The notes under the pieces are model-generated. The model worked only from the letters and a program-made list of their open reading frames with translations. It made no database searches and was not told where the DNA came from. Below are positions 1 to 64,000 of a stretch of 64,000 bases of DNA, piece by piece (the stretch's first letter is position 1; the number at the start of each line of letters is the position of its first letter). The translations under genes and the position numbers were made by a program. This DNA comes from Armatimonadota bacterium (lineage in GTDB: Bacteria > Armatimonadota > Fimbriimonadia > Fimbriimonadales > ATM1), in assembly GCA_021324165.1 (NCBI GenBank), contig JAJPJR010000035.1, positions 1 to 64,000 of the forward strand, in the 5' to 3' direction.

Positions 1-244
1 CCGGTTCCAAGCGGGGATCGCGAGGGTGTTTGAAATCATCCTGCGAAATCCAATCTTTGAATGCCGCTTCATCTTTGCCGGGAAAAACCGTCCAACCCTC
101 ATCCACCTGCACCTGCTCGACCATATTGGAACGCTTCAGGCGCGATCGAAGCCAGTTGAAGATGCCAACGAACCGTTGCGATTGCCAAGAAGAAACGAAA
201 CTGAAAACAGCCAACAGGCAGACGAACCCGATCAGCAGAAACAC
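1..244 (-). CDS. membrane-anchored protein, N-terminal fragment, cut by window edge
   Basis: Only the first 81 or so codons are in the window; the C-terminus lies beyond position 1. The frame opens with one strongly hydrophobic segment (VFLLIGFVCLLAVF, about residues 1-15), then a basic stretch (LRSRLKRS), then an acidic soluble part containing WTVFPGKDEAAF. This resembles a single-pass protein with a cytoplasmic tail. The start is chosen as GTG at 244 because a GGAGG at 254-258 lies 9 bases upstream; GTG at 250 is the alternative, and an in-frame TAA precedes it. I do not recognise the family. Confidence 0.6.
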   Translation of the reverse strand, partial: MFLLIGFVCLLAVFSFVSSWQSQRFVGIFNWLRSRLKRSNMVEQVQVDEGWTVFPGKDEAAFKDWISQDDFKHPRDPRLEP

Positions 245-276
245 CAGCACTTACCTCCAAAGAAGTTGACATGTAG

Positions 277-414
277 GCGCCCACGCGCCGACCCAACCCT
301 TGGCCCCGATCCTTGTGTCGAGACCCAGACAGCAGAAGTCAGAGACGTTCGATTTTTCATCTCACGCAGGAGCCGCTCTTGCCAACCCCTTGGGGTCGTC
401 CGCGGCGAAGGCGC
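277..414 (-). ncRNA. candidate structured RNA or long 5' leader
   Basis: This non-coding stretch can close on itself through an interrupted long-range stem: 277-281 with 410-414, 284-287 with 401-404, 289-294 with 393-398 and 300-304 with 381-385. About 75 bases remain as an internal domain with a small helix of its own (GAGA/TCTC). On the minus strand a TACACT hexamer (415-420) lies just before the proposed 5' end, with a TTGCGC element about 20 bases further upstream. It could be a free small RNA or the leader of the truncated gene downstream. It matches no RNA family I can name, and GC-rich sequence folds easily by chance. Confidence 0.3.
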
Positions 415-456
415 AGTGTACCCCCCTTTGCGGCACGTCTGCGCAATACCATCATT

Positions 457-1428
457 TTAGGCAGACCGAGGCAGTTTCTCTCGGCCCCCGAGCAGAAATG
501 CCGCAGTCCAGGCAAGCAGCGTGAACAGCCCAAACGCCACTTTGAACGCGGGCGGGACGGTTTTCGAAAAACTCACCCACGCCTCGATCGGTGCGGCGAT
601 CCAGATCATCACGATTCCCAGGATCATCAGCGACATCGCGTCTTTTGCCGCCGCACGGATTGACCGCGAACGACTCCTCCTGCCAGGGGCGATCAGCGCC
701 CAGCCCAACAGCAAACCCCCTGCCGACGAGATAAAGATGCCCCCAAGCTCAGTCACCCCATGCGGAAGGAGCGAGGTTACGAGCAGCGCCTCTCCGTGTA
801 CGGTCTTCATCTGCGAATAGAGCGCGCCGAGAATCGCTCCGTTTTCGTACAAGCCGTACACGGTCATCAGTCCGAACGTCAGGCCGCCCGCTGCCGCCGT
901 GACGGTCGCCATAGTATTGTTGACGATGTAAAAGCTCGTAGCGACAGTGGATCCCTCAGGGTCGTTTTCTTGCAGCTTTTTGGTTTTCCACTGCTCGATG
1001 TTGGCTAACATCTCCCGGGGAACCAGCCGCTCGATGAGTTCGGAGTTGCGGGTCAGGACGCCGTTCGTCAGCGCCGCGGAGATTGAAAAGAGCCCGATCG
1101 AAACACCCACAAACGCCCACCTGCGTCTTATCGCGCGGCAGGAATCGAGCAGCGCGTTCAGCAGACCGGGCAGAAGCGGCTTGCGCGGATGCTGGTAAAG
1201 CGTGGTGTGGCTGCGCCCCACCAGATCGTTCAAGAACCGCTCCATTGTTGCGTTCGTGCTCCGGGTGCGAACGAACGCCAAGTCACGGCACGCTGCCCGA
1301 TACAGCCTGGCAAACTCTCGAATCTCTTTGCCGCTCAGCGCGTTCACGCTGAGTTCTGCACGGCTGGCCAGAACCGCGAGCCTGTCCCAATCGCCGCGCC
1401 GCTCGCTCACGAACGTCTTCTCGTTCAT
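457..1428 (-). CDS. SpoIIM / DUF95 family membrane protein
   Basis: This 323-residue protein has the stage II sporulation protein M family layout: a soluble N-terminal helical part (residues 1-105, with FARLYRAACRDLAFVR), a first membrane segment (about 108-125), an extracytoplasmic loop, and several hydrophobic segments, including the glycine-rich LTFGLMTVYGLYENGA and the LLPHGVTELGGIFI motif typical of the family. In Firmicutes SpoIIM helps peptidoglycan remodelling during engulfment. Outside spore formers the family is widespread and its role is unclear, so a sporulation role should not be assumed here. It is divergent from the sigma factor gene, with an 8-bp inverted repeat between them. 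No Shine-Dalgarno is evident before the ATG. Confidence 0.85.
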   Translation of the reverse strand: MNEKTFVSERRGDWDRLAVLASRAELSVNALSGKEIREFARLYRAACRDLAFVRTRSTNATMERFLNDLVGRSHTTLYQHPRKPLLPGLLNALLDSCRAIRRRWAFVGVSIGLFSISAALTNGVLTRNSELIERLVPREMLANIEQWKTKKLQENDPEGSTVATSFYIVNNTMATVTAAAGGLTFGLMTVYGLYENGAILGALYSQMKTVHGEALLVTSLLPHGVTELGGIFISSAGGLLLGWALIAPGRRSRSRSIRAAAKDAMSLMILGIVMIWIAAPIEAWVSFSKTVPPAFKVAFGLFTLLAWTAAFLLGGREKLPRSA

Positions 1429-1445
1429 CGGTACGGTGATCTTAC

Positions 1446-1470
1446 TGTGTTCTGAAGGATGCAGAACACA
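1446..1470. promoter_or_regulatory. 8-bp perfect inverted repeat, candidate operator
   Basis: TGTGTTCT (1446-1453) and AGAACACA (1463-1470) are perfect inverted copies separated by 9 bases. They sit between the divergent SpoIIM-family and sigma factor genes, about 20 bases before the SpoIIM-family start. A TAAGAT hexamer on the minus strand lies between the repeat and that start, so a bound protein could cover its promoter. An RNA hairpin in a leader is the alternative. Confidence 0.45.
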
Positions 1471-1661
1471 CCCGCCCGGTGGCGCGTCTAAACTTCAAGC
1501 AGGTTGTGCGGGTTTCGCCGGCCGGTTTGCCTGTTCGTGCATGTGCAGGCCATCAGGCACGAAATTTGCTTGACTTAGCCGAGGTCGAAGGACAAAGGGC
1601 CGCAGTTGGAGAAGAGAAGGTCATTCTGGCGCGGGAAGCGCCGGGGCCGAGCAGTATAAAC

Positions 1662-2531
1662 ATGTTCGATCCGATGCATTTGCCGAATGGGTCGCCGGAC
1701 GATAAGGGGGATTCGCTTCCGTCCTACCTTTCACGGCTGACGTCTGTGCCGCTTCTATCACCCGAAGAGGAGCGGGCGCTCGCACGCCGTGCCCGCGCAG
1801 GCGACCAGGTCGCCAAGATGAAGCTGGTGGAAGCCAACATGCGCCTGGTGGTGAACATCGCGAAAAACTACCGCCACCGTTCCATCGCATTTGAAGACCT
1901 TGTGCAGGAAGGAGCGCTGGGGCTGATTGATGCGGTCGAAAGGTTCGACCCTGAACGAGGGTTTCGGTTTTCGACCTATGCCACGCATTGGATCAGGCAG
2001 ACCATCGGCCGAGCGATTGATTCCAAGGCGAAAACGATTCGAATTCCTGCGCACGTTTCCGATGCGATTCGAAAGATGGAACGAGAACGCGCAAGGCTCG
2101 CAAGCCAACTTGGGCGCGAACCGAGCGCCGCGGAGATCGCCGAAACCTTAGGCATCAGCAAAAAGAAACTGCTCTTGATTCTTCAAAGCGCGCAAGACCC
2201 GGTGTCCATTGATCGAATGGTCGGAGAAGACGAATCCATTGATTTCACCTCCCGCATCGCTGACGAGAATTCGGTGGACCCCGAAGAGACAATCATGAAC
2301 AAAGAGTCCATGCGCAGCCTCTACGCGATTCTCGATCAGTTATCGGAGCGCGAGCGCCGGGTGATGAGCAGGAGACTGGGATTGGACGAGACTTACACTT
2401 CGGGTTCGGTGCTGAAAGAGATGAGCAGCGAACTGCAACTATCGCGTGAGCGCATCCGCCAAATCGAACTGCAAGCCGTTAGAAAACTCCGCTCGTTGAT
2501 GAAGCGCCGCCGTCCATCCGATCCACTTTAG
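1662..2531 (+). CDS. sigma-70 family RNA polymerase sigma factor (group 1/2 type)
   Basis: The protein has 289 residues from the ATG at 1662. It carries region 1.2 (LPSYLSRLTSVPLLSPEEE, near residue 17), region 2 with the core-binding and -10 recognition helices (LVEANMRLVVNIAKNY, FEDLVQEGALGLIDAVERF, FSTYATHWIRQTI), region 3, and a region 4 helix-turn-helix ending LSRERIRQIELQAVRKLR. This layout is that of a housekeeping-like or RpoS/RpoH-like sigma, not an ECF factor. It lacks the long acidic region 1.1, so an alternative group 2 sigma is more likely than the primary RpoD. The frame stays open upstream to a GTG at 1479, and there is no clear Shine-Dalgarno at 1662, so the N-terminus is uncertain. 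Confidence 0.9.
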   Translation: MFDPMHLPNGSPDDKGDSLPSYLSRLTSVPLLSPEEERALARRARAGDQVAKMKLVEANMRLVVNIAKNYRHRSIAFEDLVQEGALGLIDAVERFDPERGFRFSTYATHWIRQTIGRAIDSKAKTIRIPAHVSDAIRKMERERARLASQLGREPSAAEIAETLGISKKKLLLILQSAQDPVSIDRMVGEDESIDFTSRIADENSVDPEETIMNKESMRSLYAILDQLSERERRVMSRRLGLDETYTSGSVLKEMSSELQLSRERIRQIELQAVRKLRSLMKRRRPSDPL

Positions 2532-2534
2532 GCG

Positions 2535-4616
2535 TCAAGCGGCGATCTGTCCCGAGAACTCAACGTCCGCACTCGCGGAAACTTCGTTGTATGCCAGCAC
2601 TGGCGTCGAAACTCCGTTGCGATCCAGGAAACGGCGCAGGGGCAGCCGAAGGTTGTTGCCGCAGAGAATCACGGGGTTGCCGCCTTTGGCTGTCACGAGT
2701 TCCGAAGCCTGTGCGATTTGCGAAGCGATCTGCTTGGCTTTGTCGGGCTCCAACGCGAGAACGCTGCCGTGCGGAGTCTGCTGCACCTGTTCGGCAAGCA
2801 TCTTTTGAAGTTCGGGCTCGATCGTCAGGCATGTCAATCGGCCCTCTGCATCCAGATATTGTCGGGTGATGGTTCTGGGAAGCGCCGCACGAACGAGTTC
2901 GCCCAACTGATCAACATCTTTGATCCGGTCGCTGAAGTCGGCAAGCGTTTCCAAAATCGTTACCATGTCGCGGATTGGCACGCGTTCGCGAAGCAGGTGC
3001 TGGAGCACTTTTTGCACTTCTCCCACAGAAAGGTGCGAGGGCACCAACTCTTCCACCACCGTCGAATTGATCTCTTTCGCGTTGTCCAACAAGGTTTGCA
3101 CTTCCTGCCGGCTCAACAGTTCAGCTGCGTGCTGCTTCACAACTTCGCAAAGGTGGGTGCTCATCATCGCGGTGGGTTCGATGACGGTGTACCCGTTGCG
3201 TTCGGCTTGGTCCTTCATTCCGCGCTCGATCCATAAGGCGTCAATGTTAAAAACCGGATCCTTCGTGCGCGTGCCGATCACTTGATTGATGACGCCGCCG
3301 CTGTCAATGGCAAGGCAAAGATCGGGAAACGCCTGCGCTCGGGCGACTTCCTCGCCGCGGATTCTAATCACATAATCGTTTGGCCCGAGCTGCACGTTGT
3401 CTCGAATGCGAACGCTTGGGAGCACGAAACCGAGTTCCAATGCCAACTGCCGTCTTATGGCTGTGATTCTGGAAGGCAGATCGCCGCCCTGACGCGGATC
3501 CACGATTCGCGTAATTCCGTATCCGACTTCGAACTCGATCGGATCAACGTTCAAAAGCGGCAGGACAGAATCGGGTGTGGACCTTCCATCCGACGCGGGC
3601 CCGGCAGCGACGGTTTGCGGCGCAGGAAGACCGGTGCGGGGATCGGAAGTCAAAAACGCCTTTGCCGCCGAACTTCCAACGAACTTGTATGCGGCGAACA
3701 CGCCTGCCGCAAGAAGCAAAAACGTGAACATTGGAAAGCCCGGCACGAACGCCAATGCGGCAAGGCCGATCGCCGTTCCCAACAGCGCCTGAGGCTGACC
3801 CAAAAACTGACGCACAACCGAAGCGCCCATTCCCGCTTCTTGTCCTCCGCGCGTCACCATCAAGCCTGCGCTCGTGCTGACCAACAGCGCGGGGATCTGC
3901 GAAACCAAACCTTCGCCGACACTCAGCGTGGCATACGTCTTCAAGATGTCCATTACGCTGCCTTCGCCGCGCATAAACCCAAGAACCAAACCGCCGATGA
4001 TGTTGACCAAAATGATGAGAATCGCCGCGATCGCATCGCCTTTAATGAATTTGCTGGCGCCGTCCATCGAACCGTAAAAGTCGGCCTCGAGTTTGATCTC
4101 TTTTCGACGTTGTTTTGCCTCGGCTTCGGTGATGAGACCTGCGTTCAGGTCGGCATCAATAGACATCTGCTTGCCCGGCATCGCATCAAGCGTAAATCGG
4201 GCAACCACTTCAGCTACGCGGCCAGCGCCGTTCGTGATCACCACAAACTGCACGATGACAAGAATCAAAAACGCAACAAGGCCGACAACAAAGTCGCCGC
4301 CCATCACAAAATCGCCGAACGTTTCGATGATGTGTCCCGAATCGCCGGATGTGAGAATCAGTTTCGTGGCCGCAATGCTGAGCGCGACGCGCAGCAATGT
4401 GGTAAGCAGCAGCACCGAAGGAAACGTGCTGAACTGCGTTGGATGCGAAACGTTCGTCGCGATCAGCGCAATGGCCACAGAACTTCCGATGCTGATGACC
4501 AGCATTCCATCGAGCAGCCATGGCGGAACAGGAAGAATGAGAACCACAACCACCGCCAAAATGGCGATGGCTAACACCAGATCGCTGTGCTTCAGAAGCC
4601 GTTCGATCGTTTTCAC
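2535..4616 (-). CDS. flhA: flagellar export gate protein FlhA
   Basis: At 693 residues this is full family length. Residues 1-310 carry about eight membrane segments and the FHIPEP signature region (AEVVARFTLDAMPGKQMSID and GDAIAAILIILVNIIGG). The C-terminal half is the cytoplasmic domain that docks chaperone-substrate complexes. FlhA forms the nonameric ring of the flagellar type III export gate and couples proton flow to export. It is the last gene of the flagellar run, and its ATG overlaps the stop of the MotE-like gene (ATGA, 4613-4616). It ends only 3 bp from the convergent sigma factor gene. Confidence 0.97.
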   Translation of the reverse strand: MKTIERLLKHSDLVLAIAILAVVVVLILPVPPWLLDGMLVISIGSSVAIALIATNVSHPTQFSTFPSVLLLTTLLRVALSIAATKLILTSGDSGHIIETFGDFVMGGDFVVGLVAFLILVIVQFVVITNGAGRVAEVVARFTLDAMPGKQMSIDADLNAGLITEAEAKQRRKEIKLEADFYGSMDGASKFIKGDAIAAILIILVNIIGGLVLGFMRGEGSVMDILKTYATLSVGEGLVSQIPALLVSTSAGLMVTRGGQEAGMGASVVRQFLGQPQALLGTAIGLAALAFVPGFPMFTFLLLAAGVFAAYKFVGSSAAKAFLTSDPRTGLPAPQTVAAGPASDGRSTPDSVLPLLNVDPIEFEVGYGITRIVDPRQGGDLPSRITAIRRQLALELGFVLPSVRIRDNVQLGPNDYVIRIRGEEVARAQAFPDLCLAIDSGGVINQVIGTRTKDPVFNIDALWIERGMKDQAERNGYTVIEPTAMMSTHLCEVVKQHAAELLSRQEVQTLLDNAKEINSTVVEELVPSHLSVGEVQKVLQHLLRERVPIRDMVTILETLADFSDRIKDVDQLGELVRAALPRTITRQYLDAEGRLTCLTIEPELQKMLAEQVQQTPHGSVLALEPDKAKQIASQIAQASELVTAKGGNPVILCGNNLRLPLRRFLDRNGVSTPVLAYNEVSASADVEFSGQIAA

Positions 4617-5077
4617 TTGCCGCCTTTCTCCATAGCGCGAATCCCTTTGCTGATGCGGGCGGCCTTGTCGGGGTCATCCACTGCGATCGCCGCAAGAAGC
4701 GCCGCGAGTTTGTCATCATCCATTTTCGCAAGCACTGGAAGGGTGTCGGCTTCATCCCATTTCATCAAAATCTTTTTCAAAACATCAGCATCCATGCTCG
4801 ACCAAAGTTTCGAAAGTCTTTCCGTGCCGTCTTTGCGAGGTGTGACTTCGGCGGGTTTTTCGACGTTCGCCTGCGGCGATGGCTGCTGTTGCACCGCGGT
4901 GACTGCGGACGGCTGCGCGGCGATGTTGGTCTGCGGCTGTTGATTCGGAGTGGATGCGGACTGCTTTGGCTTGTCGGGCGTGATGCCACGAATTTTCAGC
5001 ACGCCGGCGTATCCGAGCCCGATGACGACACCGCCGACGGCGATGACCGCAATCAATCCGATCGTCAGCATTTTCAT
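4613..5077 (-). CDS. MotE/YlxF-like flagellar protein (MgtE-N type domain)
   Basis: This 154-residue protein has one N-terminal membrane segment (residues 4-26), a proline/glutamine-rich linker (about 40-80), and a C-terminal helical domain with repeats such as MDADVLKKILMKWDEADTLP and MDDDKLAALLAAIAVDDPDK. This is the fold shared by the MgtE N-terminal domain and the FliG middle domain, and it characterises the MotE/YlxF proteins found beside fliJ in many flagellar operons. MotE is reported to stabilise the stator protein MotC in rhizobia; the role here is inferred from position. It starts 4 bp before the lytic transglycosylase gene ends and overlaps flhA by 4 bp. Confidence 0.8.
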   Translation of the reverse strand: MKMLTIGLIAVIAVGGVVIGLGYAGVLKIRGITPDKPKQSASTPNQQPQTNIAAQPSAVTAVQQQPSPQANVEKPAEVTPRKDGTERLSKLWSSMDADVLKKILMKWDEADTLPVLAKMDDDKLAALLAAIAVDDPDKAARISKGIRAMEKGGK

Positions 5078-5691
5078 CGCTGAAGACCTCCTAAAATGCG
5101 TTTCACATACGTTTGTGTTTCAGCAAATGGCGGAATGCCGCGATATTTTTTGACCGCGCCAGGGCCCGCGTTATAAGCCGCCAGAGCAAGTTCGAGCGAA
5201 CCGAAACTGTCCAGCTGCTGACGAAGGTATTTCGCACCTCCACGCAAGTTTTGCAACGGGTCGAACGGGTCGAGAACTCCCAACTGCTTAGCAGTTCCCG
5301 GCATCAGCTGCGTCAATCCTTGCGCTCCTTTCGAACTTACGGAATTCGGATTCCAATCGCTTTCCCATTGAATGAGCTGATGAAACACTTGCGGATCAAT
5401 ATTGAATTCGGCGGCGGCTTTGTCGGCCAACGCGATAAGCTGCGAGCGGTTGACATTCTGATTTGAAGGAATCAGATTCATGGCAGGCATTGGGCCGACC
5501 GTTTCCGATCCCAAAGTGCGAACCAGCGGGTTCATATCGTGCAATCCCGCGCCGTATCCCGGAATCGGGACAAAAGCGTGCGTGCCCGAAGAGGCAGGCG
5601 GCGGATCGAACTGTTCGAGCGAAGCGATCCGCGATTCGATCTCTGCGATGCGGGCTCTCACTCCGTCGGGCCCAAGCGGGCGAACGGTCAT
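5074..5691 (-). CDS. flagellum-associated lytic transglycosylase (SLT domain)
   Basis: This 205-residue protein has an N-terminal linker and a C-terminal lysozyme-like SLT domain. The catalytic glutamate is E110 in QWESDWNP, followed by GLTQLMPGTA (125-134) and AYNAGP (172-177), the three family hallmarks. It would cut peptidoglycan strands so that the flagellar rod can cross the wall, the job done by the FlgJ glucosaminidase in enterics. No classical signal peptide is visible, which suggests export through the flagellar apparatus itself. The gene sits between fliJ (TGATG overlap at 5691) and the MotE-like gene. Confidence 0.9.
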   Translation of the reverse strand: MTVRPLGPDGVRARIAEIESRIASLEQFDPPPASSGTHAFVPIPGYGAGLHDMNPLVRTLGSETVGPMPAMNLIPSNQNVNRSQLIALADKAAAEFNIDPQVFHQLIQWESDWNPNSVSSKGAQGLTQLMPGTAKQLGVLDPFDPLQNLRGGAKYLRQQLDSFGSLELALAAYNAGPGAVKKYRGIPPFAETQTYVKRILGGLQR

Positions 5692-6110
5692 CAGGCTGCC
5701 CTCCTAAGCGCTGCCCATTCATCCAGGTCTTTTTGTGCTTTGCGGTCTTCGGCCAACTGCCATTCGGCTTTGGCAATTTCATAAAGCCTTTCCATCGCCT
5801 TCAGCCTTTTGCGTGTTTCGATCCATTCGGCATGAGCGGTCTGTTCATCATTGGCAAGTATGTGAACGACTGCCATTTGGTTTTCATAATCGCATTCGAG
5901 TTTGTCAAGATACAGTTCCATCGTTCGCATTTCGTTCAGGTTTCGTGGCAGACGGTACTGCGCCCTGTTCTTTTCATCCAAAATGCGTTCAGCATCGAGG
6001 GCCGCCATCAACCGTCTTTTTCGCGCTTCCAAAAATGCGTCTTTCGCCCAGCATTCCTGCATTTTTCGGTATTCCAAAACACGGTTATATGCAAATCGAA
6101 ACTTAGCCAT
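5691..6110 (-). CDS. fliJ: flagellar export chaperone FliJ
   Basis: The protein is 139 residues, almost wholly charged alpha-helix with heptad character, beginning MAKFRFAYNRVLEYRK as FliJ proteins do (F-x-L-x-x-V-L-x-x-R). FliJ forms a two-helix coiled-coil stalk that inserts into the FliI hexamer and links it to FlhA. FliJ diverges fast in sequence, so the call rests on the N-terminal pattern, the length, the coiled coil and the position directly after fliI, which it overlaps by 8 bp. Confidence 0.88.
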   Translation of the reverse strand: MAKFRFAYNRVLEYRKMQECWAKDAFLEARKRRLMAALDAERILDEKNRAQYRLPRNLNEMRTMELYLDKLECDYENQMAVVHILANDEQTAHAEWIETRKRLKAMERLYEIAKAEWQLAEDRKAQKDLDEWAALRRAA

Positions 6111-7422
6111 TCACAATCTCCATCAGTTCGTTGACGGTCTGTTCCAGCGGTGCTGCCTCGTCTTTGGTTTGGCGGAGAAAACCGCTGATTCGCGGCCACT
6201 TCGCAATCGCTTCATCTGCAAGCGGCTTTGCGCCTTGTTGATAGGCTCCGATCGCCACCAACTCCTCGATCTCTCGATAAGCGGTGACGAGTTCGCGAAA
6301 TCTGTTTGCTGCACTCACGTGCGCAGAATCCACAATGTTCGCCATCACCCTGCTCAAACTTCCACACACATCAATCGCGGGGTAGTGGCCGGAATTTGCC
6401 AGCCGCCGGTCGAGCACGATATGCCCATCGAGAATCGAGCGCGCAGTGTCGGCCACCGGTTCGTTGTTGTCATCGCCTTCCACCAACACCGTGTAGATGC
6501 CGGTAACCGATCCGACATCGGAATTGCCCGCGCGTTCGAGCAGCTTGGGCAGAATTGCGAACACGCTCGGTGTGTAGCCGCGCGTGCTGGGAGGCTCGCC
6601 GATGGCGAGACCAAGTTCTCGCTGCGCTGTCGCAAACCTGGTGATGCTGTCCATCATCAGCATTACGTTTCTGCCATGGCGGCGAAACCAATCGGCAATG
6701 GCGGTCGCGGTAAAGGCCGCTTTGATTCTTACCAACGCGGGTTGATCGCTCGTTGCGACAACGACCACCGACCGCCGCAGTCCTTCTTCTCCAAGATCGT
6801 TTTGAATGAATTCACGCACTTCGCGGCCGCGTTCGCCAATCAATGCGATAACGTTCACATCGGCGCGTGTGGAACGTGCAATCATTCCGAGCAGGGTGCT
6901 TTTTCCAACTCCGCTTCCTGAAAAAACTCCGATGCGCTGGCCGATGCCGATTGTTGAAAGCGCGTCAATCGCCTTCACGCCCGTTTGCATCGGAGCGGTG
7001 ATCATCCGCCGGCGAAGCGCATCGGGCGCATCTTGATAAATCGAGACGCGGTCTACATCGCCTATGGGAGCGCCGTCAATCGGATCGCCGAGGCCGTTCA
7101 GCACGCGGCCGAGAAGTGAATCTCCCGCAGGCGCAAGAAGAGCATGAGCCGTGTTGCGAACGACACAACCGGCGCGCACCCCGTTCATTTCGCCAAACGG
7201 CATCAGAAGCAGTCGGCTGTTGCGAAAACCCACGACTTCGGCGCGCACATCGTTCTTTGACCCAAGTTCAATCGAGCAGATGTCTCCGATTTTCGCATCG
7301 GGGCCGGTAGATTCGATGACCAACCCGACGACCTGCGCAACGCGGCCGTAAATCCGCAGCCCATCCGCAGTTTTTGCGTGCTTGATCTGGTGTTGAAAAC
7401 TGGCGAACGGCACTTGGGTCAT
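6103..7422 (-). CDS. fliI: flagellum-specific ATPase FliI
   Basis: The protein has 439 residues, of F1-beta/EscN type. The P-loop GSGVGKST is at 169-176, followed by LIGERGREVREFI and the Walker B-like NVMLMMDSITRFA. SxxTRGYxPS-type residues (EPPSTRGYTPSVFAILPKL) are the signature of the type III secretion ATPase family and distinguish it from the true F1 subunit also present in this window. FliI unfolds and delivers flagellar substrates to the export gate. It overlaps fliH by 4 bp (ATGA). Confidence 0.97.
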   Translation of the reverse strand: MTQVPFASFQHQIKHAKTADGLRIYGRVAQVVGLVIESTGPDAKIGDICSIELGSKNDVRAEVVGFRNSRLLLMPFGEMNGVRAGCVVRNTAHALLAPAGDSLLGRVLNGLGDPIDGAPIGDVDRVSIYQDAPDALRRRMITAPMQTGVKAIDALSTIGIGQRIGVFSGSGVGKSTLLGMIARSTRADVNVIALIGERGREVREFIQNDLGEEGLRRSVVVVATSDQPALVRIKAAFTATAIADWFRRHGRNVMLMMDSITRFATAQRELGLAIGEPPSTRGYTPSVFAILPKLLERAGNSDVGSVTGIYTVLVEGDDNNEPVADTARSILDGHIVLDRRLANSGHYPAIDVCGSLSRVMANIVDSAHVSAANRFRELVTAYREIEELVAIGAYQQGAKPLADEAIAKWPRISGFLRQTKDEAAPLEQTVNELMEIVNG

Positions 7423-8072
7423 GCGGCCTCGCTCTGCTGAATGTTTTGAAGTTTGGTTTCAACCGTTGCATCAACGATGCCGCTGTCCGATTCGACGACC
7501 ACCGATCCGCGAGACAACGTTTCGTCTCCAACGATTTCGATTCCTTTCACAAGTCCTGCCACTGCACAGATCGCATCGCGGTTGCGTTCAAGAGCAGGCA
7601 GATCGAAAGGATTGATTCGAATGGTTGCGCTGAGCGAGTTGTTCACGCGCTGAATCGCTTGGCGAGCAATCGGCACAATCGCTTCGGGCCGGGTGCTGAT
7701 TTCATCGGCGAGCACGTTCTTTGCAATTTCAAAGGCCAGCGATGCCAATCCGTATTCGGCCTTTTCATACCACAGGTTCATCGCTTTCTCAACGCGTTCG
7801 ACCACGGCGCGAAGTTCGTTTGCAAAGTTTTCGATCAACTGCGCTTCCTGCTTTTTGGCCGATGCCAGGCCCTCTTTGAATCCGAGCTGGTATCCCGCGC
7901 CGTATCCTTCCACATGCGCTGCCGCTCGTTTGGCTTCGAGCATTTCGCTCACCGAATCCATTGCAGGGCTCGGCACCGACCGTTTGCGAACGGGCTTCGC
8001 CGCGGTTTCGGATAGCAGGGTTTCAAAACGCGGCAGAGAGGCCGACTCTTCCCGCGGAATGCGTTTAGACAA
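7419..8072 (-). CDS. fliH: flagellar assembly protein FliH
   Basis: This 217-residue protein has a low-complexity N-terminus, a glycine-spaced helix (HVEGYGAGYQLGFKEGLA, around residues 54-71) like the GxxxG repeats of FliH, a long coiled coil, and the conserved C-terminal RGSVVVESDSGIVDATVE stretch seen in FliH/YscL proteins. FliH is the stator-like regulator that holds FliI and tethers it to the C-ring. It overlaps fliG by 8 bp and fliI by 4 bp. Confidence 0.92.
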   Translation of the reverse strand: MSKRIPREESASLPRFETLLSETAAKPVRKRSVPSPAMDSVSEMLEAKRAAAHVEGYGAGYQLGFKEGLASAKKQEAQLIENFANELRAVVERVEKAMNLWYEKAEYGLASLAFEIAKNVLADEISTRPEAIVPIARQAIQRVNNSLSATIRINPFDLPALERNRDAICAVAGLVKGIEIVGDETLSRGSVVVESDSGIVDATVETKLQNIQQSEAA

Positions 8073-9075
8073 GAACGTCCTCCTCGCCGCGCCCGATCGA
8101 AATTTCGCCCGCCTCCTCCAAGCGCCGAATCACGGACACGATTTTCTGCTGCGCTTCTTCCACGTTCTTCAGTTTCACCGGCCCCATAAACTCCATATCT
8201 TCTTTCAGCATCGTGCCCGCGCGTTCCGACATGTTCGCAAAAATCTTCGCCTGAACGTCCGAACTCGTGCCTTTCAGCGCAAGAGAAAGTTCCTTGATTT
8301 CGATTTCGCGGAGAACCGCTTGCACAGCGCGGTCATCCAAGTTCACGATATCTTCAAAAACAAACATCATGTTCATCACTTGTTCGGCGAGTTCTGGATT
8401 GGTGGTCGAAAGCGATTCCAGAATCTTGCGTTCGGTCTGCCTGTCCACGCGGTTCAACAGGTCTACCAGCGCCTTCACACCGCCCACAACGGTGAATTCA
8501 GCCTGCGCAAAAGAACTGAACTTTCGTTCCAAAACCTGCTCGACGCGCCGAATTACATCGGGCGGAGTTCGATCCATCATCGCGATTCTTTCCGCCACTT
8601 CCACGCGCAATTCCGGGCTGAGTTTGGTAATGGTTTGCGCCGCAAGCATGTTGGGAAGGTACGCCATAATCAGCGCAATGGTTTGAGGATGTTCGTCTTG
8701 CAGCATCGAGGCGAGCTGCGTGGGATCGCTTTTGCGCAAAAAGTCGAAAGGCACCACTTCGAGTGCGTGCATGATCCGTTCGATCACCTCGCCGGCGGCG
8801 TCGCGTCCAAACGCCGATTCCAACATTCGCTTCGCGTGTTCAACACCGCCCTGCGCGATGTAATCCTGCGCCATCGCCATCTCAAAAAACTCGTTGATAA
8901 CGCTGGTTCTAAGGTCGGGAGTGACTTTGTCAAGGCGCGCAATTTCCAACGAAATCAGTTCCACGTGCTCTTCGTCCAGATACTGCATCACCTTGCCCAC
9001 ACGCTCGGCGCCCAGCAGCATCATTAAAATCGCCGCCTTTTGGCGGTTTCTTGCAGAAAGTGCGCTGCCTCTCAC
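8065..9075 (-). CDS. fliG: flagellar motor switch protein FliG
   Basis: At 336 residues, the three FliG domains are present: the N-terminal MS-ring-binding domain (RQKAAILMMLLGAERVGKVM), the middle domain with the EHPQTIALIMAYLP motif (EHPQ is the family hallmark), and the C-terminal torque helix region (LDDRAVQAVLREIEIKELSLALKG) with the charged residues that face the stator. It transmits torque from MotAB and sets rotation direction with FliM/FliN. It starts at GTG 9075, sharing one base with the fliF stop (TAGTG). Confidence 0.97.
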   Translation of the reverse strand: MRGSALSARNRQKAAILMMLLGAERVGKVMQYLDEEHVELISLEIARLDKVTPDLRTSVINEFFEMAMAQDYIAQGGVEHAKRMLESAFGRDAAGEVIERIMHALEVVPFDFLRKSDPTQLASMLQDEHPQTIALIMAYLPNMLAAQTITKLSPELRVEVAERIAMMDRTPPDVIRRVEQVLERKFSSFAQAEFTVVGGVKALVDLLNRVDRQTERKILESLSTTNPELAEQVMNMMFVFEDIVNLDDRAVQAVLREIEIKELSLALKGTSSDVQAKIFANMSERAGTMLKEDMEFMGPVKLKNVEEAQQKIVSVIRRLEEAGEISIGRGEEDVLV

Positions 9076-10724
9076 TATTTCGTCTCCTCAAGAATCCAAC
9101 TCTTAATCAGCAGCGCAATCTTCTCCGGCTTTCTATCGGCCATATGCAAAATCGCTTCCAAGTTCTCGTCATACTTTTCTTGAATCACGATCGGCTGTGG
9201 ACGGTCGGCTTCTTGAACCTGCGGGCGAAAACTTTGCTCTGGTTCGTTCTGTAGCGACGCAGGTGCGGTGCTCGACTGAATCGCCGTGCCGGTCTGCGGC
9301 TGCTGAATTGCAGTACGCGCTCCGCCGATAGGTGTGTACCCGCCCCCGCTGTGCGCCGCAATCAACACGTTGGCGTTGCTGCTTGCTGCCTTGCCGATTG
9401 ACTTGATCACCAAAAACCCAACCACAATCAGCGCAACCACCGGAATCAACGAGATGATCTGCTGCATCATCTGTCCCGATTTCGCTCCGGCAAGCTCTTT
9501 TTTCGCAGCGTCCAAGACGGCTGTGTCAAATTTCGCCGTCGAAACGCTCACTTTGAAGTTTTCAGGATCCTTATCCGCCGAAATCAGATTCGATGCGTAC
9601 GCTTCGACCTTCGATTTCTGATCTGCAACCGATTCATCCAGCATAATGCTCACTCTGCACGCCGTGGTCGTTCCGGGGGCTACGCTCGTCTGCTTTTTTT
9701 CATGCGTAATTGGCACAGCCGACTCTTGCGTCGTCATCGCATAAGATTTCGCGCCGTTTGCGCCTGCGCCCGTCGGCGGGGTTGTGGGCTGCGCAGCGGT
9801 CGAAGAGCTGCCGGATGCAAGTTGATTTGCCGCATCGGGACCATAGGCCTCTTTGGTTTCCGACATCGGCACCGGCTTATCCGCTTTTTCTGAAACCGTT
9901 TCCACGTCTTCGCGATTGAAATTCATCTGTACGTTGACGCTCACGATCGCCTTTCCTGGGCCCACAGTCCGCGCGATCATCGTTTCAATGTCGCGTTTCA
10001 GTCTTTGTGATTCCTGCAGTTCGGCGGCGCGTTTTTTGGTTGCGATTCCGGCGCCCCCGTCACTCTCTTCTTTGCCGTCCCAAAGAATCTGACCATCTGC
10101 CGAGGAGACCGAAACGTTTTTCTGGTCGAGCCCAGGCACCGATGTGCTCACGATGCGCACGATTGACTCGGCAACTTCCCCAACGCCGGTTACTCCGGGG
10201 GCAAGTTTCACCACCACGCTGGCGCTGGGCTCAGCCTTTGAATCTGCAAAAGGGGAATCGTTGCCGGGCGCTATGTGCACTTTCGCTTCCATCACTGGAC
10301 TCATAAATGCAATCGTCTTTTCAAGTTCTTCTTCTTTGGCAACCAGCAGCTGTTGATCCATCACCGCACTCGGAGTCGTTGGGCTGATCTGATCCATTCT
10401 CCCGTTGCCGCCTCCGCCCGATGACGGAATTCCCGACATCGCGAGTTTTGCGCGCACTTCGGCAAGCTGGCTGCTCGGCGCCAAAATATCGCCGTTGGCA
10501 TCCACCTTATAAGGAATCTTGAGTTCTTGAAGTTTCTGCACAACGCGCCCGCGTTCGGTTTCATCCAAGCCGCCATAGAGCAGCTTCAGATCGGGGCTGC
10601 TCGAAAGATAAAACACAACCACCAACAGCGTCGCAAAAAGACCAAGCCCGACCATCGTCACGGTCTTGGTCGTTTTGTCGGCGGTTTCCCACCAAGTTCT
10701 AAGTTTTAGTAACAGTCCACCCAT
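9075..10724 (-). CDS. fliF: flagellar MS-ring protein FliF
   Basis: This 549-residue protein has an N-terminal membrane segment (about 25-45), ring-building motifs including LLYGGLDETERGRVVQKLQ and the PTTPSAVMDQQLL stretch, a long variable periplasmic insert, a second membrane segment (ISLIPVVALIVVGFLVI, about 415-435), and the C-terminal cytoplasmic FliG-binding tail (LHMADRKPEKIALLIKSWI). FliF assembles first in the inner membrane and is the base for export gate and motor. The ATG follows a 47-bp gap after fliE. Confidence 0.97.
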   Translation of the reverse strand: MGGLLLKLRTWWETADKTTKTVTMVGLGLFATLLVVVFYLSSSPDLKLLYGGLDETERGRVVQKLQELKIPYKVDANGDILAPSSQLAEVRAKLAMSGIPSSGGGGNGRMDQISPTTPSAVMDQQLLVAKEEELEKTIAFMSPVMEAKVHIAPGNDSPFADSKAEPSASVVVKLAPGVTGVGEVAESIVRIVSTSVPGLDQKNVSVSSADGQILWDGKEESDGGAGIATKKRAAELQESQRLKRDIETMIARTVGPGKAIVSVNVQMNFNREDVETVSEKADKPVPMSETKEAYGPDAANQLASGSSSTAAQPTTPPTGAGANGAKSYAMTTQESAVPITHEKKQTSVAPGTTTACRVSIMLDESVADQKSKVEAYASNLISADKDPENFKVSVSTAKFDTAVLDAAKKELAGAKSGQMMQQIISLIPVVALIVVGFLVIKSIGKAASSNANVLIAAHSGGGYTPIGGARTAIQQPQTGTAIQSSTAPASLQNEPEQSFRPQVQEADRPQPIVIQEKYDENLEAILHMADRKPEKIALLIKSWILEETK

Positions 10725-10770
10725 CGCATTGATTCGATAGGTCGGAATAAAGCGATTGCGCTAAACGGCG

Positions 10771-11061
10771 CTACACCTGAGTGCGCTGAATCTCTTGAAA
10801 CGCTTCCAGCAGTTTGTTTCGAACTTGCATAGTGAGTTCCAAGGCGATTGATGCTCGCTCCAGGGCGATCCCCAATTCGTGGGGTTCGACCTTCCGACCC
10901 GCCATGAGATCTTTCTGAACTTGGCTCGCATTGATCTGAGCGTCGTTCACTTCCTTCAGGGCGTCCGTCAGCATCTTGCCAAAATCCTCGCCGCCGTTAT
11001 TCGGCTTGGAAACCTGGCTCGAAGGGTTTGTCTGGAGCGTTGAAATCGAATCAATGCGCAT
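10771..11061 (-). CDS. fliE: flagellar hook-basal body protein FliE
   Basis: The protein is 96 residues with the FliE C-terminal signature (EVNDAQINASQVQKDLMAG followed by ELGIALERASIALELTMQVRNK). FliE is the adaptor between the MS-ring/export gate and the rod, and usually the first exported rod component. It lies between flgC (6 bp upstream) and fliF, the standard flgBC-fliEFGHIJ order. Confidence 0.96.
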   Translation of the reverse strand: MRIDSISTLQTNPSSQVSKPNNGGEDFGKMLTDALKEVNDAQINASQVQKDLMAGRKVEPHELGIALERASIALELTMQVRNKLLEAFQEIQRTQV

Positions 11062-11066
11062 CGTGT

Positions 11067-11456
11067 TTATGCTCTAATGATGTCGAGTGCGCTTTGAATC
11101 ATCTGCTTCGTTGTCAAAAACGCGTTGAGGTTGGCTTCATAAGCCCGGCTCGCGCCGATCATGTCCACCATCTCGGTGATCGGTTCCACGTTGCTGTAAT
11201 AAACCAGTCCGTTCGAATCGGCAAGTGGGCTCCCAGGCTCGTGCTCGCTGCGAAAAGGAGACATGTCATCAACCGTGTCCAAAATCTGAACACCATCGCT
11301 CGACTCTTTCAAAACCACCTCTTTTCGGCGATACGGGTCTTTGCCGTTCACCCGCATCGTGCCGGCGTTCGCCAAGTTAGTCGAAATCACGTCCATTCGA
11401 TACCTTTCGGCGGCCAGCCCCGACGCGCTCGCCTTAAATGCGCTGATCATGCTCAT
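11067..11456 (-). CDS. flgC: flagellar proximal rod protein FlgC
   Basis: This 129-residue protein starts MSMISAFKASASGLAAERYR, continues with the SxNLANAGT rod/hook N-terminal motif, and ends with the conserved C-terminal helix (NVEPITEMVDMIGASRAYEA). With FlgB and FlgF it builds the proximal rod. It lacks a signal peptide because it is exported by the flagellar system. Three bases separate it from flgB. Confidence 0.97.
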   Translation of the reverse strand: MSMISAFKASASGLAAERYRMDVISTNLANAGTMRVNGKDPYRRKEVVLKESSDGVQILDTVDDMSPFRSEHEPGSPLADSNGLVYYSNVEPITEMVDMIGASRAYEANLNAFLTTKQMIQSALDIIRA

Positions 11457-11459
11457 ACG

Positions 11460-11951
11460 TTATTTCCCCTCCTTGATCACTTCGCGCAGACCTTGGAAAT
11501 ACCGCTTGGCCATGGTGCTCAATGTGCTGTAGTGCAGCTGTGTTTCGGTAATCGAAACGATCTCCTTTTCCAAATCCACCGAATTCCCATCGGTTCGAAT
11601 CGAAGACTCATCCCTGGTCTCTTCCGGCTCAAACCGTTTCAACAGGTTTTGCGGATCGAACCTGCGCACCGTGCCGACTCCCCTGCCGGCATCGTCGTCG
11701 GGCAGGTACATATCGGCGTCTTTGCGTTTATATCCAGGAACGTCTACATTCGCCAGGTTCGATACAAGAGCCTCATGGCGGCGGCTTGCTCGCGTCATGG
11801 CTCTCGAAATCCTGTCAATATCGCTTCCGAACAGTGTCTCCAAGATACGCAAACTGATTCTCGCTTTTCGGTTTTCCCCGTGATTTTCTGCCGGATGAAA
11901 CAACGCATAGCCCGGCACACTTGGAATATCGGAGCGGTTTGTAAAATCCAT
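11460..11951 (-). CDS. flgB: flagellar proximal rod protein FlgB
   Basis: The protein is 163 residues. Family similarity begins near residue 34 (ISLRILETLFGSDIDRISRAM), with the rod motif LVSNLANVDVPGYKRKD and the C-terminal LHYSTLSTMAKRYFQGLREVI helix. The first 33 residues are unusual for FlgB, so translation may really begin at an internal TTG; the ATG at 11951 has no obvious Shine-Dalgarno. This is the first gene of the minus-strand flagellar run, and its promoter should lie in or just beyond the 38-bp gap shared with the divergent plsC-like gene. Confidence 0.9.
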   Translation of the reverse strand: MDFTNRSDIPSVPGYALFHPAENHGENRKARISLRILETLFGSDIDRISRAMTRASRRHEALVSNLANVDVPGYKRKDADMYLPDDDAGRGVGTVRRFDPQNLLKRFEPEETRDESSIRTDGNSVDLEKEIVSITETQLHYSTLSTMAKRYFQGLREVIKEGK

Positions 11952-11989
11952 CAGGATCGTGTCGGTACACTTTTGAACCGCTTTTGGGA

Positions 11990-12655
11990 ATGACGCTTAC
12001 CTACCGCCTGTTCCGGTTCCTTGCTCGAATCTACTTCAAACTTATGGGAGGGTTTGAGGTTTTGCATCAGGATCGTGTGCCAAGCGCCGGCCCGGTGATC
12101 TTGGCATCCAACCACGTGTCGTTTGCCGATCCGCCGGCATGCGGAGCGGCGAGCAACCGGCCCCTTAGGTTCATGGCTCAAGCCGAACTGTTCAAGCCGC
12201 CCGTTTTTGGGCCGCTCATCCGCGCGCTGGGTGCGTTCCCCATCCGCAGGGGCGAAGCCGACACCGAAGCCATCCGCGCCGCTCTCGATACGATGGCAAA
12301 AGGAGGCGCGCTGGTCGTGTTCCCGGAAGGCAGCCGCGGCGACGGCCGCAAACTTATCAAACCTCTCAAAGGTCTTGCTCTCATCGCCAAGAAGAGCGGC
12401 GCACAGGTTGTTCCCGTTGCCGTTTGCGGCAGCTTCAAGATGCTTCCAAAAGGAGCGAAGTTCCCCCGCCGTTCAAAAATCAAAGTCATTTTTGGACGTC
12501 CGTTCACCTACGCTTCGGCGGCTGAACAATCAGATAAGGAGGCCGCCGCCGATCAGTTCGGATCATATTTAATGTCAGAAATCCAGCGGCTGCTCGCAGA
12601 AGGCGGCGAACATTACGAACTGTGGAACGGAAGCGGCGAAAACGCCAGCGCATAA
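11990..12655 (+). CDS. plsC: 1-acyl-sn-glycerol-3-phosphate acyltransferase (PlsC family)
   Basis: This 221-residue protein carries the catalytic HX4D box (NHVSFAD, H42 and D47), the FPIRRGE block, and the phosphate-binding VVFPEGSRG motif. It transfers an acyl chain to lysophosphatidic acid, giving phosphatidic acid for membrane lipid synthesis. A weakly hydrophobic N-terminus would associate with the membrane. The ATG at 11990 was preferred over a TTG two codons upstream. Its 3' end overlaps the convergent speE gene by 43 bp. Confidence 0.9.
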   Translation: MTLTYRLFRFLARIYFKLMGGFEVLHQDRVPSAGPVILASNHVSFADPPACGAASNRPLRFMAQAELFKPPVFGPLIRALGAFPIRRGEADTEAIRAALDTMAKGGALVVFPEGSRGDGRKLIKPLKGLALIAKKSGAQVVPVAVCGSFKMLPKGAKFPRRSKIKVIFGRPFTYASAAEQSDKEAAADQFGSYLMSEIQRLLAEGGEHYELWNGSGENASA

Positions 12656-13515
12656 GTTGTGGGATTCAGATACCGGACTCCAGCCGGAAGTTCGCGGGGA
12701 ACCGCTGGGCTGATCTTGACCCCCAGGCTGCCCCAGCAAAAACCCGAAAAGCCGCCGAACGAAGGCACGACCGCCCAATACGAGCCCGCAGCAGGGAACA
12801 CTCTCGAAAACATTTCGGAAACCGCCTGCAGCGAATAAGGACAAAACACCAGGTTGTCGGCCTGCGTAACCACGAATCCTTTGTCAGAAAGCAGCCGTTT
12901 GCAGTCGGCATAAAACTCATCGCTGAAAAGCCTTTCGCTCAGCTCGCCTTCCTCCTCTTCGTACACATCGGTGCAGTCCACCACAATCAGATCGTACCGC
13001 TGGGTCTGCCTTTTCACAAACCCAAACGCATCCTCATAATGAATCTTCACGCGGGGGTCGTCGAACGCCCCTTCCGAAAGTTCGGGCCAGTGCGCGGCGC
13101 AGGCTTGCACCACTTTTTCATCAATTTCCACCATGTCAACGCTTCTGATCGAGTTCCATCGGGCGATTTCGCGCAGCACTCCGCCGTCTCCGCCGCCCAC
13201 GATCAGCGCGGTCGAAGGTTCGGTTACGTTCAGAAGGGGAATCTGCACGAGCGCTTCGTGATACGCGAACTCGTCCAGCGATGTAAGCTGGATGTGCCCG
13301 TCCAGGGTCAGCACTTTGCCGAACGCTTCGGTTTCCACAATCTCGATCAGTTGAAATTGCGATCTTTCTTGAAAAACCCGCCGCACCACGTGCGCATTCA
13401 TGCTCAGCTTGTCGCTGCGAATAGGAAACTGAAGACGATCGCTCATCACTTTCGGTGCGCCAAGATACCACCTTGCATCAATCGCTCCTGCCTTTTCGAA
13501 AACTGTCAATTGCAA
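12613..13515 (-). CDS. speE: spermidine synthase (polyamine aminopropyltransferase)
   Basis: This protein of about 300 residues has the SpeE signatures LDGHIQLTSLDEFAYHEALV, the decarboxylated-SAM-binding GGGDGGVLREI, the acidic VEIDEKVV and the catalytic VVDCTDV region. It moves an aminopropyl group from decarboxylated SAM to putrescine. The WYLG near residue 18 aligns with the usual N-terminal WYTE/WFTE of the family, so a start upstream of it is needed; the TTG at 13515, overlapping the permease gene by 38 bp, is the best available. ATG at 13446 would cut off this motif. It is the last gene after prfB and the sugar transporter genes. Confidence 0.88.
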   Translation of the reverse strand: MQLTVFEKAGAIDARWYLGAPKVMSDRLQFPIRSDKLSMNAHVVRRVFQERSQFQLIEIVETEAFGKVLTLDGHIQLTSLDEFAYHEALVQIPLLNVTEPSTALIVGGGDGGVLREIARWNSIRSVDMVEIDEKVVQACAAHWPELSEGAFDDPRVKIHYEDAFGFVKRQTQRYDLIVVDCTDVYEEEEGELSERLFSDEFYADCKRLLSDKGFVVTQADNLVFCPYSLQAVSEMFSRVFPAAGSYWAVVPSFGGFSGFCWGSLGVKISPAVPRELPAGVRYLNPTTYALAFSPLPFHSS

Positions 13516-14446
13516 CGGCCAGCACGATGATCCCGCCCGTTACGACCTCTTGAATCCAATCCTCGAGTCCCATCTGAGTGCAGCCCATGCGAATCGTTGC
13601 CATCAAAACGGCCCCAAGAAGCGATCCGATAACCGTTCCCGTTCCTCCCGACAGCGAGGCGCCGCCGATCACCACCGCCGCAATCACATCCAGCTCCATT
13701 CCCGCGGCAACGGTCGGATCACCGACCGACAGCCGCGAAAACTGCAGCAGACCTGCGACTCCAACAAGCACTCCCGCAAGAAGGTAAACCGCCAGTTTCA
13801 CCCCTTCAACTCTGATGCCGCTGAATCGAGTCGCCAGTTCGTTCGATCCCACCGCATAAATCTTTCTTCCCAAAACGGTGTATTTCAAGGTCACCGCAAC
13901 CACAAACGCCAAAAGCGCGGTGAGCCAAACGCCGGAAGGCACAAGCATCCACCTCTGCTCTTTTCCCACGGCGGCCAGCAGATCGTTCAGCCAACTCAAA
14001 GGCGGGTCAATTTTCTGATTGTGAGCGATCTGCTTTGCAAAGCCGCGGGCAATCAGAAACGTGCCAAGCGTCGCGATGAACGGCGCAATCCGCAACCCCG
14101 TTATCAACATCCCGTTGAATAAGCCGCAAAAGGCGCCGGTTCCAACGCCTGCCAGCGCGGCGATCCACGGGTTGACACCCCCTTTCAAAAGAGCAGCGAT
14201 CACCACCGTGGTCAACGCAACCACCGAACCCACCGAAAGATCAATGCCGCCCGAAATAATCACCAGCGTCATGCCGAGTGCGGCGACTGCAACAATCGCT
14301 GTCTGTCTTGCGAGCAGCTCCATGGTGCCGGCAGAAAGAAACGTAGGCACCTGGTGGTTGAAAAACCAAAACAGAACGCCGATCGCCAACACAAGCCCAA
14401 AAACATTCAGCAGTGGGTTCGGCGCGCGGCCCGTGCGATGCATCAA
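13478..14446 (-). CDS. ribose-type sugar ABC transporter permease (RbsC family)
   Basis: This 322-residue polytopic protein has eight or more membrane segments and the RbsC-family signatures: GGIDLSVGSVVALTTVV, GLFNGMLITGLRIAPFIATLGT, SNELATRFSGIRVEGVKLAVY, and VIGGASLSGGTGTVIGSLLGA. It forms the membrane channel for a sugar or sugar-alcohol importer of the CUT2 class with the binding protein encoded just upstream (6 bp away). The RbsA-type double ATPase normally encoded with it is absent from the surrounding genes. Confidence 0.92.
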   Translation of the reverse strand: MMHRTGRAPNPLLNVFGLVLAIGVLFWFFNHQVPTFLSAGTMELLARQTAIVAVAALGMTLVIISGGIDLSVGSVVALTTVVIAALLKGGVNPWIAALAGVGTGAFCGLFNGMLITGLRIAPFIATLGTFLIARGFAKQIAHNQKIDPPLSWLNDLLAAVGKEQRWMLVPSGVWLTALLAFVVAVTLKYTVLGRKIYAVGSNELATRFSGIRVEGVKLAVYLLAGVLVGVAGLLQFSRLSVGDPTVAAGMELDVIAAVVIGGASLSGGTGTVIGSLLGAVLMATIRMGCTQMGLEDWIQEVVTGGIIVLAVAIDSFRKGRSD

Positions 14447-14452
14447 GAAACG

Positions 14453-15445
14453 TTACTCTTTCGGTGGCGCAAGCAGCCGTGCCATCTCGGGGCTGTCCAT
14501 GTTCGCTTTGGTTACGAATTTCGCGCCGGTGTCAATGCGCTTTTCGACCTTTGCTCCTTTCATGCTCGCCACGAGCGTTTTCACTCCCAAATAGCCGATG
14601 GCGTGCGGGTCTTGCAAAACCAGGCCGTCAATTTGACCAGAGCGCAATCCTTCGACCAGTTTTTCCGATGCATCGAATCCCACAAACTTCACTTTTCCAG
14701 CCCAACCGTTATCTTGAAGGGTTCGCAGCATTCCGAATGTGGACGATTCGTTCGGGCAGTAGATGCCGTCAATCCCCAACGTTCCGTCAGGTTTTTTCAA
14801 CGGGGTCAACAGGTTTTCGCTGGTTTTCTGAGCGGTCTCAGTCGTCGCGCCGGCGTACTGGTTTGAACTAACGACGGTGATATTCGGATAGTTTTTCATC
14901 GCGTTCAAAAAGCCTTCTTCGCGGAACGTCGTGCTGGCCGATCCCACCTGATACCGCATCATCACAACGCGCCCGCGGCCGCCGATCAACTTTGCCAGAT
15001 TCTCACCTGCCATTTCACCGCCTTTCAAGTTGTCGGTCGCAACAAAACTCACCGTGTCTACATCTTTCAAGTCCGAATCAATAATCAAAACAGGAATCCC
15101 GGACTTTTGAGCGTCAATGACAGGTGACCGAAGCGCGGTGTCGTCGAGGGGCGCCAAAACGATCCCATCCACTTTCTGCGTTACGAAATCTTCCACCACG
15201 CGAATCTGGCCTTCGCGATCGTTCTCTTGGGCCTGGCCTTTCCAAATTATCTCGACTCCAAGTTCTTTAGCCGCGTCCGCCGCGCCTGCATGCACCGATT
15301 TCCAAAACTCGTGCTGCGTGCCTTTCGGAATCACCGCTATCCGGAGTTTGCGGCCCTCAGAATTCGGCGGTTCCGATCCTTTGCCGCACCCCGCCATCAA
15401 AAGCGCCGCCATCAGCCCTAACAATCCCCAACGCAACGTTTGCAT
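14453..15445 (-). CDS. ribose-type sugar-binding lipoprotein (RbsB family)
   Basis: This 330-residue protein begins with a signal peptide and lipobox (LLMAGC, cysteine near residue 19), followed by a periplasmic-binding-protein type 1 fold: RIAVIPKGTQHEFWKSVHAGA, VDGIVLAPLDDTAL, IPVLIIDSDL, and the hinge-region CPNESSTFGML and FVGFDASEKLVEGL. The ATG at 15445 was chosen because GAGGT lies 7 bases upstream and the n-region then starts properly; an upstream ATG at 15469 is poorer. It would capture a sugar and deliver it to the adjacent permease. The ligand cannot be read from sequence. Confidence 0.92.
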   Translation of the reverse strand: MQTLRWGLLGLMAALLMAGCGKGSEPPNSEGRKLRIAVIPKGTQHEFWKSVHAGAADAAKELGVEIIWKGQAQENDREGQIRVVEDFVTQKVDGIVLAPLDDTALRSPVIDAQKSGIPVLIIDSDLKDVDTVSFVATDNLKGGEMAGENLAKLIGGRGRVVMMRYQVGSASTTFREEGFLNAMKNYPNITVVSSNQYAGATTETAQKTSENLLTPLKKPDGTLGIDGIYCPNESSTFGMLRTLQDNGWAGKVKFVGFDASEKLVEGLRSGQIDGLVLQDPHAIGYLGVKTLVASMKGAKVEKRIDTGAKFVTKANMDSPEMARLLAPPKE

Positions 15446-15486
15446 AGGCTGACCTCGTTCGCCATTCACCGCCTTTCGTCCTTCCT

Positions 15487-16594
15487 TCAGGCCGTCTTGG
15501 AGGCTGGCGAACGCAGATATGCGGCGATGAACTCGTCAATCTCGCCATCCAAAACCGCCAGCACGTTTCCCGTTTCGAAGCCGGTGCGCTGATCTTTCAC
15601 CAACGTGTAAGGCTGCATCACATAAGATCGAATCTGGCTGCCCCAGTCGGCGCTGGTCATCTCTCCCCGCAGCTGGCGCAGGGTCTGCTCGCTCTTGTGC
15701 TGTTCCAGTTCGGCGAGCCGCGATGCGAGGATCGTCATCGCCGATGCCCGGTTTTGGTGTTGGCTCCGCTCCGTTTGGCAGGTAACCACCACGCCCGTAG
15801 GCAGGTGAGTGATCCGCACTGCCGACTCCGTTTTGTTCACGTGCTGGCCGCCCGCGCCGCTCGAGCGGTACGTGTCAATCTTCAGGTCTTCCTGCCTGAT
15901 AGCGACCTCCGACTCCTCGACAACCGGCGTAACGCTCACCATGGCGAACGACGTATGCCTCCGGCTGCCGGCATCGAACGGGCTGATGCGCACCAGACGG
16001 TGAACTCCATGCTCCGATCGAAGGCTTCCATAAGCGAACGGCCCCGAGACTCGGCAGGTAACGTTCCGATAGCCGGTAACTTCGCCGGGTGTTTCGCTCA
16101 GGATTTGAAACTCGAACCGTTTGCGTTCTGCCCAGCGCGAATACATCCGCAGAAGCATCCGGGCCCAGTCGCACGCTTCGGTGCCTCCGGCTCCCGCGCC
16201 GATCTCCAAAATCGCGTCCCCGGCGTCGTACCTTCCGTTCAGCAGGGTGGTGATTTCAACGCGGTCGAGCTCCTCGAGCAGTTTGGCCTCCATTTTCAGA
16301 ACTTCGGCTTCGGTCTCTTCATCGGGCCCGCTTTCGAGCAGACCGCGGAGGTCGCGGATTTCGGTGAGAGATTTTTCGAGGCGTTCGACGGGCTCGATCC
16401 GAGCCTTCAAAGCGGCGATCTCCTTCATCCTCTTTTGGGCCGAGGAAGCATCAGACCAGAAGCCGGGCTGTTCGGTTTCGCGTTCGAAAGTGGAAAGCTG
16501 AGCCCTTAGACCGTCAAGGTCAAAGATGCCTCCGGATAGCGTCCAGCCGGGCGGCGGCATCGGACAGCGCTTCTGAGGTCTCGTGGCGAGGCAT
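15487..16594 (-). CDS. prfB: peptide chain release factor 2, with programmed +1 frameshift
   Basis: The zero frame starts at ATG 16594 and runs 24 codons to an in-frame TGA at 16520-16522 in the context CTT-TGA-C. A +1 slip continues into the long frame (DLDGLRAQL) down to 15487, giving about 368 residues. The SPF codon-recognition tripeptide (RISPFDAGSRRHTSF) and the GGQ catalytic motif (SGAGGQHVNKTESAV) are intact. RF2 releases chains at UGA and UAA, and low RF2 promotes the slip, which makes the gene autoregulated. The conserved upstream SD-like element GGAGG is present. It is not a pseudogene. Confidence 0.95.
16519..16533 (-). promoter_or_regulatory. prfB programmed +1 frameshift site
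   Basis: Read on the minus strand the site is CGGAGGCATCTTTGAC: an internal Shine-Dalgarno-like GGAGG, a 3-base spacer (CAT), the slippery CTT codon (16523-16525), the TGA stop (16520-16522) and a following C. This matches the classic RF2 autoregulatory site closely, including the unusually short spacer that destabilises the ribosome and promotes a forward slip. Confidence 0.93.
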
Positions 16595-16677
16595 GGAATG
16601 GAAGGATACCTTTGGCGGCTCTGAGGGTATTCTTTAGAGCATCCCCCTGGTTTCGAGCCGGGGACAAAGTCGCCGCC

Positions 16678-16917
16678 ATGAAAGAGAAGACGACTCCGAA
16701 GCCTCCGCTTCCCACGTTTGGGAAACACGGCTTGAAGGGGTTTATCGAGGACGTTTCGTCGGAAATGCGCAAGGTCGTTTGGCCCACGCGCGACGATGTG
16801 ATTCGTCTGACTGGCATGGTGCTGGCAGTGTGCATCGTGTTCGTTTTGTATCTGTTCATTTTTGAAAGGGTCGTCAACGTAATCGTGAGCGCTATCACAG
16901 GAGAAAAGCCGAGATAA
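16678..16917 (+). CDS. secE: protein translocase subunit SecE
   Basis: The protein is 79 residues, the short one-membrane-helix form. It has the conserved amphipathic helix FIEDVSSEMRKVVWPTRDDV (the K-V-x-W-P motif is the family hallmark) and then a single hydrophobic segment (about residues 45-65). It clamps SecY in the membrane channel. The ATG at 16678 is preferred over upstream in-frame codons because the family begins shortly before the amphipathic helix. The stop overlaps the nusG start (TAATGG). Confidence 0.93.
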   Translation: MKEKTTPKPPLPTFGKHGLKGFIEDVSSEMRKVVWPTRDDVIRLTGMVLAVCIVFVLYLFIFERVVNVIVSAITGEKPR

Positions 16918-17444
16918 TGGCCATCGCATGGTACGCCGTTCACACCATCGCGGGTCACGAAAACAAAGTGACTCAGATTATCAAACGCGTGGCGATCAAA
17001 GAGGGACTTTGGGACCGCGAGATTATGGAGATCTTGATTCCGACCGAGCAGACGATGAGAAACCGAAACGGGAAACGCGAAGTCGCCGAACGCAAAGTGT
17101 TTCCGGGCTACATTCTGGTTCGAATGGATCTGACCGAAGATGCGTACCGCCTTGTGAAAAAAACGAGCGGTGTCACAGGATTTGTGAGTTCGGGAACCAA
17201 GCCGGTTGCAATCCCCGAAGAGGAAGTGCAGGCGATCCTTCGAAGGCTGAACGAAACCCGCGATAAGCCGGTGGTTCCATGGAACGCCGGAGATTCTGTC
17301 AGAGTTTGCGAAGGTCCGTTCCAAGATTCGCCTGGCAAAGTGGTCGAAGTGGATGCAGACAAGCAGAAGTTGAAAGTGCTTCTGCCGATCTTTGGTCGCG
17401 ATACTCCGGTGGAACTCGATTTTCAACAAGTAGAAAAAGTTTAA
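16917..17444 (+). CDS. nusG: transcription termination/antitermination factor NusG
   Basis: The 175-residue protein has the NGN domain ([51 protein letters not shown]) and the C-terminal KOW domain ([20 protein letters not shown]). It binds the RNA polymerase clamp, increases processivity, and links RNA polymerase to Rho or to the ribosomal protein S10. The ATG overlaps the secE stop by one base. Given the lack of terminators between convergent genes in this window, Rho/NusG-dependent termination may matter here (inference). Confidence 0.97.
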
Positions 17445-17454
17445 GAGAAATAGA

Positions 17455-17880
17455 ATGGCAAAGAAAGTCGCAGCAAATATTAAACTAAACATTCCGGCTG
17501 GCAAATGCACGCCTGCTCCTCCGGTCGGCCCGGCGTTGGGTCAGGCTGGAATCAACATGATGGAGTTCATCAAAAAGTTCAACGAGATGACCATGGATCA
17601 GATCGGGAACACACTGCCGGTGGCAATCACGGTGTACGAAGACCGTTCGTACACGTTCGTGATCAAGGCGCCGCTTGCAAGCGATCTGATCAAAAAAGCC
17701 GCTGGAGTTGAAAAAGGCTCGGGCAATCCGTTGAAAGAGAAGGTTGGAAAAGTTTCGCGAAGCGCGCTCAAGGCGATCGCGCAAACCAAAATGAACGACT
17801 TGAACACCACCGATGTCGAGCAGGCGATGCGCGTGCTCGCAGGAACCGCCCGCTCGATGGGAATCGAGGTGGTGGACTAA
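17455..17880 (+). CDS. rplK: 50S ribosomal protein L11
   Basis: The 141-residue protein has the L11 signature set: [35 protein letters not shown], a central VEKGSG segment and the C-terminal RNA-binding domain ([20 protein letters not shown]). It binds 23S rRNA at the GTPase-associated centre and is needed for the stringent response through RelA. It lies 10 bp after nusG and 64 bp before rplA, the usual order. Confidence 0.98.
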
Positions 17881-17944
17881 TCCCCAAGAACTGACACTCC
17901 CGTGGAAGAGCCAATCGGCTCGCACGGACCACCAAGGAGAAACC

Positions 17945-18676
17945 ATGAGACAGAACATTAGAACCGCGCCGCGCAGCCCTCGCTATGAAAAAGCCAGAGG
18001 CTTGGGGCAACGACTTGCGCTTCACGCGCCGAACGAGGCGATTGACCTTGTGAAGCAGTCAGCAACCGCAAAATTCACCGAAACCGTTGACCTGGCCGTT
18101 CGGCTTGGAATTGATCCAAAAAAGGGCGACCAAAACGTGCGTGGAACAACCACACTCCCGCACGGCACGGGCAAGTCACGCAAAGTTGCCGTATTAGCCA
18201 AAGGCGATCTTGCCAAGGCTGCCGAAGAGAGCGGCGCCGATCGTGTGGGCGCGGACGACTTGATCGAACAGATTCAAGCTGGATACAAAGATTTTGACAT
18301 CATCATCGCAAGCGAAGAGATGGCGCCTGCGCTTGCCAAAATCGGCAAAACTTTGGGGCCTAAAACTCCCAGCAAAAAAAGCGGCACGCTGACCAACGAC
18401 ATCGCCACCGCCGTCGGCGAAATCAAAAAAGCCACCAGGGTCGAATATCGCAACGACAAAGCGGGCATCGTGCACATGCCGATCGGAAAAACCAGTTTTT
18501 CTGCCGAACAGCTGATGGAAAACTTCAATGCCGCAATTGACGCGCTGATGAAAGCGAAGCCTCAAACCTCGAAAGGCAGGTATCTGATTACGATCACGCT
18601 CAGCAGCAGCATGGGCCCGGGGTTTCGCGTTGATCCCGCGTTGGCGGCGAAATCGAGCGCAGGCAAACTAAATTAG
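17945..18676 (+). CDS. rplA: 50S ribosomal protein L1
   Basis: The 243-residue protein has the L1 hallmarks [34 protein letters not shown] and, in domain [19 protein letters not shown] and the C-terminal [14 protein letters not shown]. It forms the L1 stalk that helps release deacylated tRNA, and commonly represses its own operon. The ATG at 17945 follows an AAGGAG element at proper spacing. The expected rplJ-rplL genes do not follow; the gene instead overlaps the convergent pyrE by 9 bp. Confidence 0.97.
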
Positions 18677-19237
18677 CCGCCGCGAACCTGGGTCCTGCAC
18701 CGGCTGCGAAGCGAGCCATTCGGGAACGGCATCGGGCGCGTAGCTTTTGGCAGGCATGGTGATCGCCGCGAACAGCGGCGCATCGAACTCCGCTGGAGGA
18801 TCGGAACGGTCAACCAGCACTCCGATCCCCACAACTTCCGCGCTGAGCGGAGCAAACAGTTCGCACACTTCTTGCACGCTTTGGCCGGTGGTCAACACGT
18901 CGTCAACCACGAGCACTTTGCATCCGGGCGCAACGCCTGCGCCTCGTCGCAGCACGCGCTTTCCTTCCGATCTTTCGACATAAATCGCAGGCAGTTCGAG
19001 TTGACGGGCAACTTCAAACGCCACAATCACGCCGCCGGTAGTGGGTCCGGCCACGATCTGCGCACCCGATTCGCGAAATCTTTCGCAGATCGAAGCGCAA
19101 ATGGTTGAAAGCACGTCCGGCTTTTCTAAAATCCGAAACTTTTCGAAGTACACATCGCTGTGCCTGCCCGAAGAAAGAACGAAGTGGCCTTTCATAACCG
19201 CGCCGGTTGTTTCCAATATTCTTGAAAAGTCTGTCAT
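18668..19237 (-). CDS. pyrE: orotate phosphoribosyltransferase
   Basis: The 189-residue protein contains GHFVLSSGRHSDVYFEKFR near residue 17, the GPTTGG motif, the ERSEGKRVLRRGAG loop, and the PRPP-binding VLVVDDVLTTGQSV motif (about residues 117-130). It converts orotate and PRPP to OMP in pyrimidine synthesis. The ATG at 19237 was chosen because the family starts a few residues before the SSGRHSD motif. It follows panD by 5 bp at the end of the ccm-panD-pyrE run. Confidence 0.95.
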   Translation of the reverse strand: MTDFSRILETTGAVMKGHFVLSSGRHSDVYFEKFRILEKPDVLSTICASICERFRESGAQIVAGPTTGGVIVAFEVARQLELPAIYVERSEGKRVLRRGAGVAPGCKVLVVDDVLTTGQSVQEVCELFAPLSAEVVGIGVLVDRSDPPAEFDAPLFAAITMPAKSYAPDAVPEWLASQPVQDPGSRRLI

Positions 19238-19242
19238 CGGGG

Positions 19243-19605
19243 TTATCCGTCGCGGGTGTAAGGCTTCATGTCGCGCACGATCCGATTGTGTTCGTCGAGC
19301 AGAACGATTTTTGCTGTAACGTCTTCGTCGGCCCAAGTGAACGCCGCAATGATCAACCTGTCGCCCACGCTCACGCGTTTGGCGGCTGCGCCGTTGAGCC
19401 CAAACGTGTGCTTTTCTCCGGGGAAGCAGTAGGTGGTCAGCCGCTCGCCGTTTTCGATGTTCCAAATGTAAACAAACTCTCCCGGCACGAGGCCCACTCG
19501 GTCCATCACCTCGGGGCAGATTTCAATGCTGCCGACATATTCAGGATTCGCATACGTCACCCGCGCGTGATGAATCTTTGATTTAAGGAGTTGAATCAGT
19601 CGCAT
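19243..19605 (-). CDS. panD: aspartate 1-decarboxylase proenzyme
   Basis: The 120-residue protein has the conserved self-processing site, a Gly25-Ser26 pair in YVGSIEI; cleavage there creates the pyruvoyl cofactor on the new N-terminal serine. IWNIENGERLTTYCF and LNGAAAKRVSVGDRLIIAAF match the family. It makes beta-alanine from aspartate for pantothenate and coenzyme A synthesis. The gene overlaps the end of ccmF by 23 bp and precedes pyrE; its link to cytochrome biogenesis genes looks positional, not functional. Confidence 0.95.
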   Translation of the reverse strand: MRLIQLLKSKIHHARVTYANPEYVGSIEICPEVMDRVGLVPGEFVYIWNIENGERLTTYCFPGEKHTFGLNGAAAKRVSVGDRLIIAAFTWADEDVTAKIVLLDEHNRIVRDMKPYTRDG

Positions 19606-21931
19606 CGCTTTGGCCCGCTGGTTTGGCGCTGGAACGCACCTGCAGCATCGTCAGGAATCCGCCGAGCGCCATCATACCCGCGCCGATCCAAACAAGAATG
19701 GTCAAAGGCTTGTAATACAGTTCGATCGGCAATATCGGTTCGGAAAACTGCACCGAAAACGTCGCTTCGTGACTGCCTGCTTGAACCGATTCCAGAACGA
19801 CCACGAAGTCATCGCCAGCTGGCGCAGGAACCCTCACTGCGTTTCCTCGATCCAGCACCAGTTCCGGCTCGGCATCGAACGTCTTCGCATCGTACACAAC
19901 CTTCAGTTTCGTGCCGAACCGAGTGCCCGACATTCCGGGCTGCCCGTGCATCACAAACTTTTGATATTCAATTTTGATGTTTTGAATTTCGCCGCTTTTG
20001 CCCGGCATCAGGCTGATCGAGTTTCCGAACGTGGTGATGGGAGATGAGACGCTCAAATAAAGGTCATACAATGGCGAGCCGAAAATTGCGGGTCGGGTGA
20101 CCAGCATCGGCTCGCCATCATCGGAATCCATTTTGAAATAGTGTGAAACGTCGGCGCGAAGGTCGGTGCTTTGGCTGCGCAGATCCGTAAGTTCGACCTT
20201 CAAACGGTTTTCTGGTCGAACCCACTCGCTGAGCGATGGCGTTCGTTCGAGCCGAACCAAAAACGCTTTCGGCCCCGCCTGCAATTGAGCGGGACGTGTA
20301 ACCGAAACGAACGATTTGACCTCGCGTTCGAACGCGCTCGAAACGATCAGCCCCATCAGCAGCAGCGAGACTCCCGTGTGCATGGCAAAAGGCGCCCAAC
20401 GTCCACGCTTTCGCGCGCTCTCGAACGTCCGCCATAAATTCGCGATGATAGAGGACACGCACAAAAAAACGATTATCGAAAGCAGAACAAGCAGGTTGGG
20501 GCTGCGCTGATCGAACAGTCCTTGACTTCGTATATACCAGATCGCTGCTCCCGAATACAAAAGCGATGCGACTCCGATGCTCGCAAGGTCGGCCCACCGT
20601 TTTGTCTGCGTCTTTGTCCATCCCAAAAACGGCACGATCGCCATCAGCAGCATAAACGGAATGAACGCATACGGCACGATGCGATTGTAGGTCGCCTGCT
20701 CGATCACTCTCGCTTTTCCTTGATCGTCGAAACGCCCAAATATCGCGCTGAAAAACGGGACGGACATTCCGATCGCCGCGATAAGCGCGATCGCATAAGT
20801 GGACGCGATTCCCAGCGCAAATCCGATGAGACGATCACCTCCTGCGGCAGTTTGGGGTCGCGGTTCTTTGCGCGCAAGCAACAGCGCTCCCAACGCGATC
20901 ACCGATGCCGCCACGGCGATTACGAATCCCAAAAGCAGACGATGCGCGCCTTCACCCATCCGAGCGAAACTGTGAACCGAAACATCCGCGAGCACTCCGC
21001 TTCGCGTGAGAAACGTGCCGTAGGAAAACCAGAACAGCGGAAGCGCGCCGAGAAACAGACTGAGCCTCTGCCACCTTCCGCGACGCAGGCGCACATACAA
21101 CGCATGAAGAAACGCCACGGCGCCCAGAAACGGAACCAGGCTCACGTTCTCGACAGGATCCCACGCCCAAAACCCTCCCCAGCCGAGCGTTTCATAAGCC
21201 CACAGCCCGCCCATCACAACGCCGATGCCAAGCATGGTGGTCGAGAACACGGCGAGCGGCCGAATCGCAGGCGCCCACGAATTGCGATCGAAGCATACGG
21301 CCGCCGACCAGACCCACGCGAACATCGCCAGCAGCGAGCCGAAGCCTGTGAAAATCACCCACGGATGAATCGCCATCCAATAGTTTTCCAAAACCGGATT
21401 GAGCCCGCGCCCATCAGGAGGAACGGGATGCCTGATTCCCGCCGGAAGAAGATTCAGGTCTTCCTGGCGCCATTGCAACAGGTTGAACGGCGATTCGAAT
21501 GCCACGATCCCCAGCAGCGCCGCAAGCGCAACACCGCACACAATCAGAAAAACGGGCCGATAGATCCCGACGCGGAACGACACGAAAAACGCGATGAGCG
21601 AACTGGTCAGCGTCCATAACAGGAAACTGCCCTCCTGCGAAGCCCAAGCGGCGCTCAGCCGATAAATCTCTTTCAAATCGTCGCGCGTGTTCGCAAATAC
21701 ATAAGCGAACTCGTACTGCCGAGACATCAGCAGCGTTACATGAATCGCAAACGCGCACACGGTGGCGGCCACGCCAAGACCGAAAAAGATGTGCGACAGT
21801 TTTGTGCGCCGAAAGATTCCGGCGATTACAACGGCCAGAAAGCTGCAGATGGCGAAAATCACGATCGCCTTGCCGGCGGTTCCCAAACCGATCGCCCAGC
21901 CCGGGGCGTCCCTAATCACAAAGTTGGGCAT
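19583..21931 (-). CDS. ccmF: cytochrome c haem lyase CcmF
   Basis: This 782-residue polytopic protein shows the haem-handling WWD-type motif WGGFWAWDPVENVSLVPFL (near residue 225) and the upstream ASQEGSFLLW and HPWVIFTGF segments, plus a C-terminal soluble domain followed by a last membrane helix. CcmF takes haem from holo-CcmE and, with CcmH where present, attaches it to CXXCH apocytochromes in the periplasm. It follows ccmE by 3 bp. No ccmA, B, C, G or H gene is in the window, so the pathway must be completed elsewhere. Confidence 0.95.
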   Translation of the reverse strand: MPNFVIRDAPGWAIGLGTAGKAIVIFAICSFLAVVIAGIFRRTKLSHIFFGLGVAATVCAFAIHVTLLMSRQYEFAYVFANTRDDLKEIYRLSAAWASQEGSFLLWTLTSSLIAFFVSFRVGIYRPVFLIVCGVALAALLGIVAFESPFNLLQWRQEDLNLLPAGIRHPVPPDGRGLNPVLENYWMAIHPWVIFTGFGSLLAMFAWVWSAAVCFDRNSWAPAIRPLAVFSTTMLGIGVVMGGLWAYETLGWGGFWAWDPVENVSLVPFLGAVAFLHALYVRLRRGRWQRLSLFLGALPLFWFSYGTFLTRSGVLADVSVHSFARMGEGAHRLLLGFVIAVAASVIALGALLLARKEPRPQTAAGGDRLIGFALGIASTYAIALIAAIGMSVPFFSAIFGRFDDQGKARVIEQATYNRIVPYAFIPFMLLMAIVPFLGWTKTQTKRWADLASIGVASLLYSGAAIWYIRSQGLFDQRSPNLLVLLSIIVFLCVSSIIANLWRTFESARKRGRWAPFAMHTGVSLLLMGLIVSSAFEREVKSFVSVTRPAQLQAGPKAFLVRLERTPSLSEWVRPENRLKVELTDLRSQSTDLRADVSHYFKMDSDDGEPMLVTRPAIFGSPLYDLYLSVSSPITTFGNSISLMPGKSGEIQNIKIEYQKFVMHGQPGMSGTRFGTKLKVVYDAKTFDAEPELVLDRGNAVRVPAPAGDDFVVVLESVQAGSHEATFSVQFSEPILPIELYYKPLTILVWIGAGMMALGGFLTMLQVRSSAKPAGQSDATDSTP

Positions 21932-21934
21932 CGG

Positions 21935-22306
21935 CTATCTGTCGGCGGCCTCGTATTTGCTGGGGCATTGGGTTTTTATGGAATCGGCGGCGAACTGCCC
22001 GTTCCTGCCGGTGCCGCCGACCGATGCTTTCGGAGCGGAATCAAAGTTGGGAGGCTTCGCGCCGTGGTACACCACTTTCAACCGGTCTCCCGAATCGTCA
22101 ATCAGATCGAATTGGAATACTCCGGAAGCGATGTCGAAAGAGGCGGAGTTATGGTCAATCGTCCCAGCCACGTGGACGTATCTGCCGTTCGAGGCGGCGG
22201 CTTCCTTTGCCGATACATACGGGGTGGCGTTCGCCATAAAGGCGTAAACCATCAGGCAGATTCCAAACAGAATCAGAAAGGCGGTTGCAAGGGCGCCGAA
22301 CTTCAC
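21935..22306 (-). CDS. ccmE: cytochrome c maturation haem chaperone CcmE, CxxxY type
   Basis: The 123-residue protein has one N-terminal membrane anchor (residues 5-24) and an OB-fold beta barrel (YVHVAGTI, FDLIDDSGDRLKVVYHGAKPPNF). In classical CcmE haem is bound covalently by a histidine in an HDENY-like motif; here that position reads CPSKY (114-118), the CxxxY variant described for archaea and some bacteria. It would carry haem to CcmF. Translation starts at GTG 22306. A TAAAAT element 14 bases upstream could be its -10 promoter. Confidence 0.92.
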   Translation of the reverse strand: MKFGALATAFLILFGICLMVYAFMANATPYVSAKEAAASNGRYVHVAGTIDHNSASFDIASGVFQFDLIDDSGDRLKVVYHGAKPPNFDSAPKASVGGTGRNGQFAADSIKTQCPSKYEAADR

Positions 22307-22383
22307 GGTGATCTGTTGTGATTTTACGCTCGAAACCGTCCCAAATGCCGCGAAAAGGTAAGATTACAGCGCGGTTTGTTCGC

Positions 22384-22938
22384 ATGAAACTCAAAATCTT
22401 CCTGATTTCGTTGGCCGCCGCGGCAATCGGCGCGGTCGGACTGCTTAGGGCGCAAGGCAGCCCAAAACCTAACCCCCCGGCCAAGAAGTACGCCACCATG
22501 CGCCTGCAGAGCGACATCGGCAGTTTCTGGTGCGAGGGAGAGGGCCATGTGGAGCTCACGTTTCGGGGAACGCTGCTGATCAGCGACTTCCAGGGCTCGA
22601 CCCTGACGGTCACGGGCAGAGTGAAAAAGGAGTGGGACAAATGGGGCCGGCAGGTGTGGTTTGCCGCCTTGGATGCTCAGGGGCGGCCCGCAAAACTGGT
22701 TTTGGACGGCAAGTGGAGGCGGCTGAACTGGTTTGGTGGCGACCTGAACTGCACGTGGCACGGAGCCGGGTTGGCGATGCTTTTCGGCGAGTTTTCTGAG
22801 CGCACCGGCTCGACGGGTTCGATTCAAGTGGACGACAGCGAGAAACGCCCATGGTTCACCACGGGCACCACTTACCATCTTCCGCCGGGGCCCGGCGAGT
22901 TCGAAAAACTGAAAGTTCCTGAGCCGCCTTCCAACTGA
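22384..22938 (+). CDS. secreted protein of unknown function
   Basis: The 184-residue protein has a standard signal peptide (MKLKIFLISLAAAAIGAVGLL, cleavage likely after LLRA), then a mature region rich in predicted beta strands and tryptophan (SFWCEGEGHVELTFRGTLLI, RQVWFAALDAQG, RRLNWFGGDLNCTWHG). Two cysteines (in FWCEG and LNCTW) could form a disulfide. It ends in a proline-rich tail. The start at 22384 is set by the signal peptide. It is divergent from ccmE and precedes atpD by 75 bp. I do not recognise a family. Confidence 0.75.
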   Translation: MKLKIFLISLAAAAIGAVGLLRAQGSPKPNPPAKKYATMRLQSDIGSFWCEGEGHVELTFRGTLLISDFQGSTLTVTGRVKKEWDKWGRQVWFAALDAQGRPAKLVLDGKWRRLNWFGGDLNCTWHGAGLAMLFGEFSERTGSTGSIQVDDSEKRPWFTTGTTYHLPPGPGEFEKLKVPEPPSN

Positions 22939-22947
22939 AGAGGGTAA

Positions 22948-24447
<1,500 letters not shown>

Positions 24448-24450
24448 AGC

Positions 24451-24855
24451 GTGGCGAAAACTTTCGATCTTTCGGTGGTTTCGGCAGACCGCACCCTGGT
24501 TGCCGAAGTTTCGGACATGATCATCGCGCCCGGCAAACACGGATATTTCGGCGTCTTGGCAGGGCACGAACCGTTCCTGACCAGTCTGAAGCCAGGCATC
24601 GTATTGTTCAATGACGCAGGGGGTCATGAGCAGAAGGTTGCGATTTCCGGAGGGTTTTTGGAAACCGACGGTTCGAAGGTGATCGTGCTTGCGGATGCCG
24701 CCGAGCGCGTCGAGGAGATTGACGTTGAGCGTGCGATGAAAGCGTTGGAACGCGCAAAAGCACGCCTCGCCGAAAAGAGCCAAGATGTGAACCTTTCGCG
24801 CGCGACCGCTTCGCTGGAACGCGCGGCGAACCGGCTGCGCGCAACAGGCCGCTAA
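24451..24855 (+). CDS. atpC: F1 ATP synthase epsilon subunit
   Basis: The 134-residue protein has an N-terminal beta sandwich (FDLSVVSADRTLVAEVSDMIIAP, HGYFGVLAGHEPFLTSLKPG, ISGGFLETDGSKVIVLAD) and a C-terminal helical hairpin (ERAMKALERAKARLAE) that can extend to inhibit ATP hydrolysis. It starts at GTG 24451, 3 bp after atpD. It overlaps the end of the convergent beta-helix gene by 4 bp. Confidence 0.95.
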   Translation: MAKTFDLSVVSADRTLVAEVSDMIIAPGKHGYFGVLAGHEPFLTSLKPGIVLFNDAGGHEQKVAISGGFLETDGSKVIVLADAAERVEEIDVERAMKALERAKARLAEKSQDVNLSRATASLERAANRLRATGR

Positions 24856-27116
24856 CGCTTCGGCTTCAGGCTCATTTTCAGCGCGGCATATCCGTCAATT
24901 TCGAAATGCTGGATTTCGATGCGGTGTTTGCCGCCCAGTTCAACGGTGCGCGAATACGGAGTCGGCGGCTGCCAATGCCATTCGTCCAGAATCAGTTTTC
25001 CATCGAGCCATGCGCGGATGCCGTCATCGGCAACGAATTCGAGAACATACGTCCCTTTGGGAACTTCGAACTCGCCAACCGCATGGGTGGCGAAGTAGTC
25101 GCCAGGGAGTCCCTCGCCGATCGCTCCTCCCCATTCATAATTCAGGCGATCGGCCGTTTCTCTTTTGATCGGGTTGGTTTTCAACAGCGCTTCAAACGCA
25201 TCGAGGTTTTTGCGTGGATCGGTGGCATCATCCCATTTGAACCATTCAACTTTCCAGTCAATCGGCGCGAAGAACTCCGAATAAGAAAAAAGATACGGCT
25301 TGCCTTTTGGGATCTTTTCGCCAAGCGGTGTTACAATCGCATCGCCCGTGAATTCAAGCTGAAGAAACAGGTCGGTTGCGGCCCCTCGACTTGGCAGAAT
25401 CGAAATGAATCCCGGCGCCTGCCCATGCTCGACCGAAACCTGCTGAATTCCGCGCATCTGTTTCACACGCCAGGCTCCTTTCGGGCCGACGATTTCAAAC
25501 TTATGCCATTCCTGCATTTGGCCTTTTGAGTCAGGTTTCCGTTCTGTTCCGCGCGGCCACAGCACGGGCGATTTGAAATCAACCGGTCCCCACTCGTTTA
25601 CCAAAATGTATTTGCGGCCTCGAATCTGTCCGGGCTTGATGAACGGATCCATGCCGCCTTTCAACTGGGCAACTGCATACGGCTTCGACGCTTCGAACAC
25701 CGGGTGAAACGGGTCCCATTTGGCTTGGGGTTTTGGCGCCTGATCTGTTGCCAGCCATCGGTTTTGGCTCGTTGCGATGCCCGCGAGCGGCTTGACGGCT
25801 CCGTGCACGGTGTTTCCGATGAATTCGGTTGAAGCAAAGTCTCCTGCGGCGGCGACGGGGTTCACATCGTCGCAGAACAAATTGTCTTCGATGCGTGTTT
25901 TTTGAGTGTTTCTTAGCGATATCGGCACTTTTACGCCAGCAAAACTGTTCCTGGCAATAAAGTTGTTTAAACTGCGGGTGTCCCTCTTTTTGGGATATCC
26001 CCAGCTTTCATCCGAAACTTTGTCCCACCACAAATTGATACCGATTGACCCTCCAATGAACAGGTTATCGCTGATGGCGTTGTTCATGCCGTGTTCGATG
26101 GCGATATGCTCGTCGCTTGTTGAGAAACAGTTGCCGATGATTTTCGAATCGTAACTATAGCCGCCCCAAATGCCGTGCCAGCATTCATCCATCAGGTTGT
26201 TAACGACGGTATTGCGGCTGAACGTCATTTCAATTCCGTTCGCGGGCGCTCCGCTGAAATCGTTTCCATAGAGCAGATTGTCGTTGCATCCGCCTTGGCC
26301 CGTATCCATGGTGGATTGCCCTGCCCACAGGAAAAATCCGTCTCCGCCATGCGTGGCCGAATTGAAAGCGAAAACGTTTCGGCTCGACTGCTCATAAATG
26401 ATGATGCCCGCCGAATCTTGTCCGCGATTGTAAACTCCGTGGCTGTATCCCCTCACGCACCAATCAATTTTGTTGTGCATGATCTGATTGTCGCTTGAAA
26501 GATACATCGCGAGCCCGCAGCCCGACAAAAACGAAAGATCGCAGTTCCAAACTTTGCCTTTGTTGCACTCCATCAGCATCAGGCCGTTTTGGCCGCCGGT
26601 GCAGGTCATGCCTTTCACTTCGAATCCGTCGCACTTGCGCAGATACGCGCCGCAGCCGTACCTCAACCATTCATCGTTTTCATTGTGATGATAGGACAGC
26701 CAGTCGCTCAAGTCCTCCCTTTCAAGATTGCTCAAAAGATGCTGCTTCCAGTTGTACGAAAGATCGCAGTTCAGGATTTTGATTCCTGGGCAGTTCCGCG
26801 CGATGATGCCGATTTTGTAGCCTCGGATCACCGCGTTTTTAATTGTGATTCCGCGGCCCTTCACGACAATGGCGGTGCCTTTCCGTTCATTGGGCAGTGC
26901 AGAAATCGGGGTGCCCATTAAAACCGCACCGTCGAAATCCACAACGATTCCGTTGCCCGAGATCATGATTGCGCCGGTTGTTCCCGCATCGTCGCCCGAT
27001 GGCAGCGAATAAGTTCGGCGCCTGATTGTGCATGTGCGATCAATGACCATGCCAGGTTTCAAATCAATCGCCTGCTTTTGCATTGCCATCAGTATAACCG
27101 TGCCGACTGTTATCAT
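24852..27116 (-). CDS. right-handed beta-helix protein with C-terminal PA14-like domain
   Basis: This 754-residue protein has an N-terminal hydrophobic start, then about 400 residues of repeated beta-helix rungs (NxVVNNLMDECWHGIWGG, NAISDNLFIGGSIGINLW and similar N-x-I/F-x-x-N patterns), a linker with beta-rich domains, and a C-terminal PA14-like module (GDYFATHAVGEFEV, DDGIRAWLDGKLILDEWH). Beta-helix proteins of this type often bind or cleave polysaccharides; no specific catalytic site is evident. ATG 27116 has an AGGAGG a few bases upstream. It closes a CUT1 sugar importer operon, which suggests a carbohydrate-related role. Confidence 0.85.
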   Translation of the reverse strand: MITVGTVILMAMQKQAIDLKPGMVIDRTCTIRRRTYSLPSGDDAGTTGAIMISGNGIVVDFDGAVLMGTPISALPNERKGTAIVVKGRGITIKNAVIRGYKIGIIARNCPGIKILNCDLSYNWKQHLLSNLEREDLSDWLSYHHNENDEWLRYGCGAYLRKCDGFEVKGMTCTGGQNGLMLMECNKGKVWNCDLSFLSGCGLAMYLSSDNQIMHNKIDWCVRGYSHGVYNRGQDSAGIIIYEQSSRNVFAFNSATHGGDGFFLWAGQSTMDTGQGGCNDNLLYGNDFSGAPANGIEMTFSRNTVVNNLMDECWHGIWGGYSYDSKIIGNCFSTSDEHIAIEHGMNNAISDNLFIGGSIGINLWWDKVSDESWGYPKKRDTRSLNNFIARNSFAGVKVPISLRNTQKTRIEDNLFCDDVNPVAAAGDFASTEFIGNTVHGAVKPLAGIATSQNRWLATDQAPKPQAKWDPFHPVFEASKPYAVAQLKGGMDPFIKPGQIRGRKYILVNEWGPVDFKSPVLWPRGTERKPDSKGQMQEWHKFEIVGPKGAWRVKQMRGIQQVSVEHGQAPGFISILPSRGAATDLFLQLEFTGDAIVTPLGEKIPKGKPYLFSYSEFFAPIDWKVEWFKWDDATDPRKNLDAFEALLKTNPIKRETADRLNYEWGGAIGEGLPGDYFATHAVGEFEVPKGTYVLEFVADDGIRAWLDGKLILDEWHWQPPTPYSRTVELGGKHRIEIQHFEIDGYAALKMSLKPKR

Positions 27117-27124
27117 TGTGCCTC

Positions 27125-27976
27125 CTATTTTGTGCTGCCCAGAATGATGCCCCTTACAAAATACCTTTGCGCGTACAAGAATACTGCCAAAACCGGCACC
27201 ATAACAATCACGGTGGCAGCCATCTGCATCGGCCAGTTGTTGCCGCCATAGGAGTTTTTGAATACCGACAACCCGACCTCGAGCGTTCGCATGTAAAGCG
27301 AATTGGTTGCCAAAAGGGGCCAAAAGAAATCCGTCCAAGTTGCAATGAATGTGAAAGCAGCCACAGTCGCAAGTGCGGGCTTTGCCAGCGGAAGAATGAG
27401 TTTCCAATAGATCCTAAATTCAGATGCGCCGTCGAGCCGGGCAGCCTCATCAATATCGAACGGGATTTGAATGAAAAACTGCCGAAGCAGAAACACACAA
27501 AACGCACTGCTCGCGCCAGGCACAATCAATGCATAATAAGAATCCAGCCAGCCAAGCGAACGGACAATCAGGTAAACGGGAATTTGGAGCACGGGGCCGA
27601 CGAACATCATCGAAAGCCAGAACATTCGAAAAAACGTCTCTCGGCCTGCGAATCGCAGACGCGTCAGCCCATAGGCAGCCATTGAGGTGAAAAGCAGAAC
27701 AAGACAAACGGTGCATGCCGTAACAAAGACCGTGTTCAAAAGAAAGATCGGCACCGGCAATCCGGAATCAAACAGCACGGTCTTATAGTTTTCGAAATGC
27801 GGATCAAAAACCTTGTGACCTTCTTCAAATCGCGTCGGCACAACTCGCTCGATTGTAGGAATGGGCGCCTTTGAAGGGTGAAGCGACACCAACAGCATCC
27901 ACACGAACGGCGCAGCCAAAAACGCCGCCAGCGCCGAAAGAAGCAGATAACTGCCCAATGCCCTGAAGAGTTTCAT
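27125..27976 (-). CDS. CUT1 sugar ABC transporter permease (MalG-like)
   Basis: The 283-residue protein has six membrane segments and the EAA loop DEAARLDGASEFRIYWKLIL with downstream PLAKPALAT, the site where the ATPase docks. ATG 27976 overlaps the stop of the first permease gene (ATGA). It forms the import channel as a heterodimer with the MalF-like protein. The substrate is probably an oligosaccharide or sugar alcohol, judging only from family and context. No ATPase gene accompanies it. Confidence 0.93.
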   Translation of the reverse strand: MKLFRALGSYLLLSALAAFLAAPFVWMLLVSLHPSKAPIPTIERVVPTRFEEGHKVFDPHFENYKTVLFDSGLPVPIFLLNTVFVTACTVCLVLLFTSMAAYGLTRLRFAGRETFFRMFWLSMMFVGPVLQIPVYLIVRSLGWLDSYYALIVPGASSAFCVFLLRQFFIQIPFDIDEAARLDGASEFRIYWKLILPLAKPALATVAAFTFIATWTDFFWPLLATNSLYMRTLEVGLSVFKNSYGGNNWPMQMAATVIVMVPVLAVFLYAQRYFVRGIILGSTK

Positions 27977-28899
27977 TGAATCGAAAACCCCTCGAGCCTT
28001 CGCCGCATAAACCGTTCCTGCATCAGCGCGATGAAAAACAGCGGAACCATCAAAACGAACGATTGGGCGGAGGCAAGACCCACATGAAAACGCGACCACG
28101 CTTCTTCATAAATGTGATAACCGATTACTCTGGTGGAATCTTCGGGATTGCCCTGCGTCATCATATACACCGGTGTGAACAGTTGGAAGGCGCCGATCGT
28201 CGAGGTGATCAGAACAAAAAACGTTGTTGGCGTGAGCATCGGCAGTGTGATCTGTTTGAAACATTGCCATCGCGATGCGCCGTCCAGTTCTGCCGCTTCA
28301 TATAATGGCCGCGGGATGCCAAGCAAGCCTGCCGAAAACAACACCATGCGCGGGCCCAGCCCTGTCCAGATGCTCATGAACGCCAGCGCCCACAATGCCC
28401 ACGCCTTGTCATTTAAGAAGTCAATGTCTGTGGGCAGCAAAGACAACGAAATGTGCAATAACTGATTGGCTTTGGCAATGCCTGCGTTTAGCATCTGAAT
28501 CAGCGACGCAATGAGCCCCGACGTCGGAAGATAGATATAAATCCAAAGAATCGAAATCGCAACTCCCGAACTCACGGCAGGAATGTAAAAGACCGTCCTG
28601 AAAAACGCCATGCCGCGCAATCGCTGCGTTACCAAAACCGCCACAAACAGCGCCACGGCGAGCCCGGCAGGAACCGAAACAAGCGCGAACTTCGTCGAGT
28701 TCCACATCGCGTTCCAAAACGCGGAATCAGTAAGAGTATCAACGTAATTCTTGGCTCCGATGAAAGGTTTGTTGGGCTTCAGAACATCCCACTTGAAAAC
28801 GCTCAAAAACAACGCGTATCCGATCGGCAGAAGAGCAAACACAAACAGGTGCAGCGCAGCGGGAGCCAAGAACAGATAACCCGCCCAACTTTTTTTCAT
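27973..28899 (-). CDS. CUT1 sugar ABC transporter permease (MalF-like)
   Basis: The 308-residue protein has six membrane segments; the first follows a short basic N-terminus ([19 protein letters not shown]). The EAA-type loop reads YEAAELDGASRWQCFKQITLPML, the ATPase contact of CUT1 permeases. It pairs with the MalG-like permease and receives substrate from the binding lipoprotein encoded immediately upstream, which it overlaps by 4 bp. Confidence 0.93.
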   Translation of the reverse strand: MKKSWAGYLFLAPAALHLFVFALLPIGYALFLSVFKWDVLKPNKPFIGAKNYVDTLTDSAFWNAMWNSTKFALVSVPAGLAVALFVAVLVTQRLRGMAFFRTVFYIPAVSSGVAISILWIYIYLPTSGLIASLIQMLNAGIAKANQLLHISLSLLPTDIDFLNDKAWALWALAFMSIWTGLGPRMVLFSAGLLGIPRPLYEAAELDGASRWQCFKQITLPMLTPTTFFVLITSTIGAFQLFTPVYMMTQGNPEDSTRVIGYHIYEEAWSRFHVGLASAQSFVLMVPLFFIALMQERFMRRRLEGFSIQ

Positions 28900-30218
28900 C
28901 GGCGCGAAAAGTCCTTGTCAATTTTTCTGGCGGCTTCCGCCAGGGCATCCGCCGCCGACTTCGACCCCGTGATGATGGCGTTCATCGCGGTCTCGCCTGC
29001 GCGTTCCACGGTTTCATATCCTTCCACCTTTGCGCCCCACGGAGCGCGGGCTGTTGGAATCAGTGCCAAGAACATTCTTTCGCGTTCATCGGCGGCGCGT
29101 TCCTGACTCACATCCTTTCGCGCACAAACCGCGATGCCAGTAGCGTTGTATTCGCTCTGAACTCGGTGGCTGGTCATAAACTTGATATATTTCCAAGCAA
29201 GTTCACGATGTTTGCAGTTTTTGCCGATCGCAAAACCTGCTTCATACATTACGGTAACCGACTTTCCGATGTTCGATGGCAAAGGCGCAACGCCCACGTC
29301 TTCGATGCGAAGAAGCGGCCTGCCGTCAGGGCCTTTTGGCGAGTTTTTGTATCCGATCATCGCCCAGTGACCGCTCACCTCCATCGCGGCCTGGCCGTTT
29401 GCAAAAAGGTCAACACCCGCCGCCGCAGATTGACTCAGCGAAGGCGCAACTTTCCAAACCGAAACCAAACTGCGCAGGAATTCAGCCGCGCGTTGACATC
29501 GCTCTGAATCAAGAAAGCCCGCGGCCCGATCCCCGTTCGGACTCAGCACATCGCCGCCTTCATTCCACATCCATGTAATCCATCCTGGCATCCAGTTCAC
29601 GAATTTAAAACCAAATTGACCGGGTTTGGTCAGCCGTTTTGCAGCATTTGCGAAATCTTCGAACGTCCAGCCCGCCTTAGGATACGGCACTCCAGCATCA
29701 TCAAACATCCGCTTGTTGTAATACATCACAATCGGCGTAAAATCTCCAGGAATCGCATACAGTCTGCTGCCGCGCCGTGCGATGTCCACCACGTTCTCAT
29801 AAAAATCGTTTAGATTGAATTCGGAATCGGCGGCAATCAACGGCGCGAGATCCAACAAAACGTCGTTGTCAATAAACACGGCTGCACTTGAGGCATCCAG
29901 CGTAATGATGTCCGGTTCGGTGCCCGCAACAAAACTTTGCAAAAGTTTTTTCACATATTCGCCCGGGCCCGGAATCCCCTCTTCGCGGACTTCAACGCCC
30001 GGATTCTGCTTTTCGAACTCCTGCCGAAGGCGGCGGACGGTTTTCACGAACTCGCTGTCATCGCCGGCTCCGCCCCAGGTGGCCACACGCAGAATCGTTT
30101 TGCCCCCGGTTTTCGGGTTCACGCACCCCAAGCCCAAATTGAGCCAAAAACCGAGCGCGGCCGCCATGAGAAGCGGCAGGCGGCAGTCCGAAACGTATAA
30201 TCGCGGTATGCGGGCCAT
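28896..30218 (-). CDS. CUT1 extracellular sugar-binding lipoprotein
   Basis: This protein of about 440 residues has an N-terminal hydrophobic segment ending in a cysteine (LNLGLGC) and a type 1 extracellular solute-binding domain: [52 protein letters not shown] and [18 protein letters not shown]. It captures the substrate of the two adjacent permeases. The start is ambiguous: ATG 30218 gives a basic n-region but overlaps the divergent hutU start by 11 bp; ATG 30167 would avoid the overlap but leaves almost no n-region. Confidence 0.88.
30196..30207 (+). promoter_or_regulatory. TATAAT box directly before hutU start, candidate leaderless promoter
   Basis: A perfect TATAAT (30196-30201) stands 6 bases before the hutU ATG, and no Shine-Dalgarno is present. 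Transcription initiating about 7 bases after the hexamer would begin at the start codon itself. No good -35 element is visible. The hexamer lies inside the N-terminal coding region proposed for the divergent binding-protein gene. Confidence 0.45.
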
Positions 30219-31914
30219 CGGCACTCTTCTCGAAGACATCCTATCATCTGACGGGCCGATACCGGTATCTGCGCCGCGTGGAACAGAACTCAACTGCAAA
30301 GGCTGGGTGCAGGAAGCCGCTCTGAGAATGCTTCTGAACAACCTTGACCCCGAGGTCGCAGAAAACCCTTTGCAGCTGGTTGTTTATGGCGGGATCGGCA
30401 AGGCCGCCCGCAACTGGGACTGCTTCAAAACGATCGTGCGAAGCCTGCTCGATCTTGAATCCGACGAAACGCTTTTGGTGCAAAGCGGCAAGGCGGTGGG
30501 CGTTTTGCCTTCGCATTCCGATGCGCCACGCGTGCTGATTGCAAACAGCAATCTGGTTCCGAAATGGGCTGATTGGGAAACGTTTCGCGAACTTGACAGA
30601 AAAGGGCTCATCATGTTTGGGCAGATGACCGCCGGTTCCTGGATCTACATCGGCAGTCAAGGCATTCTCCAAGGCACTTATGAAACGTTTGCAGCGATTG
30701 CTAAAAAACTGTTTGGCGGATCGCTCGCGGGTCGGCTGGTGGTGACTTCCGGCTTAGGCGGCATGGGTGGAGCGCAGCCGCTCGCCATCACCATGAACGG
30801 CGGCGTTGCGCTGTGCATCGAAGTGGACGAAGCGAGGATTGACAAGCGGCTGCAAACGGGATACCTCGACATCAAGACTGATTCATTGGACCAATCGTTG
30901 GTGCTTTGCCGCGATGCGGTTGCGAAAAAACGCCCTCTGTCGGTTGGCCTGTGCGCGAACGCGGCCGACATCGTTCCCGCGTTGGTCAAGATGAACGTGA
31001 CGCCCGACGTTTTGACCGATCAAACCAGCGCTCACGATGTGTTGAACGGCTACATTCCAAACGGATTTACTCTCAAGGCGGCAGCGGAATTGAGAAAGGA
31101 AGACCCGAAGGCGTACCTTGCCGAAGCCAACCGAGCGATCTGCGAACATGTGAGCGCGATGCTCGAACTTCAAAAGCGCGGAGCCGAGACGTTCGACTAT
31201 GGGAACAACATCCGCCAAGCGGCCTTCGAGAACGGCATCGCGAACGCGTTCGATTTTCCCGGATTCGTTCCGGCGTACATTCGGCCGCTGTTCTGCGTTG
31301 GCAAAGGCCCGTTCCGATGGGCGGCGCTTTCGGGCGATGCGCAAGACATCGCTGCAATTGACGAAGCGATTCTTCAAGAGTTCGCTCACGATGAACCTCT
31401 TTGCAACTGGATCGAGCACGCTTCCAAAAAAGTGAAGTTTCAAGGACTTCCTGCGCGCATCTGCTGGCTTGGCTTGGGAGATCGCGAAAAACTTGGGTGC
31501 ATCATCAACGATCTGGTTTCCCGCGGCAGGGTGCGGGCGCCCATCGTGATCGGTCGCGATCATCTGGATGCGGGATCGGTGGCGTCGCCGAACCGCGAAA
31601 CCGAAGCGATGAAAGACGGAAGCGACGCGATCAGCGACTGGGTGTTCTTGAACGCGCTCATCAATGCGGTCAACGGCGCTTCATGGGTGTCGGTGCATCA
31701 CGGCGGCGGCGTTGGGATGGGGTTCTCTCAACATGCCGGAATGGTGATTGTGGCCGATGGAACTCGGGAATCCGAAACTCGGCTGCGGCGCGTCCTTAAT
31801 TCCGACCCGGCCACGGGCGTGATCCGCCATGCAGATGCCGGTTATGAACTTGCGCAACGCACGGCGCAGGCGCTGGGAGTGAAAATCCCAGGCAAAAAAC
31901 AGGAGGAGAGATGA
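30208..31914 (+). CDS. hutU: urocanate hydratase (urocanase)
   Basis: The 568-residue protein is near full family length. It has the urocanase hallmarks [15 protein letters not shown], the NAD-binding [10 protein letters not shown] (182-191), [14 protein letters not shown], and the active-site region [22 protein letters not shown] with its conserved cysteine. It converts urocanate to imidazolonepropionate in histidine degradation; HutI, the next enzyme, is encoded about 7 kb downstream in the same direction. No hutH (histidine ammonia-lyase) is in the window. Its stop overlaps the next gene (ATGA). Confidence 0.96.
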
Positions 31915-33353
31915 AACGGATATCTCAATTCGCGGCCATCGCTGCGATCACATTGTTCCCAGTCGCCTGCGGCGGCCCTAAACAGGTGAAACTCACCGAA
32001 AGTCAGATCGCCGATCTTGCCAAACCGGCGACGGTTCTGATTCAAGTTGACTATTCGGCTCGCGCAACCATGCCGACGGCCGAAGTTTCTCAAACCAAAA
32101 TGGCCGAGGTTCAAACCCAAATTCAGAACGCTTTGGCATCGGGTCAGCAGATTTCGCGCGAACAACTGATGATCGCACTGTTGGAAGATATGGCTGCGAA
32201 ACCGCTGGAATATTTCGTTCCCGGCACGGGAATCCGCGAGCAGGACGTTTCGGTCTCTGCGCTGGGTTCAGGATTCGTTATCTCTCCCGATGGAGCGATC
32301 ATTACAAATGCGCACGTAGTAAAGCCCGACGATGCGGAACTCAAAGAAGGAATCGCCACCCAAGCGCTTACCAAGTTCTTGCAAGAAGACATTGACGAGT
32401 TCTTCCGCGTAACTCCCGAGATCGCCAACATGGTTTCGAGCGATCTGCTCGAGCGGCTGAAAAAAGCCGATGCGACGTTCCTTGCTTATTACATGCGGCT
32501 TTCGGATGTCGAATCGCACATGTATGCCGTGTTTGGGCACGGAGACGAAGGAGTGAACACGCCGACGAAAGTCGAAGCGCAGCTCAAAGCCGCCGGAGAC
32601 CGAATCCCTGGAAAAGATGTGGCAGTGCTGAAAATTGCGGGTCACGATCTTCCAACGCTTCCAATCGGAGACGACTCCGGTCTTACAACCGGCAGCCGGC
32701 TCTATGTGATCGGGTTTCCTGCCGCAGCCACATTTCATCCGATGCTCTCGGAAGCAAGCGAAGTGGAACCCACCTTCACGACCGGAATCGTGAGCGCAAA
32801 AAAACATTCCAAAGAGGGCTTTTCAGTGTTTCAAACCGACGCCGCGATGACCCACGGAAACAGCGGCGGTCCCACCATTGATGAAACCGGCAGCGTCATC
32901 GGGCTGGCTACATTTGGCACCGCCGATCCCGAAACGGGCGCCGAAATACCTGGAATGAACTTCGTTGTTCCAACCTCAGTCGCCCGTGAATTCATCACCG
33001 CGGCCAACGTTTCGCCATCGGAAAGCAAATTCACAAGTCTGTATCGGGAAGCAGTCATAGAGGAATCACAAGAACACTTTAAAAACGCTTTGGCAAAAGT
33101 TGAAGAGGCCGACAAACTGTCACCCGGCTTGCCGTCGGTGCAGGCAAAACTCACGCAGCTGAGAAAGGCGATCGCCGACGGCAAAGACCGATCGGGCGGA
33201 CTGTTTTCTCCCGTCATCTTGATTTCAGTGATCGCAGCGATCGTGATCATTGCGATCATCATCGCTTTATCGAATAAGGCAAAACCGTCGGCGCAGCCTG
33301 CTTCGCCATCACAACAAATCGAAGCCAACAAGCCTCCGGAATTGGATAAATGA
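31911..33353 (+). CDS. membrane-anchored trypsin-like serine protease (S1C/DegP type)
   Basis: The 480-residue protein has an N-terminal signal sequence with a cysteine at the end (FPVACGG, possible lipoprotein). The protease domain has the triad histidine in IITNAHVV, aspartate in [13 protein letters not shown] and serine in [15 protein letters not shown]. An extra helical insert (about 135-210) separates the histidine and aspartate. There is no PDZ domain; instead a short TPR-like helical pair ([19 protein letters not shown]) and a C-terminal membrane helix ([18 protein letters not shown]) follow. It is probably an envelope quality-control protease, and is translationally coupled to hutU and to the radical SAM gene. 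Confidence 0.85.
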
Positions 33354-34861
33354 AGGCGCGCGATTATCTGATCGAAGAGTACACCACAACGGTCTGCCCT
33401 CATTGCTTCGACGAGCGGCCGATCCGTTCCGATGAACCCGGGGTGTTCAAAGACGGAATGCTCGTAACCCACGATGGCAAAGTTTGGATGCGAAGGTTTT
33501 GCGAGGTTCACGGAGAGACGGAATCTTTATACGAAGAGGATGCGCAGATTTGGCGCTCACGAATCGGTTGGAGCACTCCGACATCTCAAATCGTTGCCGA
33601 CCGTTCCGATAACATCGGCGGTTTTCCTCATGCCTATCGCAACGGACTGCCTGCATCCCACGGTCAGCACACGTGCATTCTCCTGCTGAACGTGATCGAA
33701 ACGTGCAACTTGGAATGCCCTGCATGCTACGCATCTGCTAAACCCGGCGTTGATCACAAACTTCCATCCATCGGATCCATTCTCAACACCGTAAAGCAAG
33801 TGATCGAACGAGAGGGCGGTCACCTTGGTGTATTGATGATCTCGGGTGGCGAACCGACGATCCGCAAAGATTTGTGCGGGCTTTTGGAAGCGCTTTTTCC
33901 GCTGAACATCACGCGCATTCTAATCAACACAAACGGCCGAAGAATCGCCCGAGATGCGGCATTCGTTGAATTCTTGAGCAGGCACAAGCAGCGCGTCGAA
34001 ATCTACTTGCAGTTCGATGGTTTCCGCGACGAAACGTACATCCGTTTGCGCGGAGAGGCATTGGCGTCGGAAAAACTCGCCGCGGTGAAACACCTGACGG
34101 AGGCCGGCGTTTACTTCACGCTGGTCGCCACCGTTCAAAAAGGCACAAACGATGACGAGATCGGAAAGATCGCGATGTTCGGATTGGAAACGCCAAAGTG
34201 CGCAGGACTCGCGATTCAGCCGATGTTCGGATCGGGCCGGGTTCCAAAATTCGATCCGATGGATCGCTGCACCCCTACTGGAGTTCTTCGCAGGCTCGAA
34301 TCACAAACCAACGGCGTCATCTCCTCATCCGATTTTATTCCGCTTCCATGCAGCCATCGCGACTGCTGCGACATCACCTATTTCATCAAGTCCGCTGACG
34401 GCTCTTGGAAATCTTTGCCAGCCCTCATCGGCCGCGACGAGCTGAAAAACTGGATTCATCTGGTTGCCAACACCATCAGTTTCGAATTGGCATCCAGCTC
34501 GGTGCGTGAACTTCTAAAAGAAGGCGTGATTCAGCGCGTGCTGTCCGAACAACAGAAAACCAGCTCAGCGCAGCTCGGTCTCGACCTGATAAGAATGTGC
34601 GGATGCATTCCGGGCGTATCGGAACTGCTGGGCGGATTGTGGTCGAAATTCAGCAAGAATCCGACTCCCATCGAATCGTTCGCCGACAGCACGTTTCGCA
34701 TCACAGCCAAAATGTTTATGGATCATCACACAATGCACGAAGCGCGAATCAGGCAATGCTGCGTGCACACCGGAACGTTCGAACAAAACCCAAAAAGGTA
34801 CTCGTTCTGCTGGCGATGGCTGTTTTCCGATGCGCGCGATGACGGAGCCGGCGCTGCATAA
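33350..34861 (+). CDS. radical SAM enzyme of the COG1964 / tetraether synthase-like family
   Basis: The 503-residue protein has an N-terminal cysteine-rich knuckle (CPHC at 16-19, C51 in RFCEVHGE), the radical SAM cluster motif CNLECPAC (C119, C123, C126), the SAM-binding ISGGEPTIRKDL, further cysteines in CSHRDCC and MCGCIPG, and a C-terminal RQCCVHTG...SFCWRW block. This arrangement is that of COG1964, which includes archaeal Tes (MJ0619), the enzyme joining lipid tails to form tetraethers. Additional clusters beyond the radical SAM site are therefore likely. It overlaps the protease gene (ATGA) and is followed by an Lgt-like gene. The substrate is unproven. Confidence 0.85.
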   Translation: MKARDYLIEEYTTTVCPHCFDERPIRSDEPGVFKDGMLVTHDGKVWMRRFCEVHGETESLYEEDAQIWRSRIGWSTPTSQIVADRSDNIGGFPHAYRNGLPASHGQHTCILLLNVIETCNLECPACYASAKPGVDHKLPSIGSILNTVKQVIEREGGHLGVLMISGGEPTIRKDLCGLLEALFPLNITRILINTNGRRIARDAAFVEFLSRHKQRVEIYLQFDGFRDETYIRLRGEALASEKLAAVKHLTEAGVYFTLVATVQKGTNDDEIGKIAMFGLETPKCAGLAIQPMFGSGRVPKFDPMDRCTPTGVLRRLESQTNGVISSSDFIPLPCSHRDCCDITYFIKSADGSWKSLPALIGRDELKNWIHLVANTISFELASSSVRELLKEGVIQRVLSEQQKTSSAQLGLDLIRMCGCIPGVSELLGGLWSKFSKNPTPIESFADSTFRITAKMFMDHHTMHEARIRQCCVHTGTFEQNPKRYSFCWRWLFSDARDDGAGAA

Positions 34862-34865
34862 CGCA

Positions 34866-35567
34866 ATGAACGGATCGCTTCTTACTGCGCTTGGATTCGT
34901 CACAGGTATTTCGGTTTTCATCATCGTGCTGGCTGCGACTCCGAACGGCCGCAAGCATGCGCTGCCTTTTGCGGCTGTTTCCGTGTTTTGCGGTGTGATC
35001 GGAGCCAAACTTTCGCAATGGGCGATCACCGCGCCGCACCGCGCCGATGCCGAACTGCTCAGCCTCGTCGAATCAGGCCGGACGATCTTGGGAGGGATTC
35101 TTTTCGGGTGGCTCGGTGCCGAACTTTACAAACGCCGCTTGCACGTTGACGTTCAATCGGGCGCCGCATTCGCGCTGGCCATTCCAGCGGGTGAAACCAT
35201 CGGCAGGCTCGGCTGTTTCGTCAACGGATGCTGCTTCGGTTCGCCCACGAACGTCGCTTGGGCGGTGTTTCAGCACGGAGCGCGCAGACATCCCGCACAA
35301 CTATATTCCGCGGGCGCGGCGATGCTGCTGTTTTTTGCCGTTTTGTTGTTTCTTCGCCACAGCCGTCCCGATATCGCGTTTCCTTTGTTCCTTCTTTTTT
35401 ATTCGGCAACGCGATTTATTCTGGAGTTCTTTCGCGATTCGCAGCGAGTCGCTCTTTCCCTTAGTCTTGCGCAATGGGTTTGCATTGCTGCTGCCTTAGG
35501 ATCAATCAGCATCATCTGCGTTCGAACTCGTTCCAAAAAGATTCAACCGGAGGCCGCAAACTTTTGA
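34866..35567 (+). CDS. Lgt-like membrane transferase family protein
   Basis: This protein of about 233 residues has seven or so hydrophobic segments and reduced signatures of prolipoprotein diacylglyceryl transferase: GRTILGGILFGWLGAEL (compare the SGGLxxxGG region), GETIGRLGCFVNGCCFG (compare RxGNFxNGE) and HPAQLYSAGAA. The NGCCFG variant belongs to a subgroup distinct from genuine Lgt. It may transfer or handle a glycerolipid group. ATG 34866 lies just after the radical SAM stop; in-frame ATGs at 34830 and 34839 would overlap that gene. The pairing with a lipid-type radical SAM enzyme is suggestive. Confidence 0.8.
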   Translation: MNGSLLTALGFVTGISVFIIVLAATPNGRKHALPFAAVSVFCGVIGAKLSQWAITAPHRADAELLSLVESGRTILGGILFGWLGAELYKRRLHVDVQSGAAFALAIPAGETIGRLGCFVNGCCFGSPTNVAWAVFQHGARRHPAQLYSAGAAMLLFFAVLLFLRHSRPDIAFPLFLLFYSATRFILEFFRDSQRVALSLSLAQWVCIAAALGSISIICVRTRSKKIQPEAANF

Positions 35568-35890
35568 CGCACATAAGGTGCCCCCGCTGCCGAACGGAAG
35601 TTTCACAATCAGAGACTGTGTGCCCTGCATGCGGTCAAAGGCTGATCGAAGCCGGGCCGCCGCCGATTCCACGACTGCGGACAAACTATTCCAATCCCGT
35701 TGTGTCGGGATTAATTACGGCATTTTTGATTCTCGCTGGACTCGGCCTCGGCGCGTTTGGACTGTGCATGGGTCTGTTTGCTGCAAGCGGCGACGGCGTT
35801 TCTGCGCTGCTGTTTGTCGTCGGCGGCTTACTCCTTGCCGTGGTTTTCATAGTTCTTGCCGTAAGAGTTTCCCGCGGAGGAAAAAGATGA
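35564..35890 (+). CDS. small zinc-ribbon membrane protein
   Basis: The 108-residue protein starts at TTG 35564 (TTGA overlap with the previous stop, GGAGG 10 bases upstream). It opens with a zinc ribbon, CPRC then CPAC (RCPRCRTEV and TVCPACGQRL), followed by a proline linker and two membrane helices (GLITAFLILAGLGLGAFGLC and ALLFVVGGLLLAVVFIVLAV). A cytoplasmic zinc ribbon tethered to the membrane is typical of small accessory proteins with protein-protein roles. No function is known to me; its place after the Lgt-like gene suggests a helper role. Confidence 0.75.
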   Translation: MTHIRCPRCRTEVSQSETVCPACGQRLIEAGPPPIPRLRTNYSNPVVSGLITAFLILAGLGLGAFGLCMGLFAASGDGVSALLFVVGGLLLAVVFIVLAVRVSRGGKR

Positions 35891-36147
35891 CTTCTGAAAT
35901 CAAAACGGGCGCGCGTTTAGAATCGCTCGCATTCACGTTTTGCAAAATCGCGACGTTCGCACTGATTGCGCAGCGCTTTACCCTGCCGATCGCCGCGCTG
36001 CTCGCCGCCGTGTTCTATGTGCTGGCTTTTGTTTTTGGAAAACGCGATACACGGTGCTGGCTGCAGTGGCCGCTGCTGATTGCGGGAGTGTGGCTTTGCG
36101 TGCTGATCGGTTGGATTTATTTCGAATTCTTTCGGATAAAGGGGTAA
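35887..36147 (+). CDS. small membrane protein of unknown function
   Basis: The 86-residue protein starts at ATG 35887, overlapping the zinc-ribbon gene stop (ATGA). It has two or three hydrophobic helices (FCKIATFALIAQRFTLPIAA, LAAVFYVLAFVFG, WPLLIAGVWLCVLIGWIYF) separated by a charged turn (GKRDTRCW). No recognised family. The overlaps suggest co-translation with the radical SAM, Lgt-like and zinc-ribbon genes, and thus possibly one membrane complex. Confidence 0.65.
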   Translation: MTSEIKTGARLESLAFTFCKIATFALIAQRFTLPIAALLAAVFYVLAFVFGKRDTRCWLQWPLLIAGVWLCVLIGWIYFEFFRIKG

Positions 36148-36159
36148 CCTCGCGCTAAA

Positions 36160-39100
36160 ATGTTTGTGGCATTGATCGCGATTGCGGAACTGATGGGCTC
36201 AGAAAATCAGCATCCCCTAACGCTCGAATCGAGCACCGTTCGATACACGGCAGCAAAACAGGGCGGCGAATGGGTCGAAAAAATCGAAGCCAAAGACGCG
36301 CAAGGCCGCTTTCGACTGGTTTGCGCATCACCGACAAGCGGTCTGGTGCAGTCTCTCGTCACGAACCCGCGCAATTCGGCGCTGATTGTGGGCGGCACAG
36401 GGCTGTATGAATCGCCGCCGAGTTTGAAATTCAGTTCGGCACGTGCGGCAGACCGAAAACTGATCCTCCGTTCTACGCTCCAAGGATTCACAATCACAAA
36501 AACTGTTTCGCTCACTCAAGACGGGTTAGGGCTCGACGTCCGCATTGCCGCAGAATGCCATGCGAGTTCCCCCAAGCTGCAGCAGATGCTCAGCGCCTAC
36601 GCGTTCGTTCCCGATGGTCAGGCGCAATCCAAATATCATCATCCCGATGCCACGTTTGCGCCGCAGCTTCGTCCGGGACAAGAAAATGTGATTGGCGATC
36701 ACACGTTCCGCGCGCCGTTCGTGAACGTGCAAACGCGCGAGATCGCCGTCAGTTTGGTGCCAAGCCTCGACACATTGCAATCCAATCGCGCAATGCCCAC
36801 AATTCTTGATTTAGATTGCAAGAACGGTGTGATAGATGCGCCGATCATCGCGTTCGGGTTTTGCAACTACCAACTGGCCGGACACGTGTACTTCGTCCGA
36901 AAACCGGCCGCGCGGTCGCTTCCAAAGAAAATCGCATTTGCCTACACGCTTCTGCCCACAGCGCAAGCCGCTCCGTTTGCGGCTTATGCGTGGCCCATCG
37001 CACGGCTTTGGCATCAGTACGGTTCGCGCAACTTTCGAAAAGTTCTGCCCCAAGTGATGCCGTGGGATGAGTATGCAAAAGTCTGCTACCCTGCGGCGTT
37101 TGCCGAAAAGTATGGATCGAACACCCTCGGATGGTTTGAACAAAAAATCGGCGATCATGACTGCGGAGGCATCTGCGCAGGCTGGGGATTCGAGCGCGGC
37201 TGGGTGTCGTGGCAGTGCTGGTTTAATAATCTTCGCTCTGCGTGGGGCATGCGCGCGTTCGGAGAGCGGCTGAACAATCCCGATTGGATTGACAAAGCCG
37301 ACAAAATGCTCAACTTGGCGCTGGCCGCTCCGGTTGACCGCGGCGCGTTTCCAACGACCTATGATTCGCGCACGCATGAATGGATCGGATGCCTGGTCAA
37401 ACCTCGTGCCGATGCGTATTACGATCTTCCATCCATGGCTTGGAAAGGCATCTGGTTGATCGAGTGGTTGAAATTCAACCAAAGAAGCGGTGACATAAAA
37501 AGGGTGTGCAGAAATCTCGCCTCGTTTTTTGTTGAACACCAGGCATCCAGCGGCGCCTATCCGGCATGGATGACAAAAGATTTTCAACCCGTTCACGAAC
37601 TTTCTGCTTCCGCATCATCGGCGCTTCCCGCATGGTTTCTGCTCATGTGGAACGAAATCGAACCGAACGATAAATGGCTGAATTCGGCCAAAAGAGCAGG
37701 CGGATTCTTGATTGCGTCGGTGATACGCCAACAGAAATATTACGACTTCGAAACGTTTTTCAGCTGCTCGCCAAAGCCGTGTTTAGACGAAGACGAACCG
37801 ATGCGCGATGTGCACACAAGGCTTCTTCCGCAAAACACGCTGTGCATGCAATGGTGCGCCGAGGCGATGCGAATGCTGTTTGAAACCACCCGCGATGAAA
37901 AATATAAAACCTACGGATTGATGGCGCTCGACATGATGAACGCCTATCAAAACATTTGGTCGCCGCCGTGGATTACATCGGCCTACACGTTTGGCGGTTT
38001 CGGCGTACAAAACAGCGACGGCGAACACCTGGATGCGCGGCAGGCGCAGTTTGGAGTTACAAATTTCGAATGGGGAGTTTTGCTTCAACAGCCTGAATAT
38101 TGCGAGCGCGGTGTGGCGGCTGTGCGTGCGGCGATGACGCTGATTAATCATCCACTGCACGAGCGCAACAATCTATATCCAGAACCGAACTACCCGCTCG
38201 GACTTCAGCCCGAAAACGTTGCGCACGGCGGATCGGATCATCAAGCAGGCAGAACCGGATTCGATTGGGGAGAAGGCAGCGGCCTCGCGAGCGCCGCATA
38301 TCTTCTTACCAAATATGGAAGCGCCTACGCATTCAAAAACGCGCGCAGCGCAATCGGAATTGACGCGGTGGTGCCGGTGAAACAAGGCGGTTCTTGGTCG
38401 CTCATCACACCGATCAATCTGCTTCCCGCGCCGTGGCTTAGCACTTTCCAATGCCAGTTCAATGGAAAGAGCGTAACGGCCCGGCAGGAAATGGGCGTAT
38501 CCAATCTCCGGCTGCGATTGGAATCCAACGCTGTTGTTGGCAACCTGAATGCGTTCGCATCGGGGCCCGCGACGCTTGAAATCTTGTGCACGAATGACGA
38601 TTCTTTGGACATGAGCAGTTTTCCCATCGAAACGTCTGGGATCGCGCCTGTTCGGTTTCCGCTTTCTTCGTTGCGCGAATATCGCCTGCGCCTTCGTTTG
38701 CGGCAAGGCGGCGCCGTAACCGACAAAATGCTCCACTTCGTGATTGATCCAGAATGGAACTTCGACAACCCCGAAGGGTGGACGTGCAAAGGCAACATCC
38801 CTTCCATGACGACCGAATCAAAAAGAAGGGATTTCGGCGCAAGCGGCAGTCGGTTTATCGGCACTTGCGAAGACGGTTTGGGCGGCTACGACGACTCATT
38901 CACCTGCGAAATCGAATCTCCGTGCTTCTTTTCAACGAAACCTCATCTCGCTTTTCTCATTGGGGGCGGCTCCGGAAGCCGGACCTATTTGGCGCTTGTG
39001 GACGCGGGTACAAACGAAATACTTTTGCAAGCCCGCGGCCAAAACGATGAAAAGATGCGCGAAGTCAAATGGGACATATCCCGCTTCGGCAATCGAATGC

Positions 39101-39177
39101 TCAAAATCAGAATCGTTGATCGCGAACTTGGGCCTTGGGGACACATTAATGTGGATCGCATTCGAACCGAAAACTGA
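36160..39177 (+). CDS. large six-hairpin glycosidase-like protein with C-terminal beta-sandwich domain
   Basis: The 1005-residue protein has a short hydrophobic N-terminus, an N-terminal beta-rich domain (about 20-260), a long alpha-helical middle region (about 270-730) with tryptophan-rich helices and motifs such as HDCGGICAGWGFERGWVSWQCWF and RADAYYDLPSMAWKGIWLIEWL typical of (alpha/alpha)6 barrel carbohydrate enzymes, then two beta domains. The last (FLIGGGSGSRTYLALVDAG through GPWGHINVDRI) resembles the ligand-binding module found after fructan hydrolases. Exact GH family is not recognised. A weak N-terminal signal makes location uncertain. hutI overlaps its stop (TGATG). Confidence 0.75.
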   Translation: MFVALIAIAELMGSENQHPLTLESSTVRYTAAKQGGEWVEKIEAKDAQGRFRLVCASPTSGLVQSLVTNPRNSALIVGGTGLYESPPSLKFSSARAADRKLILRSTLQGFTITKTVSLTQDGLGLDVRIAAECHASSPKLQQMLSAYAFVPDGQAQSKYHHPDATFAPQLRPGQENVIGDHTFRAPFVNVQTREIAVSLVPSLDTLQSNRAMPTILDLDCKNGVIDAPIIAFGFCNYQLAGHVYFVRKPAARSLPKKIAFAYTLLPTAQAAPFAAYAWPIARLWHQYGSRNFRKVLPQVMPWDEYAKVCYPAAFAEKYGSNTLGWFEQKIGDHDCGGICAGWGFERGWVSWQCWFNNLRSAWGMRAFGERLNNPDWIDKADKMLNLALAAPVDRGAFPTTYDSRTHEWIGCLVKPRADAYYDLPSMAWKGIWLIEWLKFNQRSGDIKRVCRNLASFFVEHQASSGAYPAWMTKDFQPVHELSASASSALPAWFLLMWNEIEPNDKWLNSAKRAGGFLIASVIRQQKYYDFETFFSCSPKPCLDEDEPMRDVHTRLLPQNTLCMQWCAEAMRMLFETTRDEKYKTYGLMALDMMNAYQNIWSPPWITSAYTFGGFGVQNSDGEHLDARQAQFGVTNFEWGVLLQQPEYCERGVAAVRAAMTLINHPLHERNNLYPEPNYPLGLQPENVAHGGSDHQAGRTGFDWGEGSGLASAAYLLTKYGSAYAFKNARSAIGIDAVVPVKQGGSWSLITPINLLPAPWLSTFQCQFNGKSVTARQEMGVSNLRLRLESNAVVGNLNAFASGPATLEILCTNDDSLDMSSFPIETSGIAPVRFPLSSLREYRLRLRLRQGGAVTDKMLHFVIDPEWNFDNPEGWTCKGNIPSMTTESKRRDFGASGSRFIGTCEDGLGGYDDSFTCEIESPCFFSTKPHLAFLIGGGSGSRTYLALVDAGTNEILLQARGQNDEKMREVKWDISRFGNRMLKIRIVDRELGPWGHINVDRIRTEN

Positions 39178-40313
39178 TGCACGAGCCGTTTAACATCGTC
39201 GGCCTCAACGGATCGAACTCCATCGGCGTTGCAAACGGGTTGTTTTGCAAGCCCATCGAAAACGCCGATGAACTCAACCTGAACGGCCGCCTTCTCACGC
39301 CCGGGTTTGTGGATTGTCACACCCATCTTGTGTGGGCCGGAAGCCGCGCCGACGAATATGTGCAAAGGTGCGCAGGTGTTGACTACTTGCAAATAGCCAA
39401 ACAAGGCGGCGGAATTCTCAAAACGATGCAGCAAACCCGCAGCGCAACGATCAACGAACTTGCCGAATCCGTAATCGCACGAGCCGAAACAATGCTCAAA
39501 AACGGCACCACAACCATCGAAATCAAAGCGAGTTATGGTCTTTCGCTCGAAGCGTCAAAAAAAGAACTCGATGCCGTTCAACGTGCCAAGCAGTCCATTA
39601 GGCAGAACGTCATCGTAACGTTCATGGGCGCGCACGCATTCCCGCCCGAAATGAATTCCGAAAACTACATGCGGCTTCTTGAACAGGAGCTGATCCCGAT
39701 GGCGGCCGATCATCCGGTTGGCGTCAAGTTCAACGACTGCTTTTGCGAACAAACCGCATTCAACCTGCATCAAACGCGCAAAGTGATGCAAGCAGGAATC
39801 CAGCACGGTCTCACGCCAAAGGTTCACGCCGACGAATTCAATGTGTTGGGAGCAGTCGAACTTGCTTGTGAAATGGGTGCGGCAAGTTGCGATCATCTTC
39901 TTGCAAGCGGCAGCAGGCAGTTTCAAACCCTTGCAAAATCCAATACGGCTGCTGTGGTCTTGCCGTGCACGGCGTTTTATCTCAACAAACCTTACGCAAA
40001 CGCGCGTGCAATGATTGATGCCGGATGCGTCGTGGCGTTGGGAACGGACTACAATCCGGGAACCAGCATGATCGGTTCCATGACCTTCGCGTTTGGGCTT
40101 GCAGTCAACAAAATGCGTCTTTCGCCGCACGAGGCGCTCATCGCAGCAACCGAAAACGCCGCAAAAGCGCTGCGAGTTGAATCGGGAAAAATCGAGCCCG
40201 GCTTTCCTGCCGACTTCTGCATCTGGCCGTGTGCCAATCTCGACGAGCTCGCCTATCAGTTCGTGCACATCCAACCCGAATCGGTCTACATTAAAGGAGA
40301 ACGTGTCGTGTGA
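39177..40313 (+). CDS. hutI: imidazolonepropionase
   Basis: The 378-residue amidohydrolase has metal ligands in DCHTHLVWAGSR (H48, H50), FMGAHAFPPE, KVHADEFN and the aspartate of LGTDYNPGTS. The VWAGSRADEY sequence is characteristic of HutI. It hydrolyses imidazolonepropionate to N-formimino-glutamate, directly after HutU. It begins inside the TGATG junction with the glycosidase gene and its stop overlaps deoB (GTGA). Being last in line after a membrane cassette, its expression should depend on the same transcript as hutU. Confidence 0.95.
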   Translation: MHEPFNIVGLNGSNSIGVANGLFCKPIENADELNLNGRLLTPGFVDCHTHLVWAGSRADEYVQRCAGVDYLQIAKQGGGILKTMQQTRSATINELAESVIARAETMLKNGTTTIEIKASYGLSLEASKKELDAVQRAKQSIRQNVIVTFMGAHAFPPEMNSENYMRLLEQELIPMAADHPVGVKFNDCFCEQTAFNLHQTRKVMQAGIQHGLTPKVHADEFNVLGAVELACEMGAASCDHLLASGSRQFQTLAKSNTAAVVLPCTAFYLNKPYANARAMIDAGCVVALGTDYNPGTSMIGSMTFAFGLAVNKMRLSPHEALIAATENAAKALRVESGKIEPGFPADFCIWPCANLDELAYQFVHIQPESVYIKGERVV

Positions 40314-41467
40314 TTTATGAAAGGGTGATCTGCATTGTCATGGACGGTTGTGGAGCGGGCGCAGCGCCGGATGCAGCCGACTTTGGCGACACAGGAATCA
40401 ACGAAGGGCACACGATTCAAAACGTTTGGCGTGCGAACGGAGGCATCAATGCACCGCTTTTGCAATCTCTCGGACTGTTCAATGCCGCCAAAATCACAAC
40501 CGACGCACAGCCGCAAGCCGCATTTGGAAGGCTGCAAGAGTTCGGCAAAGGCAAAGACACAATTACCGGACATTGGGAAATGATGGGCATAAAAATCACC
40601 CGGCCGTTTCCAACCTACCCAAACGGTTTTCCACTCGACCTTATCGCGGATTTCGAAAGCGCGATCGGCACAAAAACAATCGGTCACATGCCCGCCAGCG
40701 GCACCGAAATCATTGCAAAACTCGGCGAAACGCACCTGAAAACCGGATATCCGATCGTTTACACCAGCGCCGACAGCGTGTTTCAAATCGCCTGCCACGA
40801 AAGTGTGTACCCATTGCAAAAACTTTATGCCATCTGCGAAACCGCGCGCAACTTGCTGGTGTTTCCCAACGACGTTGCCCGCGTCATCGCCCGTCCGTTT
40901 GAAGGCACACCGCAAACAGGCTTTCATCGAACCGAAAACCGCCGCGATTTTCCGCTCGATCCGCCGCGAAATCTAATTGACGATTTGTGTGAAACGTTCG
41001 GACCCGTTTACGGCATCGGCGTGGTTCCCGAAGTGTTCAACCACCGAGGTTTCCGCCAGGTCGAACGCACGCAATCCAATCCCGAACACGCCCAAGCGCT
41101 CGAAAACGCATTGCAATCCGATGCAAAGTTCATCTGGGCAAACTTCGAGGACTTTGATATGCTTTATGGGCATCGAAACGATCCGAAAGGCTTCGCAAAC
41201 GCAATCGAACAGTTCGATCGCATTCTGCAGCGCCTAATTCAGAACTTCAAACAGTCCGACCTGTTAATCCTAACGGCTGATCATGGCAACGACCCCACAA
41301 CCCCCTCCACCGATCATTCGCGGGAGTTCGTACCTGTGTGCATCTGGTCGCCTTCAAACTCTGTTCAAAACAACCTTGGCGACACGTTTGGCATGTGGCA
41401 CATCGGCGGAACCGTCGCCCACGCGCTTGGCATCCCCGAAAAACTGCCGGCCTCACTGCTGCAATAA
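40310..41467 (+). CDS. deoB: phosphopentomutase
   Basis: The 385-residue alkaline-phosphatase-superfamily protein has IVMDGCGAGAAPDAADFGDTG at the N-terminus, DTITGHWEMMGI, YTSADSVFQIACHE, and the C-terminal metal motif ILTADHGNDPTTPSTDHSRE. It interconverts ribose-1- and ribose-5-phosphate, linking nucleoside salvage to the pentose phosphate pathway. It begins at GTG 40310, overlapping the hutI stop. It goes naturally with the nucleotidase-like gene at 42938. Confidence 0.96.
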   Translation: MIYERVICIVMDGCGAGAAPDAADFGDTGINEGHTIQNVWRANGGINAPLLQSLGLFNAAKITTDAQPQAAFGRLQEFGKGKDTITGHWEMMGIKITRPFPTYPNGFPLDLIADFESAIGTKTIGHMPASGTEIIAKLGETHLKTGYPIVYTSADSVFQIACHESVYPLQKLYAICETARNLLVFPNDVARVIARPFEGTPQTGFHRTENRRDFPLDPPRNLIDDLCETFGPVYGIGVVPEVFNHRGFRQVERTQSNPEHAQALENALQSDAKFIWANFEDFDMLYGHRNDPKGFANAIEQFDRILQRLIQNFKQSDLLILTADHGNDPTTPSTDHSREFVPVCIWSPSNSVQNNLGDTFGMWHIGGTVAHALGIPEKLPASLLQ

Positions 41468-41527
41468 CTCGTCATTTCCAACAGGAGCAATCCTGGCAAC
41501 GGTGCGGAACAACAACCCTACTTGAGG

Positions 41528-42919
41528 ATGCGGAACAGCCAATCAATTACGCCCCGAATTGACGTGCGGGTGGGCCTTCGTGTTGATCCGAAGGTCGTCC
41601 TATCCAGCCGCATTCTCGAACTTCCGCAGTTCGAACTCGAACAAGCAGTTCAGCAAGAAATCATTGACAACCCGGCGCTCGAAATGGTCGAGGAACAGTT
41701 CGATCAGATTTCCGAAGAAGAGCTCACCCGCACAATCACACGAACCGCCGAAACAAAATCGCGCGAAGATGACTTCGATGCCTACGTGCCGAAACTGCTG
41801 GAACCCGACGATGCAGCGAACTGGACGGAGTTCATCGCAGCGCCAACAACCCTCGAAGATCATCTTTTGGCGCAGCTGCTGCCAGCCGTCGAACCGCAAT
41901 TGCAGCCGCTTGCGCGATACATGATCGAATGCGTTGCTCCCTCCGGCTATTTGGAAATGCCCATCGAGGAAATTGCACACACGTCTGGCTTTTCGCTCAA
42001 GCAAGCCAAAAAGGTCCTCGCAAAGCTCCAAGAATGCGATCCATCCGGCGTCGGTGCGCACAATCTAAAAGAGTGCCTGCTTCTGCAGCTCGCCGATCCG
42101 CAAGATGACATCGAAAAACTGGCCAGACTCATCGTGGCAAAATATTGGGACGCGGTGCCGACCAAGCGTGCGCAAGGAATCGCGCGAAAAGTCGGCGTTC
42201 CAGAGACAATGGTCGCCGAAGCGTTCGCTCGCATCGCTCGTCTTGCTCCCTATCCGGGCGATGCGTTTTCGACGGGCACACCGGCCGCATCGCGTTCAAA
42301 AACAGCAGCCGCCGCACCCGACGTCGTGTTTTGGCGCGACGAAAACGGAATCAAAATCGAAATCCGCGGCTGCGATGCCAGTTTTCTCAGCCTCAACAGT
42401 TGGTATCGAGAAAGATATCGCGCCATCAAACAAGGCACAATTCGGGCGGGTGGCGAAGAAGTCAAACACATTCAAGAATATGTCGGCAGGGCGCTGATGT
42501 TCATTCGAGGGCTTCAGCAGCGCAAACAAACGTTGCGAAAAATCGCCATTCATTTGTTGGACGAAGAACTCGCATTCATCGCAACGGGCTCATACAAGTT
42601 CTTGCGCGGCGAAACGCGGGTGCAAGCCGCCAGGGCCGTCAATCTGCACGAAAGCACCATAAGCCGAGCCACCATGGGCAAGTTCGTGCAAATCGCCAAC
42701 GGCGACATCGTTCCTTTCGACGTGTTTTTCAAGCCCGCCATTCGCGTGCAAAAAATGATCGAGGAGATTTTGCAAAACGAAAACCCCAACCGCCCCCTTT
42801 CTGACCGTGAAATTGCGGAGCAGCTCAAGTCGCGCGGCGTGAAGGTGGCGCGCCGAACCGTCAACAAATACCGAGAGCAGTGCCGAACTCTCTCCAGTCA
42901 TCAGCGGCGGTCAGCCTGA
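41528..42919 (+). CDS. rpoN: RNA polymerase sigma-54 factor
   Basis: The 463-residue protein has region I (VDPKVVLSSRILELPQFELEQAVQQEI; the usual glutamine-rich stretch is shortened), the acidic region II, the core-binding domain (LLAQLLPAVEPQLQPLARYMI, LQECDPSGVGAHNLKECLLLQL), the helix-turn-helix VNLHESTISRATMGKFVQI and the RpoN box ARRTVNKYRE near the C-terminus. It recognises -24/-12 promoters and needs AAA+ activators, none of which is in this window. ATG 41528 was chosen over a TTG two codons upstream. It follows deoB by 60 bp. Confidence 0.96.
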   Translation: MRNSQSITPRIDVRVGLRVDPKVVLSSRILELPQFELEQAVQQEIIDNPALEMVEEQFDQISEEELTRTITRTAETKSREDDFDAYVPKLLEPDDAANWTEFIAAPTTLEDHLLAQLLPAVEPQLQPLARYMIECVAPSGYLEMPIEEIAHTSGFSLKQAKKVLAKLQECDPSGVGAHNLKECLLLQLADPQDDIEKLARLIVAKYWDAVPTKRAQGIARKVGVPETMVAEAFARIARLAPYPGDAFSTGTPAASRSKTAAAAPDVVFWRDENGIKIEIRGCDASFLSLNSWYRERYRAIKQGTIRAGGEEVKHIQEYVGRALMFIRGLQQRKQTLRKIAIHLLDEELAFIATGSYKFLRGETRVQAARAVNLHESTISRATMGKFVQIANGDIVPFDVFFKPAIRVQKMIEEILQNENPNRPLSDREIAEQLKSRGVKVARRTVNKYREQCRTLSSHQRRSA

Positions 42920-42925
42920 GTTCTG

Positions 42926-42937
42926 TACAATCGCAGA
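42926..42937 (+). promoter_or_regulatory. TACAAT box directly before a start codon, candidate leaderless promoter
   Basis: TACAAT (42926-42931) stands 6 bases before the ATG at 42938, the same spacing as at hutU, with no Shine-Dalgarno. The gap to rpoN is only 18 bp, so this could give the metallophosphatase an independent leaderless transcript. No -35 element is seen. Confidence 0.35.
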
Positions 42938-43663
42938 ATGCCGCTGCGCATTCTGCACACGAACGACCTTCACGGCAAACTGAGCCCCGACATCGAACGC
43001 TCACTCGCTGAACATCGCCAAACGTGCGACTTCTATTTCGACAGCGGCGATGCCGTTGCCGCCGGCAATCTTGGAATCTGCACAAATCCAGACCCGGTGT
43101 GGAATGCGTTCGGGCGGCTGAATTGCACCGCCGGCAGTTGCGGAAACCGTGAGTTTCATATTTCCGAAGCCGGATTTCGAAGCAAACTTAAAGGCTGCCG
43201 CCATCCGATTCTCGCCGCAAATCTCGAATGGAACGGAAATCCGCGCAAACCTCTACTCGATTTCGCCCCCGAAACTCCCCTTCCAAAACATCTCAAAATC
43301 AATCGCGTGGGAATCGTTGGAGTCATGGTGCCGATGGTCACCCAAAACATGGCCGCAAGGCACGTCAGCGCATTCATCAACACCGACCCGATCGAAGCAG
43401 CCGCAGCCGCTGCAGAACAATTAAGAAACGAATGTGAACTGATGATCTGCATTTCGCATCTTGGTCTTCAACGCGATTTTCTGCTTGCCGAGCGCGCACC
43501 GTATTTCGATATCATTTTGGGCGGCCACAGCCACGACGCCCTGCCCGAACCTCAGCGCGTAGGCAGCAGCTGGATCTGTCAAGGCGGATCGCATGCCAAA
43601 TACTGCGGCATTTATGTTTGGGATGGCGGCCGATTAACCGGAGGCCTCGTTCTGCTGCGCTGA
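42938..43663 (+). CDS. 5'-nucleotidase-like metallophosphatase
   Basis: The 241-residue protein has the five metallophosphatase motifs: HTNDLHG (7-13), DSGDA, GNREF, ISHLG and GGHSHD. They match the N-terminal catalytic domain of the UshA/5'-nucleotidase family, but the C-terminal substrate-specificity domain and a signal peptide are missing, so it is probably cytoplasmic and of different specificity. It may dephosphorylate nucleotides or related phosphoesters. It ends 5 bp from the convergent helicase gene. Confidence 0.88.
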   Translation: MPLRILHTNDLHGKLSPDIERSLAEHRQTCDFYFDSGDAVAAGNLGICTNPDPVWNAFGRLNCTAGSCGNREFHISEAGFRSKLKGCRHPILAANLEWNGNPRKPLLDFAPETPLPKHLKINRVGIVGVMVPMVTQNMAARHVSAFINTDPIEAAAAAAEQLRNECELMICISHLGLQRDFLLAERAPYFDIILGGHSHDALPEPQRVGSSWICQGGSHAKYCGIYVWDGGRLTGGLVLLR

Positions 43664-43668
43664 GTTTT

Positions 43669-45720
43669 TCAACGTGCCTGCGGCAGTTCCAATCCAACGT
43701 GCGCAATCGCGTCCACAAAGTTCGAAAACGTTCGAATGTCACGTGGAAGGTTTTCCAAAATCTCCATTCCGTACCGTTTTGTACAGATGCGCGGATCGAG
43801 AATCGCAATGACTCCGCAATCAGAATCGGTGCGAAGCAGCCGTCCAACCCCCTGGCGCATCAAAAGTTTTGCTTGCGGCAAGGTGTGCGCAACAAAAGGA
43901 TCCATTCCGCATTCCCGCAAATAAGCGTTGCGCGCAACGCTTTCAGGATCAACGGGCACTTCGAACGGAATCCGAACGATGCACACACACGACAACGTTT
44001 CACCCGGAGCGTCAAATCCCGTCCAAAACGACCGCAATCCAAACAATGAACTCTCGATTTCATCCCGAAACTTCTTGCCGGAATGTCCTGCCCCGCTGCG
44101 CCGCTGCATGTGAATGTTCATCCCGCCAAGCACATCCAAAATCTCTTTCACGCGCTCCATCTCTTCGCGGCTGTGAAACAGAACCAGCGTCCGCCCGCCC
44201 ATCTGCGCAATCACCGATCCAACCTGCTTGGCAATCGCTTTGTAATAAGACTGCATGTCCCCATCCTGTCTTGCGCGCGCAGGGTCGGGTACTGCTCCCG
44301 CGGGCGGCAGATACATCGCCGCGTTCTTCGCAAAATTAAATGCAACAGGCAGCACTTCCCGATAACTGGGATTCATCCCCGAAACGCGCCGAAACCAATC
44401 GAAATCGCCATCAATCGCAAGAGTCGCCGACATGCACGCCGCCGGCAATCGGTCCCAAATCAGATCGCGCAGCGGCTGCGCAACGTCTACCACCGCGCGC
44501 CGAATCGCGCCGCCCGTCCGCATTCTCTCCGCATGAGTAACCGAAACTCCCGCCGGAGCAAAAAGCATCTCTGCCTGTTCTCGAAACTCGGAAAAATACG
44601 CCAAATAAACGGCCGTTGTTTCGCGCATCAGCTTGGCATCTTCCGTTTCGCCGCTCACAGATTCGCACAACTGTTTCGCTTTTTGAATGAATCCGCTTAC
44701 GCGCTCGACAACTTCTGTTACAACCGTTTGCGCTTCGGGCAGTGCTTCAACAATTGCGGCAGAACTCACCTCCTTCGATTGCCACAGGCTTTCTGGCGAG
44801 GCTGCAAGAATCCCGCCCCGGCGCAGACGAATGCAATAGTCGTGCATCCGCACCTGACATTCGCTGATTTCTGACCGAAACTGTTCGCAAGCGTTCGCCC
44901 AGTCCGACATCCTCCCCGATTCCGCCGCAACAGGCAGCGCAACCTGCTCCAAACGGTTCGCCAAACCGATCAACTGCCCCAGCGTGCGATCGCTCAGTTC
45001 GTACTCCAACGCCCCGCGAGCCGCTTCCGGCAGATCGTGCGCCTCGTCAATCACCGCAAAATCTAAGTCGCCAAGAAGCGCCTGCGAACCGTTCGTCACT
45101 TTCCTAAGCAGCGCGTCTTGCATCAACACACTGTGGTTCGTAATCACGACGTTGGCACGCTCCGCTCCCCGTCTGCGCTTGTAATAAACACAGTCCGAAT
45201 AATATGGACAAAGCCGCGCTGGGCAAATGGGCGGCGCCGCAATTCGATCCCAAAGGTCAGAAACCTGTTTCGAACTTCCTTTAATCAGTTCGCGAAACTC
45301 CGTTTCAATTCCCAACTCGGCTCGTGCGATGAATGCGCCGCGAAGCCGCGGCATCGTCGTATCAATCGCGCTAAGGCACGCAAATCGCTGCCGCCCGATC
45401 AAAAACTCGCAGCGCACCGGCTCTTCGAACAAACCCGCCGCAATCTTGATCTCGTTTCGCCAATACTGTTCGGCCAGCACGTTCGTATAGGTAGAAATCG
45501 CGATGCGCTTTTTGCCTGCGATCGCGTGAGCAAACGCCGTTACCAAAGCCGCTAACGATTTTCCCAAACCCGTTGGCGCTTCAAACACCCCTGATGCTCC
45601 GCCTGCGATGCAGTCAGATATCAGCAAGGACAAGTGCACCTGATCGGGCCGCTCTGAAAATCCCCCTCGCTGCCGCAGCCGCGAATACGCGTCTTCGATC
45701 AGCGCGCGCGGGTCTGCCAT
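43669..45720 (-). CDS. DinG/XPD-like superfamily 2 helicase with Fe-S cluster
   Basis: The 683-residue protein has Walker A APTGLGKS (48-55), DEAH box VIDEAHDLPEA (225-228), and four cysteines (C115, C166, C171, C177) between motifs Ia and II placed as the 4Fe-4S cluster of XPD/DinG. Motifs V and VI appear as GLRSFWTGFDAPGE and QGVGRLLRT. It is expected to unwind DNA or R-loops 5' to 3' in repair. ATG 45720 places the family start properly. It is encoded alone, divergent from the ABC exporter genes. Confidence 0.9.
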   Translation of the reverse strand: MADPRALIEDAYSRLRQRGGFSERPDQVHLSLLISDCIAGGASGVFEAPTGLGKSLAALVTAFAHAIAGKKRIAISTYTNVLAEQYWRNEIKIAAGLFEEPVRCEFLIGRQRFACLSAIDTTMPRLRGAFIARAELGIETEFRELIKGSSKQVSDLWDRIAAPPICPARLCPYYSDCVYYKRRRGAERANVVITNHSVLMQDALLRKVTNGSQALLGDLDFAVIDEAHDLPEAARGALEYELSDRTLGQLIGLANRLEQVALPVAAESGRMSDWANACEQFRSEISECQVRMHDYCIRLRRGGILAASPESLWQSKEVSSAAIVEALPEAQTVVTEVVERVSGFIQKAKQLCESVSGETEDAKLMRETTAVYLAYFSEFREQAEMLFAPAGVSVTHAERMRTGGAIRRAVVDVAQPLRDLIWDRLPAACMSATLAIDGDFDWFRRVSGMNPSYREVLPVAFNFAKNAAMYLPPAGAVPDPARARQDGDMQSYYKAIAKQVGSVIAQMGGRTLVLFHSREEMERVKEILDVLGGMNIHMQRRSGAGHSGKKFRDEIESSLFGLRSFWTGFDAPGETLSCVCIVRIPFEVPVDPESVARNAYLRECGMDPFVAHTLPQAKLLMRQGVGRLLRTDSDCGVIAILDPRICTKRYGMEILENLPRDIRTFSNFVDAIAHVGLELPQAR

Positions 45721-45783
45721 AGGCACAGTTTGTACCCCACCTTGCTCAAAGCAAAAATGTTCGTCATAATAGCCTCTCCGTCC

Positions 45784-46545
45784 ATGCTTGCGGTCAACGA
45801 ACTGTACAAATACTATCGCGAGTTCCCAGCGGTCGCAGGTGTCTCCTTTCAGGTCAATCCGGGCGAGATCGTCGGTCTGCTCGGGCCCAACGGCGCTGGC
45901 AAAACCACCCTTTTGCGCTGCATTTCCGGAATTCTTGCGCTTTCCGCCGGTCAAGTCGCCATCAACGGCTTCGACCTGATTCAAAATCCACGAGAGGCCA
46001 AACAAAGACTCGCCTTCGTGCCCGAAGTGCCCTCGCTTTATGAACTACTAACAGTCAGAGAACATCTGCGGTTCATCGCGATGTGTTTCAACAGGTTGGA
46101 ACGTTACGAAAGAATCGGTGATCGCCTGCTTCTGAAATTCGACCTTCTTGAAAAGGCAGATGAATTCGTTGCAACCCTCAGCAAAGGCATGAAACAAAAA
46201 CTTGCGGTCGCATGCGCGCTCGTGCACGATGCCAACGTGCTGCTTCTCGATGAGCCCCTCATCGGAATTGACCCCCGAGGCGCACGCGAATTCAAAGTGG
46301 AACTTACCGAACAAAGAGACGCAGGCAATGCCATTCTCATCAGCACTCACCTGCTCGATACCGCCGAACGGTTCTGCGACCGCGTCATCATTCTTGCAAA
46401 AGGCAAAAAAATCGCCGAAGGAACGATGGAGCAGCTCCGAGCGGCTTCGAACATGGCTGGAGCCACGCTCGAAGACGTGTTCCTCCGGCTCACCGAAGAG
46501 CACGAATCCGCAATCCCGATTTTCGGCCCGCCGCCCGTCGTTTGA
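45784..46545 (+). CDS. ABC exporter ATP-binding protein
   Basis: The 253-residue protein has Walker A GPNGAGKTT (34-42), the Q-loop FVPEVPSLYELLTVREHL, signature LSKGMKQKLAVACAL, Walker B VLLLDEPLIGIDPRG and the switch histidine in LISTHLLDTAERF. The fold and the DEPLIGIDP form suit the drug/lipid exporter class. ATG 45784 was preferred over 45730 and 45757 because the family starts there. It is followed 9 bp later by its probable membrane partner. Confidence 0.92.
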   Translation: MLAVNELYKYYREFPAVAGVSFQVNPGEIVGLLGPNGAGKTTLLRCISGILALSAGQVAINGFDLIQNPREAKQRLAFVPEVPSLYELLTVREHLRFIAMCFNRLERYERIGDRLLLKFDLLEKADEFVATLSKGMKQKLAVACALVHDANVLLLDEPLIGIDPRGAREFKVELTEQRDAGNAILISTHLLDTAERFCDRVIILAKGKKIAEGTMEQLRAASNMAGATLEDVFLRLTEEHESAIPIFGPPPVV

Positions 46546-46554
46546 TGTTTTGAT

Positions 46555-48225
46555 ATGAAGCCGCTCCTCTATCTTTCGATTCACACCGTCATCAACGGAA
46601 TCCGCCGTGCGTTGAAATCCCCGGGCCGCCTCGTGGGAATCATCATTCTGGTCGTCTATTGGGGAATGATTCTCATGCGCCAGCCCTCTTCACGCACCAA
46701 CCCGTTCATGCCTCCCGGTGCGCCCTCGATACATCTGCCTCCCGAACAGGTCATCTTTGCCGTCATCTTCGCGCTCTTCCTCGGAATCCTCATGTTCCGC
46801 GCGCTCATGATGTTCTCTCCGCCCGGAAACTATCGCGCAGCCGATGCCGATGTGCTGTTTCCAACCCCGGTCCCGCCGGCGTACATCATGATCCACCGTT
46901 TCATCGTTGATTACTTCTTCACACTGTTTTTTCCGCTTCTCATTTACCTTCTTGTCCGCCGCAATGGAATGCGCGGCATCGAACCGTTTTTCAAAGACCT
47001 GCCGCCCGGAAGCGTTCAGCAGATCGGCAAATCTCTTTTTGTTGCATTCTTCCTTGTCTCCCTGTTCGCCGTTGCGTTCACCTATGCTGTTGGCATCTGC
47101 ATCAACAGGGCGACCAAGCAGTCCCAGGTCGGAAGGGTGGCTGCCGAGGCCGCATACTTTGGCGCAATCGCTTGGCTCGGCATCGAAATCGCCCGCGCAG
47201 TCTTTTCCGATCAGCCAGGCGCGCACCTTGTCGCACTTGCCAATTCGGCCATCATGAAAATCGTCGCGTTTCCTGCGGCCGCGGCCGCCAATCTCGCTCT
47301 TTCGCCGCTCCATCCTGGTTCCGCTCAAGCCTTTCTGTCCGCTGCAATTCTCATCGTCGGCTCCGTTCTGCTCTTCGTATTTGCCGCATCCCAAGCGCCC
47401 CATCTTTACGATATGGCTGCACGCCGTTCCATTCCTGCAAGTCAACGCCGCGAGGCCATGCGCGCCGGACAAACAAATCTCATCTGGACGCGGGCAGCCA
47501 TCGAAGGCAAACTTTCCAAAAGGTCGCTGAAGATCATCCAAAAAGCCCGGCTTCAAGGGTCCGCCGCTCTCGTCTGGCGCGATCTTGTTTTGCAATATCG
47601 CCTGTTCCTTTGGGCAGTCATTCCCATCGCCCTGCTTTTGACGGCAGCCGCGGCGCTGCCGCTGCTCGACGATTTGCAGCGCAAAACTGTGTGGGCGACG
47701 TTCGCATCGCTGGTGGTTCTAATGCTCCCCATGATGACGCCCGCTCTAACGCAATCCGGATTTCAGGAAACGTTGCAGCGCAGCGACCTCATCAAACCAC
47801 TTCCGTTCCCGCTTCTTTCCATCTGTCTCATGGATTCACTTGCGAAATCCGTTGTGCCCACAGTGTGCGGTTGGTGCGCAGCGTGCATCATGCTTGCATT
47901 GATGCCAAGTCAATGGCCCTTTGCGGTCGCAATTTTTGTGGGTTTCCCCTCTGTCGCGTTCTTTTCTGCGAGCATTTCGTGGATCACCATCATTCTGTTT
48001 CCCGATCTGAACGATCCTGCCCAGCGAACGATGCGCGGCCTCGCCATGATGCTCGGATTCTTGGCGATCTACCTGCCCGGAGTCCTCATCGTGGGCGGAG
48101 GCTTGTGGTTGAAGTTCCCAATCCTCATCCTAATGCTCCCCGCAGCGCTGCTATACGCCTGCTTGGGATACATCGCCTGCACCATTTCGGTTCCCCTGTT
48201 CATCCGCTACAATCCTGCCGAATAA
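46555..48225 (+). CDS. putative ABC exporter membrane protein
   Basis: The 556-residue protein has about twelve hydrophobic segments in two sets with a cytoplasmic central part (about 250-320, including AARRSIPASQRREAM). The sequence FPTPVPPAYIMIHRFIVDYFF resembles the putative ABC exporter (ABC_export) family, large permeases that pair with a single ATPase like the one directly upstream. The cargo is unknown. Its 3' end overlaps the convergent aroE by 19 bp. Confidence 0.85.
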   Translation: MKPLLYLSIHTVINGIRRALKSPGRLVGIIILVVYWGMILMRQPSSRTNPFMPPGAPSIHLPPEQVIFAVIFALFLGILMFRALMMFSPPGNYRAADADVLFPTPVPPAYIMIHRFIVDYFFTLFFPLLIYLLVRRNGMRGIEPFFKDLPPGSVQQIGKSLFVAFFLVSLFAVAFTYAVGICINRATKQSQVGRVAAEAAYFGAIAWLGIEIARAVFSDQPGAHLVALANSAIMKIVAFPAAAAANLALSPLHPGSAQAFLSAAILIVGSVLLFVFAASQAPHLYDMAARRSIPASQRREAMRAGQTNLIWTRAAIEGKLSKRSLKIIQKARLQGSAALVWRDLVLQYRLFLWAVIPIALLLTAAAALPLLDDLQRKTVWATFASLVVLMLPMMTPALTQSGFQETLQRSDLIKPLPFPLLSICLMDSLAKSVVPTVCGWCAACIMLALMPSQWPFAVAIFVGFPSVAFFSASISWITIILFPDLNDPAQRTMRGLAMMLGFLAIYLPGVLIVGGGLWLKFPILILMLPAALLYACLGYIACTISVPLFIRYNPAE

Positions 48226-49022
48226 CGCAATCCCACGGCTTCACGCATCGCGCCGACGTCCGGCCAAACACCCGTCCACAACTCGAACGCTCTGGCACCC
48301 TGCTCCACCAGCATCTCGCGTCCATCAATCGTCCTCAGTCCCCGCTCCGCCGCTTCCATCAGGAGTTTCGTCGGCCCAGCGCCATATGCCAAATCATAAA
48401 CGATGGCCGAAGTTCGCACGGCCTCCCAGTTCATTTCGAAACTCGCAACTGGCGTTGCGTTCACAATCAAGTCAGCGCCGCTAAAGCTCAACGTTTTCAT
48501 CGCCCACGCACCAATCCGCTCTGCCAACTGTTCGGCGCGCTTGAATGTGCGGTTCCATATTTGCACTTTCCAGCCTTCCCGCTTCAATCCGAAGCACGCA
48601 GCGGACGCGGCTCCGCCCGCGCCAATCACCAGCGCCGATCCTTTCGCCAAAGATTTAAGCGGAGCCAAGAACCCTTCGACGTCGGTGTTTGCAGCCCGCA
48701 CTTGCCCGCCAAAAATCAGCGTGTTTGCTGCGCCCAAAAGCAACACGGTTTCATCCAGTGCGTCAGCCGCCTCTGCGCAAGCGGTTTTCAACGGCGCGGT
48801 CGCATTCACACCTCTGTATCCCATGCCGCGAAGATGCGCGATGCACGCATCAAACTCCTCCGGCACAACGTCAAACGCCTTGTATTCGCCCTCGATGTTG
48901 GCCGCCTTCAACGCCGCCGCATGCATCGCGGGCGAAAGCGAATGAGCGATCGGGTGCCCAAGCACCGCAAGTCGAACGCCAGCGCCTTCGCGTTCCTGCC
49001 GCCAATCAAACGTTCCCGGCAT
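48207..49022 (-). CDS. aroE: shikimate dehydrogenase
   Basis: The 271-residue protein has the substrate-binding GHPIAHSLSPAMHAAALK, the catalytic-lysine region GVNATAPLKTA, RAANTDVEGFL, the NADP-binding GAGGAASAACFGL followed by NRT (the NADPH-specific motif), and the C-terminal LVEQGARAFELWTG. It reduces 3-dehydroshikimate in the chorismate pathway. ATG 49022 overlaps the GtrA-like gene by 17 bp; the extra upstream frame has no family similarity. Confidence 0.94.
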   Translation of the reverse strand: MPGTFDWRQEREGAGVRLAVLGHPIAHSLSPAMHAAALKAANIEGEYKAFDVVPEEFDACIAHLRGMGYRGVNATAPLKTACAEAADALDETVLLLGAANTLIFGGQVRAANTDVEGFLAPLKSLAKGSALVIGAGGAASAACFGLKREGWKVQIWNRTFKRAEQLAERIGAWAMKTLSFSGADLIVNATPVASFEMNWEAVRTSAIVYDLAYGAGPTKLLMEAAERGLRTIDGREMLVEQGARAFELWTGVWPDVGAMREAVGLRYSAGL

Positions 49023-49521
49023 CGGCCTTCGCTCGAAACGTCCACAACTTGTGCCCGGCAAAATTCCAAAACATCGTGATGAATGTCGCAATTCCCAGCG
49101 ACAAAATGTAGTTCAGGCTCCCGCCATGAGGTTTGTGAATCTGACTCGCAATCAACGTGTTAATCACAAGCCCAGTTCCGGTTACAGCCAAAAACTTGAA
49201 GAACTGTCTTGTCTGCTCAGCCTTCTCTTTGATTCTAAATGTCCACAGCCTGTTAAAGATGAATCCGTTGATCGTCGCCGCCAAAAACGAAATCGCTTTA
49301 AAGGTCGTGAACGCTCCATCGAACTCCGGATTCGATGCAACCGAAGGAAAATGCTCCAGCCACCACAACCTTACCGGCTGCGCGAGCGCCCCGTGAAAAC
49401 CTTTATACAAAACCACATGCAATCCCCAGTCCAAAAACGTGCTCGAAGCGCCGACGATCGCGAATTTCACAAACTGACGGACCGTCTTGTTCGATCTCAA
49501 CGATCGCATTCGTTCGCTCAA
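49006..49521 (-). CDS. GtrA family membrane protein
   Basis: The protein is about 171 residues with four membrane helices. The GtrA signatures are FVKFAIVGASSTFLDWGLH near the N-terminus and the NFAGHKLWTF ending. The GtrA family is thought to help move or present lipid-linked sugars across the membrane. TTG 49521 is preferred because a GGAGG lies 9 bases upstream and it overlaps the preceding stop (TTGA); ATG 49530 and 49509 are alternatives. It is encoded next to a polyprenyl-phosphate transferase, a common and meaningful pairing. Confidence 0.85.
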   Translation of the reverse strand: MSERMRSLRSNKTVRQFVKFAIVGASSTFLDWGLHVVLYKGFHGALAQPVRLWWLEHFPSVASNPEFDGAFTTFKAISFLAATINGFIFNRLWTFRIKEKAEQTRQFFKFLAVTGTGLVINTLIASQIHKPHGGSLNYILSLGIATFITMFWNFAGHKLWTFRAKADAGNV

Positions 49522-50381
49522 TGCCGCCATCCTCCGGTTGTCATCGCCGCAACACTCAGCGCCGCCCACACCAAAACCACGCCATACAGCCACGGATCGC
49601 GCATCAAATCCACGTCCGGGTTTCCTCCGCCATCCTCTTGATATGCAATCTGCAAATACCGAAACACGCCGAACATCGGGAACGGAATCGTCAGCGCCAA
49701 GAGCGGATGCGCCGCAGCGGTTTCCGATTGAATCGCATACAAACTATATGCAATCACCGCCGACGATGCAGAAATCACAATCAACTTATCCAGCAGAGGC
49801 GCCGAATAACCGCTAAGCGAACTGCGCGAATCGCTTTTCAAAAGCAGCTCGTGCCGCCGTTTTGCAAATCCAAGAAACAAAGCCAGCAGCATCGTGCACA
49901 GCAGCAGCCATTGCCCGATTTCGACATGCAGCACAAAAGCCCCTGCGCCCGCACGAATCAAAAACCCAAACGCAATCACAAACACATCCAAAATCGCCAC
50001 TCTCCGCGCGATCAACACATAAACTAACTGATTCAAAACATACGCCCCGACGCTCGCCAAAGCCTGCCAATCCGTAGCCCAAGCAACGATCGCCGCCAAA
50101 ACGCCCAGCGCTGCGCCGAATGCCGCTGCCGCAAACGGCGAAACTCTTCCCGCCGCGATCGGCCTCAACCGCTTTTCCGGATGCGCCGCATCCGAGCGCC
50201 GATCCAACAAGTCGTTGAAAAGATAGCCGGCGCTCGAAGCCAAGCAGAAAGCGCAAAACGTAAGAAGACTGATTCGCACCGCGTCCCATTCCAAAAACCT
50301 GCCAGAAAAAATCAGCCCGGCAAAAACAAGCAGATTTTTCGACCATTGACGGGGCCTTGCCGATAAAATAAGGTCAATCAC
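49518..50381 (-). CDS. UbiA family prenyltransferase, decaprenyl-phosphate phosphoribosyltransferase-like
   Basis: The 287-residue protein has about eight membrane helices. RPRQWSKNLLVFAGLIFSG and the first aspartate motif NDLLDRRSDAAHPEKRLRPI are characteristic of the DPPR synthase branch of UbiA, which joins phosphoribose to a polyprenyl phosphate as the first step to a lipid-linked arabinose donor. A second aspartate-rich region is DVDLMRDPW. The GTG start overlaps the stop of the HAD gene (GTGA). The GtrA-like protein follows. Confidence 0.85.
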   Translation of the reverse strand: MIDLILSARPRQWSKNLLVFAGLIFSGRFLEWDAVRISLLTFCAFCLASSAGYLFNDLLDRRSDAAHPEKRLRPIAAGRVSPFAAAAFGAALGVLAAIVAWATDWQALASVGAYVLNQLVYVLIARRVAILDVFVIAFGFLIRAGAGAFVLHVEIGQWLLLCTMLLALFLGFAKRRHELLLKSDSRSSLSGYSAPLLDKLIVISASSAVIAYSLYAIQSETAAAHPLLALTIPFPMFGVFRYLQIAYQEDGGGNPDVDLMRDPWLYGVVLVWAALSVAAMTTGGWRH

Positions 50382-50914
50382 TGTGCGCGCGCCTTTTGGA
50401 GAAGACGTTTGACAAGCCGCTCAGCGATGCGGCTGAACTTCGTCCCAAAAAACTCGCGCGGATGACGCGGGCTCACCCAAATCGTCGCCACCCCCGTTCG
50501 ATTGCCTCCCCAAACGTCGGTGAAAAGCTGGTCGCCCACCATCACCGTTTCATTCGGCTTGCACTCCAAAATCCTCAGCGCATCCAAAAACCCCGTCCTG
50601 CTCGGCTTCATCTTCCCGCGAGCATAAGGAATCTCAAACCGTGCACTCAACTCCTTCAACCTTTTCTGATTCCGAGTGTTCGATACCAAACACAGTTTCA
50701 ACCCGGCCTCTTTGCATTGCAAAATCCACCGATCAGTTTCGTCGGTCACGTGCGTCGCTTTCCAGTTGACCAGCGTGTTGTCCAAGTCGAGCAGAACGGC
50801 TTTAATTCCCATCTTCTTCAACTCCTCCGGCTCGATATCATAAAGGGTCGAAGCCGAAAAGTCGGGACAAAATCCCCGCAGCAAACCCGCTTTCGCGCGA
50901 TGATAACGTTTCAT
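50378..50914 (-). CDS. HAD-superfamily phosphatase, YqeG family
   Basis: The 178-residue protein has HAD motif I LLDLDNTLVNW (nucleophile and acid aspartates), motif II LVSNT, the lysine in MKPSRTGF and motif IV GDQLFTDVWGGNRTG. YqeG family HAD-IIIA phosphatases are widespread in Firmicutes and relatives; the related PGP phosphatase role (phosphatidylglycerol synthesis, as in Gep4/PGP phosphatase) is plausible but not proven here. Starts at ATG 50914, overlapping mltG by 4 bp. Confidence 0.88.
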   Translation of the reverse strand: MKRYHRAKAGLLRGFCPDFSASTLYDIEPEELKKMGIKAVLLDLDNTLVNWKATHVTDETDRWILQCKEAGLKLCLVSNTRNQKRLKELSARFEIPYARGKMKPSRTGFLDALRILECKPNETVMVGDQLFTDVWGGNRTGVATIWVSPRHPREFFGTKFSRIAERLVKRLLQKARAQ

Positions 50915-51909
50915 CGCTTCCCACGCCCTCGCACAATCTCGATCTGTCGCAAATGGTCGGCATACGTTTTAGAAAACAGCGAATGACCGTCTTCCTTTGC
51001 CACATAAAACAGATAATCATGCTTCTCGGGATGCGCCGCCGCCATCATCGAAGGCAAGCCGGGAGAACAGATCGGCCCCGGCGGAAGCCCTTTGTGCAGA
51101 TATGTGTTGTACGCGCTTTGAACTTTGTAATCCGCGAAACTCAACCGGCGCTCTTTGCCCAGCGCAAACGTCACCGTAGCGTCAATCTGCAAAGGCATTC
51201 CAATTCTCAATCGGTTATAAATCACACCCGCAATTCTCGCGCGTTCGCTGTCGAATCTTGTTTCCTTTTCAACCAGCGACCCCACAATCACAATCTCATG
51301 CAGCCTTTCGGCAGAAACATTCCCCAACCGAGCAAGCGCTTTGTTGTGAAAAGTTTCACACATCTTGCTCAACGCCTCTAACGCGCTCGTCGTCGGAGGA
51401 AAATCATAACTGTCCGGGAACAAATACCCATCGAGCCGGCCCGATTTTGGCACGAACCCTAACGGTTTGCGAAACAACGATGCGTTCGAAATCGCATCGA
51501 ATAAACTCTTTTCGTCCCCCACCCCCTTGCTTGCCAAAAACGCTGTCAACTGCCGAGTCCACAATCCAGGACGAACGATAATCCGCTGTTGAATCGGCTC
51601 CGTTTGCAGCAGTTGATTCAAAATCGCATCGCCTCGCATCGAACGGTCAATCGCATAAACTCCAGCGTGAAGCGAGCCCTTGGGACGTGTCATCCGATAC
51701 TTAAACATCACTCCGGCGCCGCTGCGAATCAGCCCCTGCGATTCCAACCGCGCGCATACTCGCTGAACGTTATCCCCTTTCAAAACGCGAAAATATTCGA
51801 CGCCACCGCTGACAGGAACCAGCGATCGTTCCAAAAAAAACGCGCAGCCTGCAAACGCAGCGCAAATCAAAACAATGAACAGCGCCCAAATCTTCCACCT
51901 TCTAACCAT
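50911..51909 (-). CDS. mltG: endolytic murein transglycosylase MltG
   Basis: The 332-residue protein has a single N-terminal membrane helix (IWALFIVLICAAFAGCAFFL), a LysM-like subdomain (RVLKGDNVQRVCARLESQGL), and the YceG catalytic domain with the active-site glutamate in IVGSLVEKETRFDSERARIAGV and the conserved LPPGPICSPG and DYLFYVAKEDG segments. It cuts nascent glycan strands and so ends their polymerisation. ATG 51909 overlaps ruvX by 8 bp. Confidence 0.94.
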   Translation of the reverse strand: MVRRWKIWALFIVLICAAFAGCAFFLERSLVPVSGGVEYFRVLKGDNVQRVCARLESQGLIRSGAGVMFKYRMTRPKGSLHAGVYAIDRSMRGDAILNQLLQTEPIQQRIIVRPGLWTRQLTAFLASKGVGDEKSLFDAISNASLFRKPLGFVPKSGRLDGYLFPDSYDFPPTTSALEALSKMCETFHNKALARLGNVSAERLHEIVIVGSLVEKETRFDSERARIAGVIYNRLRIGMPLQIDATVTFALGKERRLSFADYKVQSAYNTYLHKGLPPGPICSPGLPSMMAAAHPEKHDYLFYVAKEDGHSLFSKTYADHLRQIEIVRGRGKR

Positions 51910-52309
51910 CGCCTTTCGAAAGAAAATCAATCAGCATGATCCGTGCCGCTTCGCTGTCAACCATCAACGCTCTTCGTTTGGCAGGAAGTTCCTCCAGCGC
52001 CATCCGTGCCGCAGCCGTCGTAAACCGCTCATCCCAAAACACAACGTTCAAGCCCCGCGCGGCGAGTGCGCCGCCGAACTGTTTCGCAATCCGCGCCTGC
52101 TCGCCCTCCTCTCCCGATTCTAAAAGCGGCAGGCCCACAATAATCGTGCTGCACTCTTCACGCCTCGCGTAATCGTTCACCATCTCCGCGTCGCCTTCGA
52201 TGTCCCCAGTCCCGCGAAGGGCTTTTTTCGGAAACGCCAAACGAACCGCCATCTCGGCCACCGCGACGCCGATCCGCTTCGCACCATAGTCAATGCCGAG
52301 AATCTTCAT
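51902..52309 (-). CDS. ruvX: Holliday junction resolvase-like / pre-16S rRNA nuclease YqgF (RuvX)
   Basis: The 135-residue RNase H-fold protein has the N-terminal GIDYGAKRIGVAV (first catalytic aspartate D6), IIVGLPLLESGEEGEQA, and DERFTTAAARMAL. In E. coli YqgF trims the 5' end of 16S rRNA precursor. It is followed by mltG (8 bp overlap) and preceded by pstA, 49 bp away. Confidence 0.93.
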   Translation of the reverse strand: MKILGIDYGAKRIGVAVAEMAVRLAFPKKALRGTGDIEGDAEMVNDYARREECSTIIVGLPLLESGEEGEQARIAKQFGGALAARGLNVVFWDERFTTAAARMALEELPAKRRALMVDSEAARIMLIDFLSKGDG

Positions 52310-52358
52310 GACCCCTTCTCAGAACGATTTCGCGAACGATAGCACAATCCTGCAAGGT

Positions 52359-53264
52359 TCAGTGCAGGCGCTTCCGCGCAGCCGATCTCAAAAAGATCGC
52401 CGCCGCGTTGAACAAAAGCAGCACGCCCATCAAAACGATGATCGCCGCAGCCGACTTTTCCCTTTGAAAAATCTGCTCAGGACGCTGCGCCCAATCGAAA
52501 ATCTGAATCGGCAGAACGCTGTACAAATCGAGCGGACCGCGCGGCGAAAACGTCAAATACGTTACCGCGCCGAGCGTAATCAGCGGCGCCGCCTCGCCAA
52601 TCGCGCGCGATAAGCCTAAAATAATTCCCGTCATCATTCCAGGAATCGCCGAAGGAATCACAATCCTGCTTATCATCTCCCATCGCGTCGCCCCGAGCGC
52701 CAGCGATCCCTCGCGGTGATATCGAGGCACCGCTTTCAACGCCTCCTGAGATGCCGTAATCACCAATGGCAGGATCATCAAACTCATCGTTACGGCGCCG
52801 GCCAGCAAACTTTTCCGCAAATCTTGACTCCCGGTGGCTTCTGCCGCAAATCCAAACGCAGCCACTCCCAACAAACCGTACACGATGCTCGGCACGCCCG
52901 CAAGGTTCGTAATGTTCAACTGAATGATTCGCGTGAACCCGTTGCGCGGCGCAAACTCCTCCAAATAGATCGCCGATCCGATTCCCAGCGGAACCGTCAA
53001 AATCAAAATCAGCCCCATCAGCCAAATCGTTCCCATCAGCGCCGGATAAATTCCCGCCCTCTCCGGATAGTTGCTCGAAGGCGGGCTTTCCAAGAACTTG
53101 AAAGATAAACTCCCCCAGCCGTCTTTGATCAACTGCTGCGCCAGAAAACACAACACAACGAATCCAAACAAAACCGCCGCCGTGCACACGATGCGAAAAC
53201 TCGTTTCGAACACCAGCCGCCCCCGCGCCGTCGTCTTCGGCGAACCCGCCGCGCTAAACGCCAT
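52359..53264 (-). CDS. pstA: phosphate ABC transporter permease PstA
   Basis: The 301-residue protein has six membrane helices and the PstA motifs GIGSAIYLEEFAP, NLAGVPSIVYGLLGVAAFGF, the EAA-like KAVPRYHREGSLALGATRWEMI and SRAIGEAAPLITLGA. With PstC it forms the high-affinity phosphate channel. It overlaps pstC by 11 bp. The gene for PstB, the ATPase that usually follows, is absent; ruvX comes next. Confidence 0.95.
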   Translation of the reverse strand: MAFSAAGSPKTTARGRLVFETSFRIVCTAAVLFGFVVLCFLAQQLIKDGWGSLSFKFLESPPSSNYPERAGIYPALMGTIWLMGLILILTVPLGIGSAIYLEEFAPRNGFTRIIQLNITNLAGVPSIVYGLLGVAAFGFAAEATGSQDLRKSLLAGAVTMSLMILPLVITASQEALKAVPRYHREGSLALGATRWEMISRIVIPSAIPGMMTGIILGLSRAIGEAAPLITLGAVTYLTFSPRGPLDLYSVLPIQIFDWAQRPEQIFQREKSAAAIIVLMGVLLLFNAAAIFLRSAARKRLH

Positions 53265-54144
53265 AACTTCGCCTCCTAACCAGCCGCGCCGCCAACAAGT
53301 TCATCACAAGCGTGATCGCAAACAGCGCAAGTCCCACAGCGAACACGGTGTAATACTCGAGCGATCCGTGAGGCACATCGCCCTTTGCAACCATCACAAT
53401 ATAAGCAGACATCGTTTGAATCTCGTTCGCAGGATTCCATGTGAGCTGCGGCCGGTTGCCAGCCGCTAAAGTAACCGCCATCGTTTCGCCGACAGCCCGC
53501 GAAATCGCCAAAATGAACGCCGAAATGATCCCCGAACGCGCGCTCGTCAGCACGACTTTGCGAATGACTTCGTTCTTCGTCGCTCCCAGTGCAATTCCCG
53601 ATTCGCGCTGCACTTTTGGAACAGCACGAAGAGAATCCTCCGTAAGAGAAGCAACCATCGGAAATATCATAATTCCCACCACAATCGCTCCGCTCAAGGC
53701 GTTGTAAATCGGCAGCGAAGGGATCACTCTTTGCAAAATCGGCGTAACGTACGCAACCGCAAAAAAACCGTACACGATCGTCGGAATCCCAGCCAAAAGT
53801 TCCAGCACCGGCTTCACGGCATTCCGAACGCGCTCCGAAGCATACTCCGACAAAAAAACCGCCGCAAGAAGTCCGGTCGGAATCGCGATCAATCCGGCAC
53901 CGATCGCAATCATCGCCGTCCCCGCCGCCAGCGGCCAAATCCCATAATGGCGCGGCTCGGTCAACGGCGACCATGTGGTTTCACCGAAAAACCGCCCAAA
54001 CCCCACCTTCGCAAAAAAATGATACGACTCGGTAACCAGCACAACCACAATGCCTGCCGTCGTCGCGATGCTCACAAGAGCGCACGCGAATGTCAGCGCG
54101 CGCGCAATCCATTCCCGCCTCGCTCTTGACCGCCGGTAACTCAA
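53254..54144 (-). CDS. pstC: phosphate ABC transporter permease PstC
   Basis: The 296-residue protein has six membrane helices and PstC motifs LAAVFLSEYAS, ELLAGIPTIVYGFFAVAYV, the EAA loop RAVPKVQRESGIALGATKNEVI and SRAVGETMAVTLAAGN. It begins at TTG 54144, directly after the pstS stop, with GAGGGG just upstream. Confidence 0.95.
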   Translation of the reverse strand: MSYRRSRARREWIARALTFACALVSIATTAGIVVVLVTESYHFFAKVGFGRFFGETTWSPLTEPRHYGIWPLAAGTAMIAIGAGLIAIPTGLLAAVFLSEYASERVRNAVKPVLELLAGIPTIVYGFFAVAYVTPILQRVIPSLPIYNALSGAIVVGIMIFPMVASLTEDSLRAVPKVQRESGIALGATKNEVIRKVVLTSARSGIISAFILAISRAVGETMAVTLAAGNRPQLTWNPANEIQTMSAYIVMVAKGDVPHGSLEYYTVFAVGLALFAITLVMNLLAARLVRRRSYGV

Positions 54145-55155
54145 CTACCCCTCGTCTTTCAACAGATCTTCGAGCCGCATCCCGATCGTCTCTTTGCCGT
54201 TAAACACCGATCCAAGTTTGCGGCTCTCAAACCGTTTCAACGACATATCATAAAGCGCAGGAGTCAAAGCAACATACTTCGCTTTGTTCGCGATCAGATC
54301 AACACCTTCTTTGCTCAAATAAAACTTCACAAACGCCTGCACTTCCGGCCGGTCAGCGGCTTTCTTTGAAACATAAATAAACAAAGGCCGGCTCAGCGGA
54401 GAATAACTTCCATCGCTGATCGTCTCCGGCGTGGGCTTGACAGGACCTTTGCCGTTGTCAATCGCCACCAGATTCAGCTTGTCCATGTTCGCCTCATAAT
54501 AGGCCAAGCCGAAAAACCCCAGTCCGCCTTTCGTTCCCGCCACGCCTTTTACCAGCACGTTGTCATCAGCACTCGGAGAATAATCCGGCCGAATCGAACC
54601 TTTCTTGCCGTTCACCGCCTCCGTGAAATAATCGAAAGTTCCCGACGCCTGGTCTGCCCCGAACAGCGCGATCGGTTCGGCAGGGAATCCTGAGCGCACA
54701 TCCGCCCAACTCTTCACCGTGCTTCCCGGTTCCCAAATCTTCTTCAGCTCCTGCACCGTCAAATGATCCGCCCAATCGTTCTGTTTCGACACCACCACCG
54801 AAAGCCCGTCAAACGCAATCGGAACCTCGATAAACTCCACCCCGTTTTCCTTCGTCTTTTGAAGCTCTTCGGTCAGGATCGGGCGCGACGCGTCGCAGAT
54901 GTCAACCTCGCCAGCCGTAAACTTCTTCATTCCTCCCCCGGTTCCGCTTGTGCTCACCACAACCCGAACGCCAGGGTTCTGCGCCATGAACTCCTCGGCA
55001 ACGCTCTGCGAAATCGGGCTCACTGTGCTCGAGCCGTCAATCTCAATCGTTCCAGATAGATCGCTTCCGCCCGCTCGTCCGCCGCCTCGTCCGCCGCACC
55101 CGACAGCCGCAATTGCCGCCCATGCGCAAAACAACATCATTGATCTTTTTTTCAA
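54145..55155 (-). CDS. pstS: phosphate-binding lipoprotein PstS
   Basis: This protein of about 336 residues has a lipoprotein signal ([12 protein letters not shown]) and a glycine-rich linker. The phosphate-binding fold shows [44 protein letters not shown] and [17 protein letters not shown], whose serines, threonines and backbone grip phosphate. TTG 55155 is chosen because AGGAGG lies 7 bases upstream and the frame then starts with the basic MKKRS; ATG 55179 is possible. A TTAACC/TTAACG direct repeat lies about 75 bases upstream. Confidence 0.94.
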
Positions 55156-55228
55156 AACGCTGCCTCCTGCTCCCATCATTCACAAGCGTACCGGCGGGGC
55201 GCATCGCAAGCCCGAAAACCGAGGCTAT

Positions 55229-55248
55229 GTTAACCCGCGCTTAACGAT
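55229..55248. promoter_or_regulatory. 11-bp-period direct repeat upstream of pstS, candidate Pho box
   Basis: TTAACC (55230-55235) and TTAACG (55241-55246) are near-identical direct repeats spaced one helical turn apart. Written as GTTAACCC-GCG-CTTAACGA this fits the PyTTAAPyPyT 8-3-8 pattern of cyanobacterial Pho boxes and resembles the Bacillus PhoP box. It lies 75-90 bases before the pstS start and overlaps the end of the upstream PqaA-like gene. Confidence 0.45.
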
Positions 55249-56491
55249 TTGTAATCGCTGGGCCAAAAATGCGAGGGATTGTCGTCAGGCTCACTTCTCC
55301 GCCTGGCGTCCGAAAAACCGCTTCACAAAACGCGGCCTGCGGCTCCAGACTGTTGGGAAGCGGCATGGCTCCGTTGCCAGTCCGCACCGCTTTCCACTCG
55401 CACTTCGAAAAGTCGTTGTCTTTTGCCGAGGCAGCCCACAACCTCACGGTCACGGCTCCCGGCGCAATCGGCGAAAACACCCAGCCGTTTTCGTTCTTTG
55501 TCCACTCGCCGCGCAAAATCGGCGCGGGTTCGCCCAAAAACTCCACTCGACAGAAAAACGCCAAGCCGCGCTGCGCGGTCTCGCTGGTGCTCACAACGTG
55601 CCCCACGTTCGGCAGAACGCAGAACCATCGCCCGCCAGGCAGATCGTTTGCATACAAGTTCGCCGCATCAACCGTCCAAAACGGGTCGTTCGCGCCGCGG
55701 ATGATCATCTTCGGAAGATTCAGCCTCAGCCTATAAGCCAGCGGATCAACCATCGACACCAGCGTTTTGCCGATATCGGTGCCAAGTGCTTTATCAGGCT
55801 CCAGCCCTTCATACGCCCCGAACATCGGGCTGAAACGGCCCCACAACGCCTTCTGGTGTGCCAGCTGGGCCTGAAATCCCAAAAAATCGAACGCCATAGG
55901 AGCGATGCCCACCACGCGCCCGTCATAAGCGCCCGCCAGATAGCATGTCCACCCGCGCTTGCTCTCGCCCGAAAGAACGAACCGCCTGACGGCGTCCGAA
56001 CTCCCCGCGGTCAGTTTCACCACGGCGTTCATCGCCGAGACTACCGATTTGGCCATCGGAAACAGCGCCGGCCAAGTCTCATCCTTGTCCTGAAGAAACT
56101 TTTGAAACGAATACGCTATTAGTGCGTCTTCGCGCAGGTTTTCAAACAAAGGCTGGTTGGGAACCGAATAAAGCACCGCCACCACGATGCCCGCGCTGCT
56201 CGCCACGAACTTGGCGAGTTTAGCGTCGGGATCGGCCTTGCCTTTGTCCCCCGTCACCCAGAGCAGACACGCTCCCGGCGACCGGTTGGCAGAAGGGAAG
56301 TGGATCGTGAGTTCGTGCTGCCACTTTCCCCCTTTCCAGTCGAGCGAAGTCAACCGAACCCGTTCGATTTTTTCGCCATCTACCATCTCCGCTTTCGCGG
56401 GCTCGCATTCATACGAGGGATCGGTCTGTGCGATGTAGCGAAACAACGCCGGCTGTTGAATCAGCAGGACGGAGGCGATCAACGCGGTCAC
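55241..56491 (-). CDS. PhoPQ-activated pathogenicity-related (PqaA-like) alpha/beta hydrolase
   Basis: The 416-residue protein has a short N-terminal hydrophobic segment (probable signal, [13 protein letters not shown]), then an alpha/beta hydrolase core with the nucleophile elbow [13 protein letters not shown], an aspartate in RGANDPFW, and a histidine in LPNVGHVVS. The C-terminus carries a beta domain ([21 protein letters not shown]). This is the PqaA family (PF10142), secreted proteins of unknown substrate. Its stop codon overlaps the candidate Pho box of pstS. Confidence 0.85.
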
Positions 56492-56505
56492 GGGTGATTA
56501 GACGC

Positions 56506-57174
56506 CTAATTCGAGGACAGATATTCCGCGTACAGGTCGAGGTGAGTGGGCTGGGCAGTCATCGCAAAGGCGTGCGTTTGCATCTCCATCAGCGGGATCA
56601 TCTCTTCGAGCCGTTCTGCGGTGTCGGTCATTTCGAGCAGGCGCTGGAGTTTGCCTGCCGGAACGTCCAGGCATCCCGCGATGGAAAACGACAAGGTCAT
56701 AGGGTCGCACTCTCTTGCGACCCGAAGGCCGACATCCGATCCGCCGAACACCGTTTCCAGATGGCTGCGGAACGCCGCCCGCGCCTCATCCAGAAGGTTC
56801 TGATTCCTTTCCGTTGCAACCCAGCGCGATTCCAAAATCGGCTCGACTGACGCCTTCAGCAGCGGCTCTGAGCGATCCAGCGATCGGATGCGAAACCGGC
56901 CCTCTCCCAACGCGATCGCGTGAATCCTTCGGTCGGATATCGTTTTTCTTGCTACAAACCTGGCGAATGTGCCGACCAGATAAGGTTCCACATCTGGGTC
57001 GCCCACTTCCCGGCCTTCGCGAATCAACGCGATGCCGAACGGCAGGTTCTTGGCGATGCACTCCGACAGCAGGCCCACATACCGGGCTTCGAACAGGTGA
57101 AGCGCCGTCGCCTGATTGGGAAGCAGAACAGACGATAGCGGCATCAACGGAAACTGACTGAACCTTGGCACCAT
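56506..57174 (-). CDS. Lon N-terminal (substrate-binding) domain protein
   Basis: The 222-residue protein consists of a Lon N-terminal domain without AAA+ or protease parts: FPLMPLSSVLLPNQATALHLFEARYVGLL, GIALIREGREVGDPDVEPYLVGTFARF, and a C-terminal helical bundle (AGKLQRLLEMTDTAERLEEMIPLM). Such stand-alone domains are common in bacteria; a role in protein binding is inferred. ATG 57174 is the family start. It is divergent from the histidine kinase gene. Confidence 0.88.
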   Translation of the reverse strand: MVPRFSQFPLMPLSSVLLPNQATALHLFEARYVGLLSECIAKNLPFGIALIREGREVGDPDVEPYLVGTFARFVARKTISDRRIHAIALGEGRFRIRSLDRSEPLLKASVEPILESRWVATERNQNLLDEARAAFRSHLETVFGGSDVGLRVARECDPMTLSFSIAGCLDVPAGKLQRLLEMTDTAERLEEMIPLMEMQTHAFAMTAQPTHLDLYAEYLSSN

Positions 57175-57211
57175 CTTGCGAACGGGGTTAGTATGACAGA
57201 CTCTCTGCCGG

Positions 57212-57217
57212 TATAAT
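57212..57217 (+). promoter_or_regulatory. TATAAT -10 box for the histidine kinase gene
   Basis: A perfect TATAAT at 57212-57217 lies 39 bases before the ATG at 57257, leaving room for a leader that contains CTGGAGG (57248-57254). A convincing -35 is not seen. It sits in the 82-bp gap shared with the divergent Lon-N gene. Confidence 0.5.
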
Positions 57218-57256
57218 CGAACTCGTGGCCCTCCGGGGTCGTCTTTCCTGGAGGTT

Positions 57257-58978
57257 ATGCACGGGCAAATGGAAGAGCGCGAGGAGCGACTGCTTAAAGC
57301 GCAAATAGAAGAACTCACGCGAAAACTTCGAGAGGCAGAAGCCAGCCTCGAGGAGATGCGGCGCAAGGCCCAGGCATTCCCTAAATCGGGCCCGGAGGCC
57401 CCCGAAGAGGTCGCCCCGATCAGCGAAGCCCAAACCACGCTCAGGCGGCTGGTTCAGCGCATCGCAATGATTTTGCAGGCCGAGCGGGTGCTGATGATGT
57501 TCTTCGATCGGGAATCGGGCGAACTGATCGGAATCTCTCCTGCGTTCGGAATTGATGAAAACATGCTCGGCATGGTGAGAATGCGGGCTACGGGCGGCAT
57601 ATCAGGCGAAGTGTTCCGCGAAGGCAAGCCGATCATTTTTCACGATGCGATGTCTGACGCCCGAAGCCAAGCCGATCCGTTCGGCATTCTGCACGTGCAA
57701 AACGGCGTGTGCGTGCCGCTGGTCATCGAAAGGCGCGACGAAGAAAACCGGATCATTGATCGTCAGGCGATCGGCGTTCTGCACGCATTCAACAAACGGC
57801 ACGGCGAAGATTTCAACGACGAAGACGTTCGGCTTTTGGAACGGATGGCCAAAAGCGCGGCCAGCGTGATTTCGAACCTCAAGCTGTACCAACAGGTGGT
57901 TGAGGAAAAAGAAGAACTTCTCCACACGCTGGAAAGCCTTTATGCTGGATTGGTGCTGGTGAACCAGGAAGGCAAGATTACGCAGATGAACGCATCAGCC
58001 CGCTCGATTTTTGGCGCAGGGCCAGAAGCGATTCATCAAGATCATCACGAAGTGCTGAGAAACAAAGAGATTTGTGCGCTGTTGGACCGCGCGCAGGGCG
58101 GAATGGATGCCGATCAGGTTGAAGCGACCGTCACGCTCGACGGAAAAATCGAACGAACGTATCAAGTTCAGGTTGCTCAGGTTCGGGGCGACGACGGTCG
58201 ACAGATCGGCACCGTTGCCATCCTCAACGACGTTACCGATCTCAAGAACATCGAAAGGATGAAAAGCGCGTTTGTCGCGACGGTTTCGCATGAACTTCGA
58301 ACGCCGCTCACCGCAATCAAAGGCTTCGTAAGCACGCTGCGAATGGATGACAGTTTTTCTGCCACCGAACTGCAGGAGTTTTACACGATCATTGATCACG
58401 AATGCGACAGGCTCACGCGGTTGGTGAACGACTTGCTGAACATCGCGCGGATCGAAGCCGGCGAAAGCCTGAAGCCGAACTACACGAAGGTTGATGTAAG
58501 GCAGTTGATCAAAAAAGTGCTTCTGATTCAAAAGCAGTCCACCCATTCCACATCGAAACACACGTTCGTTCTGGAAGCGCCCGATGACGTTCCCGAAATC
58601 ACTGGAGATCAGGATAAACTCGATCAAGTGTTCACGAACCTGGTGAACAACGGCGTGAAATATTCGCCCGAGGGCGGACAGATTACGGCCAAAATCAAGG
58701 TTGAGCCCGACGCGATCGTGGTGGGAATCCAAGATCAAGGCATCGGAATCCCGAAAGATCACCTTGCAAGAGTGTTCGATCGGTTCCATCGCGTGCACAC
58801 CGAAGACAACAGGAAGATTTACGGAACGGGCTTGGGGCTGTTTTTGGTCAAACACCTGGTCGAGCAGATTCATCTGGGCAAAGTTTGGGTTGAATCCGAC
58901 CTCGGTGTGGGTTCCACGTTCTGGGTGCGGCTGCCAATCGAACTGGACGTGGAAAAAGCCGAAGCGATGAACAGTTAG
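57257..58978 (+). CDS. cytoplasmic GAF-PAS sensor histidine kinase
   Basis: The 573-residue protein has an N-terminal coiled coil (5-40), a GAF domain (about 60-215), a PAS domain (about 225-335, GLVLVNQEGKITQMNASARSIFG), a HisKA H-box VSHELRTPLTAIKGF, and HATPase boxes DQVFTNLVNNGVKYS, DQGIGIP and GTGLGLFLV. No membrane helix is present, so it senses an internal signal. No response regulator is encoded nearby. The GGAGG is only 2 bases from ATG 57257; ATG 57269 is an alternative. Confidence 0.93.
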   Translation: MHGQMEEREERLLKAQIEELTRKLREAEASLEEMRRKAQAFPKSGPEAPEEVAPISEAQTTLRRLVQRIAMILQAERVLMMFFDRESGELIGISPAFGIDENMLGMVRMRATGGISGEVFREGKPIIFHDAMSDARSQADPFGILHVQNGVCVPLVIERRDEENRIIDRQAIGVLHAFNKRHGEDFNDEDVRLLERMAKSAASVISNLKLYQQVVEEKEELLHTLESLYAGLVLVNQEGKITQMNASARSIFGAGPEAIHQDHHEVLRNKEICALLDRAQGGMDADQVEATVTLDGKIERTYQVQVAQVRGDDGRQIGTVAILNDVTDLKNIERMKSAFVATVSHELRTPLTAIKGFVSTLRMDDSFSATELQEFYTIIDHECDRLTRLVNDLLNIARIEAGESLKPNYTKVDVRQLIKKVLLIQKQSTHSTSKHTFVLEAPDDVPEITGDQDKLDQVFTNLVNNGVKYSPEGGQITAKIKVEPDAIVVGIQDQGIGIPKDHLARVFDRFHRVHTEDNRKIYGTGLGLFLVKHLVEQIHLGKVWVESDLGVGSTFWVRLPIELDVEKAEAMNS

Positions 58979-59002
58979 GAACGCAGGGTATCGTTTGCGT
59001 TC

Positions 59003-60280
59003 ATGCACGACCGCTCGCGTTTGCGGAACGACCCAGATTTTTACATCAAGGCGATTGCGCGGAAGCGCATGGCAGCGCCCATCGAGCTGTTGTTGCAGTT
59101 GGATGCCGAGTGGCGTGCAGTGCGCACTGCGCTCGAGGCCGATCAGGCTGAGATGAACCGCGCGAGCCGATCCATCGGCGCGCTGCTGGGGCAGGGAAAA
59201 AAAGACGAAGCCGAAACAGCCAAACAGAAAACTGCCGAACTGAAAGCGCGCATCGCCGTTCAGGAAGAACGTGCGCGCGAACTGGAATCCGAACTCCGAT
59301 CGTTGGAACTCTCGATTCCGAATGTTCCGCATCCCTCGGTCCCCGACGGAGCGGGAGAGCAGGACAACGTTCAAGTGCGAACGTTCGGCGAACCTCCCGT
59401 CTTCGATTTTGAGCCCAAACCGCACTGGGAGATCGCAGAGCATCTGGGGATCATTGATTTTGCGGCAGGTTCGAAAATCTCGGGCAGCGGATTCATCATT
59501 TATAAAGGGCTTGGCGCCCGGCTTCAGCGCGCGCTTATTTATTTTATGCTTCACGAGCACACCGAGAAACACGGCTACACCGAAATCTATCCACCGTATC
59601 TGGTTAACCGCGGTTCGATGACCACCACCGGCCAGCTGCCAAAATTCGAAGAGGATTTGTACGTGATGGAGCGCGACGATCTTTTTTTGATTCCAACAGC
59701 CGAAGTGCCGGTAACCAATCTGCACCGCGATGATATTTTGGACGCCAGCCAGCTGCCGATCCGCTATGCCGCGTTTTCGGGATGCTTTCGAAGGGAAGCA
59801 GGAGCAGCCGGCAAAGATACCCGCGGTCTGCTCCGCGTGCATCAGTTCGACAAAGTGGAGCTCGTAAAAATCGTCGCGCCAGAAACCAGTTATGACGAGA
59901 TGGAATCCTTGACTCAAGACGCCGAATCGGTGCTCGAATCGCTCGGCCTGCACTTTCGAACGATGGAGATGTGCACGGCAGAACTCAGTTTTTCGAACAC
60001 CAAACAGTACGATTTGGAAGTTTGGGCCCCCGGAGTTGGAAAATATCTGGAAGTGAGCAGCGCAAGCAATTTCGAGGATTTCCAGGCGCGGCGCGGAGAA
60101 ATACGGTACCGGCCCGGCCCCGGCGAAAAACCGAAATACGCGCATACGTTGAACGCCAGCGGTGTGGCGTGTCCTCGACTGATGGCAGCGATTTTGGAAA
60201 CGTATCAGCGGCAAGACAATTCGGTGTTTGTGCCGCCGCCGCTGCAACCGTTCATGGGCACAGATTCGATTTCGGCTTAG
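59003..60280 (+). CDS. serS: serine-tRNA ligase
   Basis: The 425-residue protein has the N-terminal tRNA-binding coiled-coil arm (about 35-100), then class II synthetase motif 1 ([24 protein letters not shown]), motif 2 [25 protein letters not shown] and motif 3 [18 protein letters not shown] with its ATP-binding arginine. It charges tRNA-Ser (and tRNA-Sec if present). A TATCGT hexamer 8 bases before the start might give a short-leader transcript. It overlaps the convergent thioesterase gene by 4 bp. Confidence 0.97.
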
Positions 60281-60819
60281 CGAATCTGTTGCAAACGCGA
60301 TTCAAGAGCCTCATCGGGCAGCGATTCGATCTCTTCGATCATCTGGTGAAACTCGTTCTGCTGCTTTTTTCGCAGTTCCCGCAGAAGGTGCCCTTTCAAA
60401 AACTCGATCTTCTGTTCGCGCGTCGTTGCCGAAAGCGGCGGAACCTGCACCGGCTTTCCGCGTTCGTCAATCGCGACCATCGTAACCCAGCACGAGTTGG
60501 TGTGCCTTTGCGAATGGGTGTGAAGGTTTTCTGCAAACACCTCGATTTTAACCAATAGGCTTGTGCGCCCCACATAGGCAACTTGACCCACGCAGTGCAC
60601 CAGTTCGCCCACTTCGATCGGGCTGTGAAAGTCCACCCGGTCAAAGCTCGCCGTAACGCAGATACCTCCCGCATGCCGGCTGGCCGTAACGTACGCAACT
60701 TTATCGAGCAAAGACAAAATCGCTCCGCCAAACACTTTCCCCAAAAAGTTGGCGTCGCCCGGCGTCATCAGTTCGGTCATCCGCACACCGGAAAAATCGT
60801 CGCTGGTTTTATTTTGCAA
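60277..60819 (-). CDS. acyl-CoA thioesterase, hot-dog fold (YciA/BACH type)
   Basis: The 180-residue protein has the hot-dog domain in residues 1-130: [34 protein letters not shown] (asparagine and glycine of the active loop), [12 protein letters not shown], and [16 protein letters not shown] helical C-terminal extension (about 135-180) follows. It hydrolyses acyl-CoA to free acid and CoA. It overlaps tpiA by 11 bp, suggesting co-transcription with it. Confidence 0.9.
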
Positions 60820-61588
60820 TCTCGTCTCCTATGGCGATGATCTTTGAAAACTCGTCAGGTTCCAGGCTCGCACCGCCCACCAGCACGCCTTCAACCGATT
60901 CGCGTTCCAGCAGCGCCCGTGCGTTCTCTGCATTCACGCTCCCGCCGTACACAACCTGAAACTGTTCCGACGTGCCTGCTTTTTTTGCGGCGGTTCTGAT
61001 GAAAGCGCACACGCGGTCGGCTTCATCGGGTTCGCAAACGTCTCCCGTTCCAATCGCCCACACGGGCTCATACGCAATCACAAATCGTGCGTCAGTTCCC
61101 GCGCAAAGCGCCGCGTTCAGCTGCGTTTGAATCACCTGTTCGGTGCGGTGTTCGGCGCGTTCTTTCTCGGTTTCGCCCACGCATAGAATCGGGATCAAAC
61201 CCGCACCAAGCGCCGCCGAAAACTTGCGCGCAACAACCGCGTCGGTTTCGGAAAAATATGCAAGGAGATTGGCAGGCAAGTCCGATTTTCCGAACCTTCC
61301 GCGTCTTTCGCTGTGTCCCACAATGCAAAATCTGCATCCGAATTCCAAAAGCATGCCAGCCGAAACCTCTCCGGTGAAAGCGCCCTGCGTTTCCCAAAAC
61401 ATCGTCTGCGCTCCAAGCAAGATGCGCGACCCCGCGACCGCATCTGCCGCGGCGCGCATCGAAACAAATGGCGGACAAACAACCACCTCCGACGCGCCGT
61501 CGGAATGAACGGATTCACAAATGCGCGATGCCAACGTGAACGCTTCGGCGCTCGTCGTGTGCATTTTCCAATTCCCGGCGATCAGCAT
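60809..61588 (-). CDS. tpiA: triosephosphate isomerase
   Basis: The 259-residue protein has the catalytic lysine in AGNWKMH (N6, K8), the histidine in IVGHSERR, the catalytic glutamate in VIAYEPVWAIGTGD and the phosphate-binding VYGGSVNAENARALL. The serine-rich GHSERRGRFGKSD loop varies slightly from the usual GHSERR-x-x-F-G-E. It interconverts dihydroxyacetone phosphate and glyceraldehyde-3-phosphate. It is divergent from eno, so four-carbon-chain glycolytic functions (tpi, eno, pyk) cluster here. Confidence 0.96.
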   Translation of the reverse strand: MLIAGNWKMHTTSAEAFTLASRICESVHSDGASEVVVCPPFVSMRAAADAVAGSRILLGAQTMFWETQGAFTGEVSAGMLLEFGCRFCIVGHSERRGRFGKSDLPANLLAYFSETDAVVARKFSAALGAGLIPILCVGETEKERAEHRTEQVIQTQLNAALCAGTDARFVIAYEPVWAIGTGDVCEPDEADRVCAFIRTAAKKAGTSEQFQVVYGGSVNAENARALLERESVEGVLVGGASLEPDEFSKIIAIGDEIAK

Positions 61589-61620
61589 CGCTCCGCAATT
61601 CTAACCGATTCTATAGGTAA

Positions 61621-62955
<1,335 letters not shown>

Positions 62956-62975
62956 CGACCGTCTTTTCAAAAAAA

Positions 62976-62991
62976 CGGCCATGGAGGGCCG
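62976..62991 (+). promoter_or_regulatory. hairpin around the pyk Shine-Dalgarno
   Basis: CGGCC (62976-62980) and GGCCG (62987-62991) form a perfect 5-bp stem with the loop ATGGAG, directly before the pyk ATG. The GGAGG of pyk lies in the loop and the stem. An upstream alternative stem pairs CCGT (62959-62962) with ACGG (62975-62978) and excludes the first, so the two states could switch ribosome access. Confidence 0.35.
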
Positions 62992-64000
62992 ATGTTTCGA
63001 AAAACTAAAATCGTTTGCACAATCGGTCCTGCAGTGGATTCTTACGATGCGATCCGCTCTTTGGTGAAAGCGGGCATGAACATCGCTCGTCTCAACTGCA
63101 GCCACGGCGATTGGAAAACGCGCGAAAAATGGATTCATTGGATTCGCGAGGCGTCGCAGGTTGAACGCACGCATGTGGGAATCTTGGTGGATTTGGGAGG
63201 CCCGAAATTCAGGCTGGGAGACATCAAAGGTTCGCTCGAAGTCGCGTCGGGCGATCTGATTCTTGTGGGAACGGGCAGCGGCCAGCTTCCGATTACGCAG
63301 CGCGAAATGCTGGAGCACCTTACGCCGGGCCGCGTGGTGCTCATCGGCGATGGCGATATCGCGTTCAAAGTGAAATCCGCATCAAAAGGGAAAATCGAAT
63401 TACGGTGCACTTCCGGCGGCACCATCGGTTCGCGGCAAGGGGTTACGCTTGTCGGCGCGACTTTCAATGTCCCGACTTTAGGCAAAATAGATATTGACGA
63501 CTTGAAAACAGCCGCCCGGCTTGGAGTGGAATTCGTGGCGCTGAGTTATGTCAAGAGCGCAAATGACCTGATTCAAGCCGGACGCATTTCCGAAAAACTC
63601 GATCCAACTTTGCAGCTCATCGCAAAAATCGAGACCAAAGCGGCGGTTGGCGACATTGCGGAAATCATCAAACATTGCGACGGAATTATGGTCGCGCGCG
63701 GCGACCTTGGACTGCAGATGCCGATCGAAGAGGTGCCGCTCATTCAAAAGAAAATCGTCGGACTTTGCCATGCGGCAGGAAAGCCCGTCATCACCGCCAC
63801 GCAGATGATGGAAAGCATGATTCAAAACCCGCGTCCGACAAGAGCCGAAGTAACCGACGTGGCCAACGCCATCATGGATGGAACCGACGCCGTGATGCTG
63901 AGCGGCGAAACCGCCGCCGGCGCTTATCCCATTCACGTGGTGCAATACATGCATCGCATCGCGGTGAAAACCGAAAGCAGTTCGGCGTTTGCGCGCGCCA
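62992..64000 (+). CDS. pyk: pyruvate kinase, C-terminal part beyond window
   Basis: The first 336 codons are present. Seen are [28 protein letters not shown], the cap region [13 protein letters not shown], the [11 protein letters not shown] stretch, [13 protein letters not shown] with the catalytic lysine, [11 protein letters not shown], and [31 protein letters not shown]. It makes pyruvate and ATP from phosphoenolpyruvate. The usual DTKGPEIR reads DLGGPKFR here, as in the LxGPKxR subgroup. The B domain looks short. It follows eno, so it is probably in the same operon. Confidence 0.95.

What the first reader, a model, noticed from the sequence alone, without database searches (positions are those of the whole stretch)
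21935..22306. CcmE with cysteine in place of the haem-binding histidine
Residues 114-118 read CPSKY where classical CcmE has the haem-binding histidine motif. This is the CxxxY type described in archaea and a few bacteria with reduced Ccm systems. It implies a different covalent haem attachment and possibly the absence of CcmH or CcmG; neither of those genes is adjacent.
Basis: partly seen in the sequence, partly recalled or inferred. Interest (0 to 1): 0.55.

Follow-up and report, generated by a model that had tools for sequence, protein, structure and literature searches.

The report
Cysteine-type haem chaperone, CcmH-free synthase
The gene is the haem carrier of a known, slimmed-down pathway for attaching haem to cytochromes c, and the enzyme encoded beside it carries a doubled outer cap that, in the genomes examined, goes with absence of the usual partner protein CcmH.

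Summary
In detail: window 21935-22306 (-) encodes a CcmE with CPSKY (C114-Y118), the only CcmE match in the genome. It is an ordinary member of 'System I*', described in print with this motif. In this phylum (Armatimonadota) 83 of 83 genomes read have the cysteine. CcmB and CcmC, with a ccmA and a weakly supported CcmD-like frame, lie on another contig. CcmH was not found; CcmG is unsettled; a DsbD and six CXXCH cytochrome domains are present.

The less expected part is the neighbour. CcmF (19583-21931) has about 100 extra periplasmic residues, which profile comparison shows to be a tandem second copy of the single beta-cap module of E. coli/Thermus-type CcmF. Of 103 CcmFs, 20 are single-cap (121-149 residues) and 83 double-cap (212-384), none between. 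CcmH accompanies 16 of 19 single-cap CcmFs assessed and is over the family cut-off in 0 of 65 named double-cap genomes. In 46 double-cap Armatimonadota genomes it occurs once, beside a separate single-cap CcmF. Cysteine-type CcmE occurs with both types, so here CcmF type, not the cysteine, predicts CcmH. The split is one event on the tree, so this is association, not proof.

The parts
21935..22306 (-). ccmE (123 aa, GTG start): membrane-anchored haem chaperone of cysteine type
   Evidence: PF03100 46.7 bits, cut-off 24.6; weak match to D. vulgaris CcmE 2kct, E 0.18
21953..21967 (-). CPSKY motif, residues 114-118; C114 is the expected haem-attachment residue
   Evidence: sequence; C114, P115 and Y118 invariant in 31 aligned CcmEs
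19583..21931 (-). ccmF (782 aa), double-cap type; three nucleotides separate it from ccmE
   Evidence: PF01578 71.8 bits and PF16327 40.9 bits, both over cut-off; AF2 model aligns to Thermus CcmF 6zmq with Z 31.9, rmsd 2.9, 562 residues
21146..21181 (-). WWD haem-binding motif of CcmF (WGGFWAWDPVEN, residues 251-262)
   Evidence: sequence; W255, W257, D258, P259, V260, E261 and N262 invariant in alignments A2 and A4
20042..20335 (-). CcmF beta-cap module 1 (residues about 533-630)
   Evidence: profile of 20 single-cap CcmF periplasmic domains matches it, hhalign P 97.7, E 2.3e-12; best of 40 column shuffles E 0.049
19700..20047 (-). CcmF beta-cap module 2 (residues about 629-744), the extra segment of double-cap CcmF
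   Evidence: the single-cap profile matches it too, P 96.4, E 1.1e-9; best of 40 column shuffles E 0.1; the modelled module aligns to 6zmq residues 511-608, Z 10.7, rmsd 2.9, 92 residues
19243..19605 (-). panD (aspartate decarboxylase), overlaps the end of ccmF by 23 bases; conserved neighbour, probably unrelated in function
   Evidence: PF02261 119 bits; a panD at the end of ccmF in 19 other loci
22318..22938 (+). divergent ORF of unknown function, conserved beside ccmE in this order
   Evidence: no Pfam or NCBIfam match at E 0.001; homologues in other ccmE loci

Best explanation
The protein is the haem chaperone CcmE of a bacterial System I* cytochrome c maturation pathway in an Armatimonadota genome. 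Proposed working: CcmABC, probably with CcmD, hands haem to membrane-anchored CcmE, which holds it through C114 with Y118 as likely axial ligand. CcmE passes it to the WWD site of the adjacent CcmF, which attaches it to CXXCH cytochromes such as the CoxII-cytochrome c fusion. Shown by sequence: CcmE and its motif, ccmA/B/C/F, no detectable CcmH, cytochrome c targets, four conserved CcmF histidines, DsbD. Inferred: covalent haem binding at C114, the order of transfer, the source of thiol reductant, and that CcmF works without CcmH. Added finding: CcmF is of a double-cap subfamily whose periplasmic region is a tandem repeat of the usual single cap.
For: One CcmE match in the genome. CcmF adjacent. 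CcmC and CcmB on C12, each over cut-off, with ccmA beside them (TIGR01189 111 bits, under its cut-off of 131.6, but the best of its families). No CcmH in own genome; 4 of 291 in the phylum against 198 of 291 for CcmE. Six of six PF13442 matches carry CXXCH, four of them over the cut-off. E. coli CcmF H173, H261, H303 and H491 align with window H189, H276, H320 and H518. DsbD 97.8 bits. System I* with CPSKY, working without CcmH and CcmG when moved from Desulfovibrio to E. coli, is in print (PMC3601427, passages). In Methanosarcina acetivorans neither C120A nor C120H of CcmE gave holocytochrome (PMC9084895, passages). Double cap.
Against: No chemistry was tested. For D. vulgaris CcmE a review reports non-covalent ferric haem binding through its cysteine (PMC3884852, passages), so covalent attachment is not certain. 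The genome is 97.2% complete, so a missing CcmH could lie in a gap, although the near-absence in the phylum makes this unlikely. The tyrosine is not universal: one Armatimonadota CcmE reads CPSKE and one Chloroflexota CPSRF. The CcmD-like frame is weak (TIGR04391 13.3 bits, cut-off 24, E 0.063). ccmEF and ccmABC lie on different contigs; joint expression was not examined.
Confidence: 0.87

Rival explanations
1. The cysteine type is lineage history rather than mechanism: the ancestor had CPSKY and nothing about CcmH or CcmF follows from it.
For: Cysteine-type CcmE occurs with single-cap CcmF plus CcmH and with double-cap CcmF without CcmH. The CcmF split needs only one change on the tree, and only 2-3 independent pairs exist for CcmH presence.
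Against: C114, P115 and Y118 are invariant across 31 divergent CcmEs, so the residues are under constraint. In print, C120A and C120H of M. acetivorans CcmE gave no holocytochrome (PMC9084895, passages).
Confidence: 0.3
2. The double cap of CcmF has nothing to do with CcmH. It serves another need, such as bulky c-type substrates, and the link with CcmH absence is coincidence of descent.
For: The split is one event on the CcmF tree without independent replication. Single-cap CcmF without CcmH exists: G001, G002 and Sulfobacillus L202. The double cap has no CXXC (0 of 45 domains) and so cannot do CcmH's thiol chemistry.
Against: CcmH was over the cut-off in 0 of 65 named double-cap genomes. Armatimonadota, Bacillota and Chloroflexota each hold both CcmF types, and CcmH follows the CcmF type rather than the phylum, with the three exceptions just named. 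In the one double-cap genome with a CcmH over the cut-off (G136) that CcmH lies beside a single-cap CcmF end on its own contig.
Confidence: 0.5
3. CcmH is present but too divergent for the Pfam model, or is replaced by an unrelated thiol protein.
For: A zinc-ribbon protein with two half-CcmH-like domains lies near the double-cap CcmF of L196; my own iterated CcmH profile, which took it in, scores it E 6e-32 while PF03918 does not report it in that genome. Two similar proteins score under the PF03918 cut-off (L227, L228). The own genome has ResA/TlpA-like proteins L123 and L124.
Against: In the own genome PF03918 gives no match at E 0.001, while it detects divergent CcmHs of the same phylum in G003, G004 (25.5 bits, just over the cut-off of 25) and G006. 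The own genome was not searched with my own profile.
Confidence: 0.15

Closest known systems
System I* (variant Ccm system; Desulfovibrio, archaea and other bacteria)
   Same: CPSKY-type CcmE, CcmF present, CcmH not found; the 2011 review gives CPSKY as the commonest motif, 25 of 36 genomes (PMC3601427, passages).
   Different: Armatimonadota is not among the bacterial groups named in the passages read (delta-proteobacteria, chloroflexi, firmicutes). A double-cap CcmF is not mentioned in those passages. The CcmF type of D. desulfuricans could not be tested here.
Archaeal streamlined Ccm (Methanosarcina acetivorans CcmABCEF)
   Same: Cysteine-type CcmE and CcmF without CcmH; ccmABC, ccmE and ccmF not in one operon (PMC9084895, passages).
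   Different: Archaea lack CcmD and M. acetivorans has a split CcmF (CcmF1, CcmF2) (same passages). Here ccmE and ccmF are adjacent, CcmF is one chain, and a CcmD-like frame follows ccmC.
Classical System I (E. coli CcmABCDEFGH; Thermus CcmF 6zmq)
   Same: Same CcmF membrane core with WWD motif and four haem histidines.
   Different: E. coli CcmE has histidine (KHDENY) and CcmH and CcmG are encoded beside CcmF; its CcmF has one cap (123 residues against 230 here).

Membership tests
System I* (cysteine-type Ccm) | CcmE with Cys in place of the haem-binding His, followed by xxxY | tested here: met
   CPSKY, residues 114-118
System I* (cysteine-type Ccm) | No His-type CcmE besides it | tested here: met
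   1 PF03100 match in the genome
System I* (cysteine-type Ccm) | ccmA, ccmB, ccmC and ccmF present | tested here: met
   ccmA scores under its NCBIfam cut-off (111 against 131.6) but lies next to ccmB
System I* (cysteine-type Ccm) | CcmH absent (original description; about one third of bacteria with such a CcmE have it) | tested here: met
   0 PF03918 matches in the own genome
System I* (cysteine-type Ccm) | CcmG absent (D. desulfuricans) | tested here: inconclusive
   13 Redoxin matches; 8 became loci, 7 proteins printed, 2 scanned: best DsbE score 49.2 bits, cut-off 123
System I* (cysteine-type Ccm) | Covalent haem on the CcmE cysteine | not testable with these tools
   needs protein
Classical System I | His in CcmE (HxxxY) and CcmH present | tested here: not met
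Archaeal Ccm | CcmD absent | tested here: inconclusive
   48-residue CcmD-like reading frame after ccmC, best hit CcmD_alt_fam, E 0.063, under cut-off; similar short frames in 6 of 8 relatives' stretches looked at

The most novel reading that the evidence does not exclude
Double-cap CcmF is a self-sufficient, CcmH-independent holocytochrome c synthase, found here under about eleven phylum names. Tandem duplication of its periplasmic beta-cap gave it a second module that holds or orients the apocytochrome as CcmH does elsewhere, while thiol reduction (no CXXC in the caps) is left to DsbD and thioredoxin-like proteins. CcmF type, not the CcmE cysteine, would then mark CcmH-free Ccm systems.
Probability: 0.35. 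Interest if true: 0.65.

Novelty: new variant of a known kind. Interest (0 to 1): 0.42.

Why it matters
What CcmH does in haem attachment is still unclear, and several System I* organisms do without it. A CcmF subfamily with a duplicated cap and no CcmH gives a concrete suspect for what replaces it. The prediction is simple: delete module 2, add CcmH. If right, it would also give a one-gene marker for CcmH-free cytochrome c maturation in Bacteroidota, Armatimonadota and others. The cysteine-type CcmE by itself adds only a further phylum to a known list.

Tried and rejected
Rejected: 'absence of CcmH follows from the cysteine', because cysteine-type CcmE and CcmH share genomes. Rejected: 'the CcmF double cap contains a CcmH-like thiol site' (0 of 45 domains with CXXC). 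Rejected: 'the cap modules are a copy of the CcmE OB fold' (hhalign P 0.2-1.1). Not significant: the independent-pairs test of CcmH against CcmF type (2 pairs on starred branches, 3 in all), because both follow one deep split. Foldseek alone gave no match at E <= 0.001 for the cap model. In the VIA list the top matches for module 2 were 6zmq (Z 10.7) and CcsBA 7s9y (Z 9.5), with viral envelope proteins next at Z 7.2-8.4, so the CcsBA match is suggestive only. Module 1 was barely covered by that list, so its relation rests on profiles, not on structure.

CcmE motifs were read in 83 of 198 CcmE-bearing Armatimonadota genomes; the rest were not fetched. Frames under 550 residues were left out of the CcmF measurement. 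CcmH of five controls was judged from annotation and my own profile on the fetched stretch, not from a whole-genome search. The Deinococcus plasmid was not assessed. The CcmF type of Desulfovibrio and of archaea could not be examined.

Full report
What was checked. The ORF at 21935-22306 on the minus strand reads as 123 residues from a GTG start and ends ...DSIKTQCPSKYEAADR. Pfam calls it CcmE with 46.7 bits, cut-off 24.6. In alignment with 30 relatives C114, P115 and Y118 are invariant.

The rest of the pathway. ccmF lies directly downstream (19583-21931), three nucleotides from ccmE. CcmC and CcmB are on contig C12, with ccmA beside them and a 48-residue CcmD-like frame after ccmC (best hit CcmD_alt_fam, E 0.063, under its cut-off). 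Similar short frames were printed for 6 of 8 stretches around the end of ccmC in relatives. CcmH was not found in the own genome. A DsbD in a 645-codon frame is present. Thirteen Redoxin matches exist; the two proteins scanned score below the DsbE/CcmG cut-off, so CcmG remains open. All six PF13442 matches carry CXXCH, four of them over the cut-off; they include a CoxII fused to cytochrome c and, by eye, a cytochrome b fused to cytochrome c. The pathway therefore has substrates.

How common the cysteine is. In the phylum, 198 of 291 genomes have CcmE and 4 of 291 have CcmH. I read the motif in 83 distinct genomes: CPSKY 76, CPSRY 3, CPTKY 3 and one with the cysteine but no tyrosine (CPSKE); 83 of 83 have the cysteine. 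The phylum is Armatimonadota: the named Chthonomonas locus L128 is the closest row to G028, a genome of the window's phylum. Of the 80 named CcmF loci, 68 stretches held a CcmE: 67 with cysteine, 1 with histidine (L199). Literature: System I* with CPSKY in 25 of 36 genomes, and CcmH in about one third of such bacteria (PMC3601427, passages read). The cysteine-type CcmE is therefore known, and the cysteine alone does not predict absence of CcmH.

The CcmF difference. While aligning CcmF I saw that CcmFs from the few CcmH-bearing Armatimonadota lack a stretch of the periplasmic region. I measured the distance from the conserved TM histidine (H518) to the conserved tryptophan of the last helix (W748). 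In 103 CcmFs it is 121-149 in 20 and 212-384 in 83, with none between. E. coli has 123, the window 230. Thermus 6zmq, from the alignment printed, is about 121 by my own count.

CcmH status. Named genomes (80): 65 with a complete double-cap CcmF, CcmH over the cut-off in 0; 10 single-cap, CcmH in 9; 5 incomplete CcmF, CcmH in 0. Three further matches lay under the cut-off. G358 and G368 are zinc-ribbon proteins with half a CcmH-like domain. G324 (E 9.1e-4, double-cap) is a short stretch inside a 716-residue frame, which I judged not to be CcmH. Against the pattern: L196, double-cap, has a zinc-ribbon protein with two half-CcmH-like domains nearby, which my own iterated profile took in but PF03918 did not report. 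Armatimonadota: 51 genomes measured, 46 double-cap and 5 single-cap. Three of the 5 single-cap genomes have CcmH (G003, G004, G006; G004 only just over the cut-off) and two do not (G001, G002). Among the double-cap genomes only G136 has a CcmH. It lies on a separate 3,044-base contig beside a CcmG-like protein and the end of another, single-cap CcmF (123 residues). The contig's GC content (0.615) is close to that of G136's own ccm contig (0.612) and its CcmH matches proteobacterial plasmids best in that collection, so contamination is possible but unproven; the pattern holds either way. With five annotated controls, 16 of 19 single-cap CcmFs assessed have CcmH, 3 do not (G001, G002, Sulfobacillus L202), and 1 (Deinococcus plasmid) was not assessed; L191 is counted once with G004.

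Tree. A tree of the membrane core alone, without the cap columns, puts the 20 single-cap and 83 double-cap CcmFs on two sides of one branch with SH-aLRT 100. So this is a deep subfamily split. It gives only 2-3 independent pairs for CcmH, too few for a test. In its favour, Armatimonadota, Bacillota and Chloroflexota each hold both types, and CcmH goes with the CcmF type rather than the phylum, apart from the three exceptions named. Record titles of the 65 named double-cap loci name 12 phyla; the two labelled Pseudomonadota branch within Bacteroidota and are probably mislabelled bins, hence 'about eleven'.

What the extra stretch is. AlphaFold2 on the window's periplasmic region with 44 relatives gives mean pLDDT 89.6 and two successive beta modules. 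A profile of 20 single-cap domains matches module 1 (P 97.7, E 2.3e-12) and module 2 (P 96.4, E 1.1e-9), and the modules match each other (P 84, E 7.4e-6) (E-values for single comparisons). With shuffled columns the best of 40 was E 0.049, 0.1 and 0.18; reversed profiles gave 0.0094, 0.034 and 0.15; the CcmE OB profile gave 0.049-0.35. Module 2 of the model aligns to Thermus CcmF 511-608 with Z 10.7 and to CcsBA 7s9y (range 101-304) with Z 9.5. The full CcmF model aligns to 6zmq with Z 31.9. The simplest reading is a tandem duplication of the cap. No CXXC is present in 45 domains, so CcmH's thiol chemistry is not supplied by it.

Mechanism. Shown: gene content, motif, conserved CcmF residues, doubled cap. 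Taken from print: the cysteine is required for holo-CcmE in M. acetivorans (PMC9084895, passages); a Desulfovibrio system works in E. coli without CcmH and CcmG (PMC3601427, passages); CcmF has a periplasmic beta structure above the haem that may cap the active site, and CcmH probably aids CXXCH binding (PMC10663686, passages); models place CcmH and CcmG around a groove at CcmF (PMC8975832, passages). Inferred: that the second cap module takes over substrate holding. The E. coli histidine numbers 261 and 491 are recalled; 173 and 303 appear. Y118 as axial ligand is inferred from E. coli Tyr134.

In print? Ten searches were made. In the listings seen (20 of 29, 20 of 205, all papers in the others) no title or abstract start announced a duplicated CcmF cap or its link to CcmH; apart from passages of six papers the texts were not read. 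One search (Armatimonadota with cytochrome c biogenesis) found no paper. The library holds only open-licence papers; Allen 2006, Goddard 2010 and Brausemann's CcmF structure paper were not read, so prior notice is possible.

Verdict. The given finding is real but known in kind. The adjacent double-cap CcmF is the part worth following.

Noticed in passing
window 22318-22938 (+): Secreted-looking protein without Pfam or NCBIfam match, divergent from ccmE; 33 matching frames (own copies and duplicates included), in ccmE loci of the same family and order. Possibly linked to cytochrome c maturation.
   Followed up: partly
window 19243-19605 (-): panD overlaps the end of ccmF by 23 bases; a panD lies at the end of ccmF in 19 other loci of the phylum.
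   Followed up: partly
L196:2496-3479, L227:1483-2037, L228:1213-1710: Zinc-ribbon proteins with one or two half-CcmH-like domains in genomes of CcmF relatives, not reported by or below the cut-off of PF03918.
   Followed up: partly
L036:932-1477, L038:369-833, L069:7543-7905, L202:9839-10147: Short membrane proteins beside single-cap CcmF, three of four with a C-terminal zinc ribbon, resembling the CcmI N-terminus by eye.
   Followed up: no
L178:6925-7311: Second CcmE-like gene without the CPSKY motif beside a normal one in Mucilaginibacter.
   Followed up: no
L042/L048 (G066), L039/L046 (G067): Two double-cap CcmF genes in one genome, about 2.7 kb apart in G066.
   Followed up: no
L202:7341 (Sulfobacillus): CcmE motif CPDHY with single-cap CcmF and no CcmH found: an odd intermediate case.
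   Followed up: no
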